Source: Cytophagaceae bacterium
GTDB taxonomy: Bacteria; Bacteroidota; Bacteroidia; Cytophagales; Cytophagaceae
Assembly: GCA_025455005.1 (NCBI GenBank)
Contig: JALONH010000018.1
Coordinates: 1 to 63,723 of the forward strand
Direction of reading: 5' to 3'
DNA length: 63,723 bases
Shown: one piece after another, positions 1-63,723 of the stretch
Numbering within the stretch: the stretch's first letter is position 1
Layout of the letters: the number at the start of each line of letters is the position of its first letter
Made by a program: the position numbers and the translations under genes
The notes under the pieces: generated by a model
Databases searched by the model: none
What the model was told of the DNA's origin: nothing
Seen by the model: only the letters and a program-made list of their open reading frames with translations

Positions 1-3
1 AAT

Positions 4-1062
4 ATGGAACAATCAATAAAATACCGTCAGATTTTGTCTTTGGCATTGTTAAATGCCGTAGTTGTTTTTAGTTGGATTGCCTACAACAACTATCAACCAA
101 AAGTTTTAACTCGATTTGACGTAACAGAATTAGCTGATATAATGGCATGGATTCAGGCCTTGATTATGGTGTCCGTCCCACCATTGGCAGGTATTGTAGC
201 GGATGCACTGTTAAAACAAGGAACTAAAAAATTTACGGTATTTACAATTGGAATCAGTATGACGTCCATGGTGTTTATGGCAGTTGCCTTTTCCATTCAA
301 GGGGGTGTGTTTGAACAATGGAAAGCACTTATTCCCTTATTAATTGTGTTGTGGTTGATTAGTATGAATGTATTCATCAGTCCCGCCAATTCGATGATTG
401 AATTATTTGCTCCCGGTAAGCAATTGCCCTTAGTAATGGGTATTATTGTTTTAATAACAGATTTAGTTTCGGCAGTAGAGCCTTTAATTATTGATTTAGT
501 TGATGCTTTGGGAGCTACTTATACCTTTTTAGGTGGTGGGGTATTGATTGCTATAGCAGGTTATTTTTTTCATACTTCTATGGGGAATGTAAGTTTTGAA
601 CGAACCTACACAAACGATCGAACAGAAAGTAATTTTGTGTGGGTAATCATTGCAGGATTATTACTCGGTTCCATAATTGGAATGATGATGAATGTGTTGC
701 CCATATGGTATAATTCTAAAATCGACTCTACCGGAGGTAATTTATTTGTTTCCTTTGTGTTTTTAGGGTCCGCACTAGCGGCCTTACCTTTCAGTTATTG
801 GGTCGAACGTATAGGTGCGGAGAAAGGACTTTGGCTTGGATTGTGGGTAGCAGCAATCGGTTTGTTGATATTGTTTTGGGTTGGAACCGTAGGCATGTAT
901 TTAACCTTTGGTGTTGTACTCGCGATAGGATTAAGTTTAGCGTCTGTTTCTGCCTTCCCCTTTGCATTGGGTAAGTTGTCATCTAAACAAGTTACATTGG
1001 GTACCGGACTTTTCTTTGGTGCTACAGAAGTAGTAGATCAGTTATTAACGATACTGATCTAG
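4..1062 (+). CDS. MFS-type membrane transporter
   Basis: Predicted polytopic inner-membrane carrier of the major facilitator type; the substrate cannot be read from the sequence. The 352 residues hold about ten or eleven hydrophobic segments, with a polar turn YNNYQPK just after the first helix and a hydrophilic break near residues 195-212 that separates the two halves. It is short for a 12-helix carrier (usually 400-450 residues). The ATG is only four bases from the window edge, so an upstream extension is possible. A perfect hairpin about 50 bases after the stop may end its transcript. The family call is moderately sure, the substrate unknown. Confidence 0.65.
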   Translation: MEQSIKYRQILSLALLNAVVVFSWIAYNNYQPKVLTRFDVTELADIMAWIQALIMVSVPPLAGIVADALLKQGTKKFTVFTIGISMTSMVFMAVAFSIQGGVFEQWKALIPLLIVLWLISMNVFISPANSMIELFAPGKQLPLVMGIIVLITDLVSAVEPLIIDLVDALGATYTFLGGGVLIAIAGYFFHTSMGNVSFERTYTNDRTESNFVWVIIAGLLLGSIIGMMMNVLPIWYNSKIDSTGGNLFVSFVFLGSALAALPFSYWVERIGAEKGLWLGLWVAAIGLLILFWVGTVGMYLTFGVVLAIGLSLASVSAFPFALGKLSSKQVTLGTGLFFGATEVVDQLLTILI

Positions 1063-1111
1063 AGTGTTGATAGTTTTTTTTATTATATGCATAACGAAAT
1101 ACAGCTTCGCC

Positions 1112-1135
1112 ATGGTTCGTGTCTTCACGAACCAT
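1112..1135 (+). terminator. Probable terminator hairpin after the MFS gene
   Basis: Perfect 10-bp inverted repeat (atggttcgtg / cacgaaccat) with a 4-base loop tctt, followed by the T-rich attatttt. It lies between the MFS stop and the next lipoprotein start. The T-tract is weak, so the terminator call is tentative. Confidence 0.5.
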
Positions 1136-1164
1136 ATTATTTTAAGAAAAAATTGTCTTGTATC

Positions 1165-1196
1165 TTTTTTACGTCATTGCATTATGATGTAAAAAA
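1165..1196. repeat. Imperfect inverted repeat upstream of the L,D-transpeptidase
   Basis: Arms ttttttacgtcat and atgatgtaaaaaa pair over 13 bases with one G-U and a 6-base loop. The hairpin ends 8 bases before the chosen start of the next gene. It could be a second (bidirectional) terminator or a 5' leader element; the sequence does not decide. Confidence 0.35.
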
Positions 1197-1203
1197 AGTA
1201 CCT

Positions 1204-1800
1204 ATGAAAGCTATAATGTATATTTTAAGTGTTGTTTTTCTACCCCTTTCTTCTTGTGTGAAGGGCGCTACTTCTGTAGATGAAACAGATGTACCATCGG
1301 TACAAAAAATTCAAGAAGCCAAACGATTTGTCCGAGAACAATCCATGGATACCAGTTTATTTATTTTAATAGATATGCGTATACATTCCGGTAAGAATCG
1401 GTTCTTTATCTGGGATGCCAAGGGTGATTCTATTTTATATTCCGGATTAGTATGTCATGGATCCGGAAAAGGCAGTACGGCTGCTATACCGGTTTTTAGT
1501 AATGAAAAAGGGAGTTACTGTTCATCACTGGGTCGGTATGCCATAGGAGCTCGATCGTATAGTCAATGGGGGATTCACATACATTATAAATTGCATGGAT
1601 TGGATACTAGTAATTCTAATGCGATGGAAAGAATAGTTGTATTACATTCTTACGATGAAGTACCGGATATAGAAATATATCCATATTATTTACCTTTAGG
1701 CTATAGCTTGGGGTGTCCGGTGGTATCGAATAGTATGATGACAAGAATCGATGCGTTATTGAAAAATAGAAAACAACGGGTGTTGTTGTGGATGTATTAA
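1204..1800 (+). CDS. L,D-transpeptidase catalytic domain (YkuD_2-type) lipoprotein
   Basis: Predicted envelope lipoprotein of the murein L,D-transpeptidase catalytic family, which cross-links or trims peptidoglycan. The motif HGSGKG in the middle and GYSLGCPVVS near the C-terminus fit the family, with Cys of SLGCP as the expected nucleophile. I chose the ATG at 1204 rather than the in-frame one at 1087 because it gives a proper lipoprotein signal, MKAIMYIL to the lipobox LSSC, and the 39 upstream residues fall in two hairpins. The mature domain of about 180 residues matches a stand-alone catalytic protein. It stands alone on its strand with no evident operon partner. Confidence 0.8.
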   Translation: MKAIMYILSVVFLPLSSCVKGATSVDETDVPSVQKIQEAKRFVREQSMDTSLFILIDMRIHSGKNRFFIWDAKGDSILYSGLVCHGSGKGSTAAIPVFSNEKGSYCSSLGRYAIGARSYSQWGIHIHYKLHGLDTSNSNAMERIVVLHSYDEVPDIEIYPYYLPLGYSLGCPVVSNSMMTRIDALLKNRKQRVLLWMY

Positions 1801-1836
1801 GACTAAAGCTGAAAGCTATAAAAACTTCTATTTAAA

Positions 1837-2673
1837 TTACTTGATTTTATTTAACCTTAAAAACTCTTTACCTTTTCTAATTTCTATACAATAAGAATTT
1901 GCTTCATCAAAATTTTCACAATCTACTTTGTAAAAAATTAAATTATTTTCTTGAAATTCATAGATGTAATTTTTAAATCTATTTTCTTCGATAAAAGTTA
2001 ATTGTATTAGATCAAGATTCATTCCTGCATCATAATAATCAAAATAAGGATAGTATTTGCTAATACCATCTAAACCTATGATGTCTCCATTAGTTTTAAA
2101 TTCTATCTGTTTGTTATTTAATTTATAAATACCTGAAAATAATTCTAAATTGATTAACTCTTCTAATCTATTATACTTTATATATTTATTACTCTCAATT
2201 AACAGAGAATCGTCTTTGAATTGTACGTCATTATAAATCTGAAAAGTATCACGATCAGCTATATATCCTTTGCCATCAGATTGTAAAAGAAGAGCATTAG
2301 GAGCTCCTCCATCATGAATATTGAGATACATAATCGTTTTGTCATCGCTAATTAAATAAAAATTAGCATGATCAATCATTGAAGCGGCTAAAGTAGATTT
2401 ACTTTTTCTTAGGAACTCTATATAATTTACATTTGCCCAAAATCCTTTATAAGAATCTGGAACCGGAATAAATGAGCTTAAATCTAGGGAAGAAACTTTT
2501 CTTACGGGTTTATATTTGTTTAAGGACTGGATTGTATCCTTTATAACAGAATCTTTTAGTATGATTTGAGAGGTACTATTAATTGAAGATAAATTATCTT
2601 TTGTTTTAGAATGACAAAAGTTAAAAAGTAATAATATTATATTAGACAAAATAAAAATAGAGTATCGATACAT
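1837..2673 (-). CDS. Hypothetical exported protein, possible lipoprotein
   Basis: I do not recognise a family. The 278-residue protein starts with a hydrophobic segment (residues 4-18) ending in FNFC, a poor lipobox, so it is exported and may be lipidated. The rest is hydrophilic, rich in Asn, Lys, Ile and Tyr, with no clear motif. It begins 13 bases after the stop of the TonB-C gene on the same strand, so the two are probably one transcript. Base composition is visibly more AT-rich than the neighbouring repair gene, which may mark it as a recent or fast-evolving gene. Confidence 0.6.
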   Translation of the reverse strand: MYRYSIFILSNIILLLFNFCHSKTKDNLSSINSTSQIILKDSVIKDTIQSLNKYKPVRKVSSLDLSSFIPVPDSYKGFWANVNYIEFLRKSKSTLAASMIDHANFYLISDDKTIMYLNIHDGGAPNALLLQSDGKGYIADRDTFQIYNDVQFKDDSLLIESNKYIKYNRLEELINLELFSGIYKLNNKQIEFKTNGDIIGLDGISKYYPYFDYYDAGMNLDLIQLTFIEENRFKNYIYEFQENNLIFYKVDCENFDEANSYCIEIRKGKEFLRLNKIK

Positions 2674-2686
2674 ATGAAAATATCAT

Positions 2687-3079
2687 TTATTTCAACTTGA
2701 AAGTGATAGTTACAATACACTTAGTACAAACGGGGATGCCATTGTTTTTTCCAGGGGAGTCAAATTTTGGTACATTTTCAAAAGCAGCTAGGGCTGCAGA
2801 TTTTAATTCTTCATTTTCACCCCTAACTACTTTCACATCACCAGTATATCCATTTTTATCAACAACATATTGAATGTATATATTCTCTTCAATTTTATTT
2901 TTTTGAGCATTTTCAGGATACTTTATATTTGATTGAATATATCTCTTAAACTCACGACCTGTTTGATCTCCATTAAATAAAGGCATCTCAGGTACGAAAG
3001 AAAAAATCTTATCACAACGTACATAGTTGTCAATCATCTTGTCATTTTTGATGTCTGTAAACGTGAAACTCTCTATCAT
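2687..3079 (-). CDS. TonB C-terminal domain protein, N-terminally interrupted
   Basis: The C-terminal 90 residues match the TonB_C fold: the stretch FKRYIQSNIKYPENA, then VVDKNGYTGDVKVVRG and a last strand TITFKLK. In the usual proteins this domain sits in the periplasm and contacts TonB-dependent receptors, or acts as a stand-alone envelope domain. From the first usable ATG the protein has 130 residues and no signal peptide or membrane anchor. Upstream in the same frame an ATG at 3118 opens a signal-like stretch that a TAG at 3101-3103 cuts. As it stands the product would stay in the cytoplasm, so the gene is probably inactive or the base is wrong. Confidence 0.6.
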   Translation of the reverse strand: MIESFTFTDIKNDKMIDNYVRCDKIFSFVPEMPLFNGDQTGREFKRYIQSNIKYPENAQKNKIEENIYIQYVVDKNGYTGDVKVVRGENEELKSAALAAFENVPKFDSPGKNNGIPVCTKCIVTITFKLK

Positions 3080-3118
3080 GAAAAAGGATAGCGCGATTAA
3101 CTAGTAAACTAATTTCAT
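3080..3118 (-). other. Interrupted signal peptide of the TonB-C gene
   Basis: Reading from ATG at 3118 gives M-K-L-V-Y-stop-L-I-A-L-S-F-F, directly in frame with the TonB-C reading frame that begins at 3079. Replacing the TAG (3101-3103) by a sense codon restores a normal short signal peptide with a Lys followed by a hydrophobic core. It is seen directly in the bases; whether it is a true mutation, a sequencing error or a suppressed codon is open. Confidence 0.55.
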
Positions 3119-3243
3119 AAAAAAACTTTTATATAGTTATGTAAATCTAATCAGAATTTAACACAAAATAATAGTTAAATATAGAATTTTATCCGCCTCA
3201 TTCAACTTTTATCCCTACCTTAGCTTACTCCAAAATTTTACCC

Positions 3244-4347
3244 ATGAGTACAGCATTAAAAGACGTTTATACGACGTCCTTCTATAAAATTCTTTCTCAA
3301 GCTTTTCAACCTTTACTTCCGAATTGGGATGAAAAAAAGTTCTTGAAATCTATTGTAACGCCTGCATTTGAGCAAATGGAGTTGAAGCAACGGATGTCGC
3401 ACACCGTATGGGCCATCCATCAATTCTTGCCGAAAGATGTTAAAAAAGCAGTACCAATACTTCTAAGCAGCATTGAAAATCTAAAGAAAGTAAAACAACC
3501 GGAGGATACTTTTTATTATATGTTCTTCCCTGAATATATTTCCACTTATGGCTTAGACGATCTCCCTACTTCTTTAACAGCATTAGAAAAAATGACACAG
3601 TTTGCCAGTGCCGAGTTTGCGATACGTCCATTCATATTGAAATATGAAAAAGAAGTGTTGTCTAAGTTATTGGAATGGTCAACTCATAAAAATTATAAAG
3701 TACGACGGTTGAGTTCGGAAGGATCACGTCCGCGTTTGCCTTGGGCCATGGCATTGCCTAAATTTAAAAAAGATCCACGGGCATTAGTACCTATTTTGGA
3801 GAATCTAAAAGCGGATGAAAATGAAATCGTGCGTAGGAGTGTTGCCAATCATCTAAACGATATCAGTAAAGATAATCCGGATGTTTTTCTTTCTATAATT
3901 AAAAAATGGAAAGGAAAGAATAAGGAAACGGATGCTTTACTGAAACACGCATCCCGAACCTTATTAAAAGCCGGTCATCCGGAAATTCTTACTATTTATG
4001 GATTGAAGTCGGATTCTATAGTAGTAGAAAAGTTTGATGTACATTCTCCTATGGTCAAATTGGGGAATCCACTTCATTTTTCTTGTCGTATTACTAATAC
4101 TTCTAAAAAGACTCTACCGATACGTTTAGAATATAAAATTTACTTTAAAAAGGCAAATGGCACACTAGCCGGTAAAGTCTTTAAAATTAGCGAAAGAGAA
4201 TATCCCCCACAGTTTTCTGCGGACATCGATAAAAAACATACAATAAAATTCATCACTACCCGACAATACTACAAAGGAACTCATGAAGTAGCCATTGTAG
4301 TGAACGGAAAAGTAGGAGAAAAACAACCATTTGAGTTGATACTTTAA
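3244..4347 (+). CDS. alkC: DNA alkylation repair protein, AlkC-type glycosylase
   Basis: Predicted HEAT-like-repeat DNA glycosylase that removes cationic N-alkyl purines such as 3-methyladenine. Residues 1-240 form the helical repeat region, including KVRRLSSEGSRPRLPWA, a signature of this branch. From about residue 255 the chain changes to beta-rich sequence (VVEKFDVHSPMVKLG onward), which fits the C-terminal Ig-like domain known in one branch of AlkC and absent from AlkD. At 367 residues it has the length of that two-domain form. It is a single gene with no obvious operon partner; no Ada-type regulator is nearby. Confidence 0.8.
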   Translation: MSTALKDVYTTSFYKILSQAFQPLLPNWDEKKFLKSIVTPAFEQMELKQRMSHTVWAIHQFLPKDVKKAVPILLSSIENLKKVKQPEDTFYYMFFPEYISTYGLDDLPTSLTALEKMTQFASAEFAIRPFILKYEKEVLSKLLEWSTHKNYKVRRLSSEGSRPRLPWAMALPKFKKDPRALVPILENLKADENEIVRRSVANHLNDISKDNPDVFLSIIKKWKGKNKETDALLKHASRTLLKAGHPEILTIYGLKSDSIVVEKFDVHSPMVKLGNPLHFSCRITNTSKKTLPIRLEYKIYFKKANGTLAGKVFKISEREYPPQFSADIDKKHTIKFITTRQYYKGTHEVAIVVNGKVGEKQPFELIL

Positions 4348-4492
4348 GTTTACTATCTCTACAACAAAATAAATCAGAATAGACTAGGCGTTCGCTCTTT
4401 TCATACGAAAAAACTATTATTTGAAACAGCAGTGAGGCACTAATACATACTTTAAAGTAATAAATCCTTATAGGTGAAAATGATATAGAAAA

Positions 4493-5608
4493 ATGTTCAA
4501 ACGAATAAAGAAAATAATGATGATAGTTTTACTTATTATAGTGGCCCTAGTTGTAATAGGTTTTGCTTATACTTTTCATCCTCGATTTGGAGCTAAACCG
4601 GAAGGTAAACGATTGGAACGAATGAAGGCTACGCCTACCTTTCAAGATGGTAAGTTTGTAAATATTCATCCAACACCAGATTTTGGGGAAGGATATAATT
4701 TTTGGAATGTATCAAAAGAATTTTTCTTTGGAAACTACCCAAATAAAAAACCTAATGCATCGATTCCATTTGTATCAACTGATTTGAAATCAATAGATCG
4801 TAAACAAGACCTTTTGATTTGGTTTGGTCATTCGTCTTATTATTTTCAATTGAAAGGGGTACGATTTTTAGTAGACCCGGTGTTTAGTAATAATGCTTCA
4901 CCTGTTGCGGGAACAACCAAAGCCTTTTCCGGTGCAGATTCTTATGGTAGTGATGCTATAGATACGATTGATTATTTAATCATTACGCATGACCATTATG
5001 ACCATTTGGATTATGCTACTATGGTAGAATTAAAGGGCAAAGTAAAACAAGTGATTTGTGGCTTGGGTGTAGGGGCTCATTTAGAGCGTTGGGGTTACGA
5101 TCCTTCACGAATAACAGAATTATATTGGCAAGAGAGTGCAACACTTCAAGATGTTATCAACATAACGGCATTGCCTACTCGACATTTTTCCGGTCGGTCG
5201 TTCCAACGTAATACTACACTTTGGTGTTCGTATATGGTGCAATCAGACGATTTTACACTGTATCTTGGTGGAGACTCCGGCTACGATACACACTTTGCGG
5301 AGATTGGCAAACAGTTTCCGAACATCGATTTAGCTTTATTGGAAAACGGTCAGTATAATGTAATGTGGCAATACATTCACTTACTTCCTAAGGAATTCGT
5401 TCAAGCTTCTATAGATTTAAATGCAAAACGAATCTTTCCGATTCATAACTCTAAATTTTCCTTAGCCTTGCATACTTGGAATGAACCTATGGATTCCTTG
5501 GAAGTATTGGGTAAAGATTTACTCGATGTAATTACACCTAAAATCGGTGAAGTCGTATATTTAAAAGATAAAACACAAAAGTTTAATACGTGGTGGAAAG
5601 GGTTGTAA
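4493..5608 (+). CDS. MBL-fold metallo-hydrolase, UlaG / NAPE-PLD-like
   Basis: Membrane-anchored or exported metallo-beta-lactamase-fold hydrolase of the UlaG / N-acylphosphatidylethanolamine phospholipase D-like branch. An N-terminal hydrophobic helix spans residues 7-26. The core motifs are present: WFGHSS, THDHYDHLD (metal ligands), GGDSGYD and a late PIHNSKF histidine. Members act on phosphodiester or lactone substrates, but the substrate here is unknown. Length (371 residues) is normal for the branch. It stands alone between the AlkC gene and the delta-60 gene. Confidence 0.75.
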   Translation: MFKRIKKIMMIVLLIIVALVVIGFAYTFHPRFGAKPEGKRLERMKATPTFQDGKFVNIHPTPDFGEGYNFWNVSKEFFFGNYPNKKPNASIPFVSTDLKSIDRKQDLLIWFGHSSYYFQLKGVRFLVDPVFSNNASPVAGTTKAFSGADSYGSDAIDTIDYLIITHDHYDHLDYATMVELKGKVKQVICGLGVGAHLERWGYDPSRITELYWQESATLQDVINITALPTRHFSGRSFQRNTTLWCSYMVQSDDFTLYLGGDSGYDTHFAEIGKQFPNIDLALLENGQYNVMWQYIHLLPKEFVQASIDLNAKRIFPIHNSKFSLALHTWNEPMDSLEVLGKDLLDVITPKIGEVVYLKDKTQKFNTWWKGL

Positions 5609-5660
5609 GTAGAATTAATTTTATAACATTATAATTATCTACTTTATTTATTTTATTTGA

Positions 5661-5668
5661 TATATTTG
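5661..5668 (+). promoter_or_regulatory. Candidate -7 promoter box for the delta-60 gene
   Basis: TATATTTG fits the Bacteroidota TAnnTTTG element and lies 40 bases before the start codon. I see no good TTG -33 element at the expected distance, so the call is moderate. Confidence 0.4.
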
Positions 5669-5708
5669 AGATTGTAATTTTCATTCACTCTATTTTATCA
5701 ACTTTTAT

Positions 5709-8444
5709 ATGAATAAATTTTATATAATTCTACCCCTTTTTTCACTATTATTTAAAGTTTTTTCTCAATCTGTTTCTGTTGATCAAACTTTTAATCAAAA
5801 TGATTTTGGTTATGGTAGTGGGAATGGATTTAATAATACTCCTAACGAAACAGTAGTGCTGTCCGATGGTAAAATTATTATTGTAGGAAGTTTTAATAAT
5901 TATAATACAATTAATCGAGGTGGGATAGTAAGATTAAATCCAAATGGATCAATAGATGATTCATTTAAACCATTTGGAGCAAACAATGTTATAAATGCTA
6001 TTGCACTTCAAACGGATGGTAAATTTTTAATTGGAGGTGAATTTACAAGTTATAATAATATCTCAAGAAATAAAATTGCAAGGATAAATACAGATGGCTC
6101 ATTAGATGTCTCATTTATACCTTTTAATTTTTCTAGTAATGCTATTATAACTGATATAGTAGTTCAGCCTAATAACAAAATACTAGTTGCAGGTATTTTT
6201 TCTACCTATAATGGTATTTCTAGAAATTGTATTGTTCGATTAAACGAAGATGGTACAATGGATAACTCTTTTAATCCAGGAACTGGTATTCAAAATTCGT
6301 ATCCATTTTCTACACCTAAAGTAAATCGAATTTTGCTACAAAATGACAGTAAAATTATTTTAGTAGGATTGTTTTTATCTTATAATAATACTTCAAGGGG
6401 TTCTATAGTAAGAATAAATTCTGATGGCACGATAGATAATACTTTTAATTCATCTTTAGGAACTGATGATGGTACTATTAATTCTGAAATACATTGTATT
6501 GAAATCAATAGTAGTGGTAAAATATTTATAGGAGGAAGATTTTCATCTTATAATAATAACTCAAAATCATTTTTAGCTCAATTAAATAGTGATGGAACAT
6601 TAGATAATAGTTTTTCATTATCAGGAACGGGATTAAATGCATTTGTTAAAGATATACATATTTATTCAAGTGGTTCTATTTTGATTACTGGTGCTTTTAC
6701 TTTATTTAACGGTACATCTAAAAGAGGATTATTGAGACTGAATTTAGATGGAACAATAGATAATACTTTTAATCCAGGAACTGGATTTTCGGGATCTGAA
6801 ATGTCTTTCTATTTACAATCTGATAATAAAATTATTTTGATTGGAAATTATTTTAGTTACAATAATTCATCATTGAATTATATTTCTCGAATTAATACAG
6901 ATGGCACATTAGATATTAGTTTTAATCCTAAAACAAGTTTTAATGATACTGTTTTAGCTACTGCAGTTCAATCGGATGGGAAGATTTTAATAGGTGGAAT
7001 GTTTAATACTTATTTCGGCAATCAAAAAGGAAATTTAGTTCGTTTGTTATCTGATGGTACTATTGATAATACTTTTAATACTGGAACAGGTGCAAATGGA
7101 ACAGTTAGATGTATAAAAGTTTTATCAAATGGAAAAATATTTATTGCTGGAGAATTTATTGATTATAATGGTACATTTAGGGGAGGTATTGCATTAATTA
7201 ATTCTGATGGTAGTCTTGATAATAATTTTACTACTACTTCTGGTGCAGATGGAATTATATTTTCTGTTGCACTACAAACTGATGGTAAAATAATAATAGT
7301 AGGCAGTTTCAGTACTTTTAATAATGCAAATAGAGTAGGAATAGCTAGATTAAATGTTGATGGGACAGTCGATAATACATTTACTACAGGAGTAGGTGCT
7401 AATGCTCAAATTAGTTCAGTAGTAATTCAAAATGATGGTAAAATAATCATTGGGGGTAGTTTTACTAGTTATAATGGATTTACATGTAATAGAATTGCTA
7501 GGTTGAACAATAATGGTACGTTTGATAATAGCTTTGTTTCAGGAATAGGTTTTAATAGTGATGTTTTAGTTTTGACTATGCAATCCGACAATAAAATCTT
7601 AGTTGGTGGTGCTTTTACTAACTATAACACTATAGAAAAAGAAAGATTATTACGTATACATTCAGATGGTTCTGTAGATAATACTTTTAATTCATCAGTA
7701 GAGAATTATGTTTATTCTATCACTATTCAATCTGATAATAAAATTCTAATAGGTGGAGCATTTTACTTAGTTAATAATGGTGATAGAAATAGAATTGCTC
7801 GATTAAATTCTGATGGTACTTTGGATAATATGTTTCATACTGGTTATGGTTTTGAAGATGGAGGTTTTGTGTACTCAATTAGCATTCAAAATGACTCAAA
7901 AATAATCGTTGGGGGTGAAGTTTTAAAATTTAATAAAGTAGGTCGAAATAGAGTTTTTAGATTAGAAGTTATTACCTGTTCATTTAATTCAAACGTTACT
8001 ATTTCCTCAAATATTTTAACAGCTACTACAAACAATGCGTATTATAGTTGGATTGATTGTTTTGGAGAGGCTGCTTTCCCGTCTCCATATCCAGCTTATA
8101 TATTAAATCAAACAAATCAAAGCTATACCGTCACAACAAACAGTAGCTACAGAGTGATGATTACTAAAGACGGTTGTTCAATTTTATCTAATTGTATTCC
8201 TGTATCTATTACATCAGTATTAAATCCAATTGAAGGAAGTGCAATATTATACCCGAATCCTTCATCAGAGAAACTAAATATCTTACTAAAAGAATTTAGT
8301 TTTTTAGAAATATATTCTATAGACGGAAAACTAATTCAAAATTTCGATAACATAAAAGAATTAACCATTGATATTTCTAGTTATTCAATCGGTTTATATT
8401 TAATCAAAACTAGTTTAGGTACAATTAAATTTATTAAAGAATAA
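5709..8444 (+). CDS. Delta-60 repeat (DUF5122) protein with T9SS sorting domain
   Basis: Large secreted beta-propeller-type protein. After a signal peptide (residues 1-19) come about 13 repeats of 50-60 residues, each with a core like RLNSDGTIDNTFN followed by a KIIIGGSFTSYNG-like strand; this is the delta-60 / DUF5122 repeat. The last 75 residues are a type A T9SS sorting domain, recognisable by YPNPSSEKLNI and the ending GLYLIKT..IKFIKE. The protein is therefore probably exported and anchored on, or released from, the outer membrane. Its function is not known. The gene is markedly richer in A and T than its neighbours, with heavy use of AAT, AAA, ATT and TTT codons. Confidence 0.85.
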   Translation: MNKFYIILPLFSLLFKVFSQSVSVDQTFNQNDFGYGSGNGFNNTPNETVVLSDGKIIIVGSFNNYNTINRGGIVRLNPNGSIDDSFKPFGANNVINAIALQTDGKFLIGGEFTSYNNISRNKIARINTDGSLDVSFIPFNFSSNAIITDIVVQPNNKILVAGIFSTYNGISRNCIVRLNEDGTMDNSFNPGTGIQNSYPFSTPKVNRILLQNDSKIILVGLFLSYNNTSRGSIVRINSDGTIDNTFNSSLGTDDGTINSEIHCIEINSSGKIFIGGRFSSYNNNSKSFLAQLNSDGTLDNSFSLSGTGLNAFVKDIHIYSSGSILITGAFTLFNGTSKRGLLRLNLDGTIDNTFNPGTGFSGSEMSFYLQSDNKIILIGNYFSYNNSSLNYISRINTDGTLDISFNPKTSFNDTVLATAVQSDGKILIGGMFNTYFGNQKGNLVRLLSDGTIDNTFNTGTGANGTVRCIKVLSNGKIFIAGEFIDYNGTFRGGIALINSDGSLDNNFTTTSGADGIIFSVALQTDGKIIIVGSFSTFNNANRVGIARLNVDGTVDNTFTTGVGANAQISSVVIQNDGKIIIGGSFTSYNGFTCNRIARLNNNGTFDNSFVSGIGFNSDVLVLTMQSDNKILVGGAFTNYNTIEKERLLRIHSDGSVDNTFNSSVENYVYSITIQSDNKILIGGAFYLVNNGDRNRIARLNSDGTLDNMFHTGYGFEDGGFVYSISIQNDSKIIVGGEVLKFNKVGRNRVFRLEVITCSFNSNVTISSNILTATTNNAYYSWIDCFGEAAFPSPYPAYILNQTNQSYTVTTNSSYRVMITKDGCSILSNCIPVSITSVLNPIEGSAILYPNPSSEKLNILLKEFSFLEIYSIDGKLIQNFDNIKELTIDISSYSIGLYLIKTSLGTIKFIKE

Positions 8445-8553
8445 TATCATATTTCTTTACATTTAAAACTAAATGAGTGCAAGTTATAAGTGCAATTAAA
8501 TAACATAAAAAGCTTTTGGATGTCTTTTTATCTTCACAATTATAATTCATTCT

Positions 8554-9645
8554 TTAATTACCTATTCCTACCGCATTCAATTTTCCCCAAAGTTCATTAT
8601 CAAATCCGGATACCGCAAAATCCGAACTGGTTGGATTAGCCGCATCACCCATGCGAACGATGACAATGTCTTCTTCCGGAACTACATATATTCGTTGGTC
8701 TTGTGCACCCATGGCAGCATATAAGGTAGACGGTGCATTGGGTATCAAGGTTCCGGTATAAACGGTTTGTCCATCCGGAAGCATATACGATGTTTTTCCA
8801 TTTAACCACCAAAGGTATCCATATGCCGGATTGATGGTTTGGGAGGATTGAATGCTCTCTTGAAAAAATGATTTCGGAACTATTGTCGTTCCATTCCAAG
8901 TCCCTTGATGTAATGCCAATAAACCAAATCGCCCCATACTACGAGTGGTACTATTATAAATAGTAAATACAAGACCTTCTCGCCAATACCCATCCATTCC
9001 AATTCTATTTTTTAGTTTAGCTGTAAAGTAATCTTCAAATGTTTCGTTACTTGTTTCCGCTACTACATCCATTAACTTTTGGAATACATTATGGTAGGAC
9101 CATCGGGTGCCTGCATCCGCCAAGTAGGTTAAGTTAGGTCGAATGACTAATTCACTTGCATCGTTGATTCCGCTAGTCATGGATAATAAATGATACGGCG
9201 TTATGAGACCTTCTTTATCAGCGGCCATAGGAGTCCATCCGGTACCTAAATAATCGGATACCGGATGGTGAATATCGATTAATCCTTCACCTTGAGCTAT
9301 GCCTATGGTAGCGGTTGTTAGGGTCTTACCTGCGCTGTTCCATTTCCAAACAGAATCTTGAGTGTGTCCGTTAAAATACTTTTCTACCGCAATTTTACCG
9401 TTTACTAATATTAAAAAGGAACGGGTATTTTTCTCTTCGAGATAAGAGTATAAGTCTGTCAGCGCAGCCGTATTCCAGCCTAAACCGGAAGGGGCTATGG
9501 TTTCCCAATTTGTATTTCCAACGGGAGGGAAATAAGGAAGTGTTACGGCTGGTATAGGTTCTGGAGTATCTTTCTTACAAGTGCTCAATGTAAGCAGCAA
9601 AACGATACTTAAAAAATAGTACTTTACAGGAATGGGAAATATCAT
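8554..9645 (-). CDS. Serine hydrolase, class C beta-lactamase family lipoprotein
   Basis: Envelope lipoprotein of the penicillin-binding / class C beta-lactamase-like hydrolase family. The N-terminus carries a lipoprotein signal ending LSTC. The catalytic signature SAGKTLTT supplies the SxxK serine and lysine, and WSYHN the YxN-type motif. Family members include esterases, D-peptidases and amidases, so antibiotic resistance should not be assumed. Length (363 residues) is normal. It is a single gene on the minus strand, convergent with the delta-60 gene. Confidence 0.78.
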   Translation of the reverse strand: MIFPIPVKYYFLSIVLLLTLSTCKKDTPEPIPAVTLPYFPPVGNTNWETIAPSGLGWNTAALTDLYSYLEEKNTRSFLILVNGKIAVEKYFNGHTQDSVWKWNSAGKTLTTATIGIAQGEGLIDIHHPVSDYLGTGWTPMAADKEGLITPYHLLSMTSGINDASELVIRPNLTYLADAGTRWSYHNVFQKLMDVVAETSNETFEDYFTAKLKNRIGMDGYWREGLVFTIYNSTTRSMGRFGLLALHQGTWNGTTIVPKSFFQESIQSSQTINPAYGYLWWLNGKTSYMLPDGQTVYTGTLIPNAPSTLYAAMGAQDQRIYVVPEEDIVIVRMGDAANPTSSDFAVSGFDNELWGKLNAVGIGN

Positions 9646-9726
9646 ATCGATTAAATGATGATTATTCTAAATATAAACATTTTGAATCACTTTTGCTTTA
9701 AGAATTATAGGTTACCTATTCTATTT

Positions 9727-9734
9727 CAAACTTA
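9727..9734 (-). promoter_or_regulatory. Candidate -7 box for the serine hydrolase
   Basis: On the minus strand the bases read TAAGTTTG, a fit to TAnnTTTG, about 80 bases before the start at 9645. No convincing -33 element is visible, so this is a weak call. Confidence 0.3.
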
Positions 9735-9854
9735 TTGATGCCATAACTTGAGAATAAGGAATGGAATTTTTAAAAATATATTTTCAACCTATTATATAGT
9801 AATCGTATGACTATCCGTTATTCCCAAAATTGTTTCATCTAAACCACTTTACCT

Positions 9855-10763
9855 ATGTTTTTATCTATTCAACAAAACCTGAAATACTTCAGTTACGGAG
9901 TTATTTCTATTTTATTAGTATCCTGTGGTGCCCGCCAAGAGGGAGATGCCTCTTGGGCTGAATCGGCGGCGGACTCTACCATGTTTACTTCTACTGCAGC
10001 AGTGCACAATCCGAAAGACACGACACATGCCTTTATTCGAACGGGGGAAATTAAATGTAGGGTAAAAAGTGTTTATCAATCGGCTATCCACATAGAAAAA
10101 ATAGCCGTTCAGATGGGAGGATATGTGGCAACTTCTGAAATTTCCAATGAAAATAAATATCAAACGGAAACACCTATCAGTGCCGATTCCACCTTGGAAT
10201 CGATTACATACACGACGATTGGAAATATTACCATTCGAGTTCCGGTCCAAAATTTAGATAGCACATTACGGGCAATCGGCCCTCACATTGATTTTTTAGA
10301 TTACAGAAAAATTTCAGCAGATGATGTAAAACTTAGTTTATTGATGAATGAATTAGCTCAAAAAAGAGCAAGACAACCGATAGAAGAAGAAGTAATCAGT
10401 ATCAAAGGAAAAGACTCTTCTATCATAGAACGTAAGAAAACTAAATTACCATCCGCGTATGATCAGTCGTTAGCGGATGAAGCTAAAATAGCTAATCTAA
10501 AGTTAAAAAAGGATATGGCATTTTCAACCGTTACCATTTATTTATACCAGCGTTCCGATACCAAACGATGGAAAGTTGTCAATGAAAAAAATATTCGTTC
10601 ATTTGAGCCCGGATTTACGAGTCAATTATGGGATGCAGTTGTTTTTGGCTGGACAATAGTACAATCCATCATTATATTCCTTACTAAAATTTGGGGTATT
10701 GTGTTACTTCTTATACTATCTTGGTTTGGATTTAAATGGATAAAAAGTAAAAATTGGTTTTAA
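9855..10763 (+). CDS. DUF4349 domain lipoprotein
   Basis: Predicted membrane-associated lipoprotein of the DUF4349 family. The signal ends in LLVSCGAR. The central region (about 50-240) has the family pattern, with the pair GEIKCRVKSV and NITIRVPVQNLDSTL followed by a charged helical stretch that may form a coiled coil. A strong hydrophobic helix at about 265-290 ends in a short basic tail (FKWIKSKNWF), so the protein is probably held at both ends. The role of the family is not established. A terminator hairpin follows 18 bases after the stop. Confidence 0.75.
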   Translation: MFLSIQQNLKYFSYGVISILLVSCGARQEGDASWAESAADSTMFTSTAAVHNPKDTTHAFIRTGEIKCRVKSVYQSAIHIEKIAVQMGGYVATSEISNENKYQTETPISADSTLESITYTTIGNITIRVPVQNLDSTLRAIGPHIDFLDYRKISADDVKLSLLMNELAQKRARQPIEEEVISIKGKDSSIIERKKTKLPSAYDQSLADEAKIANLKLKKDMAFSTVTIYLYQRSDTKRWKVVNEKNIRSFEPGFTSQLWDAVVFGWTIVQSIIIFLTKIWGIVLLLILSWFGFKWIKSKNWF

Positions 10764-10781
10764 TAAAAAGGAATAAATATA

Positions 10782-10812
10782 AAAAGTAGAAGGTTAGGAG
10801 CCTTCTACTTTT
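10782..10812 (+). terminator. Rho-independent terminator after the DUF4349 gene
   Basis: Perfect 12-bp inverted repeat aaaagtagaagg / ccttctactttt with a 7-base loop, ending in a T-run. It sits 18 bases after the DUF4349 stop and its A/T ends would let it work in both directions. Confidence 0.7.
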
Positions 10813-11015
10813 ATCATGCTTACAGAGCTATTGTTTTTTATAAAAGAAGTTGATTGATACAATTCGTACCTTTTAAACATCAATTCGTTTACTTAATCGT
10901 TTATCGATTAGTACTTTTTATAGGAGATCTCTGATTGTGGATATTTTCAGGATACTTAAGCGTTATATCTTCCTTTTATCTTACTAAATTAAATAATAAG
11001 TAAAAAGTGTAATAT

Positions 11016-12053
11016 ATGCGTATAGAAAATGATTTAAAATTAGGATTTGGAGATGTGATGTTCCGTCCTAAGCGATCTACATTAAAATCTAGATCTGAAG
11101 TAGAGTTGGAGCGTACGTTCACTTTTTTGCATACACAAACCGAATGGACAGGTATTCCCATTATTGCTGCCAATATGGATACCGTCGGGACTTTTGCCAT
11201 GGCCAAAGCCCTTGCGGAACAAGGCTTGATTACTGCTATCCATAAACATTACACCTACGCCGATTGGACTTCCTTTTTTCAATGTGCACCTGTGGGTATT
11301 GAAAATCATATTGCGATTAGTACAGGTATTAGCGAACAAGATTTAGTTCATGTAAAAACAGTATTACAATACAATCCCCAACTAAAATTTATTTGTATAG
11401 ATGTAGCGAATGGCTATGCACAGCATTTTGTTGATTTTGTAAAACGCGCACGGGATTTATTTCCGGATAAAATCATTATTGCCGGTAATGTCGTAACGGG
11501 AGAAATGGTGGAAGAGCTCTTATTATCCGGTGCCGATATTGTAAAGGTAGGAATAGGACCCGGGTCTGTATGTACGACACGAGTGAAAACAGGTGTGGGA
11601 TACCCGCAGTTAAGTGCCGTAATAGAATGTGCCGATGCGGCGCATGGTTTACGAGGACAAATCATTTCGGATGGAGGTTGTACCACTCCGGGAGATGTAT
11701 CTAAGGCTTTTGGTGGAGGAGCGGACTTCGTTATGTTAGGAGGTATGTTAGCCGGTCACGAAGAAAGCGGAGGAGATATTATTGAAGAGAACGATAAAAA
11801 ATATATGTTGTTCTATGGTATGAGTTCAGCCACGGCTATGAACAAATACACCGGTGGCGTAGCAGAGTATAGAGCTTCCGAAGGTAAGACGGTAAAGATT
11901 CCTTTCCGTGGACAAGTAGCCAGCTCTATCTTGGATATCTTAGGGGGTATTCGCAGCACTTGTACGTATGTTGGGGCCAGTAAACTAAAAGAACTGAGTA
12001 AGCGTACTACCTTTATTCGGGTGACGGAACAAGAAAATAAGATTTATTCGTAG
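11016..12053 (+). CDS. guaC: GMP reductase
   Basis: Converts GMP to IMP with NADPH in purine salvage, in the cytoplasm. The 345-residue chain is a bare TIM barrel without the CBS insert that marks IMP dehydrogenase. Motifs include [14 protein letters not shown], the catalytic cysteine loop [15 protein letters not shown], and the phosphate/flap region [20 protein letters not shown]. Length and motifs fit the GuaC branch rather than GuaB. About 250 bases precede it without another gene; I see no recognisable riboswitch there, only a short inverted repeat taatcg-tttat-cgatta near 10893. Confidence 0.9.
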
Positions 12054-12095
12054 GGGTGAGTTAAGACTTTTAAGCAAATATGGTGTTGTGACGTC

Positions 12096-12239
12096 ATGGG
12101 TAAATTAAAAATTTTACTGAATAAAATTATAATAGCCATTGCGGTTATATTGTTGGTACTATTTTTTTTAGGAATTTTATATAACTATTTAATTGCTGAT
12201 TTTGCAAAGACTTTTTATCAAGGATATTTTGATACATAA
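12096..12239 (+). CDS. Small single-span membrane peptide (47 residues)
   Basis: An ATG at 12096 opens 47 codons ending in TAA. The product has a basic N-terminus (MGKLKILLNK), one long hydrophobic helix (about 11-35) and a short polar tail ending GYFDT. Codon use fits the neighbourhood. It is too short for a family call and no Shine-Dalgarno site is seen. It follows guaC by 42 bases and could share its transcript. I consider it plausible but unproven. Confidence 0.4.
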   Translation: MGKLKILLNKIIIAIAVILLVLFFLGILYNYLIADFAKTFYQGYFDT

Positions 12240-12284
12240 TCGTAATACTTTTAATCAAAACGTACATTTTTATATCGTTTAATA

Positions 12285-12305
12285 GTAACATATAAGTTAC
12301 ATTTG
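12285..12305 (+). promoter_or_regulatory. Promoter and possible operator of the toxin-antitoxin operon
   Basis: TACATTTG at 12298-12305 fits the TAnnTTTG -7 element, 25 bases before the toxin ATG. It overlaps an inverted repeat gtaac-atataa-gttac (12285-12300), the usual layout of an autoregulated toxin-antitoxin operator bound by the antitoxin. The -33 element is weak. Confidence 0.45.
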
Positions 12306-12329
12306 TAGTTCAGCAGCATGGAATAATAA

Positions 12330-12638
12330 ATGAATAAAATTCGAGAAATCGTGGCCTATAAACACTATTTCGAAGATTTCTTATCAAAATAACCAAAAAA
12401 AGTTCAGGATAAAATCTTTAAAATAATTGTGGCCATTGAAACTCTTGAACGAATACCTTCGAACTATCTGAAACATTTAGAAGGAACCGATGGACTATTC
12501 GAAGCAAGGGTACAACTAGGTTCAAACATATGGAGAGTCTTCTGTTTTTTTGATAAGGGGCGATTGGTTATACTACTAAATGGATTTCAAAAGAAAACTC
12601 AAAAGACACCTAAAAAAGAGATTGATAAAGCAATCTAA
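12330..12638 (+). pseudogene. HigB/RelE-type (Gp49-like) toxin with internal stop codon
   Basis: Reading from ATG at 12330 gives a normal 102-residue toxin of the phage-derived Gp49-like HigB family except for a TAA at codon 21 (12390-12392). The residues around it read DFLSK-stop-PKKVQDKI, and a single T to C change would give Gln, as expected there. The C-terminal part retains the family core: LFEARVQLGSNIWRVFCFF and GFQKKTQKTPKKEI. Translation restarting at the GTG of 12429 would lack the first two helices and is unlikely to be toxic. The adjacent antitoxin gene is intact. In working pairs the toxin is a ribosome-dependent mRNA endonuclease. Confidence 0.7.
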
Positions 12639-12654
12639 TTAATGGAGGAATACT

Positions 12655-12966
12655 ATGAAAGCAAAAAATAAAGTTTTAGCTGTAAATTCTTGGTCGGATA
12701 TTAAAGACCGTGTGTACGGAAAAAAGGGTACTAAGAGACGTGATGATATCGAGCGTGAATCAGAATCCTTTAAAATAGGATTGCTTTTAAAGAATGCTAG
12801 AGAATCCAAAAATCTGACACAAGAAGAACTCGCCTTGATCATTGATAAGAAGAGAACATATATTTCTCGTGTAGAAAATGATGGTAGCAATATTACTCTA
12901 AAAACTCTTTTTGATATTGTCGAAAAAGGCTTAGGAGGAAAAGTTAAAATATCAATTGATTTTTAA
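12655..12966 (+). CDS. HigA-type antitoxin, XRE-family HTH
   Basis: DNA-binding antitoxin of 103 residues. An XRE/Cro helix-turn-helix covers about residues 40-95, with the motif LTQEELALIIDKKRTYISRVE. The gene starts 16 bases after the toxin stop and has one of the few good Shine-Dalgarno sites in the window (ggagg, 7 bases before the ATG), as usual for a translationally favoured antitoxin. It would repress its own operon through the palindrome at 12285-12300. Because the toxin is broken, it is now an orphan and could act as a plain repressor. Confidence 0.8.
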   Translation: MKAKNKVLAVNSWSDIKDRVYGKKGTKRRDDIERESESFKIGLLLKNARESKNLTQEELALIIDKKRTYISRVENDGSNITLKTLFDIVEKGLGGKVKISIDF

Positions 12967-13061
12967 TTGGTAGTTGCTCGTTGGCACAACTTACAATTGA
13001 GTAGTGCTACATCTTACTACTTAATACTGCCGTCTCCCTACTAATTACTAAAGGCTAGCAA

Positions 13062-15449
13062 CTAACTACTCATCCTCCGGTGTTTCCAATTCGTTAATAC
13101 CACTACAAATACGACTACAAATACCGAACTTACCGGCATCAAGATGGCAGCCACAATCGGTTTTAAAAGTCCTTGCGTAGCAAAGGATAAACCAATTACA
13201 TTGTACAGTAAAGATAAAATTAACGTAGATTTAATTACGCTGATCACATGTTTACTGTATTTTATAAACTCTTGTAATCGGCGTAGTTGTTTTCCTTCTA
13301 ATATGCCATCACTGGCAGGAGTGAAGTAGGCGGTATCATCTGTCACAGCAATACCAACTTGAGCGGCTTTTAAAGCACCGGCATCGTTGAGTCCGTCGCC
13401 TAACATTAATACTCTTTTACCTGCTGCTTTCAACGCCATTATTTTATCTAACTTATCCTGTGGAGTGCACTGGAAATGCATATTTTCTTTCGGTATGTAA
13501 GCAGATAAAAATTCTTTTTCTTTATCGGTATCGCCGGATAACAAATGCACTTCGTATGACTTCGCTAAATTCGCTACCATCTCTAATACTTCCGGTCGGT
13601 AGGAAGGAGCAAAAGAGAAATATCCTTTTAATGTAGTATCAATGCATACATACACACGTGTTTCATTCGAAGGGATATCTTGTGTTAACCAGGCTGCCGA
13701 GCCTATTTGTATACGATGATTCTTTATACGACCTTCGATTCCTTTGCCTTGAATTTCTTCAAAAGATTCTATAGGAAATGTCATCGTTTGACGAAAGTGA
13801 TGCGTGATTTGTTGACTTAATGGATGTGTGGATTGTTGAGTTAACGAAAAGATATATATTTTTTCTTCATCTGTTACGTCTCCTTTCCAAACTAAATCGG
13901 ATGTATGATGATCGGTTAGTGTTCCAGTTTTATCCAATACAATCGTATCTACGGTACTTACTTGTTCTATAGTATCTGCGTTCTTTAAATAGAATCCGGT
14001 TTTACTCATCCATCGTAATCCATTACTTAATCCGAACGGCATGGTCAAAGCCATGGCGCAAGGGCAAGCTATTAATAATACTGAAGTAAAGGGATATAAT
14101 GCTCGTGATGGGTCGATATACCACCAGACAGCTAATGTTGTGATGGCAATTAATAAAGTACCGATGGTAAAGTATTTACTAAAGGTAAGAATAAAGGACG
14201 CTAGATAGGCATTATTATCCTTTTTGAACACGTCATGGTTCCATAACTGTACTAAATAACTATTCGAAACCGACTTGTTCACTAACGCTTCAATGGCTGT
14301 TCCTTTTTGTTTGCCACCCGCATAAATCACATCACCTGTTTTCACACGAACGGGATGCGATTCGCCGGTTACAAAACTATAATCGATTAAGGCATCACCG
14401 GCAGTCAATATACCATCGGCCGGGATGATTTCTTCATTTCGAATCCGTATGATATGTCCGGGTTGAATATCTGTTACAGGTAAGGTAGAGTAGCCTTGTG
14501 CTTCTTTTACCTGAACGGCAACCGGAAAATAAGATAAGTAATCTCTTTCATACGAGAAATGTTGGTACACTCTTTTTTGATACCATTTCCCTATCAATAA
14601 AAAAAATATAAGACCGGTCAACGAATCAAAATACCCCGGTCCGATTTGAAGCAGAACCTCATAGGCACTACGTAAAAAAACAGAACTGATACCAATGGAT
14701 ATAGGAACCTCCAAATTTAATACTCGATGTTTTAAACCGGTAAATGCAGTTATAAAATAATCTTTTGCCGAATAGACAACTACCGGTAGTGCCAACAACA
14801 AATTGATATACCCTAAAAAGTGATAAATTGAACCATCCGCTTTAGGATCAATTCCTAAGTATTCCGGAAAACTCAACAACATGATGTTACCGGAACAAAA
14901 TCCGGCAACTCCTAACTGGTATAATAAGCTATAGTCTTTATTTTCCGGTTTTGTAGAGGATATATTCTCTAAACTAATGTGGGGTGGATATCCCAACGTA
15001 TGCATGAATTCTACAATCCGACGGATAGAAACTTCTTTAGGATGATAGGTGATTTGTATTTCTTTACGTACAAAATGGACCCGTGCATGTTGAACACCCG
15101 ATAGAAGTTTATGTAAATTTTCTAATAAGTATATACAAGAACTACAATGAATAGTTGGAATTTGAAAAACTACATGAATCGAATCGTCGCTTTTAAATTG
15201 AACAATACGGTCGACAATAGCAGCATCGTCTAAATACGCATATTGCTCCGCTACACTCTGTTTAATTTTAATTCCAGGTCGTGTATCGATATCGTAATAG
15301 TTACAAAGATTATTCTGTTCCAGCAGTTCATAAACGGTTTGGCAACCGGTACAACAAAAATGTTTCTTCTCCCATATAATATCCTGTTGAGTACAAGTAT
15401 CACCGCAATGGGCGCAGAGCGTTATTTCTGTTGGGAGTGCCAGCTTCAT
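13062..15449 (-). CDS. ccoI: Copper-translocating P1B-type ATPase for cbb3 oxidase assembly
   Basis: Inner-membrane copper exporter that feeds metal to the cbb3 oxidase (CcoI/FixI type). The N-terminus has the Cys-rich block CAHCGDTCTQ..CCTGC typical of CcoI, then a heavy-metal domain with HCSSC, the membrane metal site CPC (ACPCAMAL), the phosphorylation motif DKTGTLT and the hinge GDGLNDAGAL. Length (795 residues) fits. It is the third gene of an operon with the sensor kinase and the regulator, 3 bases after the latter, and lies opposite the ccoNO cluster it serves. Confidence 0.9.
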   Translation of the reverse strand: MKLALPTEITLCAHCGDTCTQQDIIWEKKHFCCTGCQTVYELLEQNNLCNYYDIDTRPGIKIKQSVAEQYAYLDDAAIVDRIVQFKSDDSIHVVFQIPTIHCSSCIYLLENLHKLLSGVQHARVHFVRKEIQITYHPKEVSIRRIVEFMHTLGYPPHISLENISSTKPENKDYSLLYQLGVAGFCSGNIMLLSFPEYLGIDPKADGSIYHFLGYINLLLALPVVVYSAKDYFITAFTGLKHRVLNLEVPISIGISSVFLRSAYEVLLQIGPGYFDSLTGLIFFLLIGKWYQKRVYQHFSYERDYLSYFPVAVQVKEAQGYSTLPVTDIQPGHIIRIRNEEIIPADGILTAGDALIDYSFVTGESHPVRVKTGDVIYAGGKQKGTAIEALVNKSVSNSYLVQLWNHDVFKKDNNAYLASFILTFSKYFTIGTLLIAITTLAVWWYIDPSRALYPFTSVLLIACPCAMALTMPFGLSNGLRWMSKTGFYLKNADTIEQVSTVDTIVLDKTGTLTDHHTSDLVWKGDVTDEEKIYIFSLTQQSTHPLSQQITHHFRQTMTFPIESFEEIQGKGIEGRIKNHRIQIGSAAWLTQDIPSNETRVYVCIDTTLKGYFSFAPSYRPEVLEMVANLAKSYEVHLLSGDTDKEKEFLSAYIPKENMHFQCTPQDKLDKIMALKAAGKRVLMLGDGLNDAGALKAAQVGIAVTDDTAYFTPASDGILEGKQLRRLQEFIKYSKHVISVIKSTLILSLLYNVIGLSFATQGLLKPIVAAILMPVSSVFVVVFVVVLTNWKHRRMSS

Positions 15450-15452
15450 ACG

Positions 15453-16520
15453 TTAATTACGCATGTGACGTAATTTTTTTTCGTCTAAAATGGTGATGTT
15501 ACTACCGGAGAGTTGAACCAACCCTTCGTCTTTAAAATCGGAAAGGGTACGGATAACGGTTTCTTTGGATGCTCCTACAATCGAGGCTAAATCGTCTCGA
15601 GAAGCTGTGATATGTTTGGTGCCTTTGGCTGTAGTTTGATATTCATCAAATATCATGAGTAACGATTCCGCTACTCGTTTACGAACCGAATTATAGGCTA
15701 ATTTTATTAACCGTTCTTCATTTTCTTTTACGTTATTACTTAACAAGCGAATGAATTTTTCGGCTATATGAATATTACTATAGAGTAGTGCAAAAAACTC
15801 TTGTTTAGGTATAACACAAATCTCAGAATCCTCCATGGCCATGGCAGAATCGTTGTAGGATGCATCTTCTAATAGATTGACATAACCAATATAATCACCT
15901 TCTTTATGTAAGGCCGTAATGTATTCTCTTCCGTCGTCGTTCGTTTTATATGTTTTTACTTTCCCTTTAACTAAAAAATATAAAGCATTGGCAACATTAC
16001 CTTCAGAGTAGACGATTTGTTTTTTCTTATATTTATTAATCCGGCGTTCATCACTGATCAATTGATCCAATTCATGTAAACTACGGGCGTCCTGAACCAT
16101 TTGATTATAATCCTCTATCGTATTTCCCGATTGCTTCCGCACTAATTCATGTTTACGAAGACGAATTTCTATGGCATCTAATAATTCTATATCGTCAAAT
16201 GGTTTTGTTAAGTAATCATCTGCGCCTAAGTTCATTCCTTTTCGAATATCTGTTTTTTCGGTTTTTGCCGTTAGAAATATAAAGGGAATACTTGCCGTTT
16301 CGGGGGATTTACTTAGCACATGCAACACACCATAACCGTCTAATTCCGGCATCATAATGTCGCAAACGATTAAGTCCGGTATATGTTTTTTTGCCAGTTC
16401 GACACCTACTTTTCCGTTCTCCGCTGCAAATACTTTATAATTTGACAATTCAAGTATTTCTGTCAAGTTTTCCCGAACGTCCAGGTTATCTTCTATTAAC
16501 AATATATTTTTAGCATTCAT
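15453..16520 (-). CDS. Response regulator fused to CRP/FNR-type output (FixJ-FixK-like)
   Basis: One polypeptide joins a receiver domain (residues 4-120; acidic pocket E10/D11, phosphoacceptor D54 in CDIMMP, DDYLTKPF lysine) to a cyclic-nucleotide-binding-like beta barrel (about 150-270; VYSEGNVANALYFLVKGKVKTY) and a Crp-type winged helix (about 275-350; ASRDDLASIVGASKETVIRTLSDF). No four-Cys FNR iron-sulfur pattern is seen, so signal input should come by phosphorylation. It lies 6 bases after the FixL-like kinase and 3 bases before ccoI. It would therefore combine the roles of FixJ and FixK and control oxidase genes through CRP/FNR-type sites such as that at 18544. Confidence 0.85.
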   Translation of the reverse strand: MNAKNILLIEDNLDVRENLTEILELSNYKVFAAENGKVGVELAKKHIPDLIVCDIMMPELDGYGVLHVLSKSPETASIPFIFLTAKTEKTDIRKGMNLGADDYLTKPFDDIELLDAIEIRLRKHELVRKQSGNTIEDYNQMVQDARSLHELDQLISDERRINKYKKKQIVYSEGNVANALYFLVKGKVKTYKTNDDGREYITALHKEGDYIGYVNLLEDASYNDSAMAMEDSEICVIPKQEFFALLYSNIHIAEKFIRLLSNNVKENEERLIKLAYNSVRKRVAESLLMIFDEYQTTAKGTKHITASRDDLASIVGASKETVIRTLSDFKDEGLVQLSGSNITILDEKKLRHMRN

Positions 16521-16526
16521 AGAAAA

Positions 16527-17627
16527 TTAATTCAGAGGTATAGTGATCAGGAAAGTGCTACCTTCGTTCAATTGACTGGTAAAACTGATACTCCCGGATA
16601 GTAAGTCAAGATATTTTTTTACAATATTTAATCCTAAGCCCGTCCCTTGAACATTTGTTGCATTGTGAGCACGGAAGAATCGACTGAATAAGTGTACTTT
16701 GTCTTCATCCGGAATACCAATACCTTTATCCGTTACCTTTAAGGTAAACGTATTGGATTCCACTACAGTTGTTATATCTATTGGTTTACCTTCAGAAGAG
16801 TACTTACTGGCATTGGATAATAAATTAATAACAATATTTTTAATAATGTTTTTATCTAAAATCACATCGTTTTCACCTTGGTGTAGGAAATGAATCTCTT
16901 GACCTTCTTTTAACACCGGACTTAATTCATCGACAATTTCTTGGATAAGTTCTTTGGAATCAAAAGCGGTAGGTTGGTTGAGTACCATACCTTCTTCTAA
17001 TCGACTTAGGGATAAAAAGTCATTTAAAATATTGGTCATATTCACCACCGAAGATTTAATTCGATTGATGTGCTTCAGGCGTTTATCGTGTTCTTCACCT
17101 TCTTTATATTTACCAATTAAGGAAGCAGAAGATAAGATAGCGCTTAACGGCGTTCTAAATTCATGTGAAGCCATGGTAACAAATCGAGATTTCAATTCAT
17201 TCAATTGCATTTCTTTTTTTAAGGCTTCTTTTACTTTCCTTAATTCAGAAATATCATGAATGATACCTGTAAAAATTTTTCTTTCTTTCAGTTCAACTTC
17301 ACTAATACTAAGTAGGAAGGGGAAGGTACTGCCGTCTTTACGACGACCAATTACTTCTCTTCCTTTGCCAATAATAGTTGCTTTGCCGGTATGGTTATAT
17401 TTTTCTATGTATTGATCGTGTTTACCTCTGTCCGGTTCCGGCATCAATACTTTTATGTTTTTGCCAATTAGTTCTTCCGCTTGATAACCAAATAAACGCG
17501 TCACAGCAGGGTTAATCGTTTCAATGATTCCCCGACCATCTATGGTAATAATACCATCTACTGCCGTATCTATAATAGCTCTCAAACGAAGTTCTGTTTC
17601 CGTCATGGAGACTATCTCTTTTTTCAT
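16527..17627 (-). CDS. Soluble PAS-domain sensor histidine kinase, FixL-like
   Basis: Cytoplasmic two-component kinase, 366 residues, no membrane segment. A single PAS domain (about 13-128) closely resembles the FixL haem PAS: MPEPDRGKHDQYI holds His70 and KGREVIGRRKDG holds Arg90, the same 20-residue spacing as the proximal His200 and Arg220 of Bradyrhizobium FixL. The kinase part follows: H-box ASHEFRTP (H155), the N-box INLLSNASKYS and GTGLGLNIVKKY. It is first in the operon with the FixJ/FixK-like regulator and ccoI. Oxygen sensing is inferred; many non-haem PAS domains keep the same motif. Confidence 0.82.
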   Translation of the reverse strand: MKKEIVSMTETELRLRAIIDTAVDGIITIDGRGIIETINPAVTRLFGYQAEELIGKNIKVLMPEPDRGKHDQYIEKYNHTGKATIIGKGREVIGRRKDGSTFPFLLSISEVELKERKIFTGIIHDISELRKVKEALKKEMQLNELKSRFVTMASHEFRTPLSAILSSASLIGKYKEGEEHDKRLKHINRIKSSVVNMTNILNDFLSLSRLEEGMVLNQPTAFDSKELIQEIVDELSPVLKEGQEIHFLHQGENDVILDKNIIKNIVINLLSNASKYSSEGKPIDITTVVESNTFTLKVTDKGIGIPDEDKVHLFSRFFRAHNATNVQGTGLGLNIVKKYLDLLSGSISFTSQLNEGSTFLITIPLN

Positions 17628-17632
17628 AGTTC

Positions 17633-17654
17633 ACTTTTATTCTGAAATAAAAGT
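17633..17654 (-). promoter_or_regulatory. Perfect inverted repeat just upstream of the sensor kinase
   Basis: Nine-base arms acttttatt / aataaaagt around a 4-base centre, ending 6 bases before the kinase ATG. In RNA it would form a hairpin over the ribosome-entry region; in DNA it could be an operator. It does not fit the TGA-N6-TCA pattern of the CRP/FNR family. Confidence 0.4.
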
Positions 17655-17721
17655 AAGGATAGTCCGACGATGTATCAATAATTTTTTTTAATCCAATATG
17701 TTATTACGATTGAAATCGTGG

Positions 17722-17740
17722 GTAGGGGTAAAACCCCTAC
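17722..17740 (-). terminator. Possible terminator hairpin of the desaturase gene
   Basis: Perfect 7-bp stem gtagggg / cccctac with a 5-base loop, overlapping the desaturase stop codon on the minus strand. A second small palindrome (acgatt-ga-aatcgt, 17706-17719) follows. No T-tract is seen downstream, so a terminator is only one reading. Confidence 0.35.
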
Positions 17741-18483
17741 ATGTAATTCAGATCGTTATTTCGCTTTAACTTAATTATACCCAATATGTTAAATAACAGT
17801 ATAACAGGGTATGTGGGGTCGAATTCATGCCATTTCACTCCAAAATTAGCCCTGCCGCCTAATTTGTGGTGGTTATTGTGATACCCTTCGCCCATCATAA
17901 AGAGGTCAACCGGCATTAAATTTTTTGCGGTATCATTCACATGGAAATTTGTATATCCAAACTTATGTGCAAACCAATTAATGATAGCTCCATGGACCGG
18001 ACCCATGAGATAATGTATTGGAAGTAATAAAAACTCATACCACGCCTCAGCAAAATAAATATAGAATAAAGAGTACGCTACACCCCAACCAATACGAGAT
18101 AACCAATTGTCCCCAATTTTTTCTATAAAAGACCAATACGGAATATTTTTAGTAAATCGAAGTTCTACCGGATACCGACGGTGTAAAATATCATTATAAA
18201 TATTTTTTGTTTTCCACATCATATCAAAGATGCCAGTAGAGAATTTTGGAGAGTGTGGATCTTTTTCAGTATCGGCATAGGCATGGTGCATTCGGTGCAT
18301 GATGCCGTATGCATATGGACTCAAATAGGAAGAGCCCTGAAATATCCATGTCATAACATAAAATACTTTTTCCCAAAATGTATTCATGGTAAACATTTGA
18401 TGAGCCGCATAGCGGTGTAAGAAGAACGTCTGTGCAAACAAGGATAAATACCAATGGGCTGCAAAGAAGATAAGAATCAACAT
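17737..18483 (-). CDS. Fatty acid desaturase (acyl-CoA / acyl-lipid delta-9 type)
   Basis: Membrane di-iron enzyme that introduces a double bond in fatty acyl chains using O2. The three histidine boxes are present: HRYAAH (HxxxxH), HRMHH and HNNHH. Hydrophobic segments lie around residues 1-20, 38-55 and 130-165. At 248 residues it is the compact bacterial form. It is divergent from ccoS, with a CRP/FNR-type site about 42 bases before its inferred transcription start. Control of an O2-consuming enzyme together with a high-affinity oxidase is plausible. Confidence 0.88.
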   Translation of the reverse strand: MLILIFFAAHWYLSLFAQTFFLHRYAAHQMFTMNTFWEKVFYVMTWIFQGSSYLSPYAYGIMHRMHHAYADTEKDPHSPKFSTGIFDMMWKTKNIYNDILHRRYPVELRFTKNIPYWSFIEKIGDNWLSRIGWGVAYSLFYIYFAEAWYEFLLLPIHYLMGPVHGAIINWFAHKFGYTNFHVNDTAKNLMPVDLFMMGEGYHNNHHKLGGRANFGVKWHEFDPTYPVILLFNILGIIKLKRNNDLNYM

Positions 18484-18513
18484 GAAGATAGATTTACATA
18501 TATATTAATAGTA

Positions 18514-18521
18514 CAAATCTA
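18514..18521 (-). promoter_or_regulatory. -7 promoter box of the desaturase gene
   Basis: On the minus strand the bases read TAGATTTG, an exact fit to TAnnTTTG, 30 bases before the start codon. No -33 element is visible; instead the CRP/FNR-type palindrome at 18544-18557 lies where an activator bound at about -42 would sit. Confidence 0.5.
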
Positions 18522-18543
18522 CCGTAAGGAAGTATTAGATTAG

Positions 18544-18557
18544 ATGATAAATGTCAT
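18544..18557. promoter_or_regulatory. CRP/FNR-family operator between desaturase and ccoS
   Basis: The palindrome atgataaatgtcat has the core TGA-N6-TCA shared by CRP and FNR/FixK sites. Its centre is 36.5 bases from the end of the desaturase -7 box and 82 bases upstream of the ccoS start. The obvious candidate protein is the FixJ/FixK-like regulator encoded 1.5 kb away. Binding is inferred. Confidence 0.5.
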
Positions 18558-18632
18558 TTTACAAAACGATTATCCTCATCTAAAAAGCTTTTAGGAAATA
18601 GTTGATTTGTACCAAAGAAAAACAAATCGAAC

Positions 18633-18791
18633 ATGGGTGTTATCTTTATTTTGATTGGATGTAGTATACTTGTTGCATTAGGCTTTTTGACTGCTTTTTT
18701 ATGGGCGGTACGTGCAGGTCAATATGACGACGATTGTGCTCCATCCGTTCGAATCTTGATGGATGATGCGCCGGTTCAAAAAAAACCTTAA
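18633..18791 (+). CDS. ccoS: cbb3-type cytochrome oxidase assembly protein CcoS
   Basis: Small inner-membrane protein (52 residues) needed for insertion of haem and copper into cbb3 oxidase. One hydrophobic helix (about 3-24) is followed by the conserved segment FLWAVRAGQYDD, the CcoS hallmark. It is the first gene of the cco cluster, 15 bases before ccoNO, and is too short for most gene finders. The ATG at 18633 is the only sensible start. Confidence 0.9.
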   Translation: MGVIFILIGCSILVALGFLTAFLWAVRAGQYDDDCAPSVRILMDDAPVQKKP

Positions 18792-18806
18792 CCTATCACT
18801 TTACTC

Positions 18807-20936
18807 ATGAACCACGGAACCTTGGAACGTTTTTCCTATGACAACGCTACCGTACGAAATTTTATGTACGCTACTGTTATCTTTGGTATTGTCGGAATGT
18901 TAGTCGGCTTAACCGTCGCCTTACAACTTGTATTCCCGGCACTCAATTTTGCAGAATATGTAACGTTTGGACGTATTCGACCTTTGCATACGAACGCGGT
19001 CATCTTTGCCTTTGTAGGTAATGGTATGTTTGCCGGTGTGTATTATTCACTTCAACGCTTATGTAAAGCACGTATGTGGAGTGATTTCTTAAGTAAATTT
19101 AATTTTTGGGGATGGCAACTAATTATTCTGGCAGCTGCTATCACCTTACCACTTGGGATTACCACCAGCAAAGAATATGCGGAACTGGAATGGCCAATTG
19201 ATATTGCCATTGCTATCGTTTGGGTTGCGTTTGGAGTTAATATGTTTGGCACAATACTGAAACGTAGAGAACGTCATTTGTACGTAGCCATTTGGTTTTA
19301 TATCGCTACTTTTGTAACCGTAGCGGTGTTGCATATTGTCAACTCTTTCGAATTTCCGGTACATATATTTAAAAGTTATTCTTGGTATGCAGGTGTACAG
19401 GATGCTTTAGTTCAATGGTGGTATGGACATAATGCGGTTGCCTTCTTCTTAACTACACCTTTTTTAGGCTTAATGTATTACTTTGTTCCTAAAACTGCGA
19501 ATCGCCCTATCTATTCCTATCGTTTGTCTATCATTCACTTTTGGGCATTAATATTCATATACATTTGGGCCGGACCTCACCATTTATTATATACTTCTTT
19601 ACCGGATTGGGCACAATCGTTAGGTGTTGTCTTTTCTGTAATGTTAATCGCACCATCTTGGGGTGGTATGTTAAATGGCTTATTTACACTTAGAGGTGTA
19701 TGGGATAAAGTACGCGAGGAGCCCATTTTGAAATTTATGGTCGTAGCACTTACCTGTTATGGTATGGCTACCTTTGAAGGGCCAATGTTATCGTTGAAAA
19801 ACGTAAATGCTATTGCGCACTTTACGGATTGGGTTGTAGCGCACGTTCACGTTGGGGGACTTGGATGGAATGGTTTTTTAACCTTTGCGATTTTATACTA
19901 TTTAGTTCCTAAAATGTGGGGTACATCCTTGTATTCTACTAAACTGGCCAACTTTCATTTCTGGATAGGTACATTGGGAATTATCTTCTATGCTGTGCCT
20001 ATGTATTGGGCCGGTTTTGTTCAAAGTGCGATGTGGAAAGAATTTACTGCGGATGGTGTATTAGCTTATCCAAACTTTTTATCTACTGTCACACAATTAA
20101 GTACTATGTATTTATTACGTTCTATCGGTGGTGCCCTATTTATAGTAGGTGTGTTTGTAATGGCGTATAATTTATTAAAAACAATCGCACAAGGATCATT
20201 CATAGCAAATGAAGCCGCAGAAGCACCTGCCTTGCAGGCTTATGTTCCACATGGTAAAGACCATTGGCATAGAGCCATCGAACGTAGACCTATACAAATG
20301 TTGGTGTTCAGTTTACTAGTGATTTTAATTGGAGGACTGGTCGAAATGATTCCTACCTTTTTAGTAAAATCGAATATACCGACCATAGCCAGTGTAAAAC
20401 CTTACACACCTTTAGAGTTAGAGGGACGTGATATTTATATCCGAGAGGGATGTAATAACTGCCACTCACAAATGGTACGTCCGTTTCGCTCGGAAACGGC
20501 TCGATATGGTGAATATTCTAAAGCAGGTGAATTTGTTTATGATCACCCGTTCTTATGGGGGTCCAAACGTACCGGTCCGGATTTACATCGTGTGGGAGGA
20601 AAATATCCGGATTCGTGGCATTATAACCATATGTTAGATCCAACGATCACTTCTGCAGGTTCTATTATGCCGGCGTATCCACACTTATTTGAAAAGTCGT
20701 TGAATACTTCTTATATCTCCGGTAAAATTAAAGCAATGCGTAGCATAGGTGTTCCCTATCCGGCCGGGTATGAAGCACAAGCTTTGGGTGATTTACAAAT
20801 ACAATCTGAAAGCATCGTTGCGAGTTTAGCTAAAGACAAAATTAAAGTGTCATCAGATAAAGAAATTATAGCGCTTATTGCCTATATGCAACGATTAGGT
20901 ATCGATATAAAAGTTCAACCTACAGCAGCAAAATAA
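18807..20936 (+). CDS. ccoNO: cbb3-type cytochrome c oxidase, fused subunits I and II
   Basis: Catalytic core of the high-affinity terminal oxidase, in the inner membrane. Residues 1-480 are the CcoN subunit: 12 or more helices with the haem/CuB histidines in HTNAVIFAFVGN, WWYGHNAVAFF, HHLLYTSLPDW and AHVHVGGLGWNG. From about 500 the chain becomes CcoO: one anchor helix, then the haem c motif CNNCH in EGCNNCHSQMVRPF and later MPAYPHLF. In Proteobacteria these are separate genes; the fusion is common in Bacteroidota. It is followed 2 bases later by ccoQ. Confidence 0.95.
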   Translation: MNHGTLERFSYDNATVRNFMYATVIFGIVGMLVGLTVALQLVFPALNFAEYVTFGRIRPLHTNAVIFAFVGNGMFAGVYYSLQRLCKARMWSDFLSKFNFWGWQLIILAAAITLPLGITTSKEYAELEWPIDIAIAIVWVAFGVNMFGTILKRRERHLYVAIWFYIATFVTVAVLHIVNSFEFPVHIFKSYSWYAGVQDALVQWWYGHNAVAFFLTTPFLGLMYYFVPKTANRPIYSYRLSIIHFWALIFIYIWAGPHHLLYTSLPDWAQSLGVVFSVMLIAPSWGGMLNGLFTLRGVWDKVREEPILKFMVVALTCYGMATFEGPMLSLKNVNAIAHFTDWVVAHVHVGGLGWNGFLTFAILYYLVPKMWGTSLYSTKLANFHFWIGTLGIIFYAVPMYWAGFVQSAMWKEFTADGVLAYPNFLSTVTQLSTMYLLRSIGGALFIVGVFVMAYNLLKTIAQGSFIANEAAEAPALQAYVPHGKDHWHRAIERRPIQMLVFSLLVILIGGLVEMIPTFLVKSNIPTIASVKPYTPLELEGRDIYIREGCNNCHSQMVRPFRSETARYGEYSKAGEFVYDHPFLWGSKRTGPDLHRVGGKYPDSWHYNHMLDPTITSAGSIMPAYPHLFEKSLNTSYISGKIKAMRSIGVPYPAGYEAQALGDLQIQSESIVASLAKDKIKVSSDKEIIALIAYMQRLGIDIKVQPTAAK

Positions 20937-20938
20937 TT

Positions 20939-21112
20939 ATGTTGAAGTTTATCAAACACCATATGTCTGAAATTTCCGGTATAGAAATCTATCCGATTAT
21001 TTCCTTTGTCTTGTTTTTCTCTTTCTTCATCGGGATGATGTTGTGGGTTTTTAAAACTAGAAAAGAACATTTTAATTATTTATCCAACATTCCATTGGAC
21101 GAAAAAAAATAA
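20939..21112 (+). CDS. ccoQ: cbb3-type oxidase small subunit CcoQ (FixQ)
   Basis: A 57-residue single-span protein encoded between ccoNO and ccoP, 2 bases after the first and 11 before the second. One helix (about 18-38, PIISFVLFFSFFIG) is followed by a basic turn and the tail PLDEKK. Position and size identify it as CcoQ, which stabilises the oxidase; sequence identity in this family is low. Confidence 0.82.
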   Translation: MLKFIKHHMSEISGIEIYPIISFVLFFSFFIGMMLWVFKTRKEHFNYLSNIPLDEKK

Positions 21113-21123
21113 ACGATTGACTT

Positions 21124-21960
21124 ATGAAAACATATATCTATACTATATCTTCCTATCTACTCAGCGGCCTTTTGTTTATCGCTACTCTAGGGACAGTTGC
21201 TGCAGAAGAGACAGCTGCAGTTTCAGCAGATTCCGGATTTACTATTTCTACCTTGGGGTTGTACGCGGTTTTGACCATGTTATCCATAGTATTATTCGCC
21301 TTACTTGGAATGTTATCAGCTGTATTGGCTCTTCGATCTGCTGTATTAAAAGAAAAAGGGGAAGCACCAAAACCTATTTTTCAATGGATAGATGGTGTAC
21401 CAATCGAAAGAGAAGATGAGGTTATGACGGATCACGAGTACGACGGTATTCGAGAGTTGGATAATGCAATGCCTACATGGTGGGTGTATTTATTTTATGT
21501 AACGATTGTGTTCTCCGTCGTATATGTTTGGTATTATCACTTTGGTGGTAATGGTGCTTTACAAGATCAGGAATACAAGATGGAATTAGCCGAAGCGGAA
21601 GTTCAATTGAAGAAAGCTGGGGATGCAATGAATGAAAATACAGTTACATTGATTGCAGATAAGACTCAATTAGGTGAAGGTGAACAATTGTATGCAGATA
21701 ACTGTGCCGCGTGTCATGGTAAATTAGGTGAAGGAGGCGTAGGTCCTAATCTAACCGATGCTTATTGGATACACGGTGGGGATATTAAATCCGTATTTAA
21801 AACGATTAAATACGGAGTACCGAATAAGGGTATGATTGCATGGCAAGCTCAATTAGGACCTAAACAAATTCAACAAGTAGCCAGCTATATCAAGTCTTTA
21901 AAAGGGACTCAGCCCGCCAATGCGAAAGAAGCACAAGGGGATCTATATGAAGGTGAATAA
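21124..21960 (+). CDS. ccoP: cbb3-type oxidase subunit III, monohaem CcoP
   Basis: Membrane-bound cytochrome c subunit that brings electrons to the oxidase. An N-terminal signal-like helix ends around residue 25, a second helix spans about 36-66, then comes the CcoP N-terminal domain with DHEYDGIRELDNAMPTWW and a third helix. The C-terminal half holds one haem c site, CAACHG, with the distal Met probably in the segment KYGVPNKGMIAW. Proteobacterial CcoP has two haems; only one is seen here, as in other Bacteroidota. An overlapping second frame at 21117 is a shadow. Confidence 0.92.
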   Translation: MKTYIYTISSYLLSGLLFIATLGTVAAEETAAVSADSGFTISTLGLYAVLTMLSIVLFALLGMLSAVLALRSAVLKEKGEAPKPIFQWIDGVPIEREDEVMTDHEYDGIRELDNAMPTWWVYLFYVTIVFSVVYVWYYHFGGNGALQDQEYKMELAEAEVQLKKAGDAMNENTVTLIADKTQLGEGEQLYADNCAACHGKLGEGGVGPNLTDAYWIHGGDIKSVFKTIKYGVPNKGMIAWQAQLGPKQIQQVASYIKSLKGTQPANAKEAQGDLYEGE

Positions 21961-21967
21961 ATAAGAT

Positions 21968-23380
21968 ATGAAAACTGTAGACGAAGGTATTTATGCTGAT
22001 GAATCGTTTAGAGATTCATTAGCAACGATAGGTGAGGATGGAAAACGGAAATGGATTTATCCTAAGAAACCGAAAGGTACGTTTACAAACTATCGAAAAA
22101 TCTTCGGCTACAGTTTATTTATATTGTTTTTAGTGATGCCTTTTTTACGCATCAACGACGAACCGGTGTTATTGTTAAATGTCATCGAACGACACTTTTC
22201 TATTTTAGGTGTTGTATTTTGGCCGCAGGATTTTCATTTATTTTTATTGGCTATGATTACGTTCATCTTATTCGTAGTCGTCTTTACGGTTATCTATGGA
22301 CGTATATTTTGTGGATGGGCATGTCCTCAAACTATTTTTATGGAACTACTGTTTAGACCCATTGAATATTGGATTGAAGGAGATTATAAACAACAAAAAG
22401 CATTAAACGATGCACCTTTATCCACCACTAAGTTTATTAAAAAAAGTACGAAACACATTACCTTTTTCTCTTTATCCTTTCTAATCTCTAACGTCTTTTT
22501 AATGTATATTATGGGTACGGAGGCTTGGCTCGAAATGGTAACAGATAACCCATTTCTTCACACCTCCGGTTTACTTTTAATGTTACTCTTTACTGCTGTT
22601 TTCTATGGTGTATATGCGCGCTTTCGGGAGCAAGTGTGCACAGCAGTATGTCCTTACGGACGTCTACAAGGGGTATTGTTGGATAAAGACTCTATCGTAG
22701 TGGCCTATGATTATGTTAGAGGTGAACCAAGAGGTAAAATAAATAAATGGGAGAAAGAGCCTTCCACCGGAGATTGCGTAGACTGTAAACTTTGTATACA
22801 TGTTTGTCCCACCGGAATTGATATACGAAATGGGGTACAAATGGAATGTATCAATTGCACAGCGTGTATCGATGTATGTGACGAGGTAATGGAAAAAGTA
22901 CACCGTCCTACCGGACTCATTCGTTATGCCAGTGAAAATGGAATTGCAAAAAATATGCCTTTCCGATGGACAAAACGAGTGATAGCTTATTCTGTCGTAT
23001 TGTTTGTGTTATTATCTGTTATTACTACTTTATTAGCCACCCGTCCGGATATAGAAACCTCTATACTTCGAACTCCGGGAATGTTATATCAAGAAAAAGC
23101 GCCCGGCATTTATACCAATTTATATAATATTAAAATTGTTAATAAAACGAAAAAATCCTTTCCCTTGCAATTTAAATTAGAAAACAAGAAAGGCACTATT
23201 CAAGCAGTGGGACAATTCCCAACAGCTGAATCAAAATCAATAACAGATGGTGCTTTATTTATAGAATTAGCACAAGAGGAATTAAAAGGATTAAAGACAG
23301 ATGTAATAGTAGGGGTATATAGAGGAGATGAAAAAATCGAAGAAATTAAAACCAGTTTTGTAGGACCAGCACAATATTAA
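21968..23380 (+). CDS. ccoG: cbb3 oxidase accessory protein CcoG (FixG / RdxA)
   Basis: Polyferredoxin-like membrane protein of 470 residues; CcoG is known to reduce Cu(II) during cbb3 maturation. Helices lie near 45-62, 90-110, 160-180, 195-215 and 335-355. Two clusters of cysteines, CVDCKLCIHVCP and CINCTACIDVCDE, bind two 4Fe-4S centres, and the earlier GRIFCGWACPQT and CTAVCPYGRLQG are also family hallmarks. The C-terminal 100 residues form the periplasmic Ig-like domain. It starts 7 bases after ccoP. Confidence 0.93.
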   Translation: MKTVDEGIYADESFRDSLATIGEDGKRKWIYPKKPKGTFTNYRKIFGYSLFILFLVMPFLRINDEPVLLLNVIERHFSILGVVFWPQDFHLFLLAMITFILFVVVFTVIYGRIFCGWACPQTIFMELLFRPIEYWIEGDYKQQKALNDAPLSTTKFIKKSTKHITFFSLSFLISNVFLMYIMGTEAWLEMVTDNPFLHTSGLLLMLLFTAVFYGVYARFREQVCTAVCPYGRLQGVLLDKDSIVVAYDYVRGEPRGKINKWEKEPSTGDCVDCKLCIHVCPTGIDIRNGVQMECINCTACIDVCDEVMEKVHRPTGLIRYASENGIAKNMPFRWTKRVIAYSVVLFVLLSVITTLLATRPDIETSILRTPGMLYQEKAPGIYTNLYNIKIVNKTKKSFPLQFKLENKKGTIQAVGQFPTAESKSITDGALFIELAQEELKGLKTDVIVGVYRGDEKIEEIKTSFVGPAQY

Positions 23381-23384
23381 CGAT

Positions 23385-23828
23385 ATGAAACTCTCTTGGC
23401 CTTTTTATGTAACGCTTTCTTTCGGTAGTTTTATGGTATTCATTTTATACCTCGTATACCGTACCTATGGTGTTAATACCGATTTGGTATCGGAAAACTA
23501 TTATGCCATGGAAATAGCGTATCAGGATAAACTGAATAAAATGCAAGCAGCTGTTGATGCTGGCATTCACATTACTACACATAGAAAAGATAGTTTATTA
23601 TATATTGAATTCAATCGTCCGGTTATTCAACACAGCACCAAAGGAACGATAACCCTTTATCGCCCCTCTGAAAAAAAATCAGATAAAACCTATCCTATCG
23701 ATGTGAACGAAGGTACAACACAAATCATTTCACTTGATCATGTAGACATAGGAATGTATCAACTTCAAGTAGATTGGTCGAATGAACATGCCGCTTTTTA
23801 TATAGAACGTGAACTAAAGATTCAATAA
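23385..23828 (+). CDS. ccoH: cbb3 oxidase accessory protein CcoH (FixH)
   Basis: Single-span inner-membrane protein (147 residues) of the FixH family, required for stable cbb3 assembly. The helix covers about 6-26; the next segment VSENYYAMEIAYQDK is the conserved FixH region. The periplasmic part is beta-rich. It starts 4 bases after ccoG and is followed 4 bases later by the TauE/SafE-like gene. Confidence 0.88.
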   Translation: MKLSWPFYVTLSFGSFMVFILYLVYRTYGVNTDLVSENYYAMEIAYQDKLNKMQAAVDAGIHITTHRKDSLLYIEFNRPVIQHSTKGTITLYRPSEKKSDKTYPIDVNEGTTQIISLDHVDIGMYQLQVDWSNEHAAFYIERELKIQ

Positions 23829-23832
23829 CCAT

Positions 23833-24540
23833 ATGTTTTATTTATCTGCTATCGTTTTTGGGTTATTCAGTAGTTTGCATTGTATGGGGATGTGCGGCCC
23901 CATCGCTCTTGCTTTACCAAGGATTCAAGGCGTCTCAATGGGAGGCGTAGCCGTAGTTTATTCTCTTGGAAGAACATTTACGTATTCCTTCATCGGTGGA
24001 ATAATGGGTGCTGTTGGATATTCCATTCAATGGTGGGGGTTTCAACAATACCTGTCTATATTGACCGGAATACTTATGATAGGTGTAAGTGGTATTTATC
24101 TTTGGAAGAAAACATGGTTGACGATGGGAAGTGGCATAGGTAGAATGTTAAAGACGTACTTTCAATATTTTTTACAAAAGAGAACCCTCTCATCTATTTT
24201 TTTATTAGGAATTGTAAATGGTGCATTACCTTGTGGTGTTGTTTACCTAGCCGCAACAGCATCCATTGGAGCAGGTTCTATTTTAGGCAGTATGAGCTAT
24301 ATGGCATTGTTCGGATTCGGTACGCTACCTATGCTGGTTGCTTTACCTTTACTTCGTCAAGTAAAGACAAAAGCATTTAGTGGTTGGCAAAAATGGGTGC
24401 CGTTGTATACCTGCTTATTGGGTTTTTTATTATTAATAAGGGGTATGGGTATTGGCATACCTTTTATCAGCCCCATACAAAAAGCAAATACCGTACAGTG
24501 TTGTTCCCATCCTGCTGTGACAAGCACGTGTAAAAAATAA
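23833..24540 (+). CDS. TauE/SafE (UreH-like) membrane protein of the cco operon
   Basis: Six-helix membrane protein of the UreH-like branch annotated as sulfite exporter TauE/SafE. The signature HCMGMCGPIALALP in helix 1 and NGALPCGVVYLA in helix 4 carry cysteines and a methionine that suggest metal or thiol handling rather than sulfite export. The C-terminal tail QCCSHPAVTSTCKK has three more cysteines. It lies inside the operon between ccoH and hemN, so a role in copper supply or cytochrome maturation for cbb3 oxidase is likely but inferred. Confidence 0.82.
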   Translation: MFYLSAIVFGLFSSLHCMGMCGPIALALPRIQGVSMGGVAVVYSLGRTFTYSFIGGIMGAVGYSIQWWGFQQYLSILTGILMIGVSGIYLWKKTWLTMGSGIGRMLKTYFQYFLQKRTLSSIFLLGIVNGALPCGVVYLAATASIGAGSILGSMSYMALFGFGTLPMLVALPLLRQVKTKAFSGWQKWVPLYTCLLGFLLLIRGMGIGIPFISPIQKANTVQCCSHPAVTSTCKK

Positions 24541-24544
24541 TAGG

Positions 24545-25909
24545 ATGACCAGATCAGAATCTTTAATAGAAAAATATAATGTACCGGTCCCTCGTTACAC
24601 CAGTTATCCAACGGTGCCGCATTGGGATAGATCCGGCTTTTCCTTATCTACTTGGCGTTCTAAAGTCTTTGAAGCCTATCAATCAAAAGGTGCTACGGAG
24701 GGTATAAGTGTATATATTCATTTACCCTATTGTGAAAGTCTTTGTACATATTGTGGATGTACTACTCGAATCACCATTAACCATGCAGTAGAAAAACCTT
24801 ACTTGGATCACGTGTTAATGGAATGGGAAGCGTATGTTCAACTAATAGGTACAACACCTAAACTTCAAGAAATTCATTTGGGCGGAGGAACACCTACATT
24901 TTTTAGTGCAGCACATTTACAAGAATTGATTCAAGGTATTCTAGATAAAGCAAGTTGTACCGAAACTTTTGAAATCAGTTTTGAAGGACATCCGGCGAAT
25001 ACAAGTTATGCCCACTTGGAAACTTTATACCAATTAGGCGCACGGCGCGTTAGTTTTGGGATACAAGATTTTGATCCGAAAGTGCAAGATACTATTCATC
25101 GCTTTCAAACTAAAGAACAAGTACGACAAGTAACCGAATGGGCGAGAGCCATTGGATATACTTCCGTTAACTTTGATTTAGTATATGGCTTACCCTTTCA
25201 ATCCATCGATAGTATTCAAGACACTTTTAGTATCATACGAGAATTACGCCCGGATCGTATTGCGTATTATAGCTATGCACATGTACCTTGGTTAAAGCCC
25301 GGGCAACGGAAATTTACCGAACTCGATTTACCGGACAATGCGTATAAAAGAGCATTGTATGAAACCGGAAAATCCATTTTAGTAGAAGTAGGTTATCATG
25401 ATATTGGTATGGATCATTTTTCTCTACCTGAAGATAATCTATATTTAGCCTGGTGTAAGGGTCAGCTTCACCGCAATTTTATGGGCTATACCACAACAAC
25501 CAATTCAATGTTGATAGGATTGGGCTGTTCAAGTATCAGTGATGTTGGAACGGCTTATGCACAAAATCCCAAAGTCGTAGAACGCTATTTTGAACAGGTG
25601 GAAGCTCTCGGCATAGCCGCTAATAGCGGACACATCTGTTCATCGGAAGATCAACGAATACGAGTTTTAATAACCTCTTTGATTACACAAGGAGAAGTAT
25701 GCATACCGAATGAACTTTTAGAATCACAAGGTATTCAGGGTGCATTAGAAATATGGAAAGAGATGGAAACAGAAGGTCTTGTCTTTTGGCAAGGGGAGGT
25801 GTTGAAAATAAAACAAGAGGGGAAGTCGTTTGTACGAAATATTTGTTCGGCTTTAGATACTTATTATGAGCAGGAAAATCAACAGCCTATGTTTTCAAAA
25901 AGTATTTAA
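24545..25909 (+). CDS. hemN: Oxygen-independent coproporphyrinogen III dehydrogenase
   Basis: Radical-SAM enzyme of haem synthesis that works without O2, in the cytoplasm. The cluster motif CESLCTYCGC (CxxxCxxC plus the extra Cys of true HemN), HLGGGTPTF and a full 454-residue length support HemN rather than HemW. It is the last gene of the cco operon, 4 bases after the TauE/SafE-like gene, so haem supply is co-ordered with the microaerobic oxidase. Its stop overlaps that of the convergent COG0523 gene in the bases ttaa. Confidence 0.92.
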   Translation: MTRSESLIEKYNVPVPRYTSYPTVPHWDRSGFSLSTWRSKVFEAYQSKGATEGISVYIHLPYCESLCTYCGCTTRITINHAVEKPYLDHVLMEWEAYVQLIGTTPKLQEIHLGGGTPTFFSAAHLQELIQGILDKASCTETFEISFEGHPANTSYAHLETLYQLGARRVSFGIQDFDPKVQDTIHRFQTKEQVRQVTEWARAIGYTSVNFDLVYGLPFQSIDSIQDTFSIIRELRPDRIAYYSYAHVPWLKPGQRKFTELDLPDNAYKRALYETGKSILVEVGYHDIGMDHFSLPEDNLYLAWCKGQLHRNFMGYTTTTNSMLIGLGCSSISDVGTAYAQNPKVVERYFEQVEALGIAANSGHICSSEDQRIRVLITSLITQGEVCIPNELLESQGIQGALEIWKEMETEGLVFWQGEVLKIKQEGKSFVRNICSALDTYYEQENQQPMFSKSI

Positions 25910-26826
25910 GAAGTAAAAGGACGCATCAAACGATTAACAGTAGAATCTGTTAAATTTTTTCCTATAAAAACGATTTGAGTAAACGGAATGGTACGATCAC
26001 TTTTTTCCATTTGAATATGATCACCTACCGATTGAACACTGTAGGTAGATAGGTCGGAGCTAAGGACATAGCCTTTAATACGAAATAATTGATTGGGGTA
26101 CTGATAGAAATACAATTGTACGACACTCTGAAAAGCAGGAATGGAGATAGCGTTTTGAGTTTCAAAATAAACAGCGTTTATGGAATGGTTCGATTTAGTA
26201 TTAAATGACAAAATATGGGGTGAAAACTGCCAAGGTGGATAGATTACCGGTGCGATTACTTTTTCTAGTGCAATTTGACCATAAATAGCGGTGTCCAGCT
26301 CTGCCCATGGTTGAATGGTTTTTAATTGAGTCAAAAGAGCCCTTACGGCATCCGGTGTAAGGGTATCGATTTTATTGAGTATGATATGATCACTACGAAC
26401 AAGTTGTATTCCACATTCAGGGGTATCCTCCAATCGTTGAAGTACTTGTCCGGCATCTGCTAAGGCAATCGTTTTGATAAGGGTATAATATTCTTTTATT
26501 TCCGGAGAAGAAAAAAGTTTTTGAATACTGCCCGGATCGGCTATACCGGTACTTTCAATAAATAAATATGAAGGAGGAATCTCTTGTTGAATAATTTCAG
26601 CTAAAACATTATACAATTCCGTATCTAACGAACAACAGATACAACCACCGGTAATAGGAATGATATTTTTTGGAGCAGTTTGAAGGATGGTAGAATCAAT
26701 ATTGACGGCCCCCACTTCATTTTCGATAATGAGCACCTTTTCATTTTCCAAAAAGGGGAGAAGGGCATTTAAAAAAGTAGTTTTGCCGGAACCTAAAAAA
26801 CCGGTAATTAGGAAAGTAGAAATCAT
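25906..26826 (-). CDS. COG0523 / CobW-family metal chaperone GTPase
   Basis: G3E-family P-loop GTPase that handles metals such as Zn, Co or Ni. The Walker A GFLGSGKTTFLNAL, the metal motif CICC (GGCICCSLDTEL), the ESTGIADPG switch and the NKID base-recognition motif are all present. The C-terminal CobW_C half (about 200-306) is beta-rich. The metal is not evident. It starts 6 bases after a small Cys-rich protein and is probably in one operon with it. Confidence 0.87.
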   Translation of the reverse strand: MISTFLITGFLGSGKTTFLNALLPFLENEKVLIIENEVGAVNIDSTILQTAPKNIIPITGGCICCSLDTELYNVLAEIIQQEIPPSYLFIESTGIADPGSIQKLFSSPEIKEYYTLIKTIALADAGQVLQRLEDTPECGIQLVRSDHIILNKIDTLTPDAVRALLTQLKTIQPWAELDTAIYGQIALEKVIAPVIYPPWQFSPHILSFNTKSNHSINAVYFETQNAISIPAFQSVVQLYFYQYPNQLFRIKGYVLSSDLSTYSVQSVGDHIQMEKSDRTIPFTQIVFIGKNLTDSTVNRLMRPFTS

Positions 26827-26832
26827 ATCGGA

Positions 26833-27147
26833 TTATTCCGATTTTTTAATACAAATTGGAGAGGCTTTAAGTGTACAAGGATTTTCTACTAAAGCTTTGA
26901 TGTCTTGGAGGGTAATATCTTGTGGGTGTTTAGATACTTTATACATTTTCATTTTATCTGTATCGCAGCATTCTATCATGATTATCGTTTCAATAGCATC
27001 ACCGGAACAGGTTCCCCTAACTAAGACACAGCGCTCGTCCGAGATATTTAGTTGCTTACGAACATTCGATTTTAAACGACCTAACGCTTCTTGACAACTG
27101 TCTACAGAAGTAGGGGTATTAGAATCACTGTATTGAAGTTCTACCAT
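26833..27147 (-). CDS. Small Cys-rich protein linked to a COG0523 GTPase
   Basis: I do not recognise a family. The 104 residues carry seven cysteines (18, 40, 47, 60, 61, 91, 99), high for a cytoplasmic protein without a signal peptide. The chain otherwise looks like a compact alpha/beta domain (RCVLVRGTCSGD, IIMIECCD). It is followed 6 bases later by the CobW-like GTPase, so it may be the client or a metal-binding partner. This is an inference from context only. Confidence 0.65.
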   Translation of the reverse strand: MVELQYSDSNTPTSVDSCQEALGRLKSNVRKQLNISDERCVLVRGTCSGDAIETIIMIECCDTDKMKMYKVSKHPQDITLQDIKALVENPCTLKASPICIKKSE

Positions 27148-27414
27148 ATGGATTCGATTATTTACCGATATTCTACGTTATACGGGTGTTTCGGTTGTTT
27201 CAATTACAATTTTACTACATTATTTGAATATTTTTTACAGCTCATTCAAATGCACTTCTTATTTAGAATTAATTTAAAAAGAAGGGAATAATACCGAATC
27301 GAAATAACAATAATCTGTAAGAATTGTGTAAATTCAAGGTTGCAAAGGGAACAAACCGAGGATATAACCTTACTTATTACAGATTAGTTCCCAATAAGTA
27401 TCGTAGAAACAAAT

Positions 27415-27711
27415 ATGTTAACACATCATGTATTATTTTGGTTGAAGTCGGACCTGACTTCCCAACAGAAAGAAGATTTTAGAAACGGCTTAGAGTCCTT
27501 AAGAACGGTTGAAACGGTTCAAGCTATGTATATTGGGGTACCGGCACCTATTGAAAGAGCGGTAGTTGACACCACCTATACCTTTTCATTAGTTATTGTT
27601 TTTAATGATTTAGAAGGACACGACGTATATCAAGTTCATCCTTTACACAAGGCTTTCTTAGAAGCCTATAGACCGTTTTTTGAAAAAGTTGTTATTTATG
27701 ATGCTATTTGA
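27415..27711 (+). CDS. Dabb (stress-responsive A/B barrel) protein
   Basis: 98-residue ferredoxin-like dimeric alpha/beta barrel protein. The N-terminus MLTHHVLFWLK, the central YTFSLVIVFND and the C-terminal VHPLHKAFLEAY..VVIYD are typical of the Dabb family. Members are small enzymes or ligand-binding proteins; the role here is unknown. It is preceded by about 260 bases and followed by a possibly structured intergenic stretch before the lycopene cyclase. Confidence 0.85.
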   Translation: MLTHHVLFWLKSDLTSQQKEDFRNGLESLRTVETVQAMYIGVPAPIERAVVDTTYTFSLVIVFNDLEGHDVYQVHPLHKAFLEAYRPFFEKVVIYDAI

Positions 27712-27721
27712 CATGGTATTA

Positions 27722-27770
27722 CCCTAAAAAAGGGAAATCCCGCAACCGGTCGGGAGACCAAATCACGGGA
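27722..27770 (+). ncRNA. Possible structured RNA between Dabb and lycopene cyclase genes
   Basis: A GC-rich island in AT-rich spacer. It has a hairpin ccct-aaaaa-aggg (27722-27734), a stem ggtc-GGGA-gacc with a GNRA-type tetraloop (27748-27759), and a 5-base arm tcccg (27738-27742) that can pair with cggga at either 27751-27755 or 27766-27770. The first pairing would destroy the tetraloop hairpin, the second would enclose it. I recognise no known riboswitch class. It could also be a decayed terminator. Confidence 0.3.
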
Positions 27771-27892
27771 AATCTTTCAACCAGCTATGGACAACAAATA
27801 TACGAGCCGAGCAGTTAAAATACAAATTTGAATACGCTTTTTTTAAAAAAATACAATATTAAACAATATAGAATACCTACTGTTAAACATAC

Positions 27893-28726
27893 ATGAAACG
27901 AAATGTAACCGCTTTACTTTTAGGGATTATACCTCTACTTTTAGTAGCAGTACAGTGGGGTACAGCAGATGTGCTGCCGAATTATTTTGTTTATGATGTT
28001 CCGGTGGTGTACTATTTTTCATTTTTAGAAACACACTACTTGTACTTCTATTTGCATATAGTAACCCTAGTACCTGTTTTTTTGTTATCCTTTGATCAAA
28101 AGGTAGCTTTTTACAAACGTTGGAAATTCTTATGGCAACCCTTATTAATGGTAAATATGGTATATTGGATATGGGATATAGGCAAGACTTCTTTACAAGT
28201 ATGGGGGTTTAATTCTAAATATATTGTTGGATGTTTTATATTTAATTTACCTATAGAGGAAATAGTTTTTTTTATAACGGTACCTTATGCCTGCGTTTTT
28301 ATTTATTATTGTTTATTGGCATACTTTCCGACTCAGCGATGGATGAAAGTAGAACAATTTACCACTCCAATATTAATTCTTGGTTTCATCGGAATGGGTC
28401 TTTTACGTTGGGATTTAACTTACACGTCTACCACATGTATTATTGCCGGCTTTTATCTACTGTTCCACTATTTACAAGAAGATGCATGGATACGGGCTCG
28501 TTTTTATGAAGCGTTTATTGTTTGTTTAATTCCGTTTTTAATCATTGATGGCGTGCTTACCGGAGGGTATCAATCGGAGCCCATTATATTGTATAATCCG
28601 AATGAATTTTTAAATATTCGAATCGGTAGTATACCTATAGAAGATGCTATTTATTTTATTCCATACCTATTATTTATTGTGACCTATATGGAAAAGAAAA
28701 GATGTCAGAAAAACATTGAAAAATAA
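27893..28726 (+). CDS. Lycopene cyclase-domain carotenoid enzyme
   Basis: Polytopic membrane protein (277 residues, about seven helices) of the CrtYc/CrtYd-type heterodimer fused in one chain. The duplicated family signature is clear: FNLPIEEIVFF in the first half and GSIPIEDAIYFI in the second, where the acidic pair after Pro is catalytic. It would form beta-ionone rings on lycopene or a related carotenoid. No other carotenoid gene is next to it. The ATG at 27893 begins with a short basic stretch before the first helix. Confidence 0.85.
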   Translation: MKRNVTALLLGIIPLLLVAVQWGTADVLPNYFVYDVPVVYYFSFLETHYLYFYLHIVTLVPVFLLSFDQKVAFYKRWKFLWQPLLMVNMVYWIWDIGKTSLQVWGFNSKYIVGCFIFNLPIEEIVFFITVPYACVFIYYCLLAYFPTQRWMKVEQFTTPILILGFIGMGLLRWDLTYTSTTCIIAGFYLLFHYLQEDAWIRARFYEAFIVCLIPFLIIDGVLTGGYQSEPIILYNPNEFLNIRIGSIPIEDAIYFIPYLLFIVTYMEKKRCQKNIEK

Positions 28727-28730
28727 GTTT

Positions 28731-30347
28731 CTATTGTACAACCGTTATGTTTTTCCATTTTTTATTGTTTACCAAAATTACATAATATCCAGGTTGCGTA
28801 ATTTTACCAGAGGAAGTAGACCCATCCCAAAGATATGGCCCCTCCACTTCTAATATTGTATTTCCTGTATTATCTAAAATTTTAACGGACCCTTTAACAT
28901 CAATATAATAAGTATTATAAATGCTATTTAAGTGTAGTATAACATCACAATCGTTAAATTGATTTAATATTATGGAGGTGTCAATGCTACAGCCCTCTGC
29001 ATCTTTTATTCGAATAGTATACTTCCCGGGACGTAAATCAGAAGATACTTTGGTATCCCATATAATAGTATCATAGGGATTTATAATAGAATAAGAAATA
29101 GGGGACACCGCATCTAGTAATTGTACTTGATTTTTTGATAAATGATAGCCTCGTTCACAAGAGACAGAGCCAAGGTCTATTTCCCAAGTTATCAATTCCA
29201 TACATGCCTCAACGTTTAATTTTATAGAAGCATAAACTAGTTTTAATAAGGGTAAAGACGGATGAGACGCTTCCATGAAATAAGTACCGGAATCGCTATA
29301 TTGTATAGTCTCCAAGCGTAATAATGGAGAGTTAGTTTCAATTTTAAATGTAGCATTATGAAAATGCCGGTATAGTATTCCTGTACTGATGTCTACCGCT
29401 GAATAAGTCAAAGTAATAGTATCTAATACTCTTGTGAATTGACTAGATGGATTAACTATAGAAGCTTGAGGGTGATATCTAAAATTAGTCAATCCGGATA
29501 AATAGGTTAAGGGAATTAAATCGTCGATTGTAAGAAAATTATTGTGCACCTCCATTTCTGTCAACTGAGGTTTATTACTCAAATTTGGTAATTCACTTAA
29601 TAAATTATTAAAAGCCCAAATCTTTTTTACGGTAGTTAGATCATTTAATACAGCTAAAGAATGTATTCTGTTGTTAAAACAATACAAAGTATTTAATGTA
29701 CTTGCCTGTTCTAATCCATTTAAATCACTAATTAAATTATTATCACAATGTAATACTTGTAGATTAGATAATTGATTTAAATTAGGTATTACAGAAATTT
29801 GATTGTTACTCATTAAAAAATAATCTAATTGAACTAATGATGATAAATCAGGTAAGGCTGTAAGTCTGTTGTTATTGATTATTAATTGTTGTAATTGAGT
29901 TAGAGTACTAATAGAAGCGGGAAGACTTGTTAAACGATTACTGTGTACATGTAATTGTAATAAACTTTCAAGTCCACTAAAGTCAGGAAGGGAAGATAAG
30001 TTATTACTATTTACGTATAGAAATTTGATGTTGTTTAATGAACTTAAGTTTGGAAGTGAAGTTAAGTTGTTTTGTGAAACATCTAATTTGTAAATAGACT
30101 CAAAATATTCTATTCCGCTTAAATCACTAATATTGGAATTGGTTAATATTAAATCAAAAGTAAAGACCTTGGCAACGGATATATTGAGTTCATCTCCCAA
30201 CATGACCGAAGGATAACTACTTTTTAACTTTTCTCGAAAATTAACATCCGGGATAGAGAATGTTTGTGCGAATAAAGGTAGAGAAAAAAAGATTTCTACC
30301 ATTATTAATAAAACAAAACTCAATAGTATATGTGATATTCTAGACAT
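28731..30347 (-). CDS. Secreted leucine-rich-repeat protein with SprB-like / sorting-type tail
   Basis: Exported surface protein of 538 residues. A signal peptide (1-28) is followed by about nine bacterial leucine-rich repeats (65-290; repeats such as LYVNSNNLSSLPD). Residues 382-538 form a module with cysteines at 382, 397, 453 and 467, a SprB-repeat-like core (LRPGKYTIRIKDAEGC) and a final YLWDGSTSSGKITQPGYY strand pair like CHU_C/FlgD-type tails used in T9SS type B cargo. The same module forms the end of the anti-sigma-like protein encoded just upstream. Its ATG overlaps that gene's TAA by one base, so both are made together. Confidence 0.78.
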   Translation of the reverse strand: MSRISHILLSFVLLIMVEIFFSLPLFAQTFSIPDVNFREKLKSSYPSVMLGDELNISVAKVFTFDLILTNSNISDLSGIEYFESIYKLDVSQNNLTSLPNLSSLNNIKFLYVNSNNLSSLPDFSGLESLLQLHVHSNRLTSLPASISTLTQLQQLIINNNRLTALPDLSSLVQLDYFLMSNNQISVIPNLNQLSNLQVLHCDNNLISDLNGLEQASTLNTLYCFNNRIHSLAVLNDLTTVKKIWAFNNLLSELPNLSNKPQLTEMEVHNNFLTIDDLIPLTYLSGLTNFRYHPQASIVNPSSQFTRVLDTITLTYSAVDISTGILYRHFHNATFKIETNSPLLRLETIQYSDSGTYFMEASHPSLPLLKLVYASIKLNVEACMELITWEIDLGSVSCERGYHLSKNQVQLLDAVSPISYSIINPYDTIIWDTKVSSDLRPGKYTIRIKDAEGCSIDTSIILNQFNDCDVILHLNSIYNTYYIDVKGSVKILDNTGNTILEVEGPYLWDGSTSSGKITQPGYYVILVNNKKWKNITVVQ

Positions 30348-31438
30348 TAATATATTGTAATTTGTCCTTGCTCGACCTGATTTTCATTGTATTTAATGGT
30401 ATAAATATACAATCCCGGAGAGATTATACCACCATTAGATGAAGTCCCATCCCACTCGAAGATAGGATCATTTGAAGATAATGACCAAATCGCAATTCCA
30501 TTAAGATTGTAAATTGTGACCAAATAAGGAGTAGAATATGAAATTTCATACATCCAACGCTCGCCTATTGAAGGGCGTAAAATAAATGAAGTCGTTTTAC
30601 ATGTAACACTTTCAACTTCGAAAGGAATAGTTTTGACACAGTCATGAATATCTTTGACTTGAATTATGTATTGCCCCGGAAACAGATTATCCAAATGTGA
30701 TGTATTCCCTTTTTCATCCTTACATAACAATGAAAATGGCGCTTTACCCCCTTGAATAGAAGATGTAGTAATTTCTATTTTTCCCGTGGGTTTGTTAGTG
30801 CAAGAGGGTGAAACTACATAGGGTACTGACCAAAGTTCGGGATCACAAGTACTACTTACTGGAATACTTTTCAAAGAAGTTATATTTGTATCTTGTTGAA
30901 TAATAACTCTAGTATTCATATTATTCCACTCCATTATAGACTGATTGATTATAGAATCTGTATTGAAAAATAGAGTTGAATTAGAGGACAACGTTCTTAA
31001 GGACTTTGATTTAGATACGTATACTTTTTTATCAGATTCAGGAGAAGTAATATTATCTGTTCGTATACTATTTAAATTTTTCACTGATATAGGAGACATC
31101 GAATTTTTGATTTTATTACCTGAATTTTTGGACTGTATTGTCCAAAAAAGTAAGGATGCAATGATAGCAACTATTAAAATGGAAATAAAAATTCTCTTCA
31201 ACCATATTATTCGATTGTATAGTTTGTCTTGCTCACTGATAAGATAGGCGATTTCATTTTTTTGTTGATGAATACCACCTCTTAATAAATGTAGGTTTAT
31301 TGTTGATTGAAGGCGAACTAAGTTTTGTAAATCCAATGAATTAGTCAATTGTTTTTCAAATTTCTCTCGTTCGGGATGTTTGAGTTGATCCGTCAAGTAG
31401 TCATCTATAGTGGATAATATTTCTAATTCGGGTCTCAT
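30347..31438 (-). CDS. Membrane anti-sigma-like protein with SprB-like / sorting-type periplasmic tail
   Basis: Probable anti-sigma factor by position and topology. Residues 1-80 are cytoplasmic and helical, TM helix 82-102, then a long low-complexity N/S/T/K-rich periplasmic linker (103-197). Residues 198-363 form a module with cysteines 198, 213, 267 and 280, a SprB-repeat-like core (LFPGQYIIQVKDIHDC) and the ending FEWDGTSSNGGIISPGLY. The cysteine spacing matches that of the downstream LRR protein. No zinc HxxxCxxC motif is seen. Its ATG overlaps the stop of the ECF sigma gene (ATGA). Domain reading is direct; the anti-sigma role is inferred. Confidence 0.7.
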   Translation of the reverse strand: MRPELEILSTIDDYLTDQLKHPEREKFEKQLTNSLDLQNLVRLQSTINLHLLRGGIHQQKNEIAYLISEQDKLYNRIIWLKRIFISILIVAIIASLLFWTIQSKNSGNKIKNSMSPISVKNLNSIRTDNITSPESDKKVYVSKSKSLRTLSSNSTLFFNTDSIINQSIMEWNNMNTRVIIQQDTNITSLKSIPVSSTCDPELWSVPYVVSPSCTNKPTGKIEITTSSIQGGKAPFSLLCKDEKGNTSHLDNLFPGQYIIQVKDIHDCVKTIPFEVESVTCKTTSFILRPSIGERWMYEISYSTPYLVTIYNLNGIAIWSLSSNDPIFEWDGTSSNGGIISPGLYIYTIKYNENQVEQGQITIY

Positions 31439-32013
31439 TTTGTTAAAGCATTCAAAACAGATGGATTTGATTGGATAAGCTTCATTAAATACTGTTTACA
31501 GCGATAGTGCACTGTTTTTGCAACATTTTCGCTGCTATAACCCATCCGTAAACTGATTTCTTTTAAACTCATTTTCTCATACATAAACCAAGTGAGTATG
31601 GTTTGACATTTATGATCTAATTGTGAGAAAATGGATTGAAATAGGGTAAAAGTATCTTTCTCAGGAATAGTATTATTATTTGAATCCTCTACCAATAAGG
31701 GGCTATATTCAGATAATTCAACCGTTACTATTTTTTTTCTTTTTCTTTGAATATCTATCCAACTATTTCGAACTACTGTAAATATAAATCCGTCCACATC
31801 GTAGTCTTCATTATATTTTCCTTCTTTAATTATATTATAGAGTTTAATTAATGCGTCTTGAAAACAATCGTCGGCATCTTCATATGATCCACCATTTTTA
31901 ATTATATATTTTCTAATTTTTAATAACGACGATTTATACAACAAAGAAACTACTGTTGAATTATGGTTATTTTGAATGGCTTCTATAATCTTTTTGTCTC
32001 TTTCCGATAACAT
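31435..32013 (-). CDS. ECF-type RNA polymerase sigma factor
   Basis: Extracytoplasmic-function sigma-70 factor of 192 residues. Region 2 (about 25-95) includes YEDADDCFQDALIKLY and DGFIFTVVRNSWIDIQRK, which contact the -10 element; region 4 (about 125-180) has FMYEKMSLKEISLRMGYSSENVAKTVHYRC, the -35 recognition helix-turn-helix. It is first of a three-gene coupled unit with the anti-sigma-like and LRR genes and is divergent from a PorP/SprF-like gene. The 77-base gap between the start codons must hold both promoters. Confidence 0.88.
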   Translation of the reverse strand: MLSERDKKIIEAIQNNHNSTVVSLLYKSSLLKIRKYIIKNGGSYEDADDCFQDALIKLYNIIKEGKYNEDYDVDGFIFTVVRNSWIDIQRKRKKIVTVELSEYSPLLVEDSNNNTIPEKDTFTLFQSIFSQLDHKCQTILTWFMYEKMSLKEISLRMGYSSENVAKTVHYRCKQYLMKLIQSNPSVLNALTK

Positions 32014-32090
32014 TCTATGTCTACTACGTAACTACTTTATAAAAGTAAACACTTGTTTTTGATTTTTATTTTTTATCATTGTCTTTAAAA

Positions 32091-32987
32091 ATGACTATAA
32101 TTTCTTACATATGTAATATTAAAACCCTGTTTGTTTTAACATTGGGGATTTTTTTACATAAAGAAGTACAAAGTCAAATTGCGCTTCCGGTCAACTATGA
32201 ATTTCAGCAATTTTTTGAAGTATATAACTATATGAATCCATCTGTTGTGGATTCTTCAAAAATATTTTCTATACGCTTGCACAATAGAACATCTTTCGGA
32301 TTATTTGAAGGTGTACAACGTAATATTTTAGTAGCTAATAAAATATTTTTTAAAAATAATCGCCGTTTTGCAACTTTAGGTATAGCAGCTACCCGAGCCT
32401 CTGATGGTCCATTTATTCAACGAAATGGTTTGTACATTAGTGGGGCTTGGTTTACAAAATTATCAAGTAGATGGGCTATTTCAGCCGGAATGAAAGTAGG
32501 TAGCTTGAATTATGTTTTCAAACCCAGTCAATTTAGTGTTGGTGGATCTGATTGGGCATGGGATGGAGCAATCGGTCTTAGTCTATATTCTCCTAAAGTA
32601 ATCGTTGGTTTAAGTATACAACAAATATTGCCTTCAACACTTCGACCATTAGATTATATCGTTTTTTTAAATCCTTATTGGAATATATTTTATAAAGGTA
32701 TACTATATCAAAAAGGGGTATGGTTAGGCGAAATGAACGCTTTGATGAGTTGGTCCACTCAGACCTCGGTTACTTTATCTTTTGCACCTATTGTAACTTG
32801 GAATCATTTAGTTAAATCAGGTTTAATTTATCAGTATGCCAAGGGCCTATCTATTTTTATTGGTATACAATCCACATTAGGACAACACTTACGTTGGTCA
32901 ATTGGTGCTTCTTTTTTATTGTATTCAACATCAAGTAGCAGGTTTACAGATGGAGTATTGGAATTTTCTGGATTAATTCATCCATAA
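32091..32987 (+). CDS. PorP/SprF-family type IX secretion membrane protein
   Basis: Outer-membrane beta-barrel-type protein, 298 residues. A signal peptide (about 1-25, ending VQSQ) is followed by the family pattern: YNYMNPSVVDSSKIFSIRLHNR near the start, then DGPFIQRNGLYISGAWFTKLS, and strands such as VGLSIQQILP. PorP/SprF proteins assist export or anchoring of particular T9SS cargo, mainly type B tails. I chose the ATG at 32091 over a TTG at 32079. It is divergent from the ECF sigma operon and 75 bases upstream of the GH74 gene. Confidence 0.75.
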   Translation: MTIISYICNIKTLFVLTLGIFLHKEVQSQIALPVNYEFQQFFEVYNYMNPSVVDSSKIFSIRLHNRTSFGLFEGVQRNILVANKIFFKNNRRFATLGIAATRASDGPFIQRNGLYISGAWFTKLSSRWAISAGMKVGSLNYVFKPSQFSVGGSDWAWDGAIGLSLYSPKVIVGLSIQQILPSTLRPLDYIVFLNPYWNIFYKGILYQKGVWLGEMNALMSWSTQTSVTLSFAPIVTWNHLVKSGLIYQYAKGLSIFIGIQSTLGQHLRWSIGASFLLYSTSSSRFTDGVLEFSGLIHP

Positions 32988-33061
32988 TACTATTTTACTG
33001 TTTACTTTTTTACAAAATAGCGTAGTAGGAATGAACGAACACCATATTATTCTTACAGCAG

Positions 33062-35743
33062 ATGTTACAGAAAATTAAAAAATCCTATTTTATTTTATTT
33101 TTTATCTTGATAATCAGTTTGATAACCCAAGCGCAAACATACCAGTGGTCCAATGTAGAAATTGTTGCGGGTGGATTTGTGACCGGTATTATTTATCATC
33201 CTTCTGCTCCGGGTGTTGCATATATGCGGACTGATATGGGAGGAGCTTATAGATTTAATGCAGCAGCTCAAGCATGGGAACCAATTACAGATCATTTTAG
33301 CAATGTAGATTGGAATATGCTTGGAATTGAGAGTATGGCAATAGATCCAACTAATAGCAATAGAGTATATATGGCTTGTGGAACCTATGCTTACAATAAC
33401 TGGGCAGGTAATGCGTCCTTTTTTCGTTCATCCGATAGAGGCTCAACATGGGTAAGAACTAATTTACCCTTTAAGTTAGGAGCTAATGAACCGGGGAGAG
33501 GTATGGGGGAACGTTTACAAGTAGATCCTAATTCCCCTAATATTTTGTATTTAGGTACTAGACAAAATGGTCTATGGAGAAGCCTGGATTTTGGAGCTAC
33601 ATGGAATCAAATTACAAGTTTTCCAACAGTTAGTACGCCATCTGATGTAGGGTTACCTATTGTGATCATAGATCCGTCCAGTGGTTCATCAGGAAATCCA
33701 AGTCAAACTATTTATGTAACAATTGCTACGGCAACAGCAGCTAATTTTTATAGAAGTATGAATGGAGGTTTAACTTGGCAAAGCATAACAGGTGGACCTA
33801 CAGGAATGATGCCTTATAGAGCAGTGTTAGTAAACAATTCATTAATGTATTTAACCTATTCTAATGCTCCAGGTCCTAATGGTATTAGCACAGGAGCAGT
33901 AGTTCGATTTAATCCTCAAACTTTGCAGTGGACTACTCTTTTAACTCCTAATGGACAAGGTGGTTTTGCCGGTCTTGCAGTAGACCCAACCAACTCTAAT
34001 ATAATTATGGCTGCAACCATATGTAGATGGTGGCCAAATGATGAAATTTATAGAAGTACCAACGGAGGTGCCACATGGGTAACTGTTGGTACAGGTTCAA
34101 ATATAAGTCGAAATTCTGCTGTTTCCCCTTATATACGTTTTGGAGCAGCTAATGACAATGGTATTCGTACTGGTAATTGGGTTAGTGCTTTAGCGTTTGA
34201 CCCTAGTAATACTAATAAAGTAATATATGCAACTGGTGCTACTGTTTGGGGTTCTGATAATATAAAAAACTCCGATACGGGTGGACAAGTCATCTGGGGG
34301 ATAAAAGGTAAAGGGGTAGAGCAGACCGCTGTATTGGACCTTAAAAGTCCACCCTCCGGACCTTATTTATTAAGTGGCTTAGGTGATATCTGCGGTTTTA
34401 TACATAATGATGTAAAAGTATCACCACCTCAAGGTGTAATTGATCCCGGTTATAAAAATGGAGAATCGGTTGATTATGCAGAGTTAAACCCGTCATATAT
34501 GGCTATTATTGGTCATGATTACACGCCAAATTATTTTGGAAGTTATTCAACAAACTCGGGCGCAACTTGGACAAGATTCTCTAGTATTCCTCCTGGAGCA
34601 CAAGATGGAATGATTAGTTGTAATGCGAATGGTAGTACATTGATTTGGGCACCTCGAAATATGACACCTTATCGCTCTGTTAATAACGGAACTACTTGGA
34701 CAGCAACGAATGGAATAGGTGGTACAGCATCTTTGGTGGCTGATAAAGTTAATCCGCTAAAGTTTTATGCTATTCGAAATAATACTTTATATCGAAGTGT
34801 AGATGGAGGAATGAATTTCACTACTGCTGCTACAAGTGGGTTTTCAGGTACTAAATTAAAAACGACCCCTGGTTTTGAAAATCATATTTGGGTACCAGCA
34901 TCTAATGGAATGTATCGATCAATTGATGGGGGGATATCCTTTACTAGAGTAAATAATGTTCAAAACACAAGTGCTTTAGGTTTTGGTAAAAATGCTACAG
35001 GGCAAACGTATCCTGCTATATATGCAATAGGTACAATAAATAATATCTATGGGATTCATCGTTCTGATGATGCTGGGGTTACGTGGGTTCGAATTAATGA
35101 TGACATGCATCAATATGGAGGAATTGGACAATCTATAACTGGAGATTCTAGAGTATACGGCAGAGTATATGTCGCAACAAATGGTAGGGGAATTGTGTTA
35201 GGAGAATTACCGCCCACTCTACCTGTTGATGTTTTAGAATTTTCAATAAAAAAAGGTAATAATGACACATATTTTCAATGGACGGTGTTAAATGAATCCG
35301 GAATTACAACCTATTATCTAGATTATATTGAAAACCTTTCAACTGGAATATGGAAATCAATCGATACTGTTTTGGCTCAACCCAATAATGGGGAAATAAG
35401 AAACTATTATAGTAGTTCGAAAGATTTCTGGCCTTCGGGTTATTATCGATTACGTACGAATGAAAATGAAGTTAAAGGTCAGCTGTTTTGGAATGGAAAC
35501 GTTTCTTTTAAAAATCTTTTTATTTATCCAAATCCTAGTTATACAGATCAATCCATTAAACTTCTTACAGAACATGAAATCGATCCTTTACCTATCGAAA
35601 TATATACTCTTACAGGAAAGATAGTTTATAAAGGTCTATACCATCCTAATGATGAGTTGGATCTTAAATTACCAGCCGGAATGTATTGTATTCGAATTCT
35701 ATCAAAAAATGACGTTTTGGTAGTTCAATGGATTGTTCAATAA
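33062..35743 (+). CDS. GH74-family xyloglucanase-like protein with T9SS sorting domain
   Basis: Secreted glycoside hydrolase built of two seven-bladed propellers. Family GH74 cleaves xyloglucan. After a signal peptide (1-24), Asp58 in MRTDMGGAY is the expected first catalytic residue; LGDICGF in the second half carries the second. Blade motifs such as FRSSDRGSTW, WRSLDFGATW and YRSTNGGATW recur through the chain. The last 75 residues (IYPNPSYTDQS to VVQWIVQ) are a type A T9SS sorting domain. No SusC/SusD or other xyloglucan gene is nearby. A large terminator follows. Confidence 0.88.
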   Translation: MLQKIKKSYFILFFILIISLITQAQTYQWSNVEIVAGGFVTGIIYHPSAPGVAYMRTDMGGAYRFNAAAQAWEPITDHFSNVDWNMLGIESMAIDPTNSNRVYMACGTYAYNNWAGNASFFRSSDRGSTWVRTNLPFKLGANEPGRGMGERLQVDPNSPNILYLGTRQNGLWRSLDFGATWNQITSFPTVSTPSDVGLPIVIIDPSSGSSGNPSQTIYVTIATATAANFYRSMNGGLTWQSITGGPTGMMPYRAVLVNNSLMYLTYSNAPGPNGISTGAVVRFNPQTLQWTTLLTPNGQGGFAGLAVDPTNSNIIMAATICRWWPNDEIYRSTNGGATWVTVGTGSNISRNSAVSPYIRFGAANDNGIRTGNWVSALAFDPSNTNKVIYATGATVWGSDNIKNSDTGGQVIWGIKGKGVEQTAVLDLKSPPSGPYLLSGLGDICGFIHNDVKVSPPQGVIDPGYKNGESVDYAELNPSYMAIIGHDYTPNYFGSYSTNSGATWTRFSSIPPGAQDGMISCNANGSTLIWAPRNMTPYRSVNNGTTWTATNGIGGTASLVADKVNPLKFYAIRNNTLYRSVDGGMNFTTAATSGFSGTKLKTTPGFENHIWVPASNGMYRSIDGGISFTRVNNVQNTSALGFGKNATGQTYPAIYAIGTINNIYGIHRSDDAGVTWVRINDDMHQYGGIGQSITGDSRVYGRVYVATNGRGIVLGELPPTLPVDVLEFSIKKGNNDTYFQWTVLNESGITTYYLDYIENLSTGIWKSIDTVLAQPNNGEIRNYYSSSKDFWPSGYYRLRTNENEVKGQLFWNGNVSFKNLFIYPNPSYTDQSIKLLTEHEIDPLPIEIYTLTGKIVYKGLYHPNDELDLKLPAGMYCIRILSKNDVLVVQWIVQ

Positions 35744-35765
35744 CAGAATAACTTTTGGGCAGAGT

Positions 35766-35821
35766 GGTAGAGCATTCTTATTAAGGTTGAAGAATCGTTA
35801 GTAAGAGTGCCTACCTTTTTT
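35766..35821 (+). terminator. Large Rho-independent terminator after the GH74 gene
   Basis: Stem ggtag-(a)-gcattcttatt pairs with agtaagagtgc-ctacc, 16 base pairs with two G-U and one bulge, then six T residues. The spacer loop is 17 bases. It starts about 23 bases after the GH74 stop. The first strand resembles a tRNA D-arm but no cloverleaf forms. Confidence 0.75.
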
Positions 35822-35926
35822 ATTATTAACAGCATTTTTCCCAAAATGGGAAAACTTTCAGGTATTTCTGCTTATAATTTTTATACCTAAAATAGTCTGC
35901 TTAATTTTTCCTCTCAATCAGCAGCT

Positions 35927-37552
35927 ATGTTTTTTAACTACTTTGGTATAAGTAGCCTTATACTTCTATCTATACCTTTAAATGCACAACAACGGTCAAT
36001 AGATAAGTTGGGGTCTTTGCTTTCTATTACCGGCCATTTTTCATTTCATCAATCTTTCAATTATAGAACAGGAGCGGCTGCGGTTCGAACTCCTTACCAA
36101 TACATTGCCCAAGGTGGCATTCAAATCCAATTGGGCAAATGGGCCATACCGCTACAAGTGCAATACGCCAATGCGGCCTTTACCTACCAACAGCCGTTTA
36201 ATCAGTTGGGCTTAAGTCCACATTATAAGTGGATAACTCTTCATGGGGGGTATAGAAGCGTACAACTGAATACTTATTTATTACCTTCAACGACGTATCT
36301 AGGAGGAGCAATAGAGTTGACTCCCGGTAAATGGCATGTGTTGACTGTCTATGGCCGCTTTCGGAAAGCGATGCCTATGGATACGCTTACGCTTCCTCAG
36401 TATGACCGATGGGGTGGAGGTTATAAAATAGCCTTTCGTGGTTCTAAATCACAGTGGGAACAAGCGATGTTGTTGTTTAAAGACGATACGACTTCCCATC
36501 CGTCTGACTCTATACCTGCGCAAGCCTCTCTAGGGTATAGTATAGGGATACAACATAAAGTAAGCACCGCTTTTCAGTTCTCCGTCGAATGGGCCATCTT
36601 ACACTATCAACATAATTTTAAATCTTCAGAGCTTGAAGAACTATCTAAATCCTTTCCGCAACTTATTATTCAATCCGCTTCGCTTCATCAAGCAAGAAAA
36701 ATTCAATGGAGGTACAATCAAAAAAAAGTAGGGATAGCATTGGTTTGGGAACGCATTGACCCCGGATTTACATCTTTGGGAGCCTATTACTTTATGAATG
36801 ATATCGAAAAGTGGAGCTGTCAAACCAAAGTATCGATTCCTACTATTGGAGGGCAAGTATCGACAGAACTTGGGTGGCAACGTACGAATCTTAAACAGAC
36901 AATGGGTACCGCCACCTCCAGTTTTTTATATCAAGTTCAAGCTGCGGTAAAAATTAAAAAGAAACTTCAATTGCAGACCACTTTCTCCAATGCCACTTAT
37001 TACACTCGGTTGATTCAACGATTTCAAACACTACGTCTCACGGATACCCTACAAATGATACAAGTTAATCGCGCGGCTCAAGTATCGATTCAATGGATAA
37101 TGGGACCCTCTTCATCCGGTAAGCGGTTGCAATTTCAATACAGTTGGCAACAATTAGTATCCACTACGGGAGCATTGAATAGTGTATGGACGTCGAATCT
37201 TCAGTATCAACACAGTGGTAAGAACCAACGGTCTACTATTCAGTGCGGAATACAATCCACCTCTATGCCGCATCTATCCACCACTCCCTATGCTCTAGGT
37301 CCATTTATTTCCTATCGTTGGTTATCTGCTTCCAAACGATGGACAGTATCGGCTTCCGGTACCTTTCAAGGAATTGTAGATCAAAGATCCCTTCAAGGAA
37401 AACTTTCGTCTACCCAAATCCAGCTTCAATACAGCCCTATACCACCACACCGTTTTCAGTTATCCGGAACTCAAATCATTGCACCTGTTTCAACTTCCGA
37501 TGGTGTCTATACCGATTGGACCTTTCAATGTAATTATGCTTATCAATTTTAA
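35927..37552 (+). CDS. Outer-membrane beta-barrel protein paired with a TANFOR protein
   Basis: I do not recognise a named family, but the 541 residues look like an outer-membrane barrel. A signal peptide (1-20, ending LNAQ) is followed by many alternating amphipathic strands (WAIPLQVQYANAAF, KWITLHGGYRS, WHVLTVYGRF, FQFSVEWAILHY, WTFQCNYAYQF at the very end, with a terminal Phe as usual for barrels). The next gene starts 17 bases before its stop, so translation is coupled. It probably exports or anchors the TANFOR protein; that is inferred from context. Confidence 0.65.
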   Translation: MFFNYFGISSLILLSIPLNAQQRSIDKLGSLLSITGHFSFHQSFNYRTGAAAVRTPYQYIAQGGIQIQLGKWAIPLQVQYANAAFTYQQPFNQLGLSPHYKWITLHGGYRSVQLNTYLLPSTTYLGGAIELTPGKWHVLTVYGRFRKAMPMDTLTLPQYDRWGGGYKIAFRGSKSQWEQAMLLFKDDTTSHPSDSIPAQASLGYSIGIQHKVSTAFQFSVEWAILHYQHNFKSSELEELSKSFPQLIIQSASLHQARKIQWRYNQKKVGIALVWERIDPGFTSLGAYYFMNDIEKWSCQTKVSIPTIGGQVSTELGWQRTNLKQTMGTATSSFLYQVQAAVKIKKKLQLQTTFSNATYYTRLIQRFQTLRLTDTLQMIQVNRAAQVSIQWIMGPSSSGKRLQFQYSWQQLVSTTGALNSVWTSNLQYQHSGKNQRSTIQCGIQSTSMPHLSTTPYALGPFISYRWLSASKRWTVSASGTFQGIVDQRSLQGKLSSTQIQLQYSPIPPHRFQLSGTQIIAPVSTSDGVYTDWTFQCNYAYQF

Positions 37553-39788
37553 AACACTCTGTGCCGGAAGTATAGTCGTATTCGTACTACGCCTTCAGGC
37601 ACAAACAATCTACCCGGTAACGGTACAACTACAATCTCCTCTGCAACATACCACTTATATACAAGATTTATGGTGGCAGACACCATCAGGTTTATTGGCT
37701 ACTTTACAGTTTAATGATTTTCAAGAACTGTCAGTAGATGTAAACATCTATGTTCGAATAAAAGGAGTAGGCATCACCATTGAAAGCATTCCCCTCTATG
37801 GTGGCTTACAGAAGACTCTTACCGCGGGTAGTCCGCTTGTTTTAGATGTTTCCGATTATGTTTATCTATTCCAATCCAACCGCATCCAATGTTTCGGATA
37901 TTCAAAACTTCATTGGACGCAGCGTCAAGCCTTGCCGGAAGGTTTATATTCTATTGAGATGTGGGTAGTAGAAGCCAATAGCAATATTATCCTATCGAAT
38001 ATAGCGACTACTTCTCTATGGTGTTTAACACAAGACCCACCGGTGTTGCAGTATCCCGCCGATGCATCTGTAGTATCTACAGTGGCCCCTGCTTGGATTT
38101 CGTTTCAATGGTCGGCCCTCCATTTACTCCCGGTATATACAACAACCACTTATATTTTTTCCTTGCACAAATGTTTTCCGAATGGAACCACACCGGAGAT
38201 GGCTGTGCAAACGACGGCTCCAATATTCCAACAAAGTGTATCGGATCCTTATTTCTTGTATGGAATTGCAGCACCTGCATTGGAAATAGGAATGCGCTAT
38301 GCTTGGAGAGTTCAAATTGTACCAACATCCGGAAATAGCACTCCTGCTATTTTTAAAAATAACGGGTACAGTACTGTTTTCTCTTTTTATTACGGAGACC
38401 CATGTTCAGTACCTGCATCCATTTCGATTCATCAAGAACAACGCCAGCGTTTGCGGGTAGAATGGAGTCCTGTCGCTTCTGCTACATCGTATGGATTTCG
38501 CTATCGATCGGTTGGTGATTCTCATTGGAACGATATAGGGGTAGATAGTACTGTTTTTTGGTTAACCTCCTTCAGCACTTCCAGAACGTATGAATACCAA
38601 GTTAGAAGTATTTGCGGTAGTCAAACGACAGTATGGTCTTCTATTGATACGTTTCGAACCCAGGAGGATTCCTTATTTCATAGATCGAAGTGCGCACCGG
38701 TTTATGTTAATCACCCTCTATCCGGAAACACCAGATTAAAGGTCAACGATGTGTTTTATATACATTCGATACCCATTCGAATTTTATCACTTCAATACAC
38801 CGGTAATACGTTCTCCGGTATCGGAGTTATTACAATCCCATTGGTGCAGGTGCCTATACGAATGCAACTGCAACAGATCGAAACTCAAGAAGGGGTTGCT
38901 ATTCGTGGAAAAGCGTCGGCTATTCAACAACCCATACCTATCTCCCATACCACTCGAGCTCCGGATGTTTTTTGTGTGGATAATCCTTCTCCTCACACAA
39001 CTCCATCGAATAGTTCCGGTGGACAAAATGCTGCTTTTACATCTTTGTTTTTACAAGAAGAAAGGGTCATTCCTTTTTGGTTAGTGAATTCTAATAGGCT
39101 TCTTTCAGAAGGTGAACAATGGATATCATCAGAGGGGGATACCCTTACATTATCAGCTTCCGCTCCACTTCCCACCACCGGTCTTTACCAAGATATTCAA
39201 AACAACACCTTACGAATTGAAAGTATTCGACAAGTAACCTTGCCTGCTAATTCATATGTTTGTTTACGATCCTTAGTGGATACGCTTCTTGCAGACGTAA
39301 AGGATACGATACATCGCCAATTGGTTAATTGGACTCAACAGTACAATACAGAGCAGTCTACGCTATTACAACAGGTTTATCGTTTTCCTTACGCACCATT
39401 AGACAGCATGTATACAGAATGGGTACAGGCATTAAACTTAGAAGAAGCGGATTCCATTACTACTATTCAACGTCATTCATTTACAGAAGAACAACGTAGA
39501 CTTCTATCAGCGAATACACAATGGAGTGATTTTATGGAAGCCTATTCCGAACAAATACTAACAATAGAAAAACTAAAACGATATGGCGTTATAGATACGT
39601 TTATAGACGATCATCCAACGACTTCAGAACGTGTGCCTTTGTATACCTATATATTTCATCAAGTAGAGCACGATTCAGAATGGGAAGAGAAAACGCGATT
39701 GGCTTTATGTGGTGTATTAGCTGATTGGGTTCAAAAAGTATATCATTATACTTTACCAATCGTTTTGATAGATTTGCAAAATTGGTAA
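37536..39788 (+). CDS. TANFOR-domain secreted protein with fibronectin type III domain
   Basis: Large secreted protein of 750 residues. I chose the ATG at 37536 because it gives a signal peptide (1-23, ending LQAQ); the earlier in-frame ATG at 37479 lies deep in the previous gene. Residues 24-290 fit the TANFOR domain (YPVTVQLQSP at the start, LPEGLYSIEMWVVEA, the strand FQWSALH, ending NNGYSTVFSFYYGDPC). A fibronectin type III domain follows (about 291-380; LRVEWSPVASATSYGFRYR). The rest is beta-rich then helical (580-750), with no sorting tail. The function of the TANFOR family is unknown. Confidence 0.75.
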   Translation: MLINFKTLCAGSIVVFVLRLQAQTIYPVTVQLQSPLQHTTYIQDLWWQTPSGLLATLQFNDFQELSVDVNIYVRIKGVGITIESIPLYGGLQKTLTAGSPLVLDVSDYVYLFQSNRIQCFGYSKLHWTQRQALPEGLYSIEMWVVEANSNIILSNIATTSLWCLTQDPPVLQYPADASVVSTVAPAWISFQWSALHLLPVYTTTTYIFSLHKCFPNGTTPEMAVQTTAPIFQQSVSDPYFLYGIAAPALEIGMRYAWRVQIVPTSGNSTPAIFKNNGYSTVFSFYYGDPCSVPASISIHQEQRQRLRVEWSPVASATSYGFRYRSVGDSHWNDIGVDSTVFWLTSFSTSRTYEYQVRSICGSQTTVWSSIDTFRTQEDSLFHRSKCAPVYVNHPLSGNTRLKVNDVFYIHSIPIRILSLQYTGNTFSGIGVITIPLVQVPIRMQLQQIETQEGVAIRGKASAIQQPIPISHTTRAPDVFCVDNPSPHTTPSNSSGGQNAAFTSLFLQEERVIPFWLVNSNRLLSEGEQWISSEGDTLTLSASAPLPTTGLYQDIQNNTLRIESIRQVTLPANSYVCLRSLVDTLLADVKDTIHRQLVNWTQQYNTEQSTLLQQVYRFPYAPLDSMYTEWVQALNLEEADSITTIQRHSFTEEQRRLLSANTQWSDFMEAYSEQILTIEKLKRYGVIDTFIDDHPTTSERVPLYTYIFHQVEHDSEWEEKTRLALCGVLADWVQKVYHYTLPIVLIDLQNW

Positions 39789-39809
39789 AAACGATAGTAT
39801 GTTTAGGTC

Positions 39810-40241
39810 ATGAAACGAAAGGCTAAAATTGTATTTACAACAAAAGTAAACGATACCGTATTTATTTTATTAGGTCAACGTACTACAACAGAAGCTACTT
39901 TTTGGTGGTTACCCGGAGGTTCAGTAGATGCTGGAGAATCCGATGCTGCAGCCGTCATGCGAGAGTTGTCCGAAGAGTTGATTCTACCGGCTGCTTACCA
40001 TCAAGCGGTTTTAAAGCATCTCGTTGAAAGTGAAACTTCGACTATAGAATATCAAGGGAAAGCCTATGTGATTTTGTTTAAAGTAGTGCTTCATCCAACA
40101 GATCAATTTCCATTACCCGAAATTGTAGATGAGTTCGATTCCTTACAATGGTTTTCTATAGATGCATTGCCTCAAAATATGTCGCGCGAGTTCGATCCGA
40201 TTGCCGATCGTTTCGTTCAATGGATTACGTCAATTGATTGA
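39810..40241 (+). CDS. NUDIX hydrolase
   Basis: Cytoplasmic pyrophosphohydrolase of 143 residues. The Nudix box is clear (GSVDAGESDAAAVMRELSEE), matching Gx5Ex7REUxEE, though the final Gly of the box is Leu here. Substrate (nucleotide, sugar nucleotide or other) cannot be read. It ends 17 bases inside the end of the convergent aminotransferase gene. Confidence 0.85.
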   Translation: MKRKAKIVFTTKVNDTVFILLGQRTTTEATFWWLPGGSVDAGESDAAAVMRELSEELILPAAYHQAVLKHLVESETSTIEYQGKAYVILFKVVLHPTDQFPLPEIVDEFDSLQWFSIDALPQNMSREFDPIADRFVQWITSID

Positions 40242-41400
40242 TAATGGAACACGCTTCATCTATTTCAGAATAGCTGATGGTAAGGGGAGGAGCGATACGC
40301 ATGGAGTTATCACAGAATAAAAACCAATCCGTCAAAAGGCCTTTTTCAATTGCCGCATCGATGTATTTTTTGAGAGTTGAAAATTGTTCAAATTCAACAG
40401 CCATCATTAAGCCTTTCGCGCGAATTTCTTTTATTCCGGGGTGTTGAAGCTGTTGTATAAAATATTGACTTTTAGCGTTTACATGTTCAACTAGTGTATC
40501 GTTTTTAAGAACCTGAATGGTTGCTAGAGCGGCAGCACAAGCTGCGGGATGACCGCCATAGGTGGTGAGATGGCCTAGAATGGGAAACTCCGATAAACAC
40601 TGCATGATAGCTTTGGGAGCCATAAAAGCGCCTAAAGGCATACCTCCGCCCATACCTTTTGCTGTTAATACAACATCCGGAACAATACCATTACCTTGAT
40701 ACGCCCAAAAGGTTCCAGTTCTTCCAAAGCCGGATTGAATTTCATCTACAATAAGTAAACAACCAACCTCTGTACAGCGCTGACGTAGGGCTTTCCAATA
40801 AGAGTGTGGTGCTGAACGAACCCCCGCTTCCCCTTGAACCGATTCAATAAAAAGGGCTGCCGTTTTTTCATTTATCCATTCTAAATCCGATTCCTCTCCA
40901 AATCGAATGTGACGTATACCCGGTAGCAAAGGCCGATAGGCTTCTTTTAACCATTCATTTCCCATTAAACTTAAGGCTCCCTGTGTCGAGCCATGGTAGG
41001 CATTGATACAAGAAATGAATTCGAAACGACCGGTGTAGCGTTTTGCTAACTTCATAGCGCCCTCTGTTGCTTCAGCTCCGGAGTTCACGAAATATACACT
41101 GTCGATGCTTGCATCACCTGTTGCGACGAGAGCTTCTGCAAGTTGTACTTGGATTGATTGAATGATTTCTCCATATACCATCAAGTGGAGGTGACGGTCT
41201 ATTTGTTGGTGAATGGCTTCTGTAATTTTTGGGTGTTGATGACCAAGTGCAGATACGCCGATTCCGGAAATTAAATCTAAATAACGTTCCCCCTTAGGAC
41301 CGTACATATAAACACCCGAAGCATGGGTAATTTCTATTGCAAGCGGTGCCGGAGAAGTGGGAGCTAAATGTTTTTGAAATAATTGACGTGGAGTAAACAT
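40225..41400 (-). CDS. Class III PLP-dependent aminotransferase
   Basis: Fold-type I aminotransferase of 391 residues, resembling acetylornithine or gamma-aminobutyrate aminotransferases. Family motifs: FVNSGAEATEGAMKLAKRYTGR, NAYHGSTQGALSLMG, LIVDEIQSGFGRTG and the PLP lysine in LTAKGMGGGMPLGAF. No arginine-synthesis gene is adjacent, so the amine substrate is open. It starts 3 bases after the stop of a hypothetical protein on the same strand and probably shares its transcript. Confidence 0.85.
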   Translation of the reverse strand: MFTPRQLFQKHLAPTSPAPLAIEITHASGVYMYGPKGERYLDLISGIGVSALGHQHPKITEAIHQQIDRHLHLMVYGEIIQSIQVQLAEALVATGDASIDSVYFVNSGAEATEGAMKLAKRYTGRFEFISCINAYHGSTQGALSLMGNEWLKEAYRPLLPGIRHIRFGEESDLEWINEKTAALFIESVQGEAGVRSAPHSYWKALRQRCTEVGCLLIVDEIQSGFGRTGTFWAYQGNGIVPDVVLTAKGMGGGMPLGAFMAPKAIMQCLSEFPILGHLTTYGGHPAACAAALATIQVLKNDTLVEHVNAKSQYFIQQLQHPGIKEIRAKGLMMAVEFEQFSTLKKYIDAAIEKGLLTDWFLFCDNSMRIAPPLTISYSEIDEACSIINQLT

Positions 41401-41403
41401 TTC

Positions 41404-42039
41404 TTAACGTATACCAAACAATTCTTTTAAACTATTCCATAGTTTTGCTTTCAGGGCAGGCTTTTCTTCCATAGCGGCAAGGCTATCCGCTAAGAGCAAC
41501 GTAATATTATTATACCGTTGAATCTGGTAATATTCTTTTTTCAACTCAGGAGTAAAACCATCTGTAGCAATTCCAAAACAAACAACGATACGAACCGGCA
41601 ATTTCTCTAGTGCCGATAATACTATAGGAGTTTCTGTTTTTAAATAGCCACATTCTTCATGGTTGTATTTAATCCCATTGACAATGATATTTTTTAATAA
41701 ATCCCGTTGGCCGGGAGTAGAATTCACTTGCGCATGTTGTACAAATAAAAGCCCATTGCTGTTTTTTCCTAATGGAGTGTAAACGGTTTCTATTGCTTCC
41801 GGAGTTTTACTTGTAACCGATGGAATAGAAACTTTTGGTATAACTGGGGTAGCGAGAGTGGAAGCAGATGCAGGTACTACATCCAAGGTAGAAGCAGGGG
41901 TAGGAGTAGCCATTGTTTTTTCAGTTGCCAACGGAGATGAAGATACCGTTGGTGTTTCCGGAAATACATAAAGTGTCTCGGAAAATAGAAGTTGTAATAC
42001 TTCCGGACTTAATTCCAAATTCATATCCTTAGGCTTCAT
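41404..42039 (-). CDS. Hypothetical protein, possible DNA polymerase III psi-like C-terminal domain
   Basis: The 211 residues have two parts. Residues 1-90 are low-complexity and rich in Pro, Thr, Ser and Ala after a short helical start (LSPEVLQLLFSE). Residues 95-211 form a compact alpha/beta domain (GLLFVQHAQVNSTPGQRDLL, VCFGIATDGF, LLADSLAAMEEKPALKAKLWNSL). The last segment resembles the end of the DNA polymerase III psi subunit, but similarity is weak and I do not rely on it. It precedes the aminotransferase gene by 3 bases. Confidence 0.6.
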   Translation of the reverse strand: MKPKDMNLELSPEVLQLLFSETLYVFPETPTVSSSPLATEKTMATPTPASTLDVVPASASTLATPVIPKVSIPSVTSKTPEAIETVYTPLGKNSNGLLFVQHAQVNSTPGQRDLLKNIIVNGIKYNHEECGYLKTETPIVLSALEKLPVRIVVCFGIATDGFTPELKKEYYQIQRYNNITLLLADSLAAMEEKPALKAKLWNSLKELFGIR

Positions 42040-42271
42040 ACCACTATATTACGAATCTTTTGGGAGTAAATATTCACAATCGGTTCACTAGTTACCCTAC
42101 TAGGTTGTTTATTTAAGATCTAACCAGTTGTAAATTGTTTAATAGACGTGTAGTAGGAATACATCCGTCTTCTTTACTTAGGTTTAATAGGGTAGGTTGA
42201 ACCGGTTTATACCAACCCTAATTCTTTTTAAATATTATATAACTATCTGATAATTAAAGAATAGTAGTTTA

Positions 42272-42290
42272 TTCCATTAATTTAATGGAA
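42272..42290. promoter_or_regulatory. 19-base palindrome, possible operator
   Basis: Perfect arms ttccattaa / ttaatggaa around one base. The centre is about 50 bases upstream of the -7 box at 42330. The binding protein is unknown. Confidence 0.4.
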
Positions 42291-42329
42291 GCATCATCTA
42301 TATCCATTTTCACTTATCGATGAATACCT

Positions 42330-42337
42330 TATCTTTG
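42330..42337 (+). promoter_or_regulatory. -7 box of the deoxyhypusine-synthase-like gene
   Basis: TATCTTTG is an exact TAnnTTTG element, 27 bases before the ATG at 42364. A run tttt at 42307-42310 lies near the -33 position but is not a clean TTTG. Confidence 0.5.
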
Positions 42338-42363
42338 CACCTCAAATTTTAACACAATTGACA

Positions 42364-43338
42364 ATGTCCAGAGGTCCTATTTCTCAATTTATGGAAAGCC
42401 ATTACCTGCATTTTAATGCAGCAGCTATGGTGGATGCCGCTAAAGGTTATGAAACGCATTTAGCAGAAGGCGGAAAAATGATGATAACATTAGCAGGTGC
42501 TATGAGTACTGCTGAGTTGGGTAAATCATTAGCTGAAATGATACGTCAAGACAAGGTTCAAATTATTTCCTGTACGGGTGCTAATTTGGAAGAAGATATC
42601 ATGAATTTAGTGGCACATTCTCATTATAAAAGAGTGCCCAATTATAGAGACCTTTCACCCCAAGACGAATGGGATTTATTAGAAAATCATTTCAATCGAG
42701 TTACAGATACCTGTATTCCGGAAGAAGAAGCGTTCCGACGTTTGCAAAAACATTTGTATAATGTTTGGAACGATGCTGATTCTAAAGGAGAGCGCTACTT
42801 TCCACATGAATTCATGTATAAAATGTTATTGAGTGGAGAATTAGAACAATACTATGAAATTGATCCCAAAAATTCTTGGATGTTGGCAGCAGCTGAAAAG
42901 AATTTACCCATCATTGTTCCGGGTTGGGAAGATTCTACAATGGGGAACATCTTTGCCTCTTACTGTATTAAAGGGCAGTTTAAAGCTACCACCATGAAAT
43001 CCGGTATAGAATATATGATGTGGTTGTCCGATTGGTATATAAAGAATTCTGAAGGAAAAGGTGTTGGATTTTTTCAAATAGGAGGAGGTATAGCCGGCGA
43101 TTTCCCGATTTGTGTTGTTCCTATGTTATATCAAGATATGGAAATGGAAAACATTCCATTTTGGAGTTATTTCTGTCAGATTTCGGATTCCACCACATCT
43201 TATGGATCATACTCCGGAGCTGTACCGAACGAAAAAATTACATGGGGTAAATTAGACATTCATACACCTAAATACATAGTAGAATCCGATGCTACCATCG
43301 TAGCACCGCTGATTTTTGCTTGGTTATTAAAATGGTAA
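42364..43338 (+). CDS. Deoxyhypusine synthase family protein
   Basis: NAD-dependent enzyme related to eukaryotic and archaeal deoxyhypusine synthase, 324 residues from the ATG at 42364 (a TTG two codons upstream is less likely). Features are ITLAGAMSTAELG, CTGANLEEDIMN, VPGWEDSTMGNIFA, the GGGIAGDFP loop and SGAVPNEKITWGKLD, where Lys of WGK aligns with the catalytic lysine. Bacteria lack eIF5A, so the real reaction may be a spermidine-dependent aminobutyl transfer such as homospermidine synthesis, or unknown. The gene stands alone with its own promoter and terminator. Confidence 0.85.
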   Translation: MSRGPISQFMESHYLHFNAAAMVDAAKGYETHLAEGGKMMITLAGAMSTAELGKSLAEMIRQDKVQIISCTGANLEEDIMNLVAHSHYKRVPNYRDLSPQDEWDLLENHFNRVTDTCIPEEEAFRRLQKHLYNVWNDADSKGERYFPHEFMYKMLLSGELEQYYEIDPKNSWMLAAAEKNLPIIVPGWEDSTMGNIFASYCIKGQFKATTMKSGIEYMMWLSDWYIKNSEGKGVGFFQIGGGIAGDFPICVVPMLYQDMEMENIPFWSYFCQISDSTTSYGSYSGAVPNEKITWGKLDIHTPKYIVESDATIVAPLIFAWLLKW

Positions 43339-43361
43339 TACACCCATTATAGTCTTCATTC

Positions 43362-43395
43362 AAAAGCGTTTGAAATCCTTTTTCAAACGCTTTTT
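43362..43395 (+). terminator. Rho-independent terminator after the deoxyhypusine-synthase-like gene
   Basis: Stem aaaagcgtttgaaa / tttcaaacgctttt with loop tcct and a T-rich end. It is a textbook hairpin about 24 bases after the stop codon. Confidence 0.85.
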
Positions 43396-43457
43396 CTTTT
43401 ATACAAAATAGAATTGTCAGTTGGCATTCCATTAGATATTGATTAATTTTATATGTT

Positions 43458-44714
43458 ATGATGTTTCGTTGGTTTGTAGTTTGGTGTATACTTGCTCTGG
43501 TCGGCAACTGTGGTCTGTTTGCACAGTCTAAGTTGGCGCCGGGCGGATGGGTGTACATGTATCCAATGGACGGTCATATGGGCGATGCCGGTGTTTATCG
43601 GAACCACGGTTGGTTACGCGGAAACGTACAACCAACGCAAGACCGTTTTGGAAGAAGTCAACAAGCACTTTTATTGGATGGACAATCCTCCTATATCGAA
43701 ATACCGTTTGATCGCTCACCGGATATTGCACCAGATGTATTCACGATTACGGCATGGGTGTATTTGGAATCCTATTATATAGGAGAAGCTTGGGATCCTA
43801 TTAAAACCTACCGATACGCACCTATTTTTTCTAAGTCAGACAGTACCGATGGTTTTCAATGCCGCTTTATTTGTACCGATAAAGGTTTTTACTTTGACGG
43901 GGGAAAAGAAAAACAATCCAGGGGATTATTTTACTCCGGTGGTGTAACCATTCCCCTAATGAAATGGACGTTTGTAAGTGTTACGTGTAACGGGTATAGT
44001 CTAAAAATATTTATTAACGATCGATTGGCGGCATCTATGTCGGGGTCTTTTGCATTTCCTTCCAACGGTAAACCTATGTTAATTGGTGTCGATAAGCCCG
44101 GAGCCGATGAGTATTGGAAAGGTGCTGTAGATGATGTCAGTATTTGGGAAAAATATTTAACAGAGGAAGAGATTAAAACGATTTATTGGACTCAACTAAA
44201 ACGCCCTTTAAATTTACCTATTGCTAATCCAATTCGACCGGAAGTGGTAAAACCCCTGTTACAAGTAACGCCACCTCTTCAAGCCGATACTATCATTAAT
44301 GAAAAGAAGGATTCCCTTTCACCGCCTACTTACTCTATCGATTCATTAAACGAATTTGTAGTTTCAGAAGGCTCTACGATTGTGCTTCGGCATGTGTTAT
44401 TCGAGCAAAGTAAAGCGGTTTTGCTACCGGAGTCATATGAAGAATTAGATAAATTAGTGACGACCTTACAACACCATCCTACCATGTTGATTGAAGTATC
44501 GGGGCATACCGATAATCAAGGAAACAGAGTGTTGAACATACAGCTTTCGGAGGAGCGCGCACAACGTGTAAAACAATATTTAGTAGAAAAGGGGATAGAC
44601 GGGAAACGAATAGTTTGTAAAGGGTTTGGTCCCGATAAACCCATATCGCCGAATTTTACGGAAGATCAGCGCCGACTAAATCGTAGGGTGGAGTTTATGA
44701 TTTTGAAAATGTAA
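43458..44714 (+). CDS. LamG-domain protein with OmpA-type peptidoglycan-binding domain
   Basis: Exported protein of 418 residues. After the signal peptide (1-23) comes a concanavalin-like LamG domain (about 30-245; SYIEIPFDRSPDIAPDVFTITAWVYLE in segments, then DDVSIWEKYLTEEEI). A Pro-rich linker (250-300) leads to an OmpA C-terminal domain (about 305-418; VLFEQSKAVLLPES, SGHTDNQGNRVLN, RLNRRVEFMI), which binds peptidoglycan. The lectin-like domain may bind glycans or proteins in the periplasm or at the outer membrane. It precedes the MTHFR-like gene by 7 bases. Confidence 0.85.
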   Translation: MMFRWFVVWCILALVGNCGLFAQSKLAPGGWVYMYPMDGHMGDAGVYRNHGWLRGNVQPTQDRFGRSQQALLLDGQSSYIEIPFDRSPDIAPDVFTITAWVYLESYYIGEAWDPIKTYRYAPIFSKSDSTDGFQCRFICTDKGFYFDGGKEKQSRGLFYSGGVTIPLMKWTFVSVTCNGYSLKIFINDRLAASMSGSFAFPSNGKPMLIGVDKPGADEYWKGAVDDVSIWEKYLTEEEIKTIYWTQLKRPLNLPIANPIRPEVVKPLLQVTPPLQADTIINEKKDSLSPPTYSIDSLNEFVVSEGSTIVLRHVLFEQSKAVLLPESYEELDKLVTTLQHHPTMLIEVSGHTDNQGNRVLNIQLSEERAQRVKQYLVEKGIDGKRIVCKGFGPDKPISPNFTEDQRRLNRRVEFMILKM

Positions 44715-44721
44715 TATAGGG

Positions 44722-45636
44722 ATGGCAGACTTAAACTCTCTAATAGGGAAGAAAAATCATTATTTATTTTATGGCTTAACCCCACCAAAGGTTAGCACGT
44801 CAGAAGAAAAACGTAGAACGATAGCCGACAAACAAGTCGAGCGAATAGCCGCTATAGCACCGGATGGACTATTGTTATACGACGTACAAGATGAATCCAG
44901 CAGAACCGCAGCGCCCAGGCCGTTTCCATACGAATCGTCTATCGCACCGGAAGAGTATCGATATCGATATTTACAGGCTGTTTCACTACCAACCATATTG
45001 TATAAAAGCGTTGGAAATTTAACTCCGGAGGCTTTTCCTAATTGGATTCAGGCCTATTCCTCACAATCGCATGCAAAAGTGCTAGTAGGTGCACCGTCTA
45101 CAAAAGTTACTACGTCATTGACATTAGCCCAAGCGTATCAATTGGTTCAATCCTCCGCACCGGATGTTTTGTTAGGTGGAGTTGCCATACCAGAACGCCA
45201 TCAAAAGCGGCGCGATGAACATTTGCGTTGGGTTCAAAAAACATCCAATGGTTGTCAATTTTTTGTTACTCAATGTGTGTATGATGTTAATTCTACAAAA
45301 GATGTTTTGTCGGACTATTATTATCATTTACAAGAAACACAGCAAGTGCCGGTACCTATTATTTTTACATTAACCCCTTGCGGTTCGATCAAAACGTTAG
45401 AGTTTATGGAATGGCTGGGAATTCACATTCCGGTCTGGTTACGAAACGATATGTTGCATGCACCGGATGTTTTGCAACTATCGATACGAGTATGCATTCA
45501 GATTGCAAAGGAACTGTCTCAATATTGTAGCCAAAAAAGTATCCCTTATGGTTTTAATATTGAGAGTGTAGCTATTCGAAAAGAGGAAATAGAAGCTTCC
45601 ATCTACTTAGCCCAAGAAGTAAAAAAACTATTCTAA
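44722..45636 (+). CDS. Methylenetetrahydrofolate reductase-like flavoprotein
   Basis: TIM-barrel flavoprotein of the MTHFR/FAD-linked oxidoreductase fold, 304 residues. Motifs DGLLLYDVQDESSRT, GGVAIPERH and FFVTQCVYDV fit the fold. In MetF the equivalent enzyme reduces 5,10-methylene-THF to 5-methyl-THF, but the N-terminal part here differs from canonical MetF and no methionine gene is next to it, so the substrate is uncertain. It ends at a strong bidirectional terminator. Confidence 0.75.
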   Translation: MADLNSLIGKKNHYLFYGLTPPKVSTSEEKRRTIADKQVERIAAIAPDGLLLYDVQDESSRTAAPRPFPYESSIAPEEYRYRYLQAVSLPTILYKSVGNLTPEAFPNWIQAYSSQSHAKVLVGAPSTKVTTSLTLAQAYQLVQSSAPDVLLGGVAIPERHQKRRDEHLRWVQKTSNGCQFFVTQCVYDVNSTKDVLSDYYYHLQETQQVPVPIIFTLTPCGSIKTLEFMEWLGIHIPVWLRNDMLHAPDVLQLSIRVCIQIAKELSQYCSQKSIPYGFNIESVAIRKEEIEASIYLAQEVKKLF

Positions 45637-45639
45637 ATA

Positions 45640-45668
45640 AAAAAGTCCCGTGCGTTGCGGGACTTTTT
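45640..45668. terminator. Bidirectional Rho-independent terminator
   Basis: Perfect stem aaaaagtcccg / cgggacttttt with loop tgcgttg, between the stops of the convergent MTHFR-like and YceI genes. A and T runs on both sides allow termination in both directions. Confidence 0.9.
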
Positions 45669-45690
45669 TACTATGAGAAAAGGGGATAAT

Positions 45691-46308
45691 TTATTGTTTG
45701 TTACCAACTAATTTGATATCTAATTTTACATCGTCAGCAAGGATCATATCTTTTGCAGGATTTTTCCAAGCCACACCATATTTTTGACGGTTGAACACTA
45801 ATTTACCAGTAGCAGTAACTACACCACCTGTAGTATCTACAGCGATATCTGTAACTTTTTCTTCATTTGTAGTACCACGTACTGTTAAATCACCTGTAGC
45901 TACATTACCTTCTACAGACTTAATAACAAATTTTGCAGTTGGGAATGAATCTACTAAAAAGAAATCTTTGTTCGATAAGTGACCGATCAAATGTTCTTTT
46001 GGGTGCTCAGCTGAATAAGCGCTATCCATAGGAGTGATGGATTTCATATCCACAACAAAAGAACCACCGGTGATGGTAGTACCTTTAAGGTCTAAAGCGC
46101 CTTCTATTAAATTAATATTACCAAAGTGGCTATAGACAGCAACACCGGAGTTGTTTCCCTCCCAACGTACAACAGAACCTTCTGTTGCGATTTTGTAAGA
46201 AGCCGCAACACCTAAAGAATCGGTTGAAGTAGTTTCGGCCGTTTTTTCAGTACAAGAGTACAATGCAGATGCAGCGATAAGACCTGCAGCTAAAATTCTC
46301 ATTTTCAT
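45691..46308 (-). CDS. YceI-family lipoprotein
   Basis: Lipocalin-like beta-barrel lipoprotein of 205 residues that binds polyprenoid or amphiphilic ligands in the envelope. The signal ends LYSC (lipobox), then come the YceI patterns: GSVVRWEGNNSG, GSFVVDMKSITPMD, SFPTAKFVIKSVEGN and TGKLVFNRQKYGVAW. About 290 bases lie upstream, with a -7 box and a perfect CRP/FNR-type palindrome. This suggests it belongs to the microaerobic regulon of the FixL/FixJK-like pair. Confidence 0.88.
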   Translation of the reverse strand: MKMRILAAGLIAASALYSCTEKTAETTSTDSLGVAASYKIATEGSVVRWEGNNSGVAVYSHFGNINLIEGALDLKGTTITGGSFVVDMKSITPMDSAYSAEHPKEHLIGHLSNKDFFLVDSFPTAKFVIKSVEGNVATGDLTVRGTTNEEKVTDIAVDTTGGVVTATGKLVFNRQKYGVAWKNPAKDMILADDVKLDIKLVGNKQ

Positions 46309-46490
46309 AGTTTGTGTTAAAGGTTTAAATTATAAAAGAGGTTAACGATTTTAACGTAATGTCACTTTGTTACAGTTGATAAATCAAACGAATTGGTATT
46401 TTAAAATGAATAAGGATTAAGAGTCATTTATTCATAAACAAAAACCGAATCAGTTGCATTTACATGAAACTGTAAACTTTAAAGTATAAA

Positions 46491-46498
46491 CAAAAGTA
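46491..46498 (-). promoter_or_regulatory. -7 promoter box of the YceI gene
   Basis: On the minus strand the bases read TACTTTTG, an exact TAnnTTTG. The nearest CRP/FNR-type palindrome is centred 37.5 bases from its end, as for the desaturase promoter. The leader would be about 175 bases, which is long. Confidence 0.45.
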
Positions 46499-46520
46499 CA
46501 GAATACCACTCATTAAGGAC

Positions 46521-46536
46521 ATTGAACTAGTTCAAT
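46521..46536. promoter_or_regulatory. Perfect 16-base palindrome, CRP/FNR (FixK)-type operator
   Basis: attgaactagttcaat is fully self-complementary and contains TTGA-N6-TCAA, the FNR/FixK half-site spacing. It sits where an activator at about -42 to -44 from the YceI start would bind. Confidence 0.55.
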
Positions 46537-46596
46537 AAACGATTAAATTTTTCAATTCACTTTATTATAACCCGAAAAGTAGGGGTAAAGTTCATA

Positions 46597-47109
46597 CTAG
46601 GATAAAAATAAGTTTTTAAGCTCGGTAGCGTCTTCCGGTTTCATTCTACCGGCTAGTATAAGTCGCAATTGACGTCTGCGTAAAGCACCGTCATATAATC
46701 GTTTTTCTTCTTCTGTTTGAGGAATCAATTCAGGAATACGGACCGGTTTACGTTCGTCATCCATCGCTACAAAAGTAAAAAAAGCTTCATTACTTTTGAA
46801 CTTTGTTCCTTTAGGAATATTTTCAGCCCATACTTCTATGTGGACTTCCATCGAAGTCTGAAAAGCACGGGTCACTTTTGCTTGTAGGGTCACTACATTA
46901 CCTAGGGCAATCGGTTCTCCAAACGATATGTTATCTACGGAAGCTGTTACAACAATACGATTGGCATGTTTTTGAGCCGAGATAGCACTAACAATATCCA
47001 TTAAATGCATCAAGCGTCCTCCCATTAAATTATTTAAGGTGTTGGTATCGTTCGGTAGAACTAACTCCGATTTGATCACTAAGGAATCGTTTGGTTGTTT
47101 TGGTGTCAT
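46597..47109 (-). CDS. Acyl-CoA thioesterase, hotdog fold
   Basis: Cytoplasmic hotdog-fold thioesterase of the YciA/BFIT-like type, 170 residues. The catalytic segment NTLNNLMGGRLMHLMDIVSA (Asn and Asp) and the strand VTASVDNISFGEPI are typical. It hydrolyses acyl-CoAs; chain preference is unknown. It starts 8 bases after the pcm stop, so the two probably share a transcript. Confidence 0.87.
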   Translation of the reverse strand: MTPKQPNDSLVIKSELVLPNDTNTLNNLMGGRLMHLMDIVSAISAQKHANRIVVTASVDNISFGEPIALGNVVTLQAKVTRAFQTSMEVHIEVWAENIPKGTKFKSNEAFFTFVAMDDERKPVRIPELIPQTEEEKRLYDGALRRRQLRLILAGRMKPEDATELKNLFLS

Positions 47110-47117
47110 AAAATGGT

Positions 47118-47780
47118 TTATGTTAATTTGGGAGTCCAGCCTTCTTTGCCTACAAGAGGAACAAATCTAAAATCCCCGAACGTTTCTTGCCGAATAGTAG
47201 TAGGCCCGGTTTTCTGAATGCGTAACATTTTTTGAGTGTTTTTATCTCCAACCGGAATAATTAAGATACCGCCAACGGATAACTGATCAATTAAAGATTG
47301 AGGTACAAAAGGAGCTCCGGCGGTAGCAATAATTCTATCGTAAGGGGCATGTTCTAACCATCCTTCGGAACCATCACCATAGGTCATGACCGGTTTCATG
47401 CCCATTGCAGAAAGGAGCGACTGGGCTTTTAGATGAAGGGGTTTATGGTATTCAATAGTGTACACTTTTGCACCTAACGCTATTAAAACCGAACATTGAT
47501 ACCCCGATCCCGTTCCAATTTCCAATACCTTCATGCCGGGTTGGATCTCCAATAAATCACTTTGAACGGCAACGGTATACGGTTGAGAAATAGTTTGACC
47601 TTCCCCTATGGGAAACGCTTTATCTTGATAAGCGTGTTCCAAAAAGGCATTGTCCAAGAAAATATGGCGTGGAATGAGTTCAATTGCCTCTAATACCCGT
47701 TCGTTTTTAATCCCTTTCTCACGCAGTGACTTGATGAGTTTCTTTCGTAATCCCTTATGTAAGTAGGAATCCTCTACCAT
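47118..47780 (-). CDS. pcm: Protein-L-isoaspartate O-methyltransferase
   Basis: SAM-dependent repair enzyme that methylates isoaspartyl residues in damaged proteins, cytoplasmic. Motifs: VPRH-like segment ELIPRHIFLD, GEGQTISQPYTVAVQ, the SAM site VLEIGTGSGYQCSVL and GDGSEGW, IIATAGAPFVPQSL. Length 220 residues fits. It heads a two-gene unit with the thioesterase and is divergent from the sugar transferase gene; the 102-base gap shows no clear TAnnTTTG box. Confidence 0.92.
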   Translation of the reverse strand: MVEDSYLHKGLRKKLIKSLREKGIKNERVLEAIELIPRHIFLDNAFLEHAYQDKAFPIGEGQTISQPYTVAVQSDLLEIQPGMKVLEIGTGSGYQCSVLIALGAKVYTIEYHKPLHLKAQSLLSAMGMKPVMTYGDGSEGWLEHAPYDRIIATAGAPFVPQSLIDQLSVGGILIIPVGDKNTQKMLRIQKTGPTTIRQETFGDFRFVPLVGKEGWTPKLT

Positions 47781-47882
47781 AAAACGAATATTTCAAATTA
47801 TTTATCAACTAAAATAGTGCTATCTAATCGGATTTAATAATTTAGAGGTTAAAATTAGTTCACATTACCTTCTTAACCGCAT

Positions 47883-49280
47883 TTGAAACAGAAGTTTTAT
47901 ATCTACTTAACAGCAGTCTTAGATATAGTTGCCGCCTTTGTTGCGTGGATACTTTTTTATTTTATCCGGAAACGCATATTAGGTGAAGCGTTTCATTTCG
48001 AGTGGATGTCTTTGCTTCTAAATGCCGGGGTAATTGGTGTTTTCTGGTCAGTGGTGTATTCCTTATCCGGAAGCTATTCCAATTTGTTTAACAAAGGACG
48101 TATTCCGGAAGTTCTGCGTTTATTTAATGTAACTTTATTAGGTGTTGTTATTTTGTTTTTTACGTTATTATTAGATGATGAAGGAGTACAGTCCTACAAA
48201 GAATATTATAGAACGTTTTTTGCCTATCTAGGCATACACTATTTTTTTATTGGACTTTGTAAATTAATTACGCTTTCTTATATCAAAGAAAATGTACGAC
48301 AAGGTAAAGTATATTTTAATACTTTGTTGATTGGAAGTGGATCTCGGGCTGCGTCCGTAGTAGATTTTATACAACGTAAAAAAGAAGATTATGGGTATCG
48401 ATTAGTAGGTGTTATTCCGATAAGTCATCCTACTCATCCGAGTTTAGAACCCTTGCGATTATTACAATCGGATATAGATGTTCCGACTTTTATCCGTCGG
48501 GCTAAAATACAACAAGTCATTTTAGCATTGGAACCGGAAACTTCTCATACGATGGAGCACTTTATGGGACAACTTCAGGGCTTAGAAGTAACCACATCCA
48601 TCATACCGGAAAACTATCACATCATATTAGGTTCCGTAAAAGTTAAACATTTATTTGAGTTACCTTTCTTAGAAATTAGTCAAGACTTGATTCCGGTATG
48701 GCAAAAAGCACTGAAACGCAGTATTGACATCCTTTTATCCCTTTCGGTTTTAGTTTTGGGATTACCATTTTTAGTATTGGTAGGACTTTTGACCAAACTA
48801 ACTTCAAAAGGACCTATATTTTACAGACAAGAGCGTATCGGTAGGGGAGGCAAGCCCTTTTATATTATAAAGTTTAGAAGTATGTATATCAACTCTGAAA
48901 GCCAAGGACCTGCTTTAGCTTCGGATACTGATAAACGTATAACACCATGGGGTAAATTAATGCGTAAGACACGTTTAGATGAATTTCCTCAGTTTTATAA
49001 CGTGTTAAAGGGCGATATGTCACTGGTAGGGCCAAGACCCGAGCGTGCGTATTTTATAGAACAAATTGTACAACGTGCACCTTATTACCGGCACTTGCAT
49101 AAAGTACGACCGGGTATTACCTCTTTAGGTCAAGTACGATTTGGTTATGCAGAGAATGTAGATGAGATGGTTGAACGATTAAAATACGATATTTTATACA
49201 TAGAAAATATGTCACTCTCTTTAGACATCGAAATTATGTTGGATACAGTAGTGATTATGATTCAAGGAAGGGGAAAATAA
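47883..49280 (+). CDS. Polyprenyl-phosphate sugar-1-phosphate transferase (WcaJ-like)
   Basis: Initiating glycosyltransferase for exopolysaccharide or O-antigen, 465 residues. Four helices in the N-terminal third (9-30, 41-62, 78-98, 110-130), a cytoplasmic NAD-like domain (about 140-260), a fifth helix (about 283-303) and the catalytic domain with YRQERIGRGGKPFYIIKFRSM, TRLDEFPQFYNVLKGDMSLVG. A TTG start is chosen because MKQKFYIYLTA fits and the next ATG is 42 residues in. Riboflavin synthase follows 3 bases later. Confidence 0.87.
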   Translation: MKQKFYIYLTAVLDIVAAFVAWILFYFIRKRILGEAFHFEWMSLLLNAGVIGVFWSVVYSLSGSYSNLFNKGRIPEVLRLFNVTLLGVVILFFTLLLDDEGVQSYKEYYRTFFAYLGIHYFFIGLCKLITLSYIKENVRQGKVYFNTLLIGSGSRAASVVDFIQRKKEDYGYRLVGVIPISHPTHPSLEPLRLLQSDIDVPTFIRRAKIQQVILALEPETSHTMEHFMGQLQGLEVTTSIIPENYHIILGSVKVKHLFELPFLEISQDLIPVWQKALKRSIDILLSLSVLVLGLPFLVLVGLLTKLTSKGPIFYRQERIGRGGKPFYIIKFRSMYINSESQGPALASDTDKRITPWGKLMRKTRLDEFPQFYNVLKGDMSLVGPRPERAYFIEQIVQRAPYYRHLHKVRPGITSLGQVRFGYAENVDEMVERLKYDILYIENMSLSLDIEIMLDTVVIMIQGRGK

Positions 49281-49283
49281 AAC

Positions 49284-49868
49284 ATGTTTACGGGTATTAT
49301 AGAATCCATAGCAACAATTGAAAAAGTTGTAAAAGAGGGGGGAAACTTACATCTCACTCTATCATCATCCCTATCGTCTGAGTTAAAAATAGATCAAAGT
49401 GTAGCACACAATGGTATATGTTTAACAGTAGTTGAATTAGGTATAGGATGCCATACTGTTACAGCTATTCAAGAAACTATTCTTAAAACAAATATAGGAC
49501 TATGGAAAGAAATGGATATTGTCAATCTGGAACGGTCTATGCCGGCTCACGGTCGGTTCGATGGGCATATAGTTCAAGGGCATGTCGACCAAATAGCTAT
49601 TTGTGTCGATGTAGATAAAAAAGAGGGTAGTTGGGAGTATACTTTTGAATATGATAGTTCTAAGGGGAATATTACAGTTGAAAAAGGTTCTATTTGTGTA
49701 AACGGTATAAGTTTAACAGTAAAATCGTCTCATAAAGATAGTTTTCAAGTGGCTATAATACCCTATACATGGGATAATACCAATTTAAAAACCGTAACAA
49801 AAGGGGATACGGTGAACCTTGAGTTTGATATATTAGGTAAATACATACAACGTATTTTACAAAAATAA
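49284..49868 (+). CDS. ribE: Riboflavin synthase alpha chain
   Basis: Dismutates two 6,7-dimethyl-8-ribityllumazine molecules to riboflavin. The N-terminus MFTGIIESIA is diagnostic, and the two lumazine-binding repeats are evident: NGICLTVVELG (first) and NGISLTVKSS (second), with GHIVQGHVD between them. Length 194 residues is normal. It is 3 bases after the sugar transferase gene and has no other riboflavin gene nearby. Confidence 0.93.
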   Translation: MFTGIIESIATIEKVVKEGGNLHLTLSSSLSSELKIDQSVAHNGICLTVVELGIGCHTVTAIQETILKTNIGLWKEMDIVNLERSMPAHGRFDGHIVQGHVDQIAICVDVDKKEGSWEYTFEYDSSKGNITVEKGSICVNGISLTVKSSHKDSFQVAIIPYTWDNTNLKTVTKGDTVNLEFDILGKYIQRILQK

Positions 49869-49949
49869 TAGAGTTCAATTTTGTATTTATCTAAGAATGG
49901 GCTTATTTTTAATTCTCTATTACCTTTATAAAAGTATAATTTTAATTTT

Positions 49950-50636
49950 ATGGATTGCATAATTGTGGATGATGATAAGATGTCGAGACTGATGGTTCGA
50001 CAACTAGCAGAGCAGATTCAAAATTTAAATATCATTGCGGAATGTCAGGATGCTACTGAAGCAACATCCATTTTAAATCAACATCCAGTAGATATTTTGT
50101 TTTTAGATGTAGAATTGCCCGGAATGAATGGCTATGAGTTTTTAAATACGTTAGAAGAGAAGCCTTATGTCATCATGATTACCGGTCATAAAGACCATGC
50201 CGTTCAAGCATATGAAATGGGAGCAATCGATTATTTAGTGAAACCTTTTCAATTGCCAAGATTTATTCAGGCGGTAAAACGGGTTCAGGATTTATTAGAT
50301 ATAAATGCTCTACCGGAAACAGCAAAAGATATTTTTGTACGCTGTGATGCAAAAGTGGTACGAATCCCTTTAGAAATTATCACATATGTAGAAGCATTAG
50401 CCGATTACATCATGATTTTTACAACAGAAGGACAGAAGTTCATCGTTCATTCTACCATGAAAGGATTTCAAGACCGATTACCTCAAAATCGTTTTGCTCG
50501 AGTACATCGTTCCTATATTTTACAAATCAATAAAATAGAGTTCATAGAAAACCAAATTATTCAATGCGCCGGAAAAGCCATTCCGGTAGGAGCATCGTAT
50601 AAAGATTCTTTTATGAAAAAGTTGAATTTACTATAA
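49950..50636 (+). CDS. LytTR-family response regulator
   Basis: Two-domain cytoplasmic regulator of 228 residues. The receiver (about 1-120) has DDDKMSRLM, the phosphoacceptor Asp in LFLDVELPGMNG and DYLVKPFQ. The LytTR DNA-binding domain (about 130-228) shows IFVRCDAKVVRI, ITYVEALADYIMI and FARVHRSYILQINKIEFIE. No partner histidine kinase is adjacent. Its stop overlaps the convergent PAP2 gene by six bases. Confidence 0.9.
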   Translation: MDCIIVDDDKMSRLMVRQLAEQIQNLNIIAECQDATEATSILNQHPVDILFLDVELPGMNGYEFLNTLEEKPYVIMITGHKDHAVQAYEMGAIDYLVKPFQLPRFIQAVKRVQDLLDINALPETAKDIFVRCDAKVVRIPLEIITYVEALADYIMIFTTEGQKFIVHSTMKGFQDRLPQNRFARVHRSYILQINKIEFIENQIIQCAGKAIPVGASYKDSFMKKLNLL

Positions 50637-51212
50637 AAACTTTTTAAAGAGGATAGGTTGCAGGAAGTATACTATTCCTGCGCTTATTCCTCCTATCAAC
50701 CATCCTCCCAGAACATCCCCGGGGTAATGAACACCTAGATAGACCCTACTATAGGATACGAGAAATACCCAAAAGAATAAAAGGTATAAAGCCCATTGTT
50801 TTGAAATAGACTTACTGAACAAAAGGTATAGGGCTAAAGCTAATGTATTGGACGCATGAGAAGATACAAAACCATAGGTTCCACCGCAATGGTTCGCCAC
50901 TTGGTGAAGCCATGCCTTAATATCCGGGTTATGACATGGGCGTAATCGTTGCACCCAAGGTTTTAAAAGGCCTGAAGCGAGTTGGTCGGCAATGGTAATT
51001 AAGACTACAATACTAATTAAATGTATCAGCAACATTTTTCCGTTTTGATTACTCTTGTAATACAGGATCAGGAGGAAAAAGAGGTATAATGGTATCCAAG
51101 TCCATTTATACGTAACCCAAATAAAAAAAGAATCCAGAGCGTCTGTATGGAAGGATTGTGCCCATCGCAACAATTGTTCGTCCCATGCAATCAGCTGTTT
51201 TAATGTATTCAT
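50631..51212 (-). CDS. PAP2-family membrane phosphatase
   Basis: Inner-membrane phosphatase, about five helices, of the PAP2 superfamily (undecaprenyl- or phosphatidate-type substrates). All three motifs are seen: KPWVQRLRP, FVSSHASN and SRVYLGVHYPGDVLGG. I place the start at the ATG of 51212 (193 residues), not at the GTG at 51254 inside hemF. It follows hemF by 5 bases in the same operon. Confidence 0.88.
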   Translation of the reverse strand: MNTLKQLIAWDEQLLRWAQSFHTDALDSFFIWVTYKWTWIPLYLFFLLILYYKSNQNGKMLLIHLISIVVLITIADQLASGLLKPWVQRLRPCHNPDIKAWLHQVANHCGGTYGFVSSHASNTLALALYLLFSKSISKQWALYLLFFWVFLVSYSRVYLGVHYPGDVLGGWLIGGISAGIVYFLQPILFKKFL

Positions 51213-51217
51213 ATATT

Positions 51218-52117
51218 TTAGAGGGTTAACCAATCCGGATTTTGTTGTAGCCACTCAAGGGTCTGTTGTTCTGGAGAGCCTTCGGCAACAGGAGCTTCAT
51301 ATTCCCAGGCGGCAAGTGGAGGTAAGCTCATGAGAATAGACTCCGTTCTTCCGTTTGTATCCAATCCAAATTTTGTTCCTTTATCATAAACCAAATTAAA
51401 TTCTACATATCGTCCTCTTCTTAAGCGTTGCCAACGAAGTTCGCTTTCTGTATAGGGTAATGTTGAATTCCATTCCATTAATTGAGGATATACACGTGCC
51501 ATTAGCTTTCCTATTTCTAATGTAAAAGCGAGTAATCGCTCTTTGGATATAGCCGCATCTTTTCCTAAGCGATCGAAGAAAATACCGCCGATACCACGTG
51601 TTTCTTTTCTATGGGGAATGTGAAAGTATTGATCAGCCCAAGGTTTAAAGCATGGATAAAAGGATGAGTGGTAGGCATCACACACTTTTTTTACTTCCGT
51701 ATGAAAATAGTGTGCTTGTTTAGCATCAATATAATGCGGTGTTAAATCGATTCCACCACCAAACCACCATACACCGGATGTCATTTCAAAATACCGTATA
51801 TTCATGTGTATAATGGGAACCCAAGGATTAATGGGATGCATTACAATTGATACGCCGGTTGCATAAAAGTCAGCAGGCTCTAATCCTAATGCTTTTAAAA
51901 TGGAAGAAGGGGTAGGGCCATAAACCGCGGAAAAGTTTACACCACCTTTAGCGATAATATTTCCCTCTTGCATGATTTTCGTAATTCCTCCTCCGCCTCC
52001 TTCCCGTTTCCAATGATCGGATTGAAAAGTTGCTTTCCCATCGGCTTGTTCTAAAGCGATACAGATATGTTGTTGAATATCTTTAAAGGAATTTTCTATA
52101 GTATCTCTTGTTATCAT
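51218..52117 (-). CDS. hemF: Oxygen-dependent coproporphyrinogen III oxidase
   Basis: Aerobic enzyme of haem synthesis, about 299 residues. Motifs: WKREGGGGGITKIMQEG, WWFGGGIDLTPHY, RGIGGIFFDRL and RRGRYVEFNLVYDKGTKFGL. The start is the ATG at 52117, since the upstream extension to 52186 lies in the tamL gene. It begins 4 bases after the tamL stop. The window also holds the anaerobic enzyme HemN, so the cell can make haem with or without O2. Confidence 0.93.
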   Translation of the reverse strand: MITRDTIENSFKDIQQHICIALEQADGKATFQSDHWKREGGGGGITKIMQEGNIIAKGGVNFSAVYGPTPSSILKALGLEPADFYATGVSIVMHPINPWVPIIHMNIRYFEMTSGVWWFGGGIDLTPHYIDAKQAHYFHTEVKKVCDAYHSSFYPCFKPWADQYFHIPHRKETRGIGGIFFDRLGKDAAISKERLLAFTLEIGKLMARVYPQLMEWNSTLPYTESELRWQRLRRGRYVEFNLVYDKGTKFGLDTNGRTESILMSLPPLAAWEYEAPVAEGSPEQQTLEWLQQNPDWLTL

Positions 52118-52121
52118 AAAG

Positions 52122-54551
52122 TTAAAAGGGATAACCAATGCTAAAGTTAAGCAATGGAGCAGAATAGTTTTTTTGTAGTAAAACAAATCGATTATCCAGT
52201 GATTTAGAAGGATCCCAAACTTTCCAAGCTAAATCAAATCGTACGATAAGAAAACTGAAATTAAATCGTAGACCAACACCTGAACCAACCGCCATATCCG
52301 GAAGCGATGCAAAATATTTAAATTCTGCACCCGGTCGTGTCGCCTGTTTAGCTATGGTCCATACGTTTCCGATATCAATGAAATATGCGCCTTCAATAAA
52401 CTTATACATTTTTTGGCGCCATTCCAGATTCAATTCTATCAAGATTTCTCCCGGTTGTTCCAGACCATACGGATTCGATTCATCTATGTAGGTACCTGGG
52501 CCTAAGCGGCGGTAGCGCCAAGCTCGTATACTATTATTCCCACCACTAAAGAAATACTTTTCATATGGTAATACATAGGATCCATTTTGTTTAATTCCAG
52601 ATTCTCCATACGGTAAGGCGATACCTGAATATAAACGAGAAGCAAAAACAGCCTTTTTACTGAGTGGTCGGTAATGACGGACATCAATTTGTAGTTTAAC
52701 ATACTGATAGTATTGTAAACCGAACAGTTCATTGTTCGTACTTTTAGCAACATGTGTAGCAAACAAATATGGCACGATACCACCAATTTCGATGTAGGGT
52801 CGTACGAAAAAATCCGGTTTGGTAACTCCTAATACTTGTGTTGTAAACGTATAACTAAAATTCAAATTGGTCACTAGAGAAGGCAAAAAGCTAATGTAAA
52901 GGTTATTTCCTTGAGCTCTCAATTCTTCCAAATAATCGGCAAACTCTTGCATTTTGATATCAGAGTTAATAACGTTGATATCGATTGGGGTTAAGTTATA
53001 ATAATGCCGATCATCTTTATTCCATAAATAAGAGTATTGAGCTCTAAAGCCGGTACGTTTGTATTCTGGACGGTCCACCGAGTTGTAACTAATCGATAAT
53101 CGTGTTCGTGGATTGTATTTAGAGGATTTAAATCTAATTTTAGTTGGGAAGAAAAGTTGAGGAAACGTTAGGCCGGCCGTAACACTCCATTCGATGGTTT
53201 GTAAGGCTTTATTATTTTCTAATACTGCCGGCTGACCATCAATGGAAAACCTTCCGGTGATATCAAATATTTCATAATTGTTAAAAATATTTCGATCTCT
53301 AAAACTTATGGATAAGTAAGGCCCAGGTACTAGTCCTTGTATTACGTTGATTCCGTATTCTTGGGTTATCTGATACTTTTTATGAGGGGATGTATAAATG
53401 TATACATCTAAACTATCATTGGTTTTATTTTTCACCATGTTAAGGTTTACGAATCGATACATATCCATTCCTCCCAACAGTTGTTGTGATCGTTGAACAG
53501 AATCTTGTTTGTATAATCCGTTTGGTCGAATAAATATTTTATACGATAGTATTTTGGTATTGTATTTTTTTGAATAGTTTAAGAAGTGAATACCTACGGG
53601 AGCATGGAATGTATCTACACTCGCAATAGAATTATTACCGGCATTAGGAATATAGTAGACATTTCTGAAATGGTATACGGAATGATGTCCTTTTTCCGGA
53701 TTTAATATTTGAGTGATAAGTTTTACTTGGTGATTGGAATTTGAAGTATCAACTTTAAACTGTATATATAATTTAGTAAAATCATAATATCCATTATTTT
53801 TAATGAGTTTGAACAATCGATCGCGTTCAATTTCAAATTGTTTTTCTTCATAAAACTCCTGTGGTTTTAATTTAGAAGAAGGATGTTGTTGAACAATGGA
53901 AAGCAGATTACTATCTAATATGTCGTATTCGATTTGTTTTATTCTATATCGTGGGCCTTCAGAAATCAAGTATTGTACTCGGCATCTTCTTCTGAATGTA
54001 TCTATTTTATATTCTACTTTACTTCTAAAAAAACCATGTGTATGGAGGTATACTTTTATTTGCTCTCGTGATTTGTTTAAATTGTTTGTATCTAAAATGG
54101 AGGGGTATTCTCCGAATGAAGCCATCAACCAATTTCCGTCGTTTAGAGTAGTGTATAAGTCTTTTAACTTCGCTTCTTTTTTATCCTCTAACTTTATATA
54201 CTTTTTATCTTTTAAGCCCGGTTGGGCTATTTTTTTATCATACTTCTGTTCTGTTTTCGCTATTTTTTTTTGAATTTTTAGTGTGTCAAAATAGGCTTTA
54301 CCGATATAATGTATGTATAAGTAAGGAGTGAAGCCGATTAATTTGTATTGTGCTTTTTGTTTATATAATGCCTCTATTTCATCCGGATTCGATTTTTTTA
54401 TGCCTTTATTATTCTGAGCATAAAGCATATATTTGCCTTTATAATCTGGGTCGTTACTGAAATGGTATATTTTGTGACGGCATCCGGTAGACAATCCTAA
54501 TACACTAAGAAAAGTTATAATATATCCCGCACGTCGCACGAAGTAACTCAT
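52122..54551 (-). CDS. tamL: TamA-like outer-membrane lipoprotein (TamL), BamA superfamily
   Basis: Outer-membrane assembly factor of the Omp85 superfamily in its lipidated Bacteroidota form. From the ATG at 54551 the signal ends STGC; POTRA-like domains follow (about 30-350) and a C-terminal 16-strand-type barrel (about 420-809) with FFSGGNNSIRAWRYRRLGPG, PGEILIELNLEWRQK and the ending LLNFSIGYPF. A longer start at 54581 is possible. The start codon overlaps the divergent methyltransferase ATG (catg). It heads an operon with hemF and the PAP2 gene. tamB is not in the window. Confidence 0.85.
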   Translation of the reverse strand: MSYFVRRAGYIITFLSVLGLSTGCRHKIYHFSNDPDYKGKYMLYAQNNKGIKKSNPDEIEALYKQKAQYKLIGFTPYLYIHYIGKAYFDTLKIQKKIAKTEQKYDKKIAQPGLKDKKYIKLEDKKEAKLKDLYTTLNDGNWLMASFGEYPSILDTNNLNKSREQIKVYLHTHGFFRSKVEYKIDTFRRRCRVQYLISEGPRYRIKQIEYDILDSNLLSIVQQHPSSKLKPQEFYEEKQFEIERDRLFKLIKNNGYYDFTKLYIQFKVDTSNSNHQVKLITQILNPEKGHHSVYHFRNVYYIPNAGNNSIASVDTFHAPVGIHFLNYSKKYNTKILSYKIFIRPNGLYKQDSVQRSQQLLGGMDMYRFVNLNMVKNKTNDSLDVYIYTSPHKKYQITQEYGINVIQGLVPGPYLSISFRDRNIFNNYEIFDITGRFSIDGQPAVLENNKALQTIEWSVTAGLTFPQLFFPTKIRFKSSKYNPRTRLSISYNSVDRPEYKRTGFRAQYSYLWNKDDRHYYNLTPIDINVINSDIKMQEFADYLEELRAQGNNLYISFLPSLVTNLNFSYTFTTQVLGVTKPDFFVRPYIEIGGIVPYLFATHVAKSTNNELFGLQYYQYVKLQIDVRHYRPLSKKAVFASRLYSGIALPYGESGIKQNGSYVLPYEKYFFSGGNNSIRAWRYRRLGPGTYIDESNPYGLEQPGEILIELNLEWRQKMYKFIEGAYFIDIGNVWTIAKQATRPGAEFKYFASLPDMAVGSGVGLRFNFSFLIVRFDLAWKVWDPSKSLDNRFVLLQKNYSAPLLNFSIGYPF

Positions 54552-55293
54552 GTTAAGCAAACAAACCGTTAAATACCTCAAATCGTTACAAATTAAGAAA
54601 TTTCGTAAAGAATTCGGACAATTTTTAGTAGAAGGTGAAAAAGCGGTATTGGAAGTACTTGATTCAACTATCGAAGTGAAGGAACTGTTTATAACAGAGT
54701 CATTTTATAAAGAACATTTCTGTAACATTCAATCCGTTGCCTATACCCTTTGTACATCCGACCAATTGGGTGATATAGGAAATTTTAAAACCAACAATGC
54801 AGCGATTGCGCTTTGTACGATACCGGAAATGGGAGTAGTCGATTGGCTTACTCCGGGGTGGACGATTGCACTAGACGGAATAAATGATCCCGGTAACTTA
54901 GGTACGATTATCCGAATTGCAGATTGGTATCGTATTCCTCAAATTGTGTGCTCGGAAGATACCGTAGAAGTATACAATCCCAAAGTCATCGCAGCATCTA
55001 AAGGCTCTTTTTCCAGAGTCAGGATTATTTACGGTCCTTTGGAACAACTACTTCGTCCATGTCCATATACTATTTTTGCTGCAGATCTAAATGGTATATC
55101 GATTTATGAACAAAATTTTTTAAAACAAGGAGTTTTACTTATGGGTAGTGAGTCGGAAGGCGTTCGTATCAACGATCGCGGCATTTCGTTACAAAAGATC
55201 ACCATTCCTAGACTACTAGGTTTAGCAGAATCCTTGAATGTAGGAGTAGCGACCGGAATATGTATAGATAGAATAGTAGGATCCGGTCATTAA
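54550..55293 (+). CDS. TrmH/SpoU-family RNA 2'-O-methyltransferase
   Basis: SPOUT-class methyltransferase of 247 residues acting on tRNA or rRNA. An N-terminal substrate-binding domain (about 1-95; KKFRKEFGQFLVEGEKAVLEV) precedes the knotted catalytic domain with GINDPGNLGTIIRIADW, MGSESEGV and ITIPRLLGLAESLNVGVA. The exact target cannot be told. The start codon overlaps that of the divergent tamL gene. Confidence 0.9.
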   Translation: MLSKQTVKYLKSLQIKKFRKEFGQFLVEGEKAVLEVLDSTIEVKELFITESFYKEHFCNIQSVAYTLCTSDQLGDIGNFKTNNAAIALCTIPEMGVVDWLTPGWTIALDGINDPGNLGTIIRIADWYRIPQIVCSEDTVEVYNPKVIAASKGSFSRVRIIYGPLEQLLRPCPYTIFAADLNGISIYEQNFLKQGVLLMGSESEGVRINDRGISLQKITIPRLLGLAESLNVGVATGICIDRIVGSGH

Positions 55294-55424
55294 ATACGAC
55301 GTCGTTTTGTATATAGGGGTAAACCTCCCGTATTGAATTCGTACTTATGGTAGGATGCTAAAAAGAGTATTTCTGATACTGAACTAAAATCACTTAGAAG
55401 TTCTCTAAACGTCAGGGGTGAGGG

Positions 55425-56186
55425 TTAACGATCGATTGAATCTTTTTTCAAATAGTGATCTATGCGACCGTGTGCCCAATACAAAAAAGGAGTAAGGGCT
55501 ATCGCAACAGCTATTTTATAAATATAGTTCATCGTCCCTACTGCAAATACAAAAGAAAACGACCAAGCAGAAGATCCACCAAACAAGGAGAAGGCAATCC
55601 ATAATACCAAATAACTGTCTATACCCTGAGAGATTAAGGTAGAGCCGGTGGAGCGTAACCATAAATACTTTTCATGAGTCCTGCGTTTAATCCAAGCGAA
55701 TAGAGTAGCATCGATAAGTTGACCCACTAAAAAAGCAGCTACGGAGCCAACCATAATACCTAAACTTTGAGTTAATACGATGGCATATGCTTCATTAATG
55801 GTAACGTTAGAGCCATTGAATTTAGTTTGATGAAGTTGAACCCAGAAATCTGCCGGAGTTAATTGCGTTGTTCCATAAATCATAAAAAAAACATAAACTA
55901 TCAAGCCGGCAGTCAGAATAGAAATCCACTGTACCCCTTTCCGACCATAGTATTCATTTATTAAATCTGTAGTGACAAAAACGATAGGCCAAACTAATAC
56001 TCCTGCAGTTAAATTAAAATCCAAACGAACATCTCCCCACGACCATTGAACCGGATCGAACCCAAATGTTTTTTCGAAGGAAAAAATTTTTGTACCTATA
56101 ATTTCAGCCAGTAAGGCATTCGTAATAAATACACTACATAGGATAAGGTAGAGGGTGTGTTGTTTAGTGAGCTTGAACGTGGACAT
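55425..56186 (-). CDS. Queuosine precursor transporter (YhhQ/VUT family)
   Basis: Six-helix inner-membrane carrier of the VUT_1 (YhhQ) family, 253 residues, that takes up queuosine precursors (preQ0 or preQ1). Typical elements: NALLAEIIGTKIFSF, VWPIVFVTTDLINEYYGRKGVQW and the ending YIYKIAVAIALTPFLYWAH. It overlaps the end of RNase Z by 23 bases and is last of that unit. No other queuosine gene is in the window. Confidence 0.87.
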   Translation of the reverse strand: MSTFKLTKQHTLYLILCSVFITNALLAEIIGTKIFSFEKTFGFDPVQWSWGDVRLDFNLTAGVLVWPIVFVTTDLINEYYGRKGVQWISILTAGLIVYVFFMIYGTTQLTPADFWVQLHQTKFNGSNVTINEAYAIVLTQSLGIMVGSVAAFLVGQLIDATLFAWIKRRTHEKYLWLRSTGSTLISQGIDSYLVLWIAFSLFGGSSAWSFSFVFAVGTMNYIYKIAVAIALTPFLYWAHGRIDHYLKKDSIDR

Positions 56187-57123
56187 AAGGGTCTTGATCT
56201 AAACGTTCGTCTATTGTTATGGTGGTACCGTCTGTACCTAAAAAGGTAGTAGGAAATAAAGCTCGGGCTTCCAGTAAGAAAGGACTTAATTCCTTATATC
56301 GAGAGGAAAAATGACCTAGGATTAAGGTAGAACATTTTGTAGCAAGTGCTGTTTTGGCAGCTTCTGCAGCAGTAGTGTGGAACGTTTCCACTGCTCGTAT
56401 TTGCATTTCCTCTAAAAAAGTCGATTCGTGATACAGAACATCTACTTGATGAAGTTGTTCAAAGCGTTCAGGTAAATAACAGGTATCAGAACAATATGCA
56501 TAGGAACGAGAACGATGAGCAGGCAAAAGATAGTCATTTGCCAAGTACAGGGTATCTCCGGTGTTTTCGTTCACTAGGTCAATTCCTTGTTTAAGTAATG
56601 CAATTTGTGCTAGTGATAGAGAGGCTGGAAGGCCTTGACGGACGAGACGTTTTGGTTTTGGTTTTTCTCGAATTAAAAAACCATTACATCGAATACGATG
56701 AGATAAAGGAATCGTATGTACAGTCCATTTTTCATGGTCTATTATACACTCTACTGTATCGTTTAGTAACACATGAAATGAAACGGGGAAATGAAGAATC
56801 GTTTCAGAATAGCGCAGTTGCAAGGTGATGATATCGTCTAATCCCGGGGGGCCGAATACTTGCAACGGATTTTTTCTGCCGAGCATATTCATTGTACTGA
56901 GCAGGGCGATTAATCCAAAAAAATGATCACCATGTAAGTGGCTGATACAAATATAATTTATTTTACTATGAGGGATTCGATACTTTAAGAGCTGGTATTG
57001 TGTTCCCTCACCGCAATCGATTAAGAGGTATTCAGAATTAATTTTAACAACTTGAGCGGACATATTTCTACCCCTCATGGGAGTAGCCGATCCGGAGCCG
57101 AGTATCGTTATTTCAAAATCCAA
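56164..57123 (-). CDS. rnz: Ribonuclease Z
   Basis: Metallo-beta-lactamase-fold endonuclease that trims tRNA 3' ends, 319 residues. Motifs: GSGSATPMRGRNMSA, LLIDCGEGTQYQLL, ISHLHGDHFFGL (metal ligands), and HTTAAEAAKTA plus LGHFSSRYKE. Length is normal for the short form. The window's tRNA genes do not encode CCA, which fits use of RNase Z. It starts right after the STAS gene (no gap). Confidence 0.92.
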   Translation of the reverse strand: MDFEITILGSGSATPMRGRNMSAQVVKINSEYLLIDCGEGTQYQLLKYRIPHSKINYICISHLHGDHFFGLIALLSTMNMLGRKNPLQVFGPPGLDDIITLQLRYSETILHFPVSFHVLLNDTVECIIDHEKWTVHTIPLSHRIRCNGFLIREKPKPKRLVRQGLPASLSLAQIALLKQGIDLVNENTGDTLYLANDYLLPAHRSRSYAYCSDTCYLPERFEQLHQVDVLYHESTFLEEMQIRAVETFHTTAAEAAKTALATKCSTLILGHFSSRYKELSPFLLEARALFPTTFLGTDGTTITIDERLDQDPYVHVQAH

Positions 57124-57507
57124 TTAAGCGTTATCTTCTTCGTCTTCCAAATCACTTTCGATTTCGTGTAGAAAAACGGCATCAATAGCTTCTTCAACAG
57201 TTGAAAGAAGGGTGATGACATTATCCAATTGTGAAATTTTAATTAGTTTAAGAACGTGTTCAGAAAGATTGGTTAATACAAACAAACCGCCTTCGTTCAC
57301 ACAAACTCTATTACCTACTAGGATGGAACTTAAACCGGAAGAATCGGCATATTTAACATCTATCATATTTAAAATGATGTTTCGATAGCCTTCAGCATTC
57401 AACTTCACTAATTCCGACTTTAAATCCGGTGCATGTATAGAGGTTAACTTTTCTTCTTGTAATTGAAAGATGACGTATTTCTCTGTTTTTTCAACCGTAT
57501 ATTTCAT
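57124..57507 (-). CDS. STAS-domain (anti-sigma antagonist-like) protein
   Basis: 127 residues with an STAS domain (about 3-100; FQLQEEKLTSIHAPDLKSEL, VKYADSSGLSSILVGNRVC) like SpoIIAA anti-sigma factor antagonists. Ser of DSSG is the usual phosphorylation site. The C-terminus is strongly acidic (ESDLEDEEDNA). No partner kinase or phosphatase is nearby. It is immediately upstream of rnz and translationally coupled (stop codon to start codon without gap). Confidence 0.85.
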   Translation of the reverse strand: MKYTVEKTEKYVIFQLQEEKLTSIHAPDLKSELVKLNAEGYRNIILNMIDVKYADSSGLSSILVGNRVCVNEGGLFVLTNLSEHVLKLIKISQLDNVITLLSTVEEAIDAVFLHEIESDLEDEEDNA

Positions 57508-57591
57508 GGTGTTCTTGTAAAAATTCGTTAGTATTCCGTTTCAATATACTATGCATTCTTGAAAATGCCAAAATATAATAGAGTAACTTGT

Positions 57592-58524
57592 TTAGATTGC
57601 GTTTAGGATATTTTTAAGTATCCGATCCTCTGGATTTACTTCTGTGGGTTTTTCAAAAGGAAGTCCGGTTACTTGTTCATATAATTCGATGTACCGATTC
57701 GAAATACTTTCCACAACATCATCTGTCATGTCCGGTATTACTTGTCCGTCTTTACCTTGAAAGCCATGTTGGATTAACCATTGACGAACAAATTCTTTTG
57801 ATAATTGTTTCTGTTCGACACCTTGAGCTTGACGTTCGGTGTAACCTTCTTTATAGAAATATCTGGAAGAGTCCGGTGTGTGCACTTCATCAATTAAATA
57901 AATCGTATCACCAACTTTACCAAATTCGTATTTCGTATCGACTAATATCAACCCCTGTTGAGCGGCTAGCTCCGTTCCTCTTTGATATAATGCGTAGGTA
58001 TAATATTCTAATTGTTTATATTCTTTTTCCGATACAATTCCCTTTATTAAAATATCTTCTTTTGAAATATCTTCATCGTGCCCTTCGGATGCTTTTGTGG
58101 TAGGAGTGATGATGGGTTGAGGGAGTTTATCATTTTCTTTTAAGCCTTCCGGTAGAGGTACTCCACAAATGCTTCGTTTACCGGAGCGGTATTCTCTCCA
58201 AGCGTGGCCGGCAAGGTATCCTCGCACCACCATTTCCACTTTATAAGGTTCACACTTAATTCCAATACTAACAGAAGGGTCCGGAACCGATAGGATCCAA
58301 TTGGGAACGATATCTTTTGTTTTTTCCAAAAACAAAGCAGCAATTTGATTTAATACTTGACCTTTAAATGGAATAGCCCTTGGAAGCACTACATCGAATG
58401 CAGATATGCGGTCGGTAATAACCATAACGAGTTTGTCGGGGAATTGATAGACGTCCCGCACTTTACCTTTATAAAATCCGGTTTGTCCCGGTAATTGATA
58501 GGAGGTTTCTTTAATAGCCTTCAT
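57592..58524 (-). CDS. purC: Phosphoribosylaminoimidazole-succinocarboxamide synthase
   Basis: SAICAR synthetase of purine synthesis, 310 residues. Motifs: [51 protein letters not shown] and [15 protein letters not shown]. Length fits the type seen in Bacteroidota and yeast, longer than the 240-residue proteobacterial form. The 84-base gap before the STAS start is short, so it may head that transcript. Confidence 0.93.
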
Positions 58525-58599
58525 AGATACTTCTTGAGGGGTTAAAGATACATCCCTTGGGGCATTTGCCCAAAAAAATATATCGACAGATGGAGAAGC

Positions 58600-60201
58600 T
58601 TATTTTTCTGTGACTAAAAGATTGTTTTTAAAGAGTTCTTTTTTAATCAGTTTACCGGTTTCATCAAAATATCGGAATTCCCCGTGTTTTTTATCTCCCA
58701 CATAATGACCGTTAACGCTTATTTTTCCGTTAGGGTGGTAAGATTTATAAGCGCCATATTTTTTGTTGTTTTTATAGGATACTGTTTCTTTTAATTGGCC
58801 ATCGGGATAGAAGGATTGGTAAAGGCCAATTTGAATACCAAAAGCAAACTGGCTTTGGGTAGCTAATTGTCCACTTTCAAAATAAGAAATACTAGCTCCA
58901 TTGAGTTTGTTGTGATCGTAGGTGCAGGAATACCGTACCTTCCCATTGAGATAATACCCTTTCCACTCTCCGTGTTTAAGTTGACGACCTTCTTCGTCTA
59001 CACTTTTATCAAATTGAATGAGGTAAGTACCTTCCTCGGATAATTTGCCTTCCGGGAAAAACCATTTCATATTGATTTCAGAAAAGTCAGACGAGATTTT
59101 TTCAATTTTTTCGATAGAACCGGTTGGGTAAAAATAAGTGTTGGTTCCATATTTAACACCGTGTTTAAATTGCAGTTCTTGTTTTTTCGTTCCATCCGGA
59201 TACCAATAGAGTACGGTACCTTCCGGCAAACCATTAGCGTAGTGAGCCAGAAGAATCAATTGTCCCTCGCGGGTGTATTCTTTATATTCACCAATTCGTT
59301 TGTTTTGAAGTTTCTGAGAAATACTTTCCAATTGACCATTATCAAAATACGTTTTGTAATACCCTTGTAATACTCCCATTACATAATTTTCTTCCGTTTG
59401 AATTTTTCCGTTAGGGAAATATGTTTTGGTGATACCATGTTGCGTATTCTCTTGATAGTTGGCTTCCATTTTTAACACACCTGACTTTGAATATTGACGA
59501 ACAAGTCCATTTAATTTTCCCAATACATAAGGTGCTTCCAATTTGATGGTACCATTAGGATTATAGGAAGTGATGATGCTATCGAGTTCATCCATTCGAT
59601 AAAATCCTTTTTGCATCAGCGTTCCTTCTTCATTATAAGCGGAGAAGGGACCGTGTTTACGCCCCTTTTCATAATGCAACACGACCTTCAGTTGATTGTC
59701 TTTATAATAAGAAGAATAGGTTCCCCACAGCGTATCGTTTATCAAGGTACAAGAATGCGTGCGTTTGTTCGATGCATCAAAATACGTGTAGTGTTGTTGG
59801 ACTCCTTTTTCTGTTGAGGCGATAGTGTTCACCACTTCGTACCCTTGAATTTTTCCTGAAGGATAATAATACCAACCGGTATCTTTTTTTACACCTTGAG
59901 TATAAACGACGGTGTATTTTAACAAACCTTGTTCGTAAAATTGTCGGTACACTCCATTTAATTTGTTATTCTGATAGTTGGTTTGAATCAGAGTATCCCC
60001 CGATTGATTAAACAGGAAATAAGTACCAACTTTAAAGGTGGAGTCGGAAGGTGAGACTTCATATTTTTCTTTCAGCGGAGTACGTAGTCCGATAGAATCA
60101 TAGGTCGGGTAATATATGTACCGCCACGATGATTGAGCATAAGATATGGAGCAGATGCAGAAGACTAGAAGCGAAAGAAATAGAATATGAAATAGTCGCA
60201 T
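58600..60201 (-). CDS. MORN-type (YwqK-like) repeat protein
   Basis: Secreted repeat protein of 533 residues. After a signal peptide (1-22, ending SYAQ) come about 15-18 repeats of 22-24 residues with the pattern YYxxGxxxxxxxYxxGxxxG, for example YPSGKIQGYEVV, YFPNGKIQTEENYVMG and YHPNGKISVNGHYVGDKKHG. This is the MORN_2 / YwqK type, often called antitoxin in databases without proof. No sorting tail is seen. It starts 3 bases after the thiolase stop on the same strand. Confidence 0.85.
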   Translation of the reverse strand: MRLFHILFLSLLVFCICSISYAQSSWRYIYYPTYDSIGLRTPLKEKYEVSPSDSTFKVGTYFLFNQSGDTLIQTNYQNNKLNGVYRQFYEQGLLKYTVVYTQGVKKDTGWYYYPSGKIQGYEVVNTIASTEKGVQQHYTYFDASNKRTHSCTLINDTLWGTYSSYYKDNQLKVVLHYEKGRKHGPFSAYNEEGTLMQKGFYRMDELDSIITSYNPNGTIKLEAPYVLGKLNGLVRQYSKSGVLKMEANYQENTQHGITKTYFPNGKIQTEENYVMGVLQGYYKTYFDNGQLESISQKLQNKRIGEYKEYTREGQLILLAHYANGLPEGTVLYWYPDGTKKQELQFKHGVKYGTNTYFYPTGSIEKIEKISSDFSEINMKWFFPEGKLSEEGTYLIQFDKSVDEEGRQLKHGEWKGYYLNGKVRYSCTYDHNKLNGASISYFESGQLATQSQFAFGIQIGLYQSFYPDGQLKETVSYKNNKKYGAYKSYHPNGKISVNGHYVGDKKHGEFRYFDETGKLIKKELFKNNLLVTEK

Positions 60202-60204
60202 GAC

Positions 60205-61380
60205 TTAAATATGTTCAAGGATAAGAGCGGAAGCACCGCCACCTCCATTACAGATGGCAGCTAAACCATAACGAGCCGACTTTGATTTCAGTATATGAGT
60301 CAGTGTAACAACAATACGAGCACCGGAAGCACCAATAGGGTGGCCGAGCGCAACAGCCCCACCATTAATATTTGTTTTTTCAGGAGCATTGCCTAATTCT
60401 TTTTCTAAGGCTAAACTAACAGCAGAAAAGGCCTCGTTTAATTCAAAATAGTCTATATCCTGAATCGATAGTTGTGCACGTTGTAGAGCTAATCGAGCGG
60501 CTTGTACCGGAGCTATTGTAAACCATTCCGGCGCCAACGCTGCATCGGCATAGCTCACAATACGGGCTAAAGGTTGTAATCCATTTTTTTCTGCAAAGGA
60601 TTTAGATACTAAAAGTAAAGCTGCAGCCCCATCGTTTATGCCAGATGCATTCGCAGCAGTAATAGTTCCGTTTTTATCAAATACCGGACTTAATGTGGGC
60701 ACTTTGTTCGGGTCCACTTTTGTGTATTCTTCATCCCGATTGATTTCCGTAAACATATTGTTTTTACCTGGAATAGGAACCGGGATAACTTCCGCATCAA
60801 ATGCTTTCGAATTCCAAGCCGATGTGGCACGGCTATAGGAAGAAAGAGCATAGGCATCTTGGTCCGAACGAGACAAGCCATATTTTTGAGCGGTAGATTC
60901 TGTGATGGTCCCCATGTGTACGTTGTGGTACACATCCCATAAACCATCTTTGATGATTCCATCAATAGTAGACATGTGACCTAAGCGTTGACCAGAACGG
61001 GCTTTATCCAGATAATAAGGAACTTGAGACATGGATTCCATACCGCCGGCCAATACACAGTCACTCCAGCCGGTTTGTATTTCTTGAATGGCCAGAGTGA
61101 TGGCTTTCAAACCCGATGCGCACACTTTATTGATGGTAGTAGCATCCGTAGAGTTAGGTAAGCCGGCTAGAAGACTTGCTTGACGTGCAGGAGATTGTCC
61201 TACATTAGCCGATAACACATTCCCCATAAATACATGAGAAGGGGCTATACCATCCGGAAGGTGTCGCGCTAATGCTTTTAAAACAATAGAACCCAGAGTA
61301 GGAGCAGACAACGAAGCTAAACTGCCCATAAAACTACCGATGGGTGTTCGATAAGCAGCGATGATGTATACGTCGTTCAT
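60205..61380 (-). CDS. atoB: Acetyl-CoA C-acetyltransferase (thiolase)
   Basis: Cytoplasmic thiolase of 391 residues that joins or cleaves acetyl-CoA units. The acylated Cys87 lies in NKVCASGLKAI; NEAFSAVSLALEKEL, GGAVALGHPIGASGARI and ICNGGGGASALI give the His and second Cys. It is the upstream partner of the MORN-type gene. A shadow frame at 60690 is not real. Confidence 0.9.
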   Translation of the reverse strand: MNDVYIIAAYRTPIGSFMGSLASLSAPTLGSIVLKALARHLPDGIAPSHVFMGNVLSANVGQSPARQASLLAGLPNSTDATTINKVCASGLKAITLAIQEIQTGWSDCVLAGGMESMSQVPYYLDKARSGQRLGHMSTIDGIIKDGLWDVYHNVHMGTITESTAQKYGLSRSDQDAYALSSYSRATSAWNSKAFDAEVIPVPIPGKNNMFTEINRDEEYTKVDPNKVPTLSPVFDKNGTITAANASGINDGAAALLLVSKSFAEKNGLQPLARIVSYADAALAPEWFTIAPVQAARLALQRAQLSIQDIDYFELNEAFSAVSLALEKELGNAPEKTNINGGAVALGHPIGASGARIVVTLTHILKSKSARYGLAAICNGGGGASALILEHI

Positions 61381-61428
61381 AGAAATAAACTTTGGAACAT
61401 GTACGAAAAAGTAGCGGTCAAGTTGTAC

Positions 61429-62121
61429 TTACCATTGACTACCATTCGGTGCAGGTGGAATAGGTTCCGTATGTTGATGTAGGTATTGAATTTCTTGTTC
61501 TTCCAGGTGATGTAAAATTTTTTCAGCACGTGTTATAGGAGTGGCTTGACGGTGGTAGTACCTACGATTCCAACTGTCTGCCTGTTGGTCTCCCTTTTCA
61601 TTAGCCGTCTGTTGTTTTCCATTAGAATTGCCTGTGTTGGAAGATGGAGAAGAAGAAGTTGCTGAGCCGTCAGACGGATCCGAAGCATTGGATTTTAAAT
61701 AATGGCGAATCAATTCATAATTAAAGGACGCTTGACGGTTGGACGGATTGGACATCAAGGCTTCTTTAAAATAAAAAAGAGCTTGTTGGTATTTTTTAGA
61801 ACGATATAAAATGCAACCTAATTGGTGTTGGGCTATAGAGCGAATGTGTGGTTCGCTATGAGTAACAATATTCATATACACAGTGGCTGCTTCATTTAAT
61901 TGGTAAGCTTTGTAAAGTGCATGCGCCAGATTCAATTGAATCATTGAGTTGGTAGAGTCAATTTTATACAATTCATTCCAACGGTTCGCCGATTCCGGGT
62001 ATCGGTGTTGTTGGAATAAAGAAGTGGATTCATGAGCGAGTGCGTTGCGTACGTCTGTTTTTTGAAGCCACCAAGAAAGGGCACTAAAAATACCGGCCAA
62101 TAAGAATATAAATAGTTTCAT
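61429..62121 (-). CDS. TPR protein, BatC-like
   Basis: Envelope protein of 230 residues with an N-terminal hydrophobic signal or anchor (1-18), three tetratricopeptide repeats (about 35-145; YPESANRWNELYKID, RSIAQHQLGCILYR, KKYQQALFYFKEAL) and a charged, Ser/Asn/Gln-rich tail. Its start overlaps the VWA gene stop by four bases (ATGA). The pair corresponds to BatB and BatC of the Bacteroides aerotolerance operon. No BatA, BatD or BatE follows in the window. Confidence 0.82.
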   Translation of the reverse strand: MKLFIFLLAGIFSALSWWLQKTDVRNALAHESTSLFQQHRYPESANRWNELYKIDSTNSMIQLNLAHALYKAYQLNEAATVYMNIVTHSEPHIRSIAQHQLGCILYRSKKYQQALFYFKEALMSNPSNRQASFNYELIRHYLKSNASDPSDGSATSSSPSSNTGNSNGKQQTANEKGDQQADSWNRRYYHRQATPITRAEKILHHLEEQEIQYLHQHTEPIPPAPNGSQW

Positions 62122-63080
62122 AATCGAATCGTTTTAAAACTAAACAACATATCGATTAACAACAAACCAAAGGTAAGAAAAAGAAAGTAGCGGTATCGAT
62201 TAGACTCTATGGCTAATATATCCGTGTCATTTTTTTTCAATAGATCAAATCGGATGGACTGGATCAGCGGAGTGGATTGATCTGTCTGATCGCTGATTTC
62301 ATAATATTGACCGGCAGTAGTGTGGGCGATTTGTTGAAGATCTGCCGCCAGTAGACGTGTTATGATATAATTCCCTTGCGCGTCTTTTTTAAAGTAAGCC
62401 TGATCCGGAATGCGCGAACCATCAGTGGAGCCAATACCAATCCAATAGCGAGCATCAAAGACGGATGTCCAAGAATCGAGGGAGTCGTTAGCAATAGTAG
62501 GTAAAAAAGATTCCCCATCCGATAAAATGAGCAAGAGAGTAGGTGCATCCGATTGCGTTCGTTGTGCCATATGATAGGCTAAGGATAGAGCTGTAATGGG
62601 GTAAGATCCTTTATCCGAAAGGCGTTGAGTACTGATCGAAGCTACATAGACAAGGAAAGCGTCAACATCTTTTGTAAATGGACATTGGACAATTGCATGA
62701 CCGGAATATACAATTAAGCTATATTCGTATCCAGGAGTTTGAGAGCAGATGCGTTTGATTAGTTGTTTAGACTTTTCGAGACGCGAAGGAGTGACATCTC
62801 GGGCGTCCATGCTGAGAGAGACGTCGACTAAGAATAACAACCGTTTTTTATCGATTGTGATGGATTGCGATTCATTTCCGAACATAGGACCCAGAAGGGC
62901 TATGAGGAGAGATAAGAAGGCAAGGGTACGAACAAAAAATTTAATATAAACACGACCTAGAATAGGAGAAGAGAGGGCAAACGAAATACGGCGTAATTTT
63001 AACCAGTAGAGGAGGTAAATAAGAGAGAATAAGCCTATAGAGATGTACAAGAACCAAGACAGGGAATAGGTTAAGTGCAT
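62118..63080 (-). CDS. VWA-domain membrane protein, BatB-like
   Basis: Inner-membrane protein of 320 residues: two N-terminal helices (about 8-26, 49-67), a von Willebrand A domain (about 85-275) with the MIDAS motif DVSLSMDARDVTPSR and SDGESFLPT, and a C-terminal helix (about 295-315). BatA/BatB proteins take part in aerotolerance and envelope stress in Bacteroides. It is coupled to the TPR gene. The intergenic region upstream is an odd polypurine tract, with no clear promoter for this gene. Confidence 0.85.
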   Translation of the reverse strand: MHLTYSLSWFLYISIGLFSLIYLLYWLKLRRISFALSSPILGRVYIKFFVRTLAFLSLLIALLGPMFGNESQSITIDKKRLLFLVDVSLSMDARDVTPSRLEKSKQLIKRICSQTPGYEYSLIVYSGHAIVQCPFTKDVDAFLVYVASISTQRLSDKGSYPITALSLAYHMAQRTQSDAPTLLLILSDGESFLPTIANDSLDSWTSVFDARYWIGIGSTDGSRIPDQAYFKKDAQGNYIITRLLAADLQQIAHTTAGQYYEISDQTDQSTPLIQSIRFDLLKKNDTDILAIESNRYRYFLFLTFGLLLIDMLFSFKTIRL

Positions 63081-63106
63081 ATAAGGCTTTGAATTTAGCT
63101 ACGAAT

Positions 63107-63230
63107 ATAAGTAAAGGAAAGGGGAATACGAAGAGAGGGGGAATAGGAGTGATAGGATTGAGGGATAGAAGATTAAGGAAGAAGTTGATAATTTTTGAAA
63201 AAAAAGGGGATTTTTTAAGGGATAGGGTTG
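63107..63230 (+). other. Polypurine-rich intergenic tract
   Basis: About 124 bases in which the plus strand is overwhelmingly A and G (blocks such as aaaggaaaggggaatacgaa and gagggggaataggagtgata). It separates the BatB-like gene from the tRNA cluster. No reading frame or hairpin explains it. Confidence 0.5.
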
Positions 63231-63258
63231 GGATTTACGACTTGAACCTCTATATTTG
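63228..63258 (+). promoter_or_regulatory. Promoter of the tRNA cluster
   Basis: TTG (63228-63230), a 20-base spacer and TATATTTG (63251-63258) match the Bacteroidota TTG-N20-TAnnTTTG promoter, with the first tRNA starting 14 bases later. This is the best promoter in the window. Confidence 0.75.
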
Positions 63259-63271
63259 CATTCACTTTTTC

Positions 63272-63361
<90 letters not shown>

Positions 63362-63443
63362 AGAGAGTTTCAGCCTTTCAGGTTCTTCGGAAATACGAAG
63401 GTAAGAGTGAACGTTCTTTCTAGGATGTGTAAGCACCTAGGTT

Positions 63444-63517
63444 CGGGGTGTAGCGTAGCCCGGTATCGCGCCACATTTGGGATGTGGAGGTCGTCAGTTC
63501 GAATCTGGCCACCCCGA
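63444..63517 (+). tRNA. tRNA-Pro (anticodon TGG)
   Basis: 74-base tRNA. Acceptor arms cggggtg / caccccg, anticodon stem ccaca / tgtgg with loop tttggga (TGG), TPsiC arm with ggttcgaatc-type loop (cagttcgaatctg). CCA is not encoded. Confidence 0.97.
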
Positions 63518-63522
63518 CTAAG

Positions 63523-63558
63523 AAAAAGTTTCAGGTTATTACTTGAGACTTTTTTTTT
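63523..63558 (+). terminator. Terminator-like hairpin between tRNA-Pro and tRNA-Arg
   Basis: Stem aaaaagtttcagg / cttgagacttttt with one G-U, loop ttatta, and a run of nine T. It would stop or attenuate transcription between the second and third tRNA. Confidence 0.75.
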
Positions 63559-63567
63559 GAAAATTTA

Positions 63568-63641
<74 letters not shown>

Positions 63642-63647
63642 CTCACT

Positions 63648-63687
63648 AAAATCCCAGTCTATCAACATAGGCTGGGATTTTTTTTGT
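63648..63687 (+). terminator. Rho-independent terminator after tRNA-Arg
   Basis: Stem aaaatcccag / ctgggatttt plus an inner imperfect pair tcta / tagg, followed by eight T. It closes the tRNA cluster. Confidence 0.85.
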
Positions 63688-63723
63688 TTACCTTTTCGAT
63701 AGATAGATACAGTTGGATAGCGC

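Follow-up and report, generated by a model that had tools for sequence, protein, structure and literature searches.

A conserved ECF sigma/anti-sigma/LRR protein cassette with an adjacent PorP/SprF gene and a T9SS CTD-like domain on the anti-sigma protein: a candidate polysaccharide sensor of a Cytophagaceae bacterium

The window (the whole analysed stretch of 63,723 nucleotides, contig JALONH010000018.1 of Cytophagaceae bacterium assembly GCA_025455005.1) was found to contain a cassette consisting of genes for an ECF sigma factor, a membrane anti-sigma protein with a T9SS type B-like CTD and an LRR protein with a related CTD, with a PorP/SprF gene alongside. The features identified, in window coordinates, were:

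31435-32013, minus strand: ECF sigma factor, 192 aa (TIGR02937 3e-20; Sigma70_r2 1.8e-8)
30347-31438, minus strand: membrane anti-sigma-like protein with type B-like T9SS CTD, 363 aa (CHU_C 27.5 bits, cut-off 27)
31136-31192, minus strand: predicted transmembrane helix, anti-sigma residues 83-101 (hydropathy maximum from residue 83, score 2.79)
30848-31135, minus strand: disordered linker, presumed periplasmic, anti-sigma residues 102-197 (low pLDDT)
30587-30847, minus strand: SprB-like cysteine domain, anti-sigma residues 198-284 (SprB 13.2 bits, below the cut-off of 28)
30350-30586, minus strand: T9SS CTD-like domain, anti-sigma residues 285-363 (VIA-align with PorU, mirolase and PorZ CTDs)
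28731-30347, minus strand: LRR protein with signal-like N-terminus, proposed surface sensor, 538 aa (LRR_4 4.3e-20)
28734-29204, minus strand: LRR protein tail, SprB-like domain and CTD, residues 382-538 (hhalign with the anti-sigma tail)
32079-32987, plus strand: PorP/SprF-family outer membrane protein (PF11751 79 bits, cut-off 22.3, 5.8e-22)
32022-32050, minus strand: predicted sigma-dependent promoter of the sigma operon, GTTTAC-N17-GTAGTA (pattern search)
33000-33027, plus strand: predicted promoter of the GH74-like gene, GTTTAC-N16-GTAGTA (matches the sigma-operon promoter)
33062-35743, plus strand: GH74-like/BNR glycoside hydrolase with type A T9SS CTD, proposed target (Sortilin-Vps10 3.3e-17; Por_Secre_tail 8.2e-8)

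The coordinates confirmed the gene order of the original prediction, with the sigma and anti-sigma genes sharing 4 bases, the anti-sigma and LRR protein genes sharing 1 base and the PorP/SprF gene being divergent. For the latter, the DNA favours the ATG at 32091 over the TTG at 32079 as the start codon. Its product is regarded as a divergent family member, as it scored 41.2 bits with TIGR03519 (cut-off 90.55) despite being above the cut-off of PF11751. The GH74-like gene matched the F510_1955 glycosylhydrolase model at 107.4 bits, below the cut-off of 175. Among the five window proteins scanned by profile, neither SusC/SusD-like proteins nor a TonB-dependent transducer with a signalling domain were found. 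Type B CTDs pair with cognate PorP/SprF shuttles in the published accounts as far as these go (PMC12618676; PMC9143113), in agreement with the earlier statement that such proteins aid the export of type B T9SS cargo.

Three complete cassettes were identified in the genome, each adjoining a different plant-wall enzyme, namely the GH74-like protein (window), an RG lyase and a pectate lyase (C4) and a weakly GH30-like protein (C19). The two further cassettes lay beyond the view of the original prediction, as did the promoter common to the sigma operon and the GH74-like gene. The gene order was also found to recur elsewhere. Among 66 sigma/anti-sigma pairs on 63 stretches picked by their anti-sigma (sigma adjacency in 66/66 being given by this selection), a divergent PorP gene lay within 600 bases in 60 pairs, as counted by script, and a third gene directly 3' of the anti-sigma gene in 56, with sensor heads that differ between cassettes. 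The cassette recurs among cellulose-eating soil bacteria, and its four genes almost certainly form one functional unit. No description of the arrangement was found in the open-access literature, as the original prediction had supposed.

Association of the anti-sigma tail with PorP was examined in 80 loci drawn by sigma similarity alone, of which 77 were assessable (L128, L135 and L162 were left out as undetermined). A PorP gene was found within 3.5 kb in 27 of 28 loci with a tailed anti-sigma and in none of the 49 loci without (Fisher 6e-20), the rows being non-independent and the 3.5-kb limit having been chosen after inspection of the loci. L107, from a thermophile MAG and on the same contig as L181, encodes a tailed anti-sigma with no PorP in the sequence stretch examined. 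All 57 cassette PorPs grouped apart from ten other PorPs of the genome; five more PorPs fell inside this group, and monophyly is not claimed because its support was 0.15.

The AlphaFold2 model of the window anti-sigma (mean pLDDT 76) comprises helices at residues 3-102, a linker with almost all of residues 112-193 below 50, and beta domains mostly above 90. In both the hydropathy profile and the model, a helical N-terminal part precedes the hydrophobic helix, which begins at residue 83, unlike the arrangement expected for a cleavable N-terminal signal peptide; the hydropathy value exceeded 1.6 in 51 of the 66 anti-sigmas, the remaining 15 lying at 1.29-1.55. The linker spans 96 residues in the window protein and 89-132 in 65 of 66, the one exception (L066) being mis-measured due to a cysteine close to the helix. 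Named anti-sigma models matched two of 30 anti-sigmas, weakly. No relevant solved relative of the N-terminal part was obtained in the solved-structure search, and no PDB relative of the whole protein was present among the best 50 Foldseek matches listed.

At the C-terminal end, CHU_C matched 26 and SprB nine of 30 aligned anti-sigmas at E 0.01. The CTD type of the window tail is blurred, since TIGR04131 scored 14.1 bits (cut-off 35) while the type A model TIGR04183 scored 25.6 (cut-off 23). Comparison of the CTD model using VIA-align gave the CTDs of PorU (Z 9.6, 1.9 A over 75), mirolase (Z 9.2, 1.4 A over 68) and PorZ (Z 9.0, 2.5 A over 80) among the best five matches, with two MalQ structures in between (9.2-9.3). 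A solved-structure search with the anti-sigma profile additionally matched the Aureispira grappling hook protein at its C-terminus (1.2e-27), with weak matches to PorZ and FlgD. As modelled, the anti-sigma CTD folds like T9SS CTDs.

A PNGDG-type motif is typical at the start of a type B CTD. Using an identical expression, it was identified in 41 of 56 third genes (one cut) and in none of the 66 anti-sigmas (one cut at a locus edge), a slightly narrower expression finding 40 third genes; the anti-sigma family consensus has FNPxxGExWxIP where the motif would be. Due to this absence, export of the anti-sigma CTD is doubtful. The earlier proposal of an export signal fused to the anti-sigma protein is thus borne out as to the presence of a T9SS-type CTD, with its role in export in question. 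RsgI senses directly at the surface in one-membrane bacteria. By analogy, the anti-sigma could span two membranes, its CTD being threaded through the T9SS to the outer surface, on PorP or in its barrel, with the linker crossing the periplasm and the N-terminus on sigma, so that direct surface sensing would provide one receptor, promoter code and enzyme set per polysaccharide. This would suit the T9SS CTD fold, the length and disorder of the linker and the status of type B CTDs as known export signals, but it is considered improbable given the replacement of the PNGDG-type motif, the expectation that the translocon would be blocked by a polypeptide anchored in the inner membrane, and a report that secretion of an SprB-CTD reporter needed each of five conserved type B motifs (PMC12618676, in an excerpt that does not spell these motifs out).

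The motifs and cysteine spacings previously quoted for both tails were present in the sequence. Residues C198, C213, C267 and C280 of the anti-sigma give a spacing of 15-54-13, with a fifth cysteine (C239) inside, and the LRR protein has a spacing of 15-56-14. Among homologues, 5 of 66 anti-sigmas have only two cysteines past the transmembrane helix, and variants L178-L180, L181 and L185 have kept the CTD and lost the cysteine domain, with PorP still present in L178-L180 and L185. The cysteines are therefore non-essential, and the pattern was rejected as the key feature.

The LRR protein (model mean pLDDT 85.7) possesses a hydrophobic N-terminal helix (residues 3-26) ahead of the LRR region. 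The first Foldseek matches listed for the protein were internalins and designed LRR proteins. Its export is uncertain, as neither profile library gave a CHU_C or TIGR04131 match at E <=1 (FlgD_ig at 0.15 only) and it is without the PNGDG motif. Assignment of a CTD to this protein is based on its homologues, with CHU_C and TIGR04131 each matching 12 of 18 aligned members of the sensor family at E 0.01, and on the comparison of the two tails. BLASTP between the anti-sigma and the LRR protein gave an E-value of 2e-4, and hhalign matched the tails over 143 columns (probability 99.5, E 1.7e-22), as the original prediction would have it; the sub-domains matched their counterparts (3.8e-16 and 8.6e-12), the best probability of the other five pairings being 60%. 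By these comparisons, the likeness of the two tails is beyond chance.

The tails do not represent one module recently copied within the cassette. The two CTDs matched ordinary type B CTDs (1.5e-13, 8.1e-12) about as well as they matched one another (8.6e-12), and a CTD tree split 55 sensor CTDs from 66 anti-sigma CTDs and seven general type B CTDs with a support of 0.958, the latter being a thin control, as 7 of 30 fetched type B loci passed the filter. These results point to two old CTD classes with no recent copy, a recent tail duplication between the two genes being ruled out by the tree. The claim that both proteins end in the same module consequently holds at the level of a shared superfamily.

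Given the CTD of the anti-sigma, the association of tail and PorP and the known cognate pairing, it is reasonable to see a single PorP as the counterpart of two CTDs, that of the LRR protein and that of the anti-sigma. Docking of the anti-sigma CTD on PorP is reasonably probable. In an ordinary Fec-like cassette, the CTD would instead be only a periplasmic Ig-like spacer or dimerisation domain, with PorP serving the LRR protein and the tail linkage arising from inherited hitch-hiking. In favour of this, folds of the Ig-like kind are widespread and VIA-align gave unrelated beta sandwiches similar scores, the anti-sigma CTDs are not nearest to the sensor CTDs in the tree, and co-variation with PorP in a mirror-tree analysis of 50 cassettes was weak (partial r 0.30 with the anti-sigma CTD, compared to 0.41 with the sensor CTD and 0.25 with the N part of the anti-sigma). 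This explanation is unlikely in view of the co-occurrence of tail and PorP (27/28 against 0/49), and of the CTD outlasting the cysteine domain in loci where PorP is retained.

The pattern GTT(T)AC-N15..19-GTA was found in 29 of 57 sigma upstream regions, compared to 0.5 in shuffles, with spacing peaking at 17. It was unmatched in 30 of 66 sigma upstreams and present on the PorP side in 2 of 57 (2 of 59 PorP genes), so that a PorP-side promoter is not claimed and PorP may be otherwise controlled. The motif preceded 13 of the 47 genes outside the cassettes that encode a type A-like CTD and 9 of 475 other genes, a count that omitted genes matching sigma, PorP, anti-sigma or LRR profiles and that leans slightly towards the result, as the type A profile was built from 12 locus genes, about half of them motif-bearing. 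Three enzyme genes that carry the motif, in L051 and L057, were lost through this filter as well and were restored for comparison of the -35 classes. The -35 form was the same as that of the nearest sigma in all 18 comparable sites of 25 (for the other seven, the sigma promoter was not matched by the pattern), including two loci holding two cassettes with different spacers; spacers agreed in 15 of the 18 only, those of the window pair being 17 and 16.

The pattern GTTTACTTT-N12..14-CGTAGTA, picked after both sites were known, occurs at two sites in 2.94 Mb, the sigma-operon and GH74-like promoters (reversed-pattern control, 0), and cassette-specific forms were, post hoc, nearly unique in the genome. 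The C4-type form is the weakest, due to a stray site (C37:30711) among genes without sign of a secreted enzyme and one match of its reversed-pattern control. The C4 RG lyase was not counted as a promoter-bearing target, its -35 part being present and the GTA absent. Predicted targets are neighbouring plant-polysaccharide enzymes, many with type A CTDs, that differ between cassettes and share the promoter form of their own cassette. Control of these enzymes by the cassette sigma is very probable on the basis of the promoter patterns.

Cytophaga and Sporocytophaga are contact digesters of cellulose and pectin whose sensing of solid polysaccharide is poorly understood. The conserved cassette, the anti-sigma CTD, the PorP link, the old CTD split and the promoter code are established at the sequence level, and the cassette is probably a means of sensing plant polysaccharides at the cell surface and of switching on matching enzymes. 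We slightly favour (probability roughly 0.55) a surface-signalling unit analogous to those of the Fec type but built on PorP, with a polysaccharide as the signal and the matching enzymes as the induced products. The T9SS would secrete the LRR protein, which would be held at the surface, via its type B CTD, by the cognate PorP/SprF barrel. The anti-sigma would keep the ECF sigma at the inner membrane, and its disordered linker of ~100 residues would be long enough for its CTD to contact this PorP in the outer membrane. By analogy to Fec/Fox, contact of the LRR head (or other heads in sister cassettes) with polysaccharide would change the PorP/CTD assembly, upon which the anti-sigma would undock and, probably by regulated proteolysis, free the sigma; the chances that a polysaccharide ligand on the head is the trigger for release are evenly balanced. 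Once free, the sigma is computed to transcribe its own operon, as well as T9SS enzyme genes nearby, through promoters of the form GTT(T)AC-N16..18-GTA.

The original prediction had the LRR cargo and the anti-sigma tail competing for one outer-membrane partner. With PorP as this partner, the anti-sigma would be freed or held depending on whether cargo export stalls or succeeds, such that transcription would track secretion and not an external ligand. Each cassette does have two CTDs and one PorP, the third gene directly follows the anti-sigma gene (56/66), and PorP/SprF proteins are described as cognate type B cargo shuttles in the available part of PMC12618676. Nevertheless, this coupling to export state is unsupported and doubtful, ranking below substrate sensing because the predicted targets are cassette-specific polysaccharide enzymes and not secretion-machinery genes; variation of the heads and the missing PNGDG-type motif also argue against it.

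As in Fec/Fox systems, the favoured polysaccharide-sensing cassette places an ECF sigma next to an inner-membrane anti-sigma that has a long segment past the membrane, and an outer-membrane barrel gene is adjacent, but with a PorP/SprF barrel for the TonB transducer, a T9SS CTD for the FecR C-terminal domain and a separate sensor. In Fox, as partly described in PMC11637429, the signalling domain of the barrel binds the anti-sigma without signal, protecting it against proteolysis. SprB/SprF and PG1035/PorP likewise place a CHU_C-type CTD gene beside a PorP/SprF-family gene (PMC12618676 and PMC9143113, in part), whereas the cassette has a second CTD on the anti-sigma, behind a transmembrane helix and without the PNGDG-type motif. 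The PorA-PorXY-SigP circuit of Porphyromonas gingivalis shares a CTD protein upstream of an ECF sigma, but its sigma answers to a two-component relay and its targets are T9SS genes; the excerpted account mentions no CTD on an anti-sigma (PMC7712824). The analogy drawn earlier to this circuit is therefore weak, the sigma here presumably answering to its own membrane anti-sigma. Polysaccharide utilisation loci have a susC/susD pair; no SusC/SusD-like protein was among the five window proteins scanned, the CTD/PorP cassette being present instead.

The cassette represents a candidate sensor per polysaccharide, whose targets can be predicted by means of a promoter rule. If docking is true, receptors of T9SS secretion tags would pass information inward, and PorP/SprF proteins would signal besides anchoring cargo. 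Cassettes are presumably present in Cytophaga hutchinsonii, so that these proposals could be tested in a genetically tractable bacterium. Control of cellulose use by an ECF sigma in C. hutchinsonii was reportedly described by Wang et al. in 2019, and the sigma-cel1 factor, which we take from its rough position to be CHU_3097, would hence be outside the five cassettes. Sigma-cel1 and chu_1276-1280 resemble the cassette in that cellulose use is under ECF-sigma control in this related bacterium (PMC12016534, in part). In several cassettes the neighbouring genes were unrelated, which counts against the favoured reading. TonB-dependent receptors were observed beyond PorP in L073 and L090.

The locus was identified on contig C28 of a genome totalling 2.94 Mb, with its genes arranged as follows:

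28731-30347, minus strand, LRR gene
30347-31438, minus strand, anti-sigma-like gene
31435-32013, minus strand, ECF sigma gene
32079-32987, plus strand, PorP/SprF-like gene
33062-35743, plus strand, gene for a GH74-like enzyme ending in a type A T9SS C-terminal domain (CTD), situated after the PorP/SprF-like gene

These coordinates bear out the gene overlaps of 4 bases (sigma/anti-sigma) and 1 base (anti-sigma/LRR) of the original prediction, and likewise the divergent orientation of the PorP/SprF-like gene relative to the sigma operon. The C-terminus of the anti-sigma passed both the T9SS type B signal CHU_C (Pfam; 27.5 against a cut-off of 27 bits) and a type A model (NCBI; 25.6 against 23 bits), so that its CTD type is blurred. 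The LRR protein of the window reached no CTD model in the Pfam and NCBI profile scans; CHU_C was matched by 12 of the 18 aligned members of its family.

Two further cassettes were found in the same genome, on contigs C4 (L016) and C19 (L017), each consisting of sigma, anti-sigma, LRR protein and divergent PorP, with a secreted enzyme beyond PorP. The three anti-sigmas were used to search 79 genomes, giving many full-length matches, and 60 of these regions together with the three cassette stretches of the window genome made up a sample of 63 stretches, in which 66 sigma genes (E <1e-50, >160 aa) were counted. An anti-sigma-sized gene adjoins all 66, a consequence of selecting the regions by anti-sigma; every one of these genes encodes a CTD at or close to its C-terminus. 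Not due to selection are a third gene directly after the anti-sigma in 56/66 and a divergent PorP within 600 bases in 60/66, showing that the gene order proposed for survey in other genomes does recur. The other six were inspected by eye: L072 has a divergent PorP with a long ORF that overlaps sigma, the second cassettes of L060, L061 and L068 have PorP just upstream on the same strand, PorP of L094 lies 2.9 kb off, and one L060 cassette is cut at the locus edge. Where the third gene does not follow directly, a protein matching the LRR/tail profile was mostly found beyond PorP; none was seen there by eye in L094. The cassette PorP is split into two ORFs at L038:10878-11748 and L074:5169-6043, representing either assembly errors or decay.

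Ten unusual sensors (third-gene products) were chosen for a domain scan. LRR heads were identified in those of L045, L059 and L096 (weakly in L049). The sensors of L091 and L061 gave a weak, sub-cut-off Laminin_G_3 match, that of L075 showed Ig alone, and no named head domain was detected by the scan in L069, L081 and L095. Of the ten, four passed the cut-off for CHU_C and one that for a type A CTD; four others matched CHU_C weakly, while the scan gave no CHU_C match at all for L069.

A second set of loci was chosen by sigma, comprising the 80 best of 480 relatives from a sigma-alignment scan of named genomes; 77 could be judged (L128, L135 and L162 left out), and these partly coincide with places found by the anti-sigma search. 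A tailed anti-sigma was present in 28/77, with PorP within 3.5 kb (a limit chosen after first inspection of the loci) in 27 of these 28, as opposed to none of the 49 untailed loci, one of which has a weak PorP 5.3 kb away (Fisher 6e-20, the rows including kin). The single exception is L107. This locus and L181, from a thermophile Cytophagales MAG, encode an anti-sigma with a CTD and no cysteine domain, and no PorP match was found in the stretch examined; they could reveal whether another partner replaces PorP. Long proteins that match the anti-sigma profile in its SprB-like portion (L139:12447-17117, L159:5677-8211 and L169:11706-18053) were observed near related sigma genes whose anti-sigma is tailless.

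Hosts of tailed loci include, by record, Cytophaga aurantiaca, Sporocytophaga, Chryseosolibacter, a Cyclobacteriaceae and a Vicingaceae MAG, among others. A survey of the order identified anti-sigmas spanning at least 300 of 368 positions in at least 22 of 390 genomes, some possibly being missed as five candidates were scored per genome; the family of the window accounts for 15 of 19 genomes among the matches listed. Five full-length copies are among the matches listed for genome G012, which we take to be Cytophaga hutchinsonii. Across the phylum (395 genomes, E 1e-22), such anti-sigmas were found in the window genome only.

The anti-sigma and LRR protein of the window are related by BLASTP (E 2e-4), and comparison of their tails using hhalign (alignments of 30 and 18 sequences, respectively) gave E 1.7e-22 with a probability of 99.5 across 143 aligned columns, each half pairing with its counterpart. 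The common tail module originally proposed is thus upheld, though not as one specific to this pair, since ordinary type B CTDs match about equally well: in control comparisons with these, anti-sigma and sensor CTDs gave 1.5e-13 and 8.1e-12, and their match to one another stands at 8.6e-12. Anti-sigma CTDs lie at least as far from sensor CTDs as from ordinary type B CTDs. An unrooted CTD tree separates 55 sensor CTDs from 66 anti-sigma and seven general CTDs (support 0.958), which together with the control indicates a tail that is a family feature with an old division into two classes. The CTD is retained and the cysteine domain lost in L178-L180 and L185 (with PorP) and L181 (without), making the CTD the constant part. 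L178 (4986-9226), L179 and L180 show a single-strand order of sigma, CTD-only anti-sigma (approximately 286 aa), sensor (approximately 600 aa) and PorP.

The AlphaFold2 model of the anti-sigma (30-sequence alignment; mean pLDDT 76, pTM 0.36) consists of helices at residues 3-102, a linker at 112-193 where pLDDT is nearly always <50, and a pair of beta domains for the most part >90. Residues 285-363 aligned (VIA-align) with the CTDs of PorU (Z 9.6), mirolase (9.2) and PorZ (9.0); T9SS CTDs fill three of the top five rows, and two unrelated MalQ rows score alongside them (Z 9.2-9.3), so the fold of a CTD is supported and its function is not. The model of the LRR protein averages pLDDT 85.7 and shows a signal-like helix at the N-terminus, an arc of LRRs and a C-terminal portion rich in beta structure, with internalins and designed LRR proteins heading its Foldseek list.

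A single expression for an NGDG-like motif matched 41/56 third genes and 0/66 anti-sigmas, whose alignment reads FNPxxGExWxIP at this position. Paillat and colleagues (PMC12618676) reported that secretion of a SprB-CTD reporter depends on every one of five conserved type B motifs, and that the pairing of CTDs with shuttles is largely cognate, with a degree of crosstalk. Should the PNGDG stretch belong to these five, the anti-sigma tail may be able to bind PorP while not being exported.

By analogy, the cassette fits a PorP-based counterpart of Fec/Fox signalling. In the Fox system, an outer-membrane partner binds the anti-sigma and shields it from proteolysis until the signal (PMC11637429), and PorP is described as anchoring type B CTD proteins (PMC9143113). 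PorP would take the role of this outer-membrane partner in the cassette, with putative binding and topology, while the LRR or other head would act as sensor of a presumed ligand and the neighbouring enzymes would be the output.

No description of a CTD-bearing anti-sigma or of the cassette was found among titles and abstract openings listed by searches of open PMC papers, although other papers could hold one, nor are these mentioned in the available parts of PMC10202324, PMC9723704, PMC6247017 and PMC10992098. In the last of these, a transcriptome of Sporocytophaga shows several PorP/SprF genes changing during growth on cellulose, which fits the cassette reading without being proof of it. An ECF sigma for cellulose use by C. 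hutchinsonii is attributed to Wang et al. 2019 in PMC12016534 and PMC10766802.

The motif GTT(T)AC-N15..19-GTA was found upstream of sigma in 29/57 intergenic regions (0.5 in shuffles), its spacer count peaking at 17 (29), and in the PorP direction in only 2/57; with misplaced starts allowed, spacers of 16-18 occur for 36/66 sigma genes. Outside the cassettes, it precedes 13/47 genes with a type A-like CTD versus 9/475 others (the type A profile deriving from 12 genes of these loci, about half motif-bearing, which tilts the comparison slightly in favour of this result). A recognised sigma promoter shares the locus with 18 of 25 non-sigma sites, and the -35 form (GTTAC or GTTTAC) is that of the nearest sigma in 18/18 (Fisher 5e-5) and the spacer in 15/18, the independent number being about half due to likely orthologues (L038, L039, L041, L044; also L060, L061, L068, L079). 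L060 and L061 each have two cassettes, with spacers of 17 and 18, and every target matches its own cassette. Detailed promoter forms, picked post hoc, gave two sites in the window genome for C28 (the sigma and GH74-like promoters; reversed-pattern control 0), three for C19 (all within the cassette; control 0) and three for C4 (two within the cassette; control 1).

Polysaccharide-active enzymes made up 10 of 20 cassette neighbours hand-picked for a domain scan (two GH9, two GH10, GH43, GH74-like, two pectate lyases, an RG lyase, and a GH30-like below cut-off), and six of eight genes picked for the motif (pectate lyase, two RG lyases, pectinesterase, GH10, GH30). The other scanned neighbours were a histidine kinase, a fatty acid desaturase, TonB receptors, an exchanger and unnamed secreted proteins, so that the link between cassette and enzyme is frequent, not universal; the L055 site, one of the 18, precedes a sodium/proton exchanger and no enzyme. 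A protein of 1934 aa whose CTD is canonical type B (L017:8238-14042) bears the C19 cassette promoter, is directly followed by a PorP gene (14053-15048), and is a possible second secreted target of this cassette. TonB-dependent receptor genes were also identified beyond PorP at L073:12364-14736 and L090:10792-13197, and these may add an uptake step.
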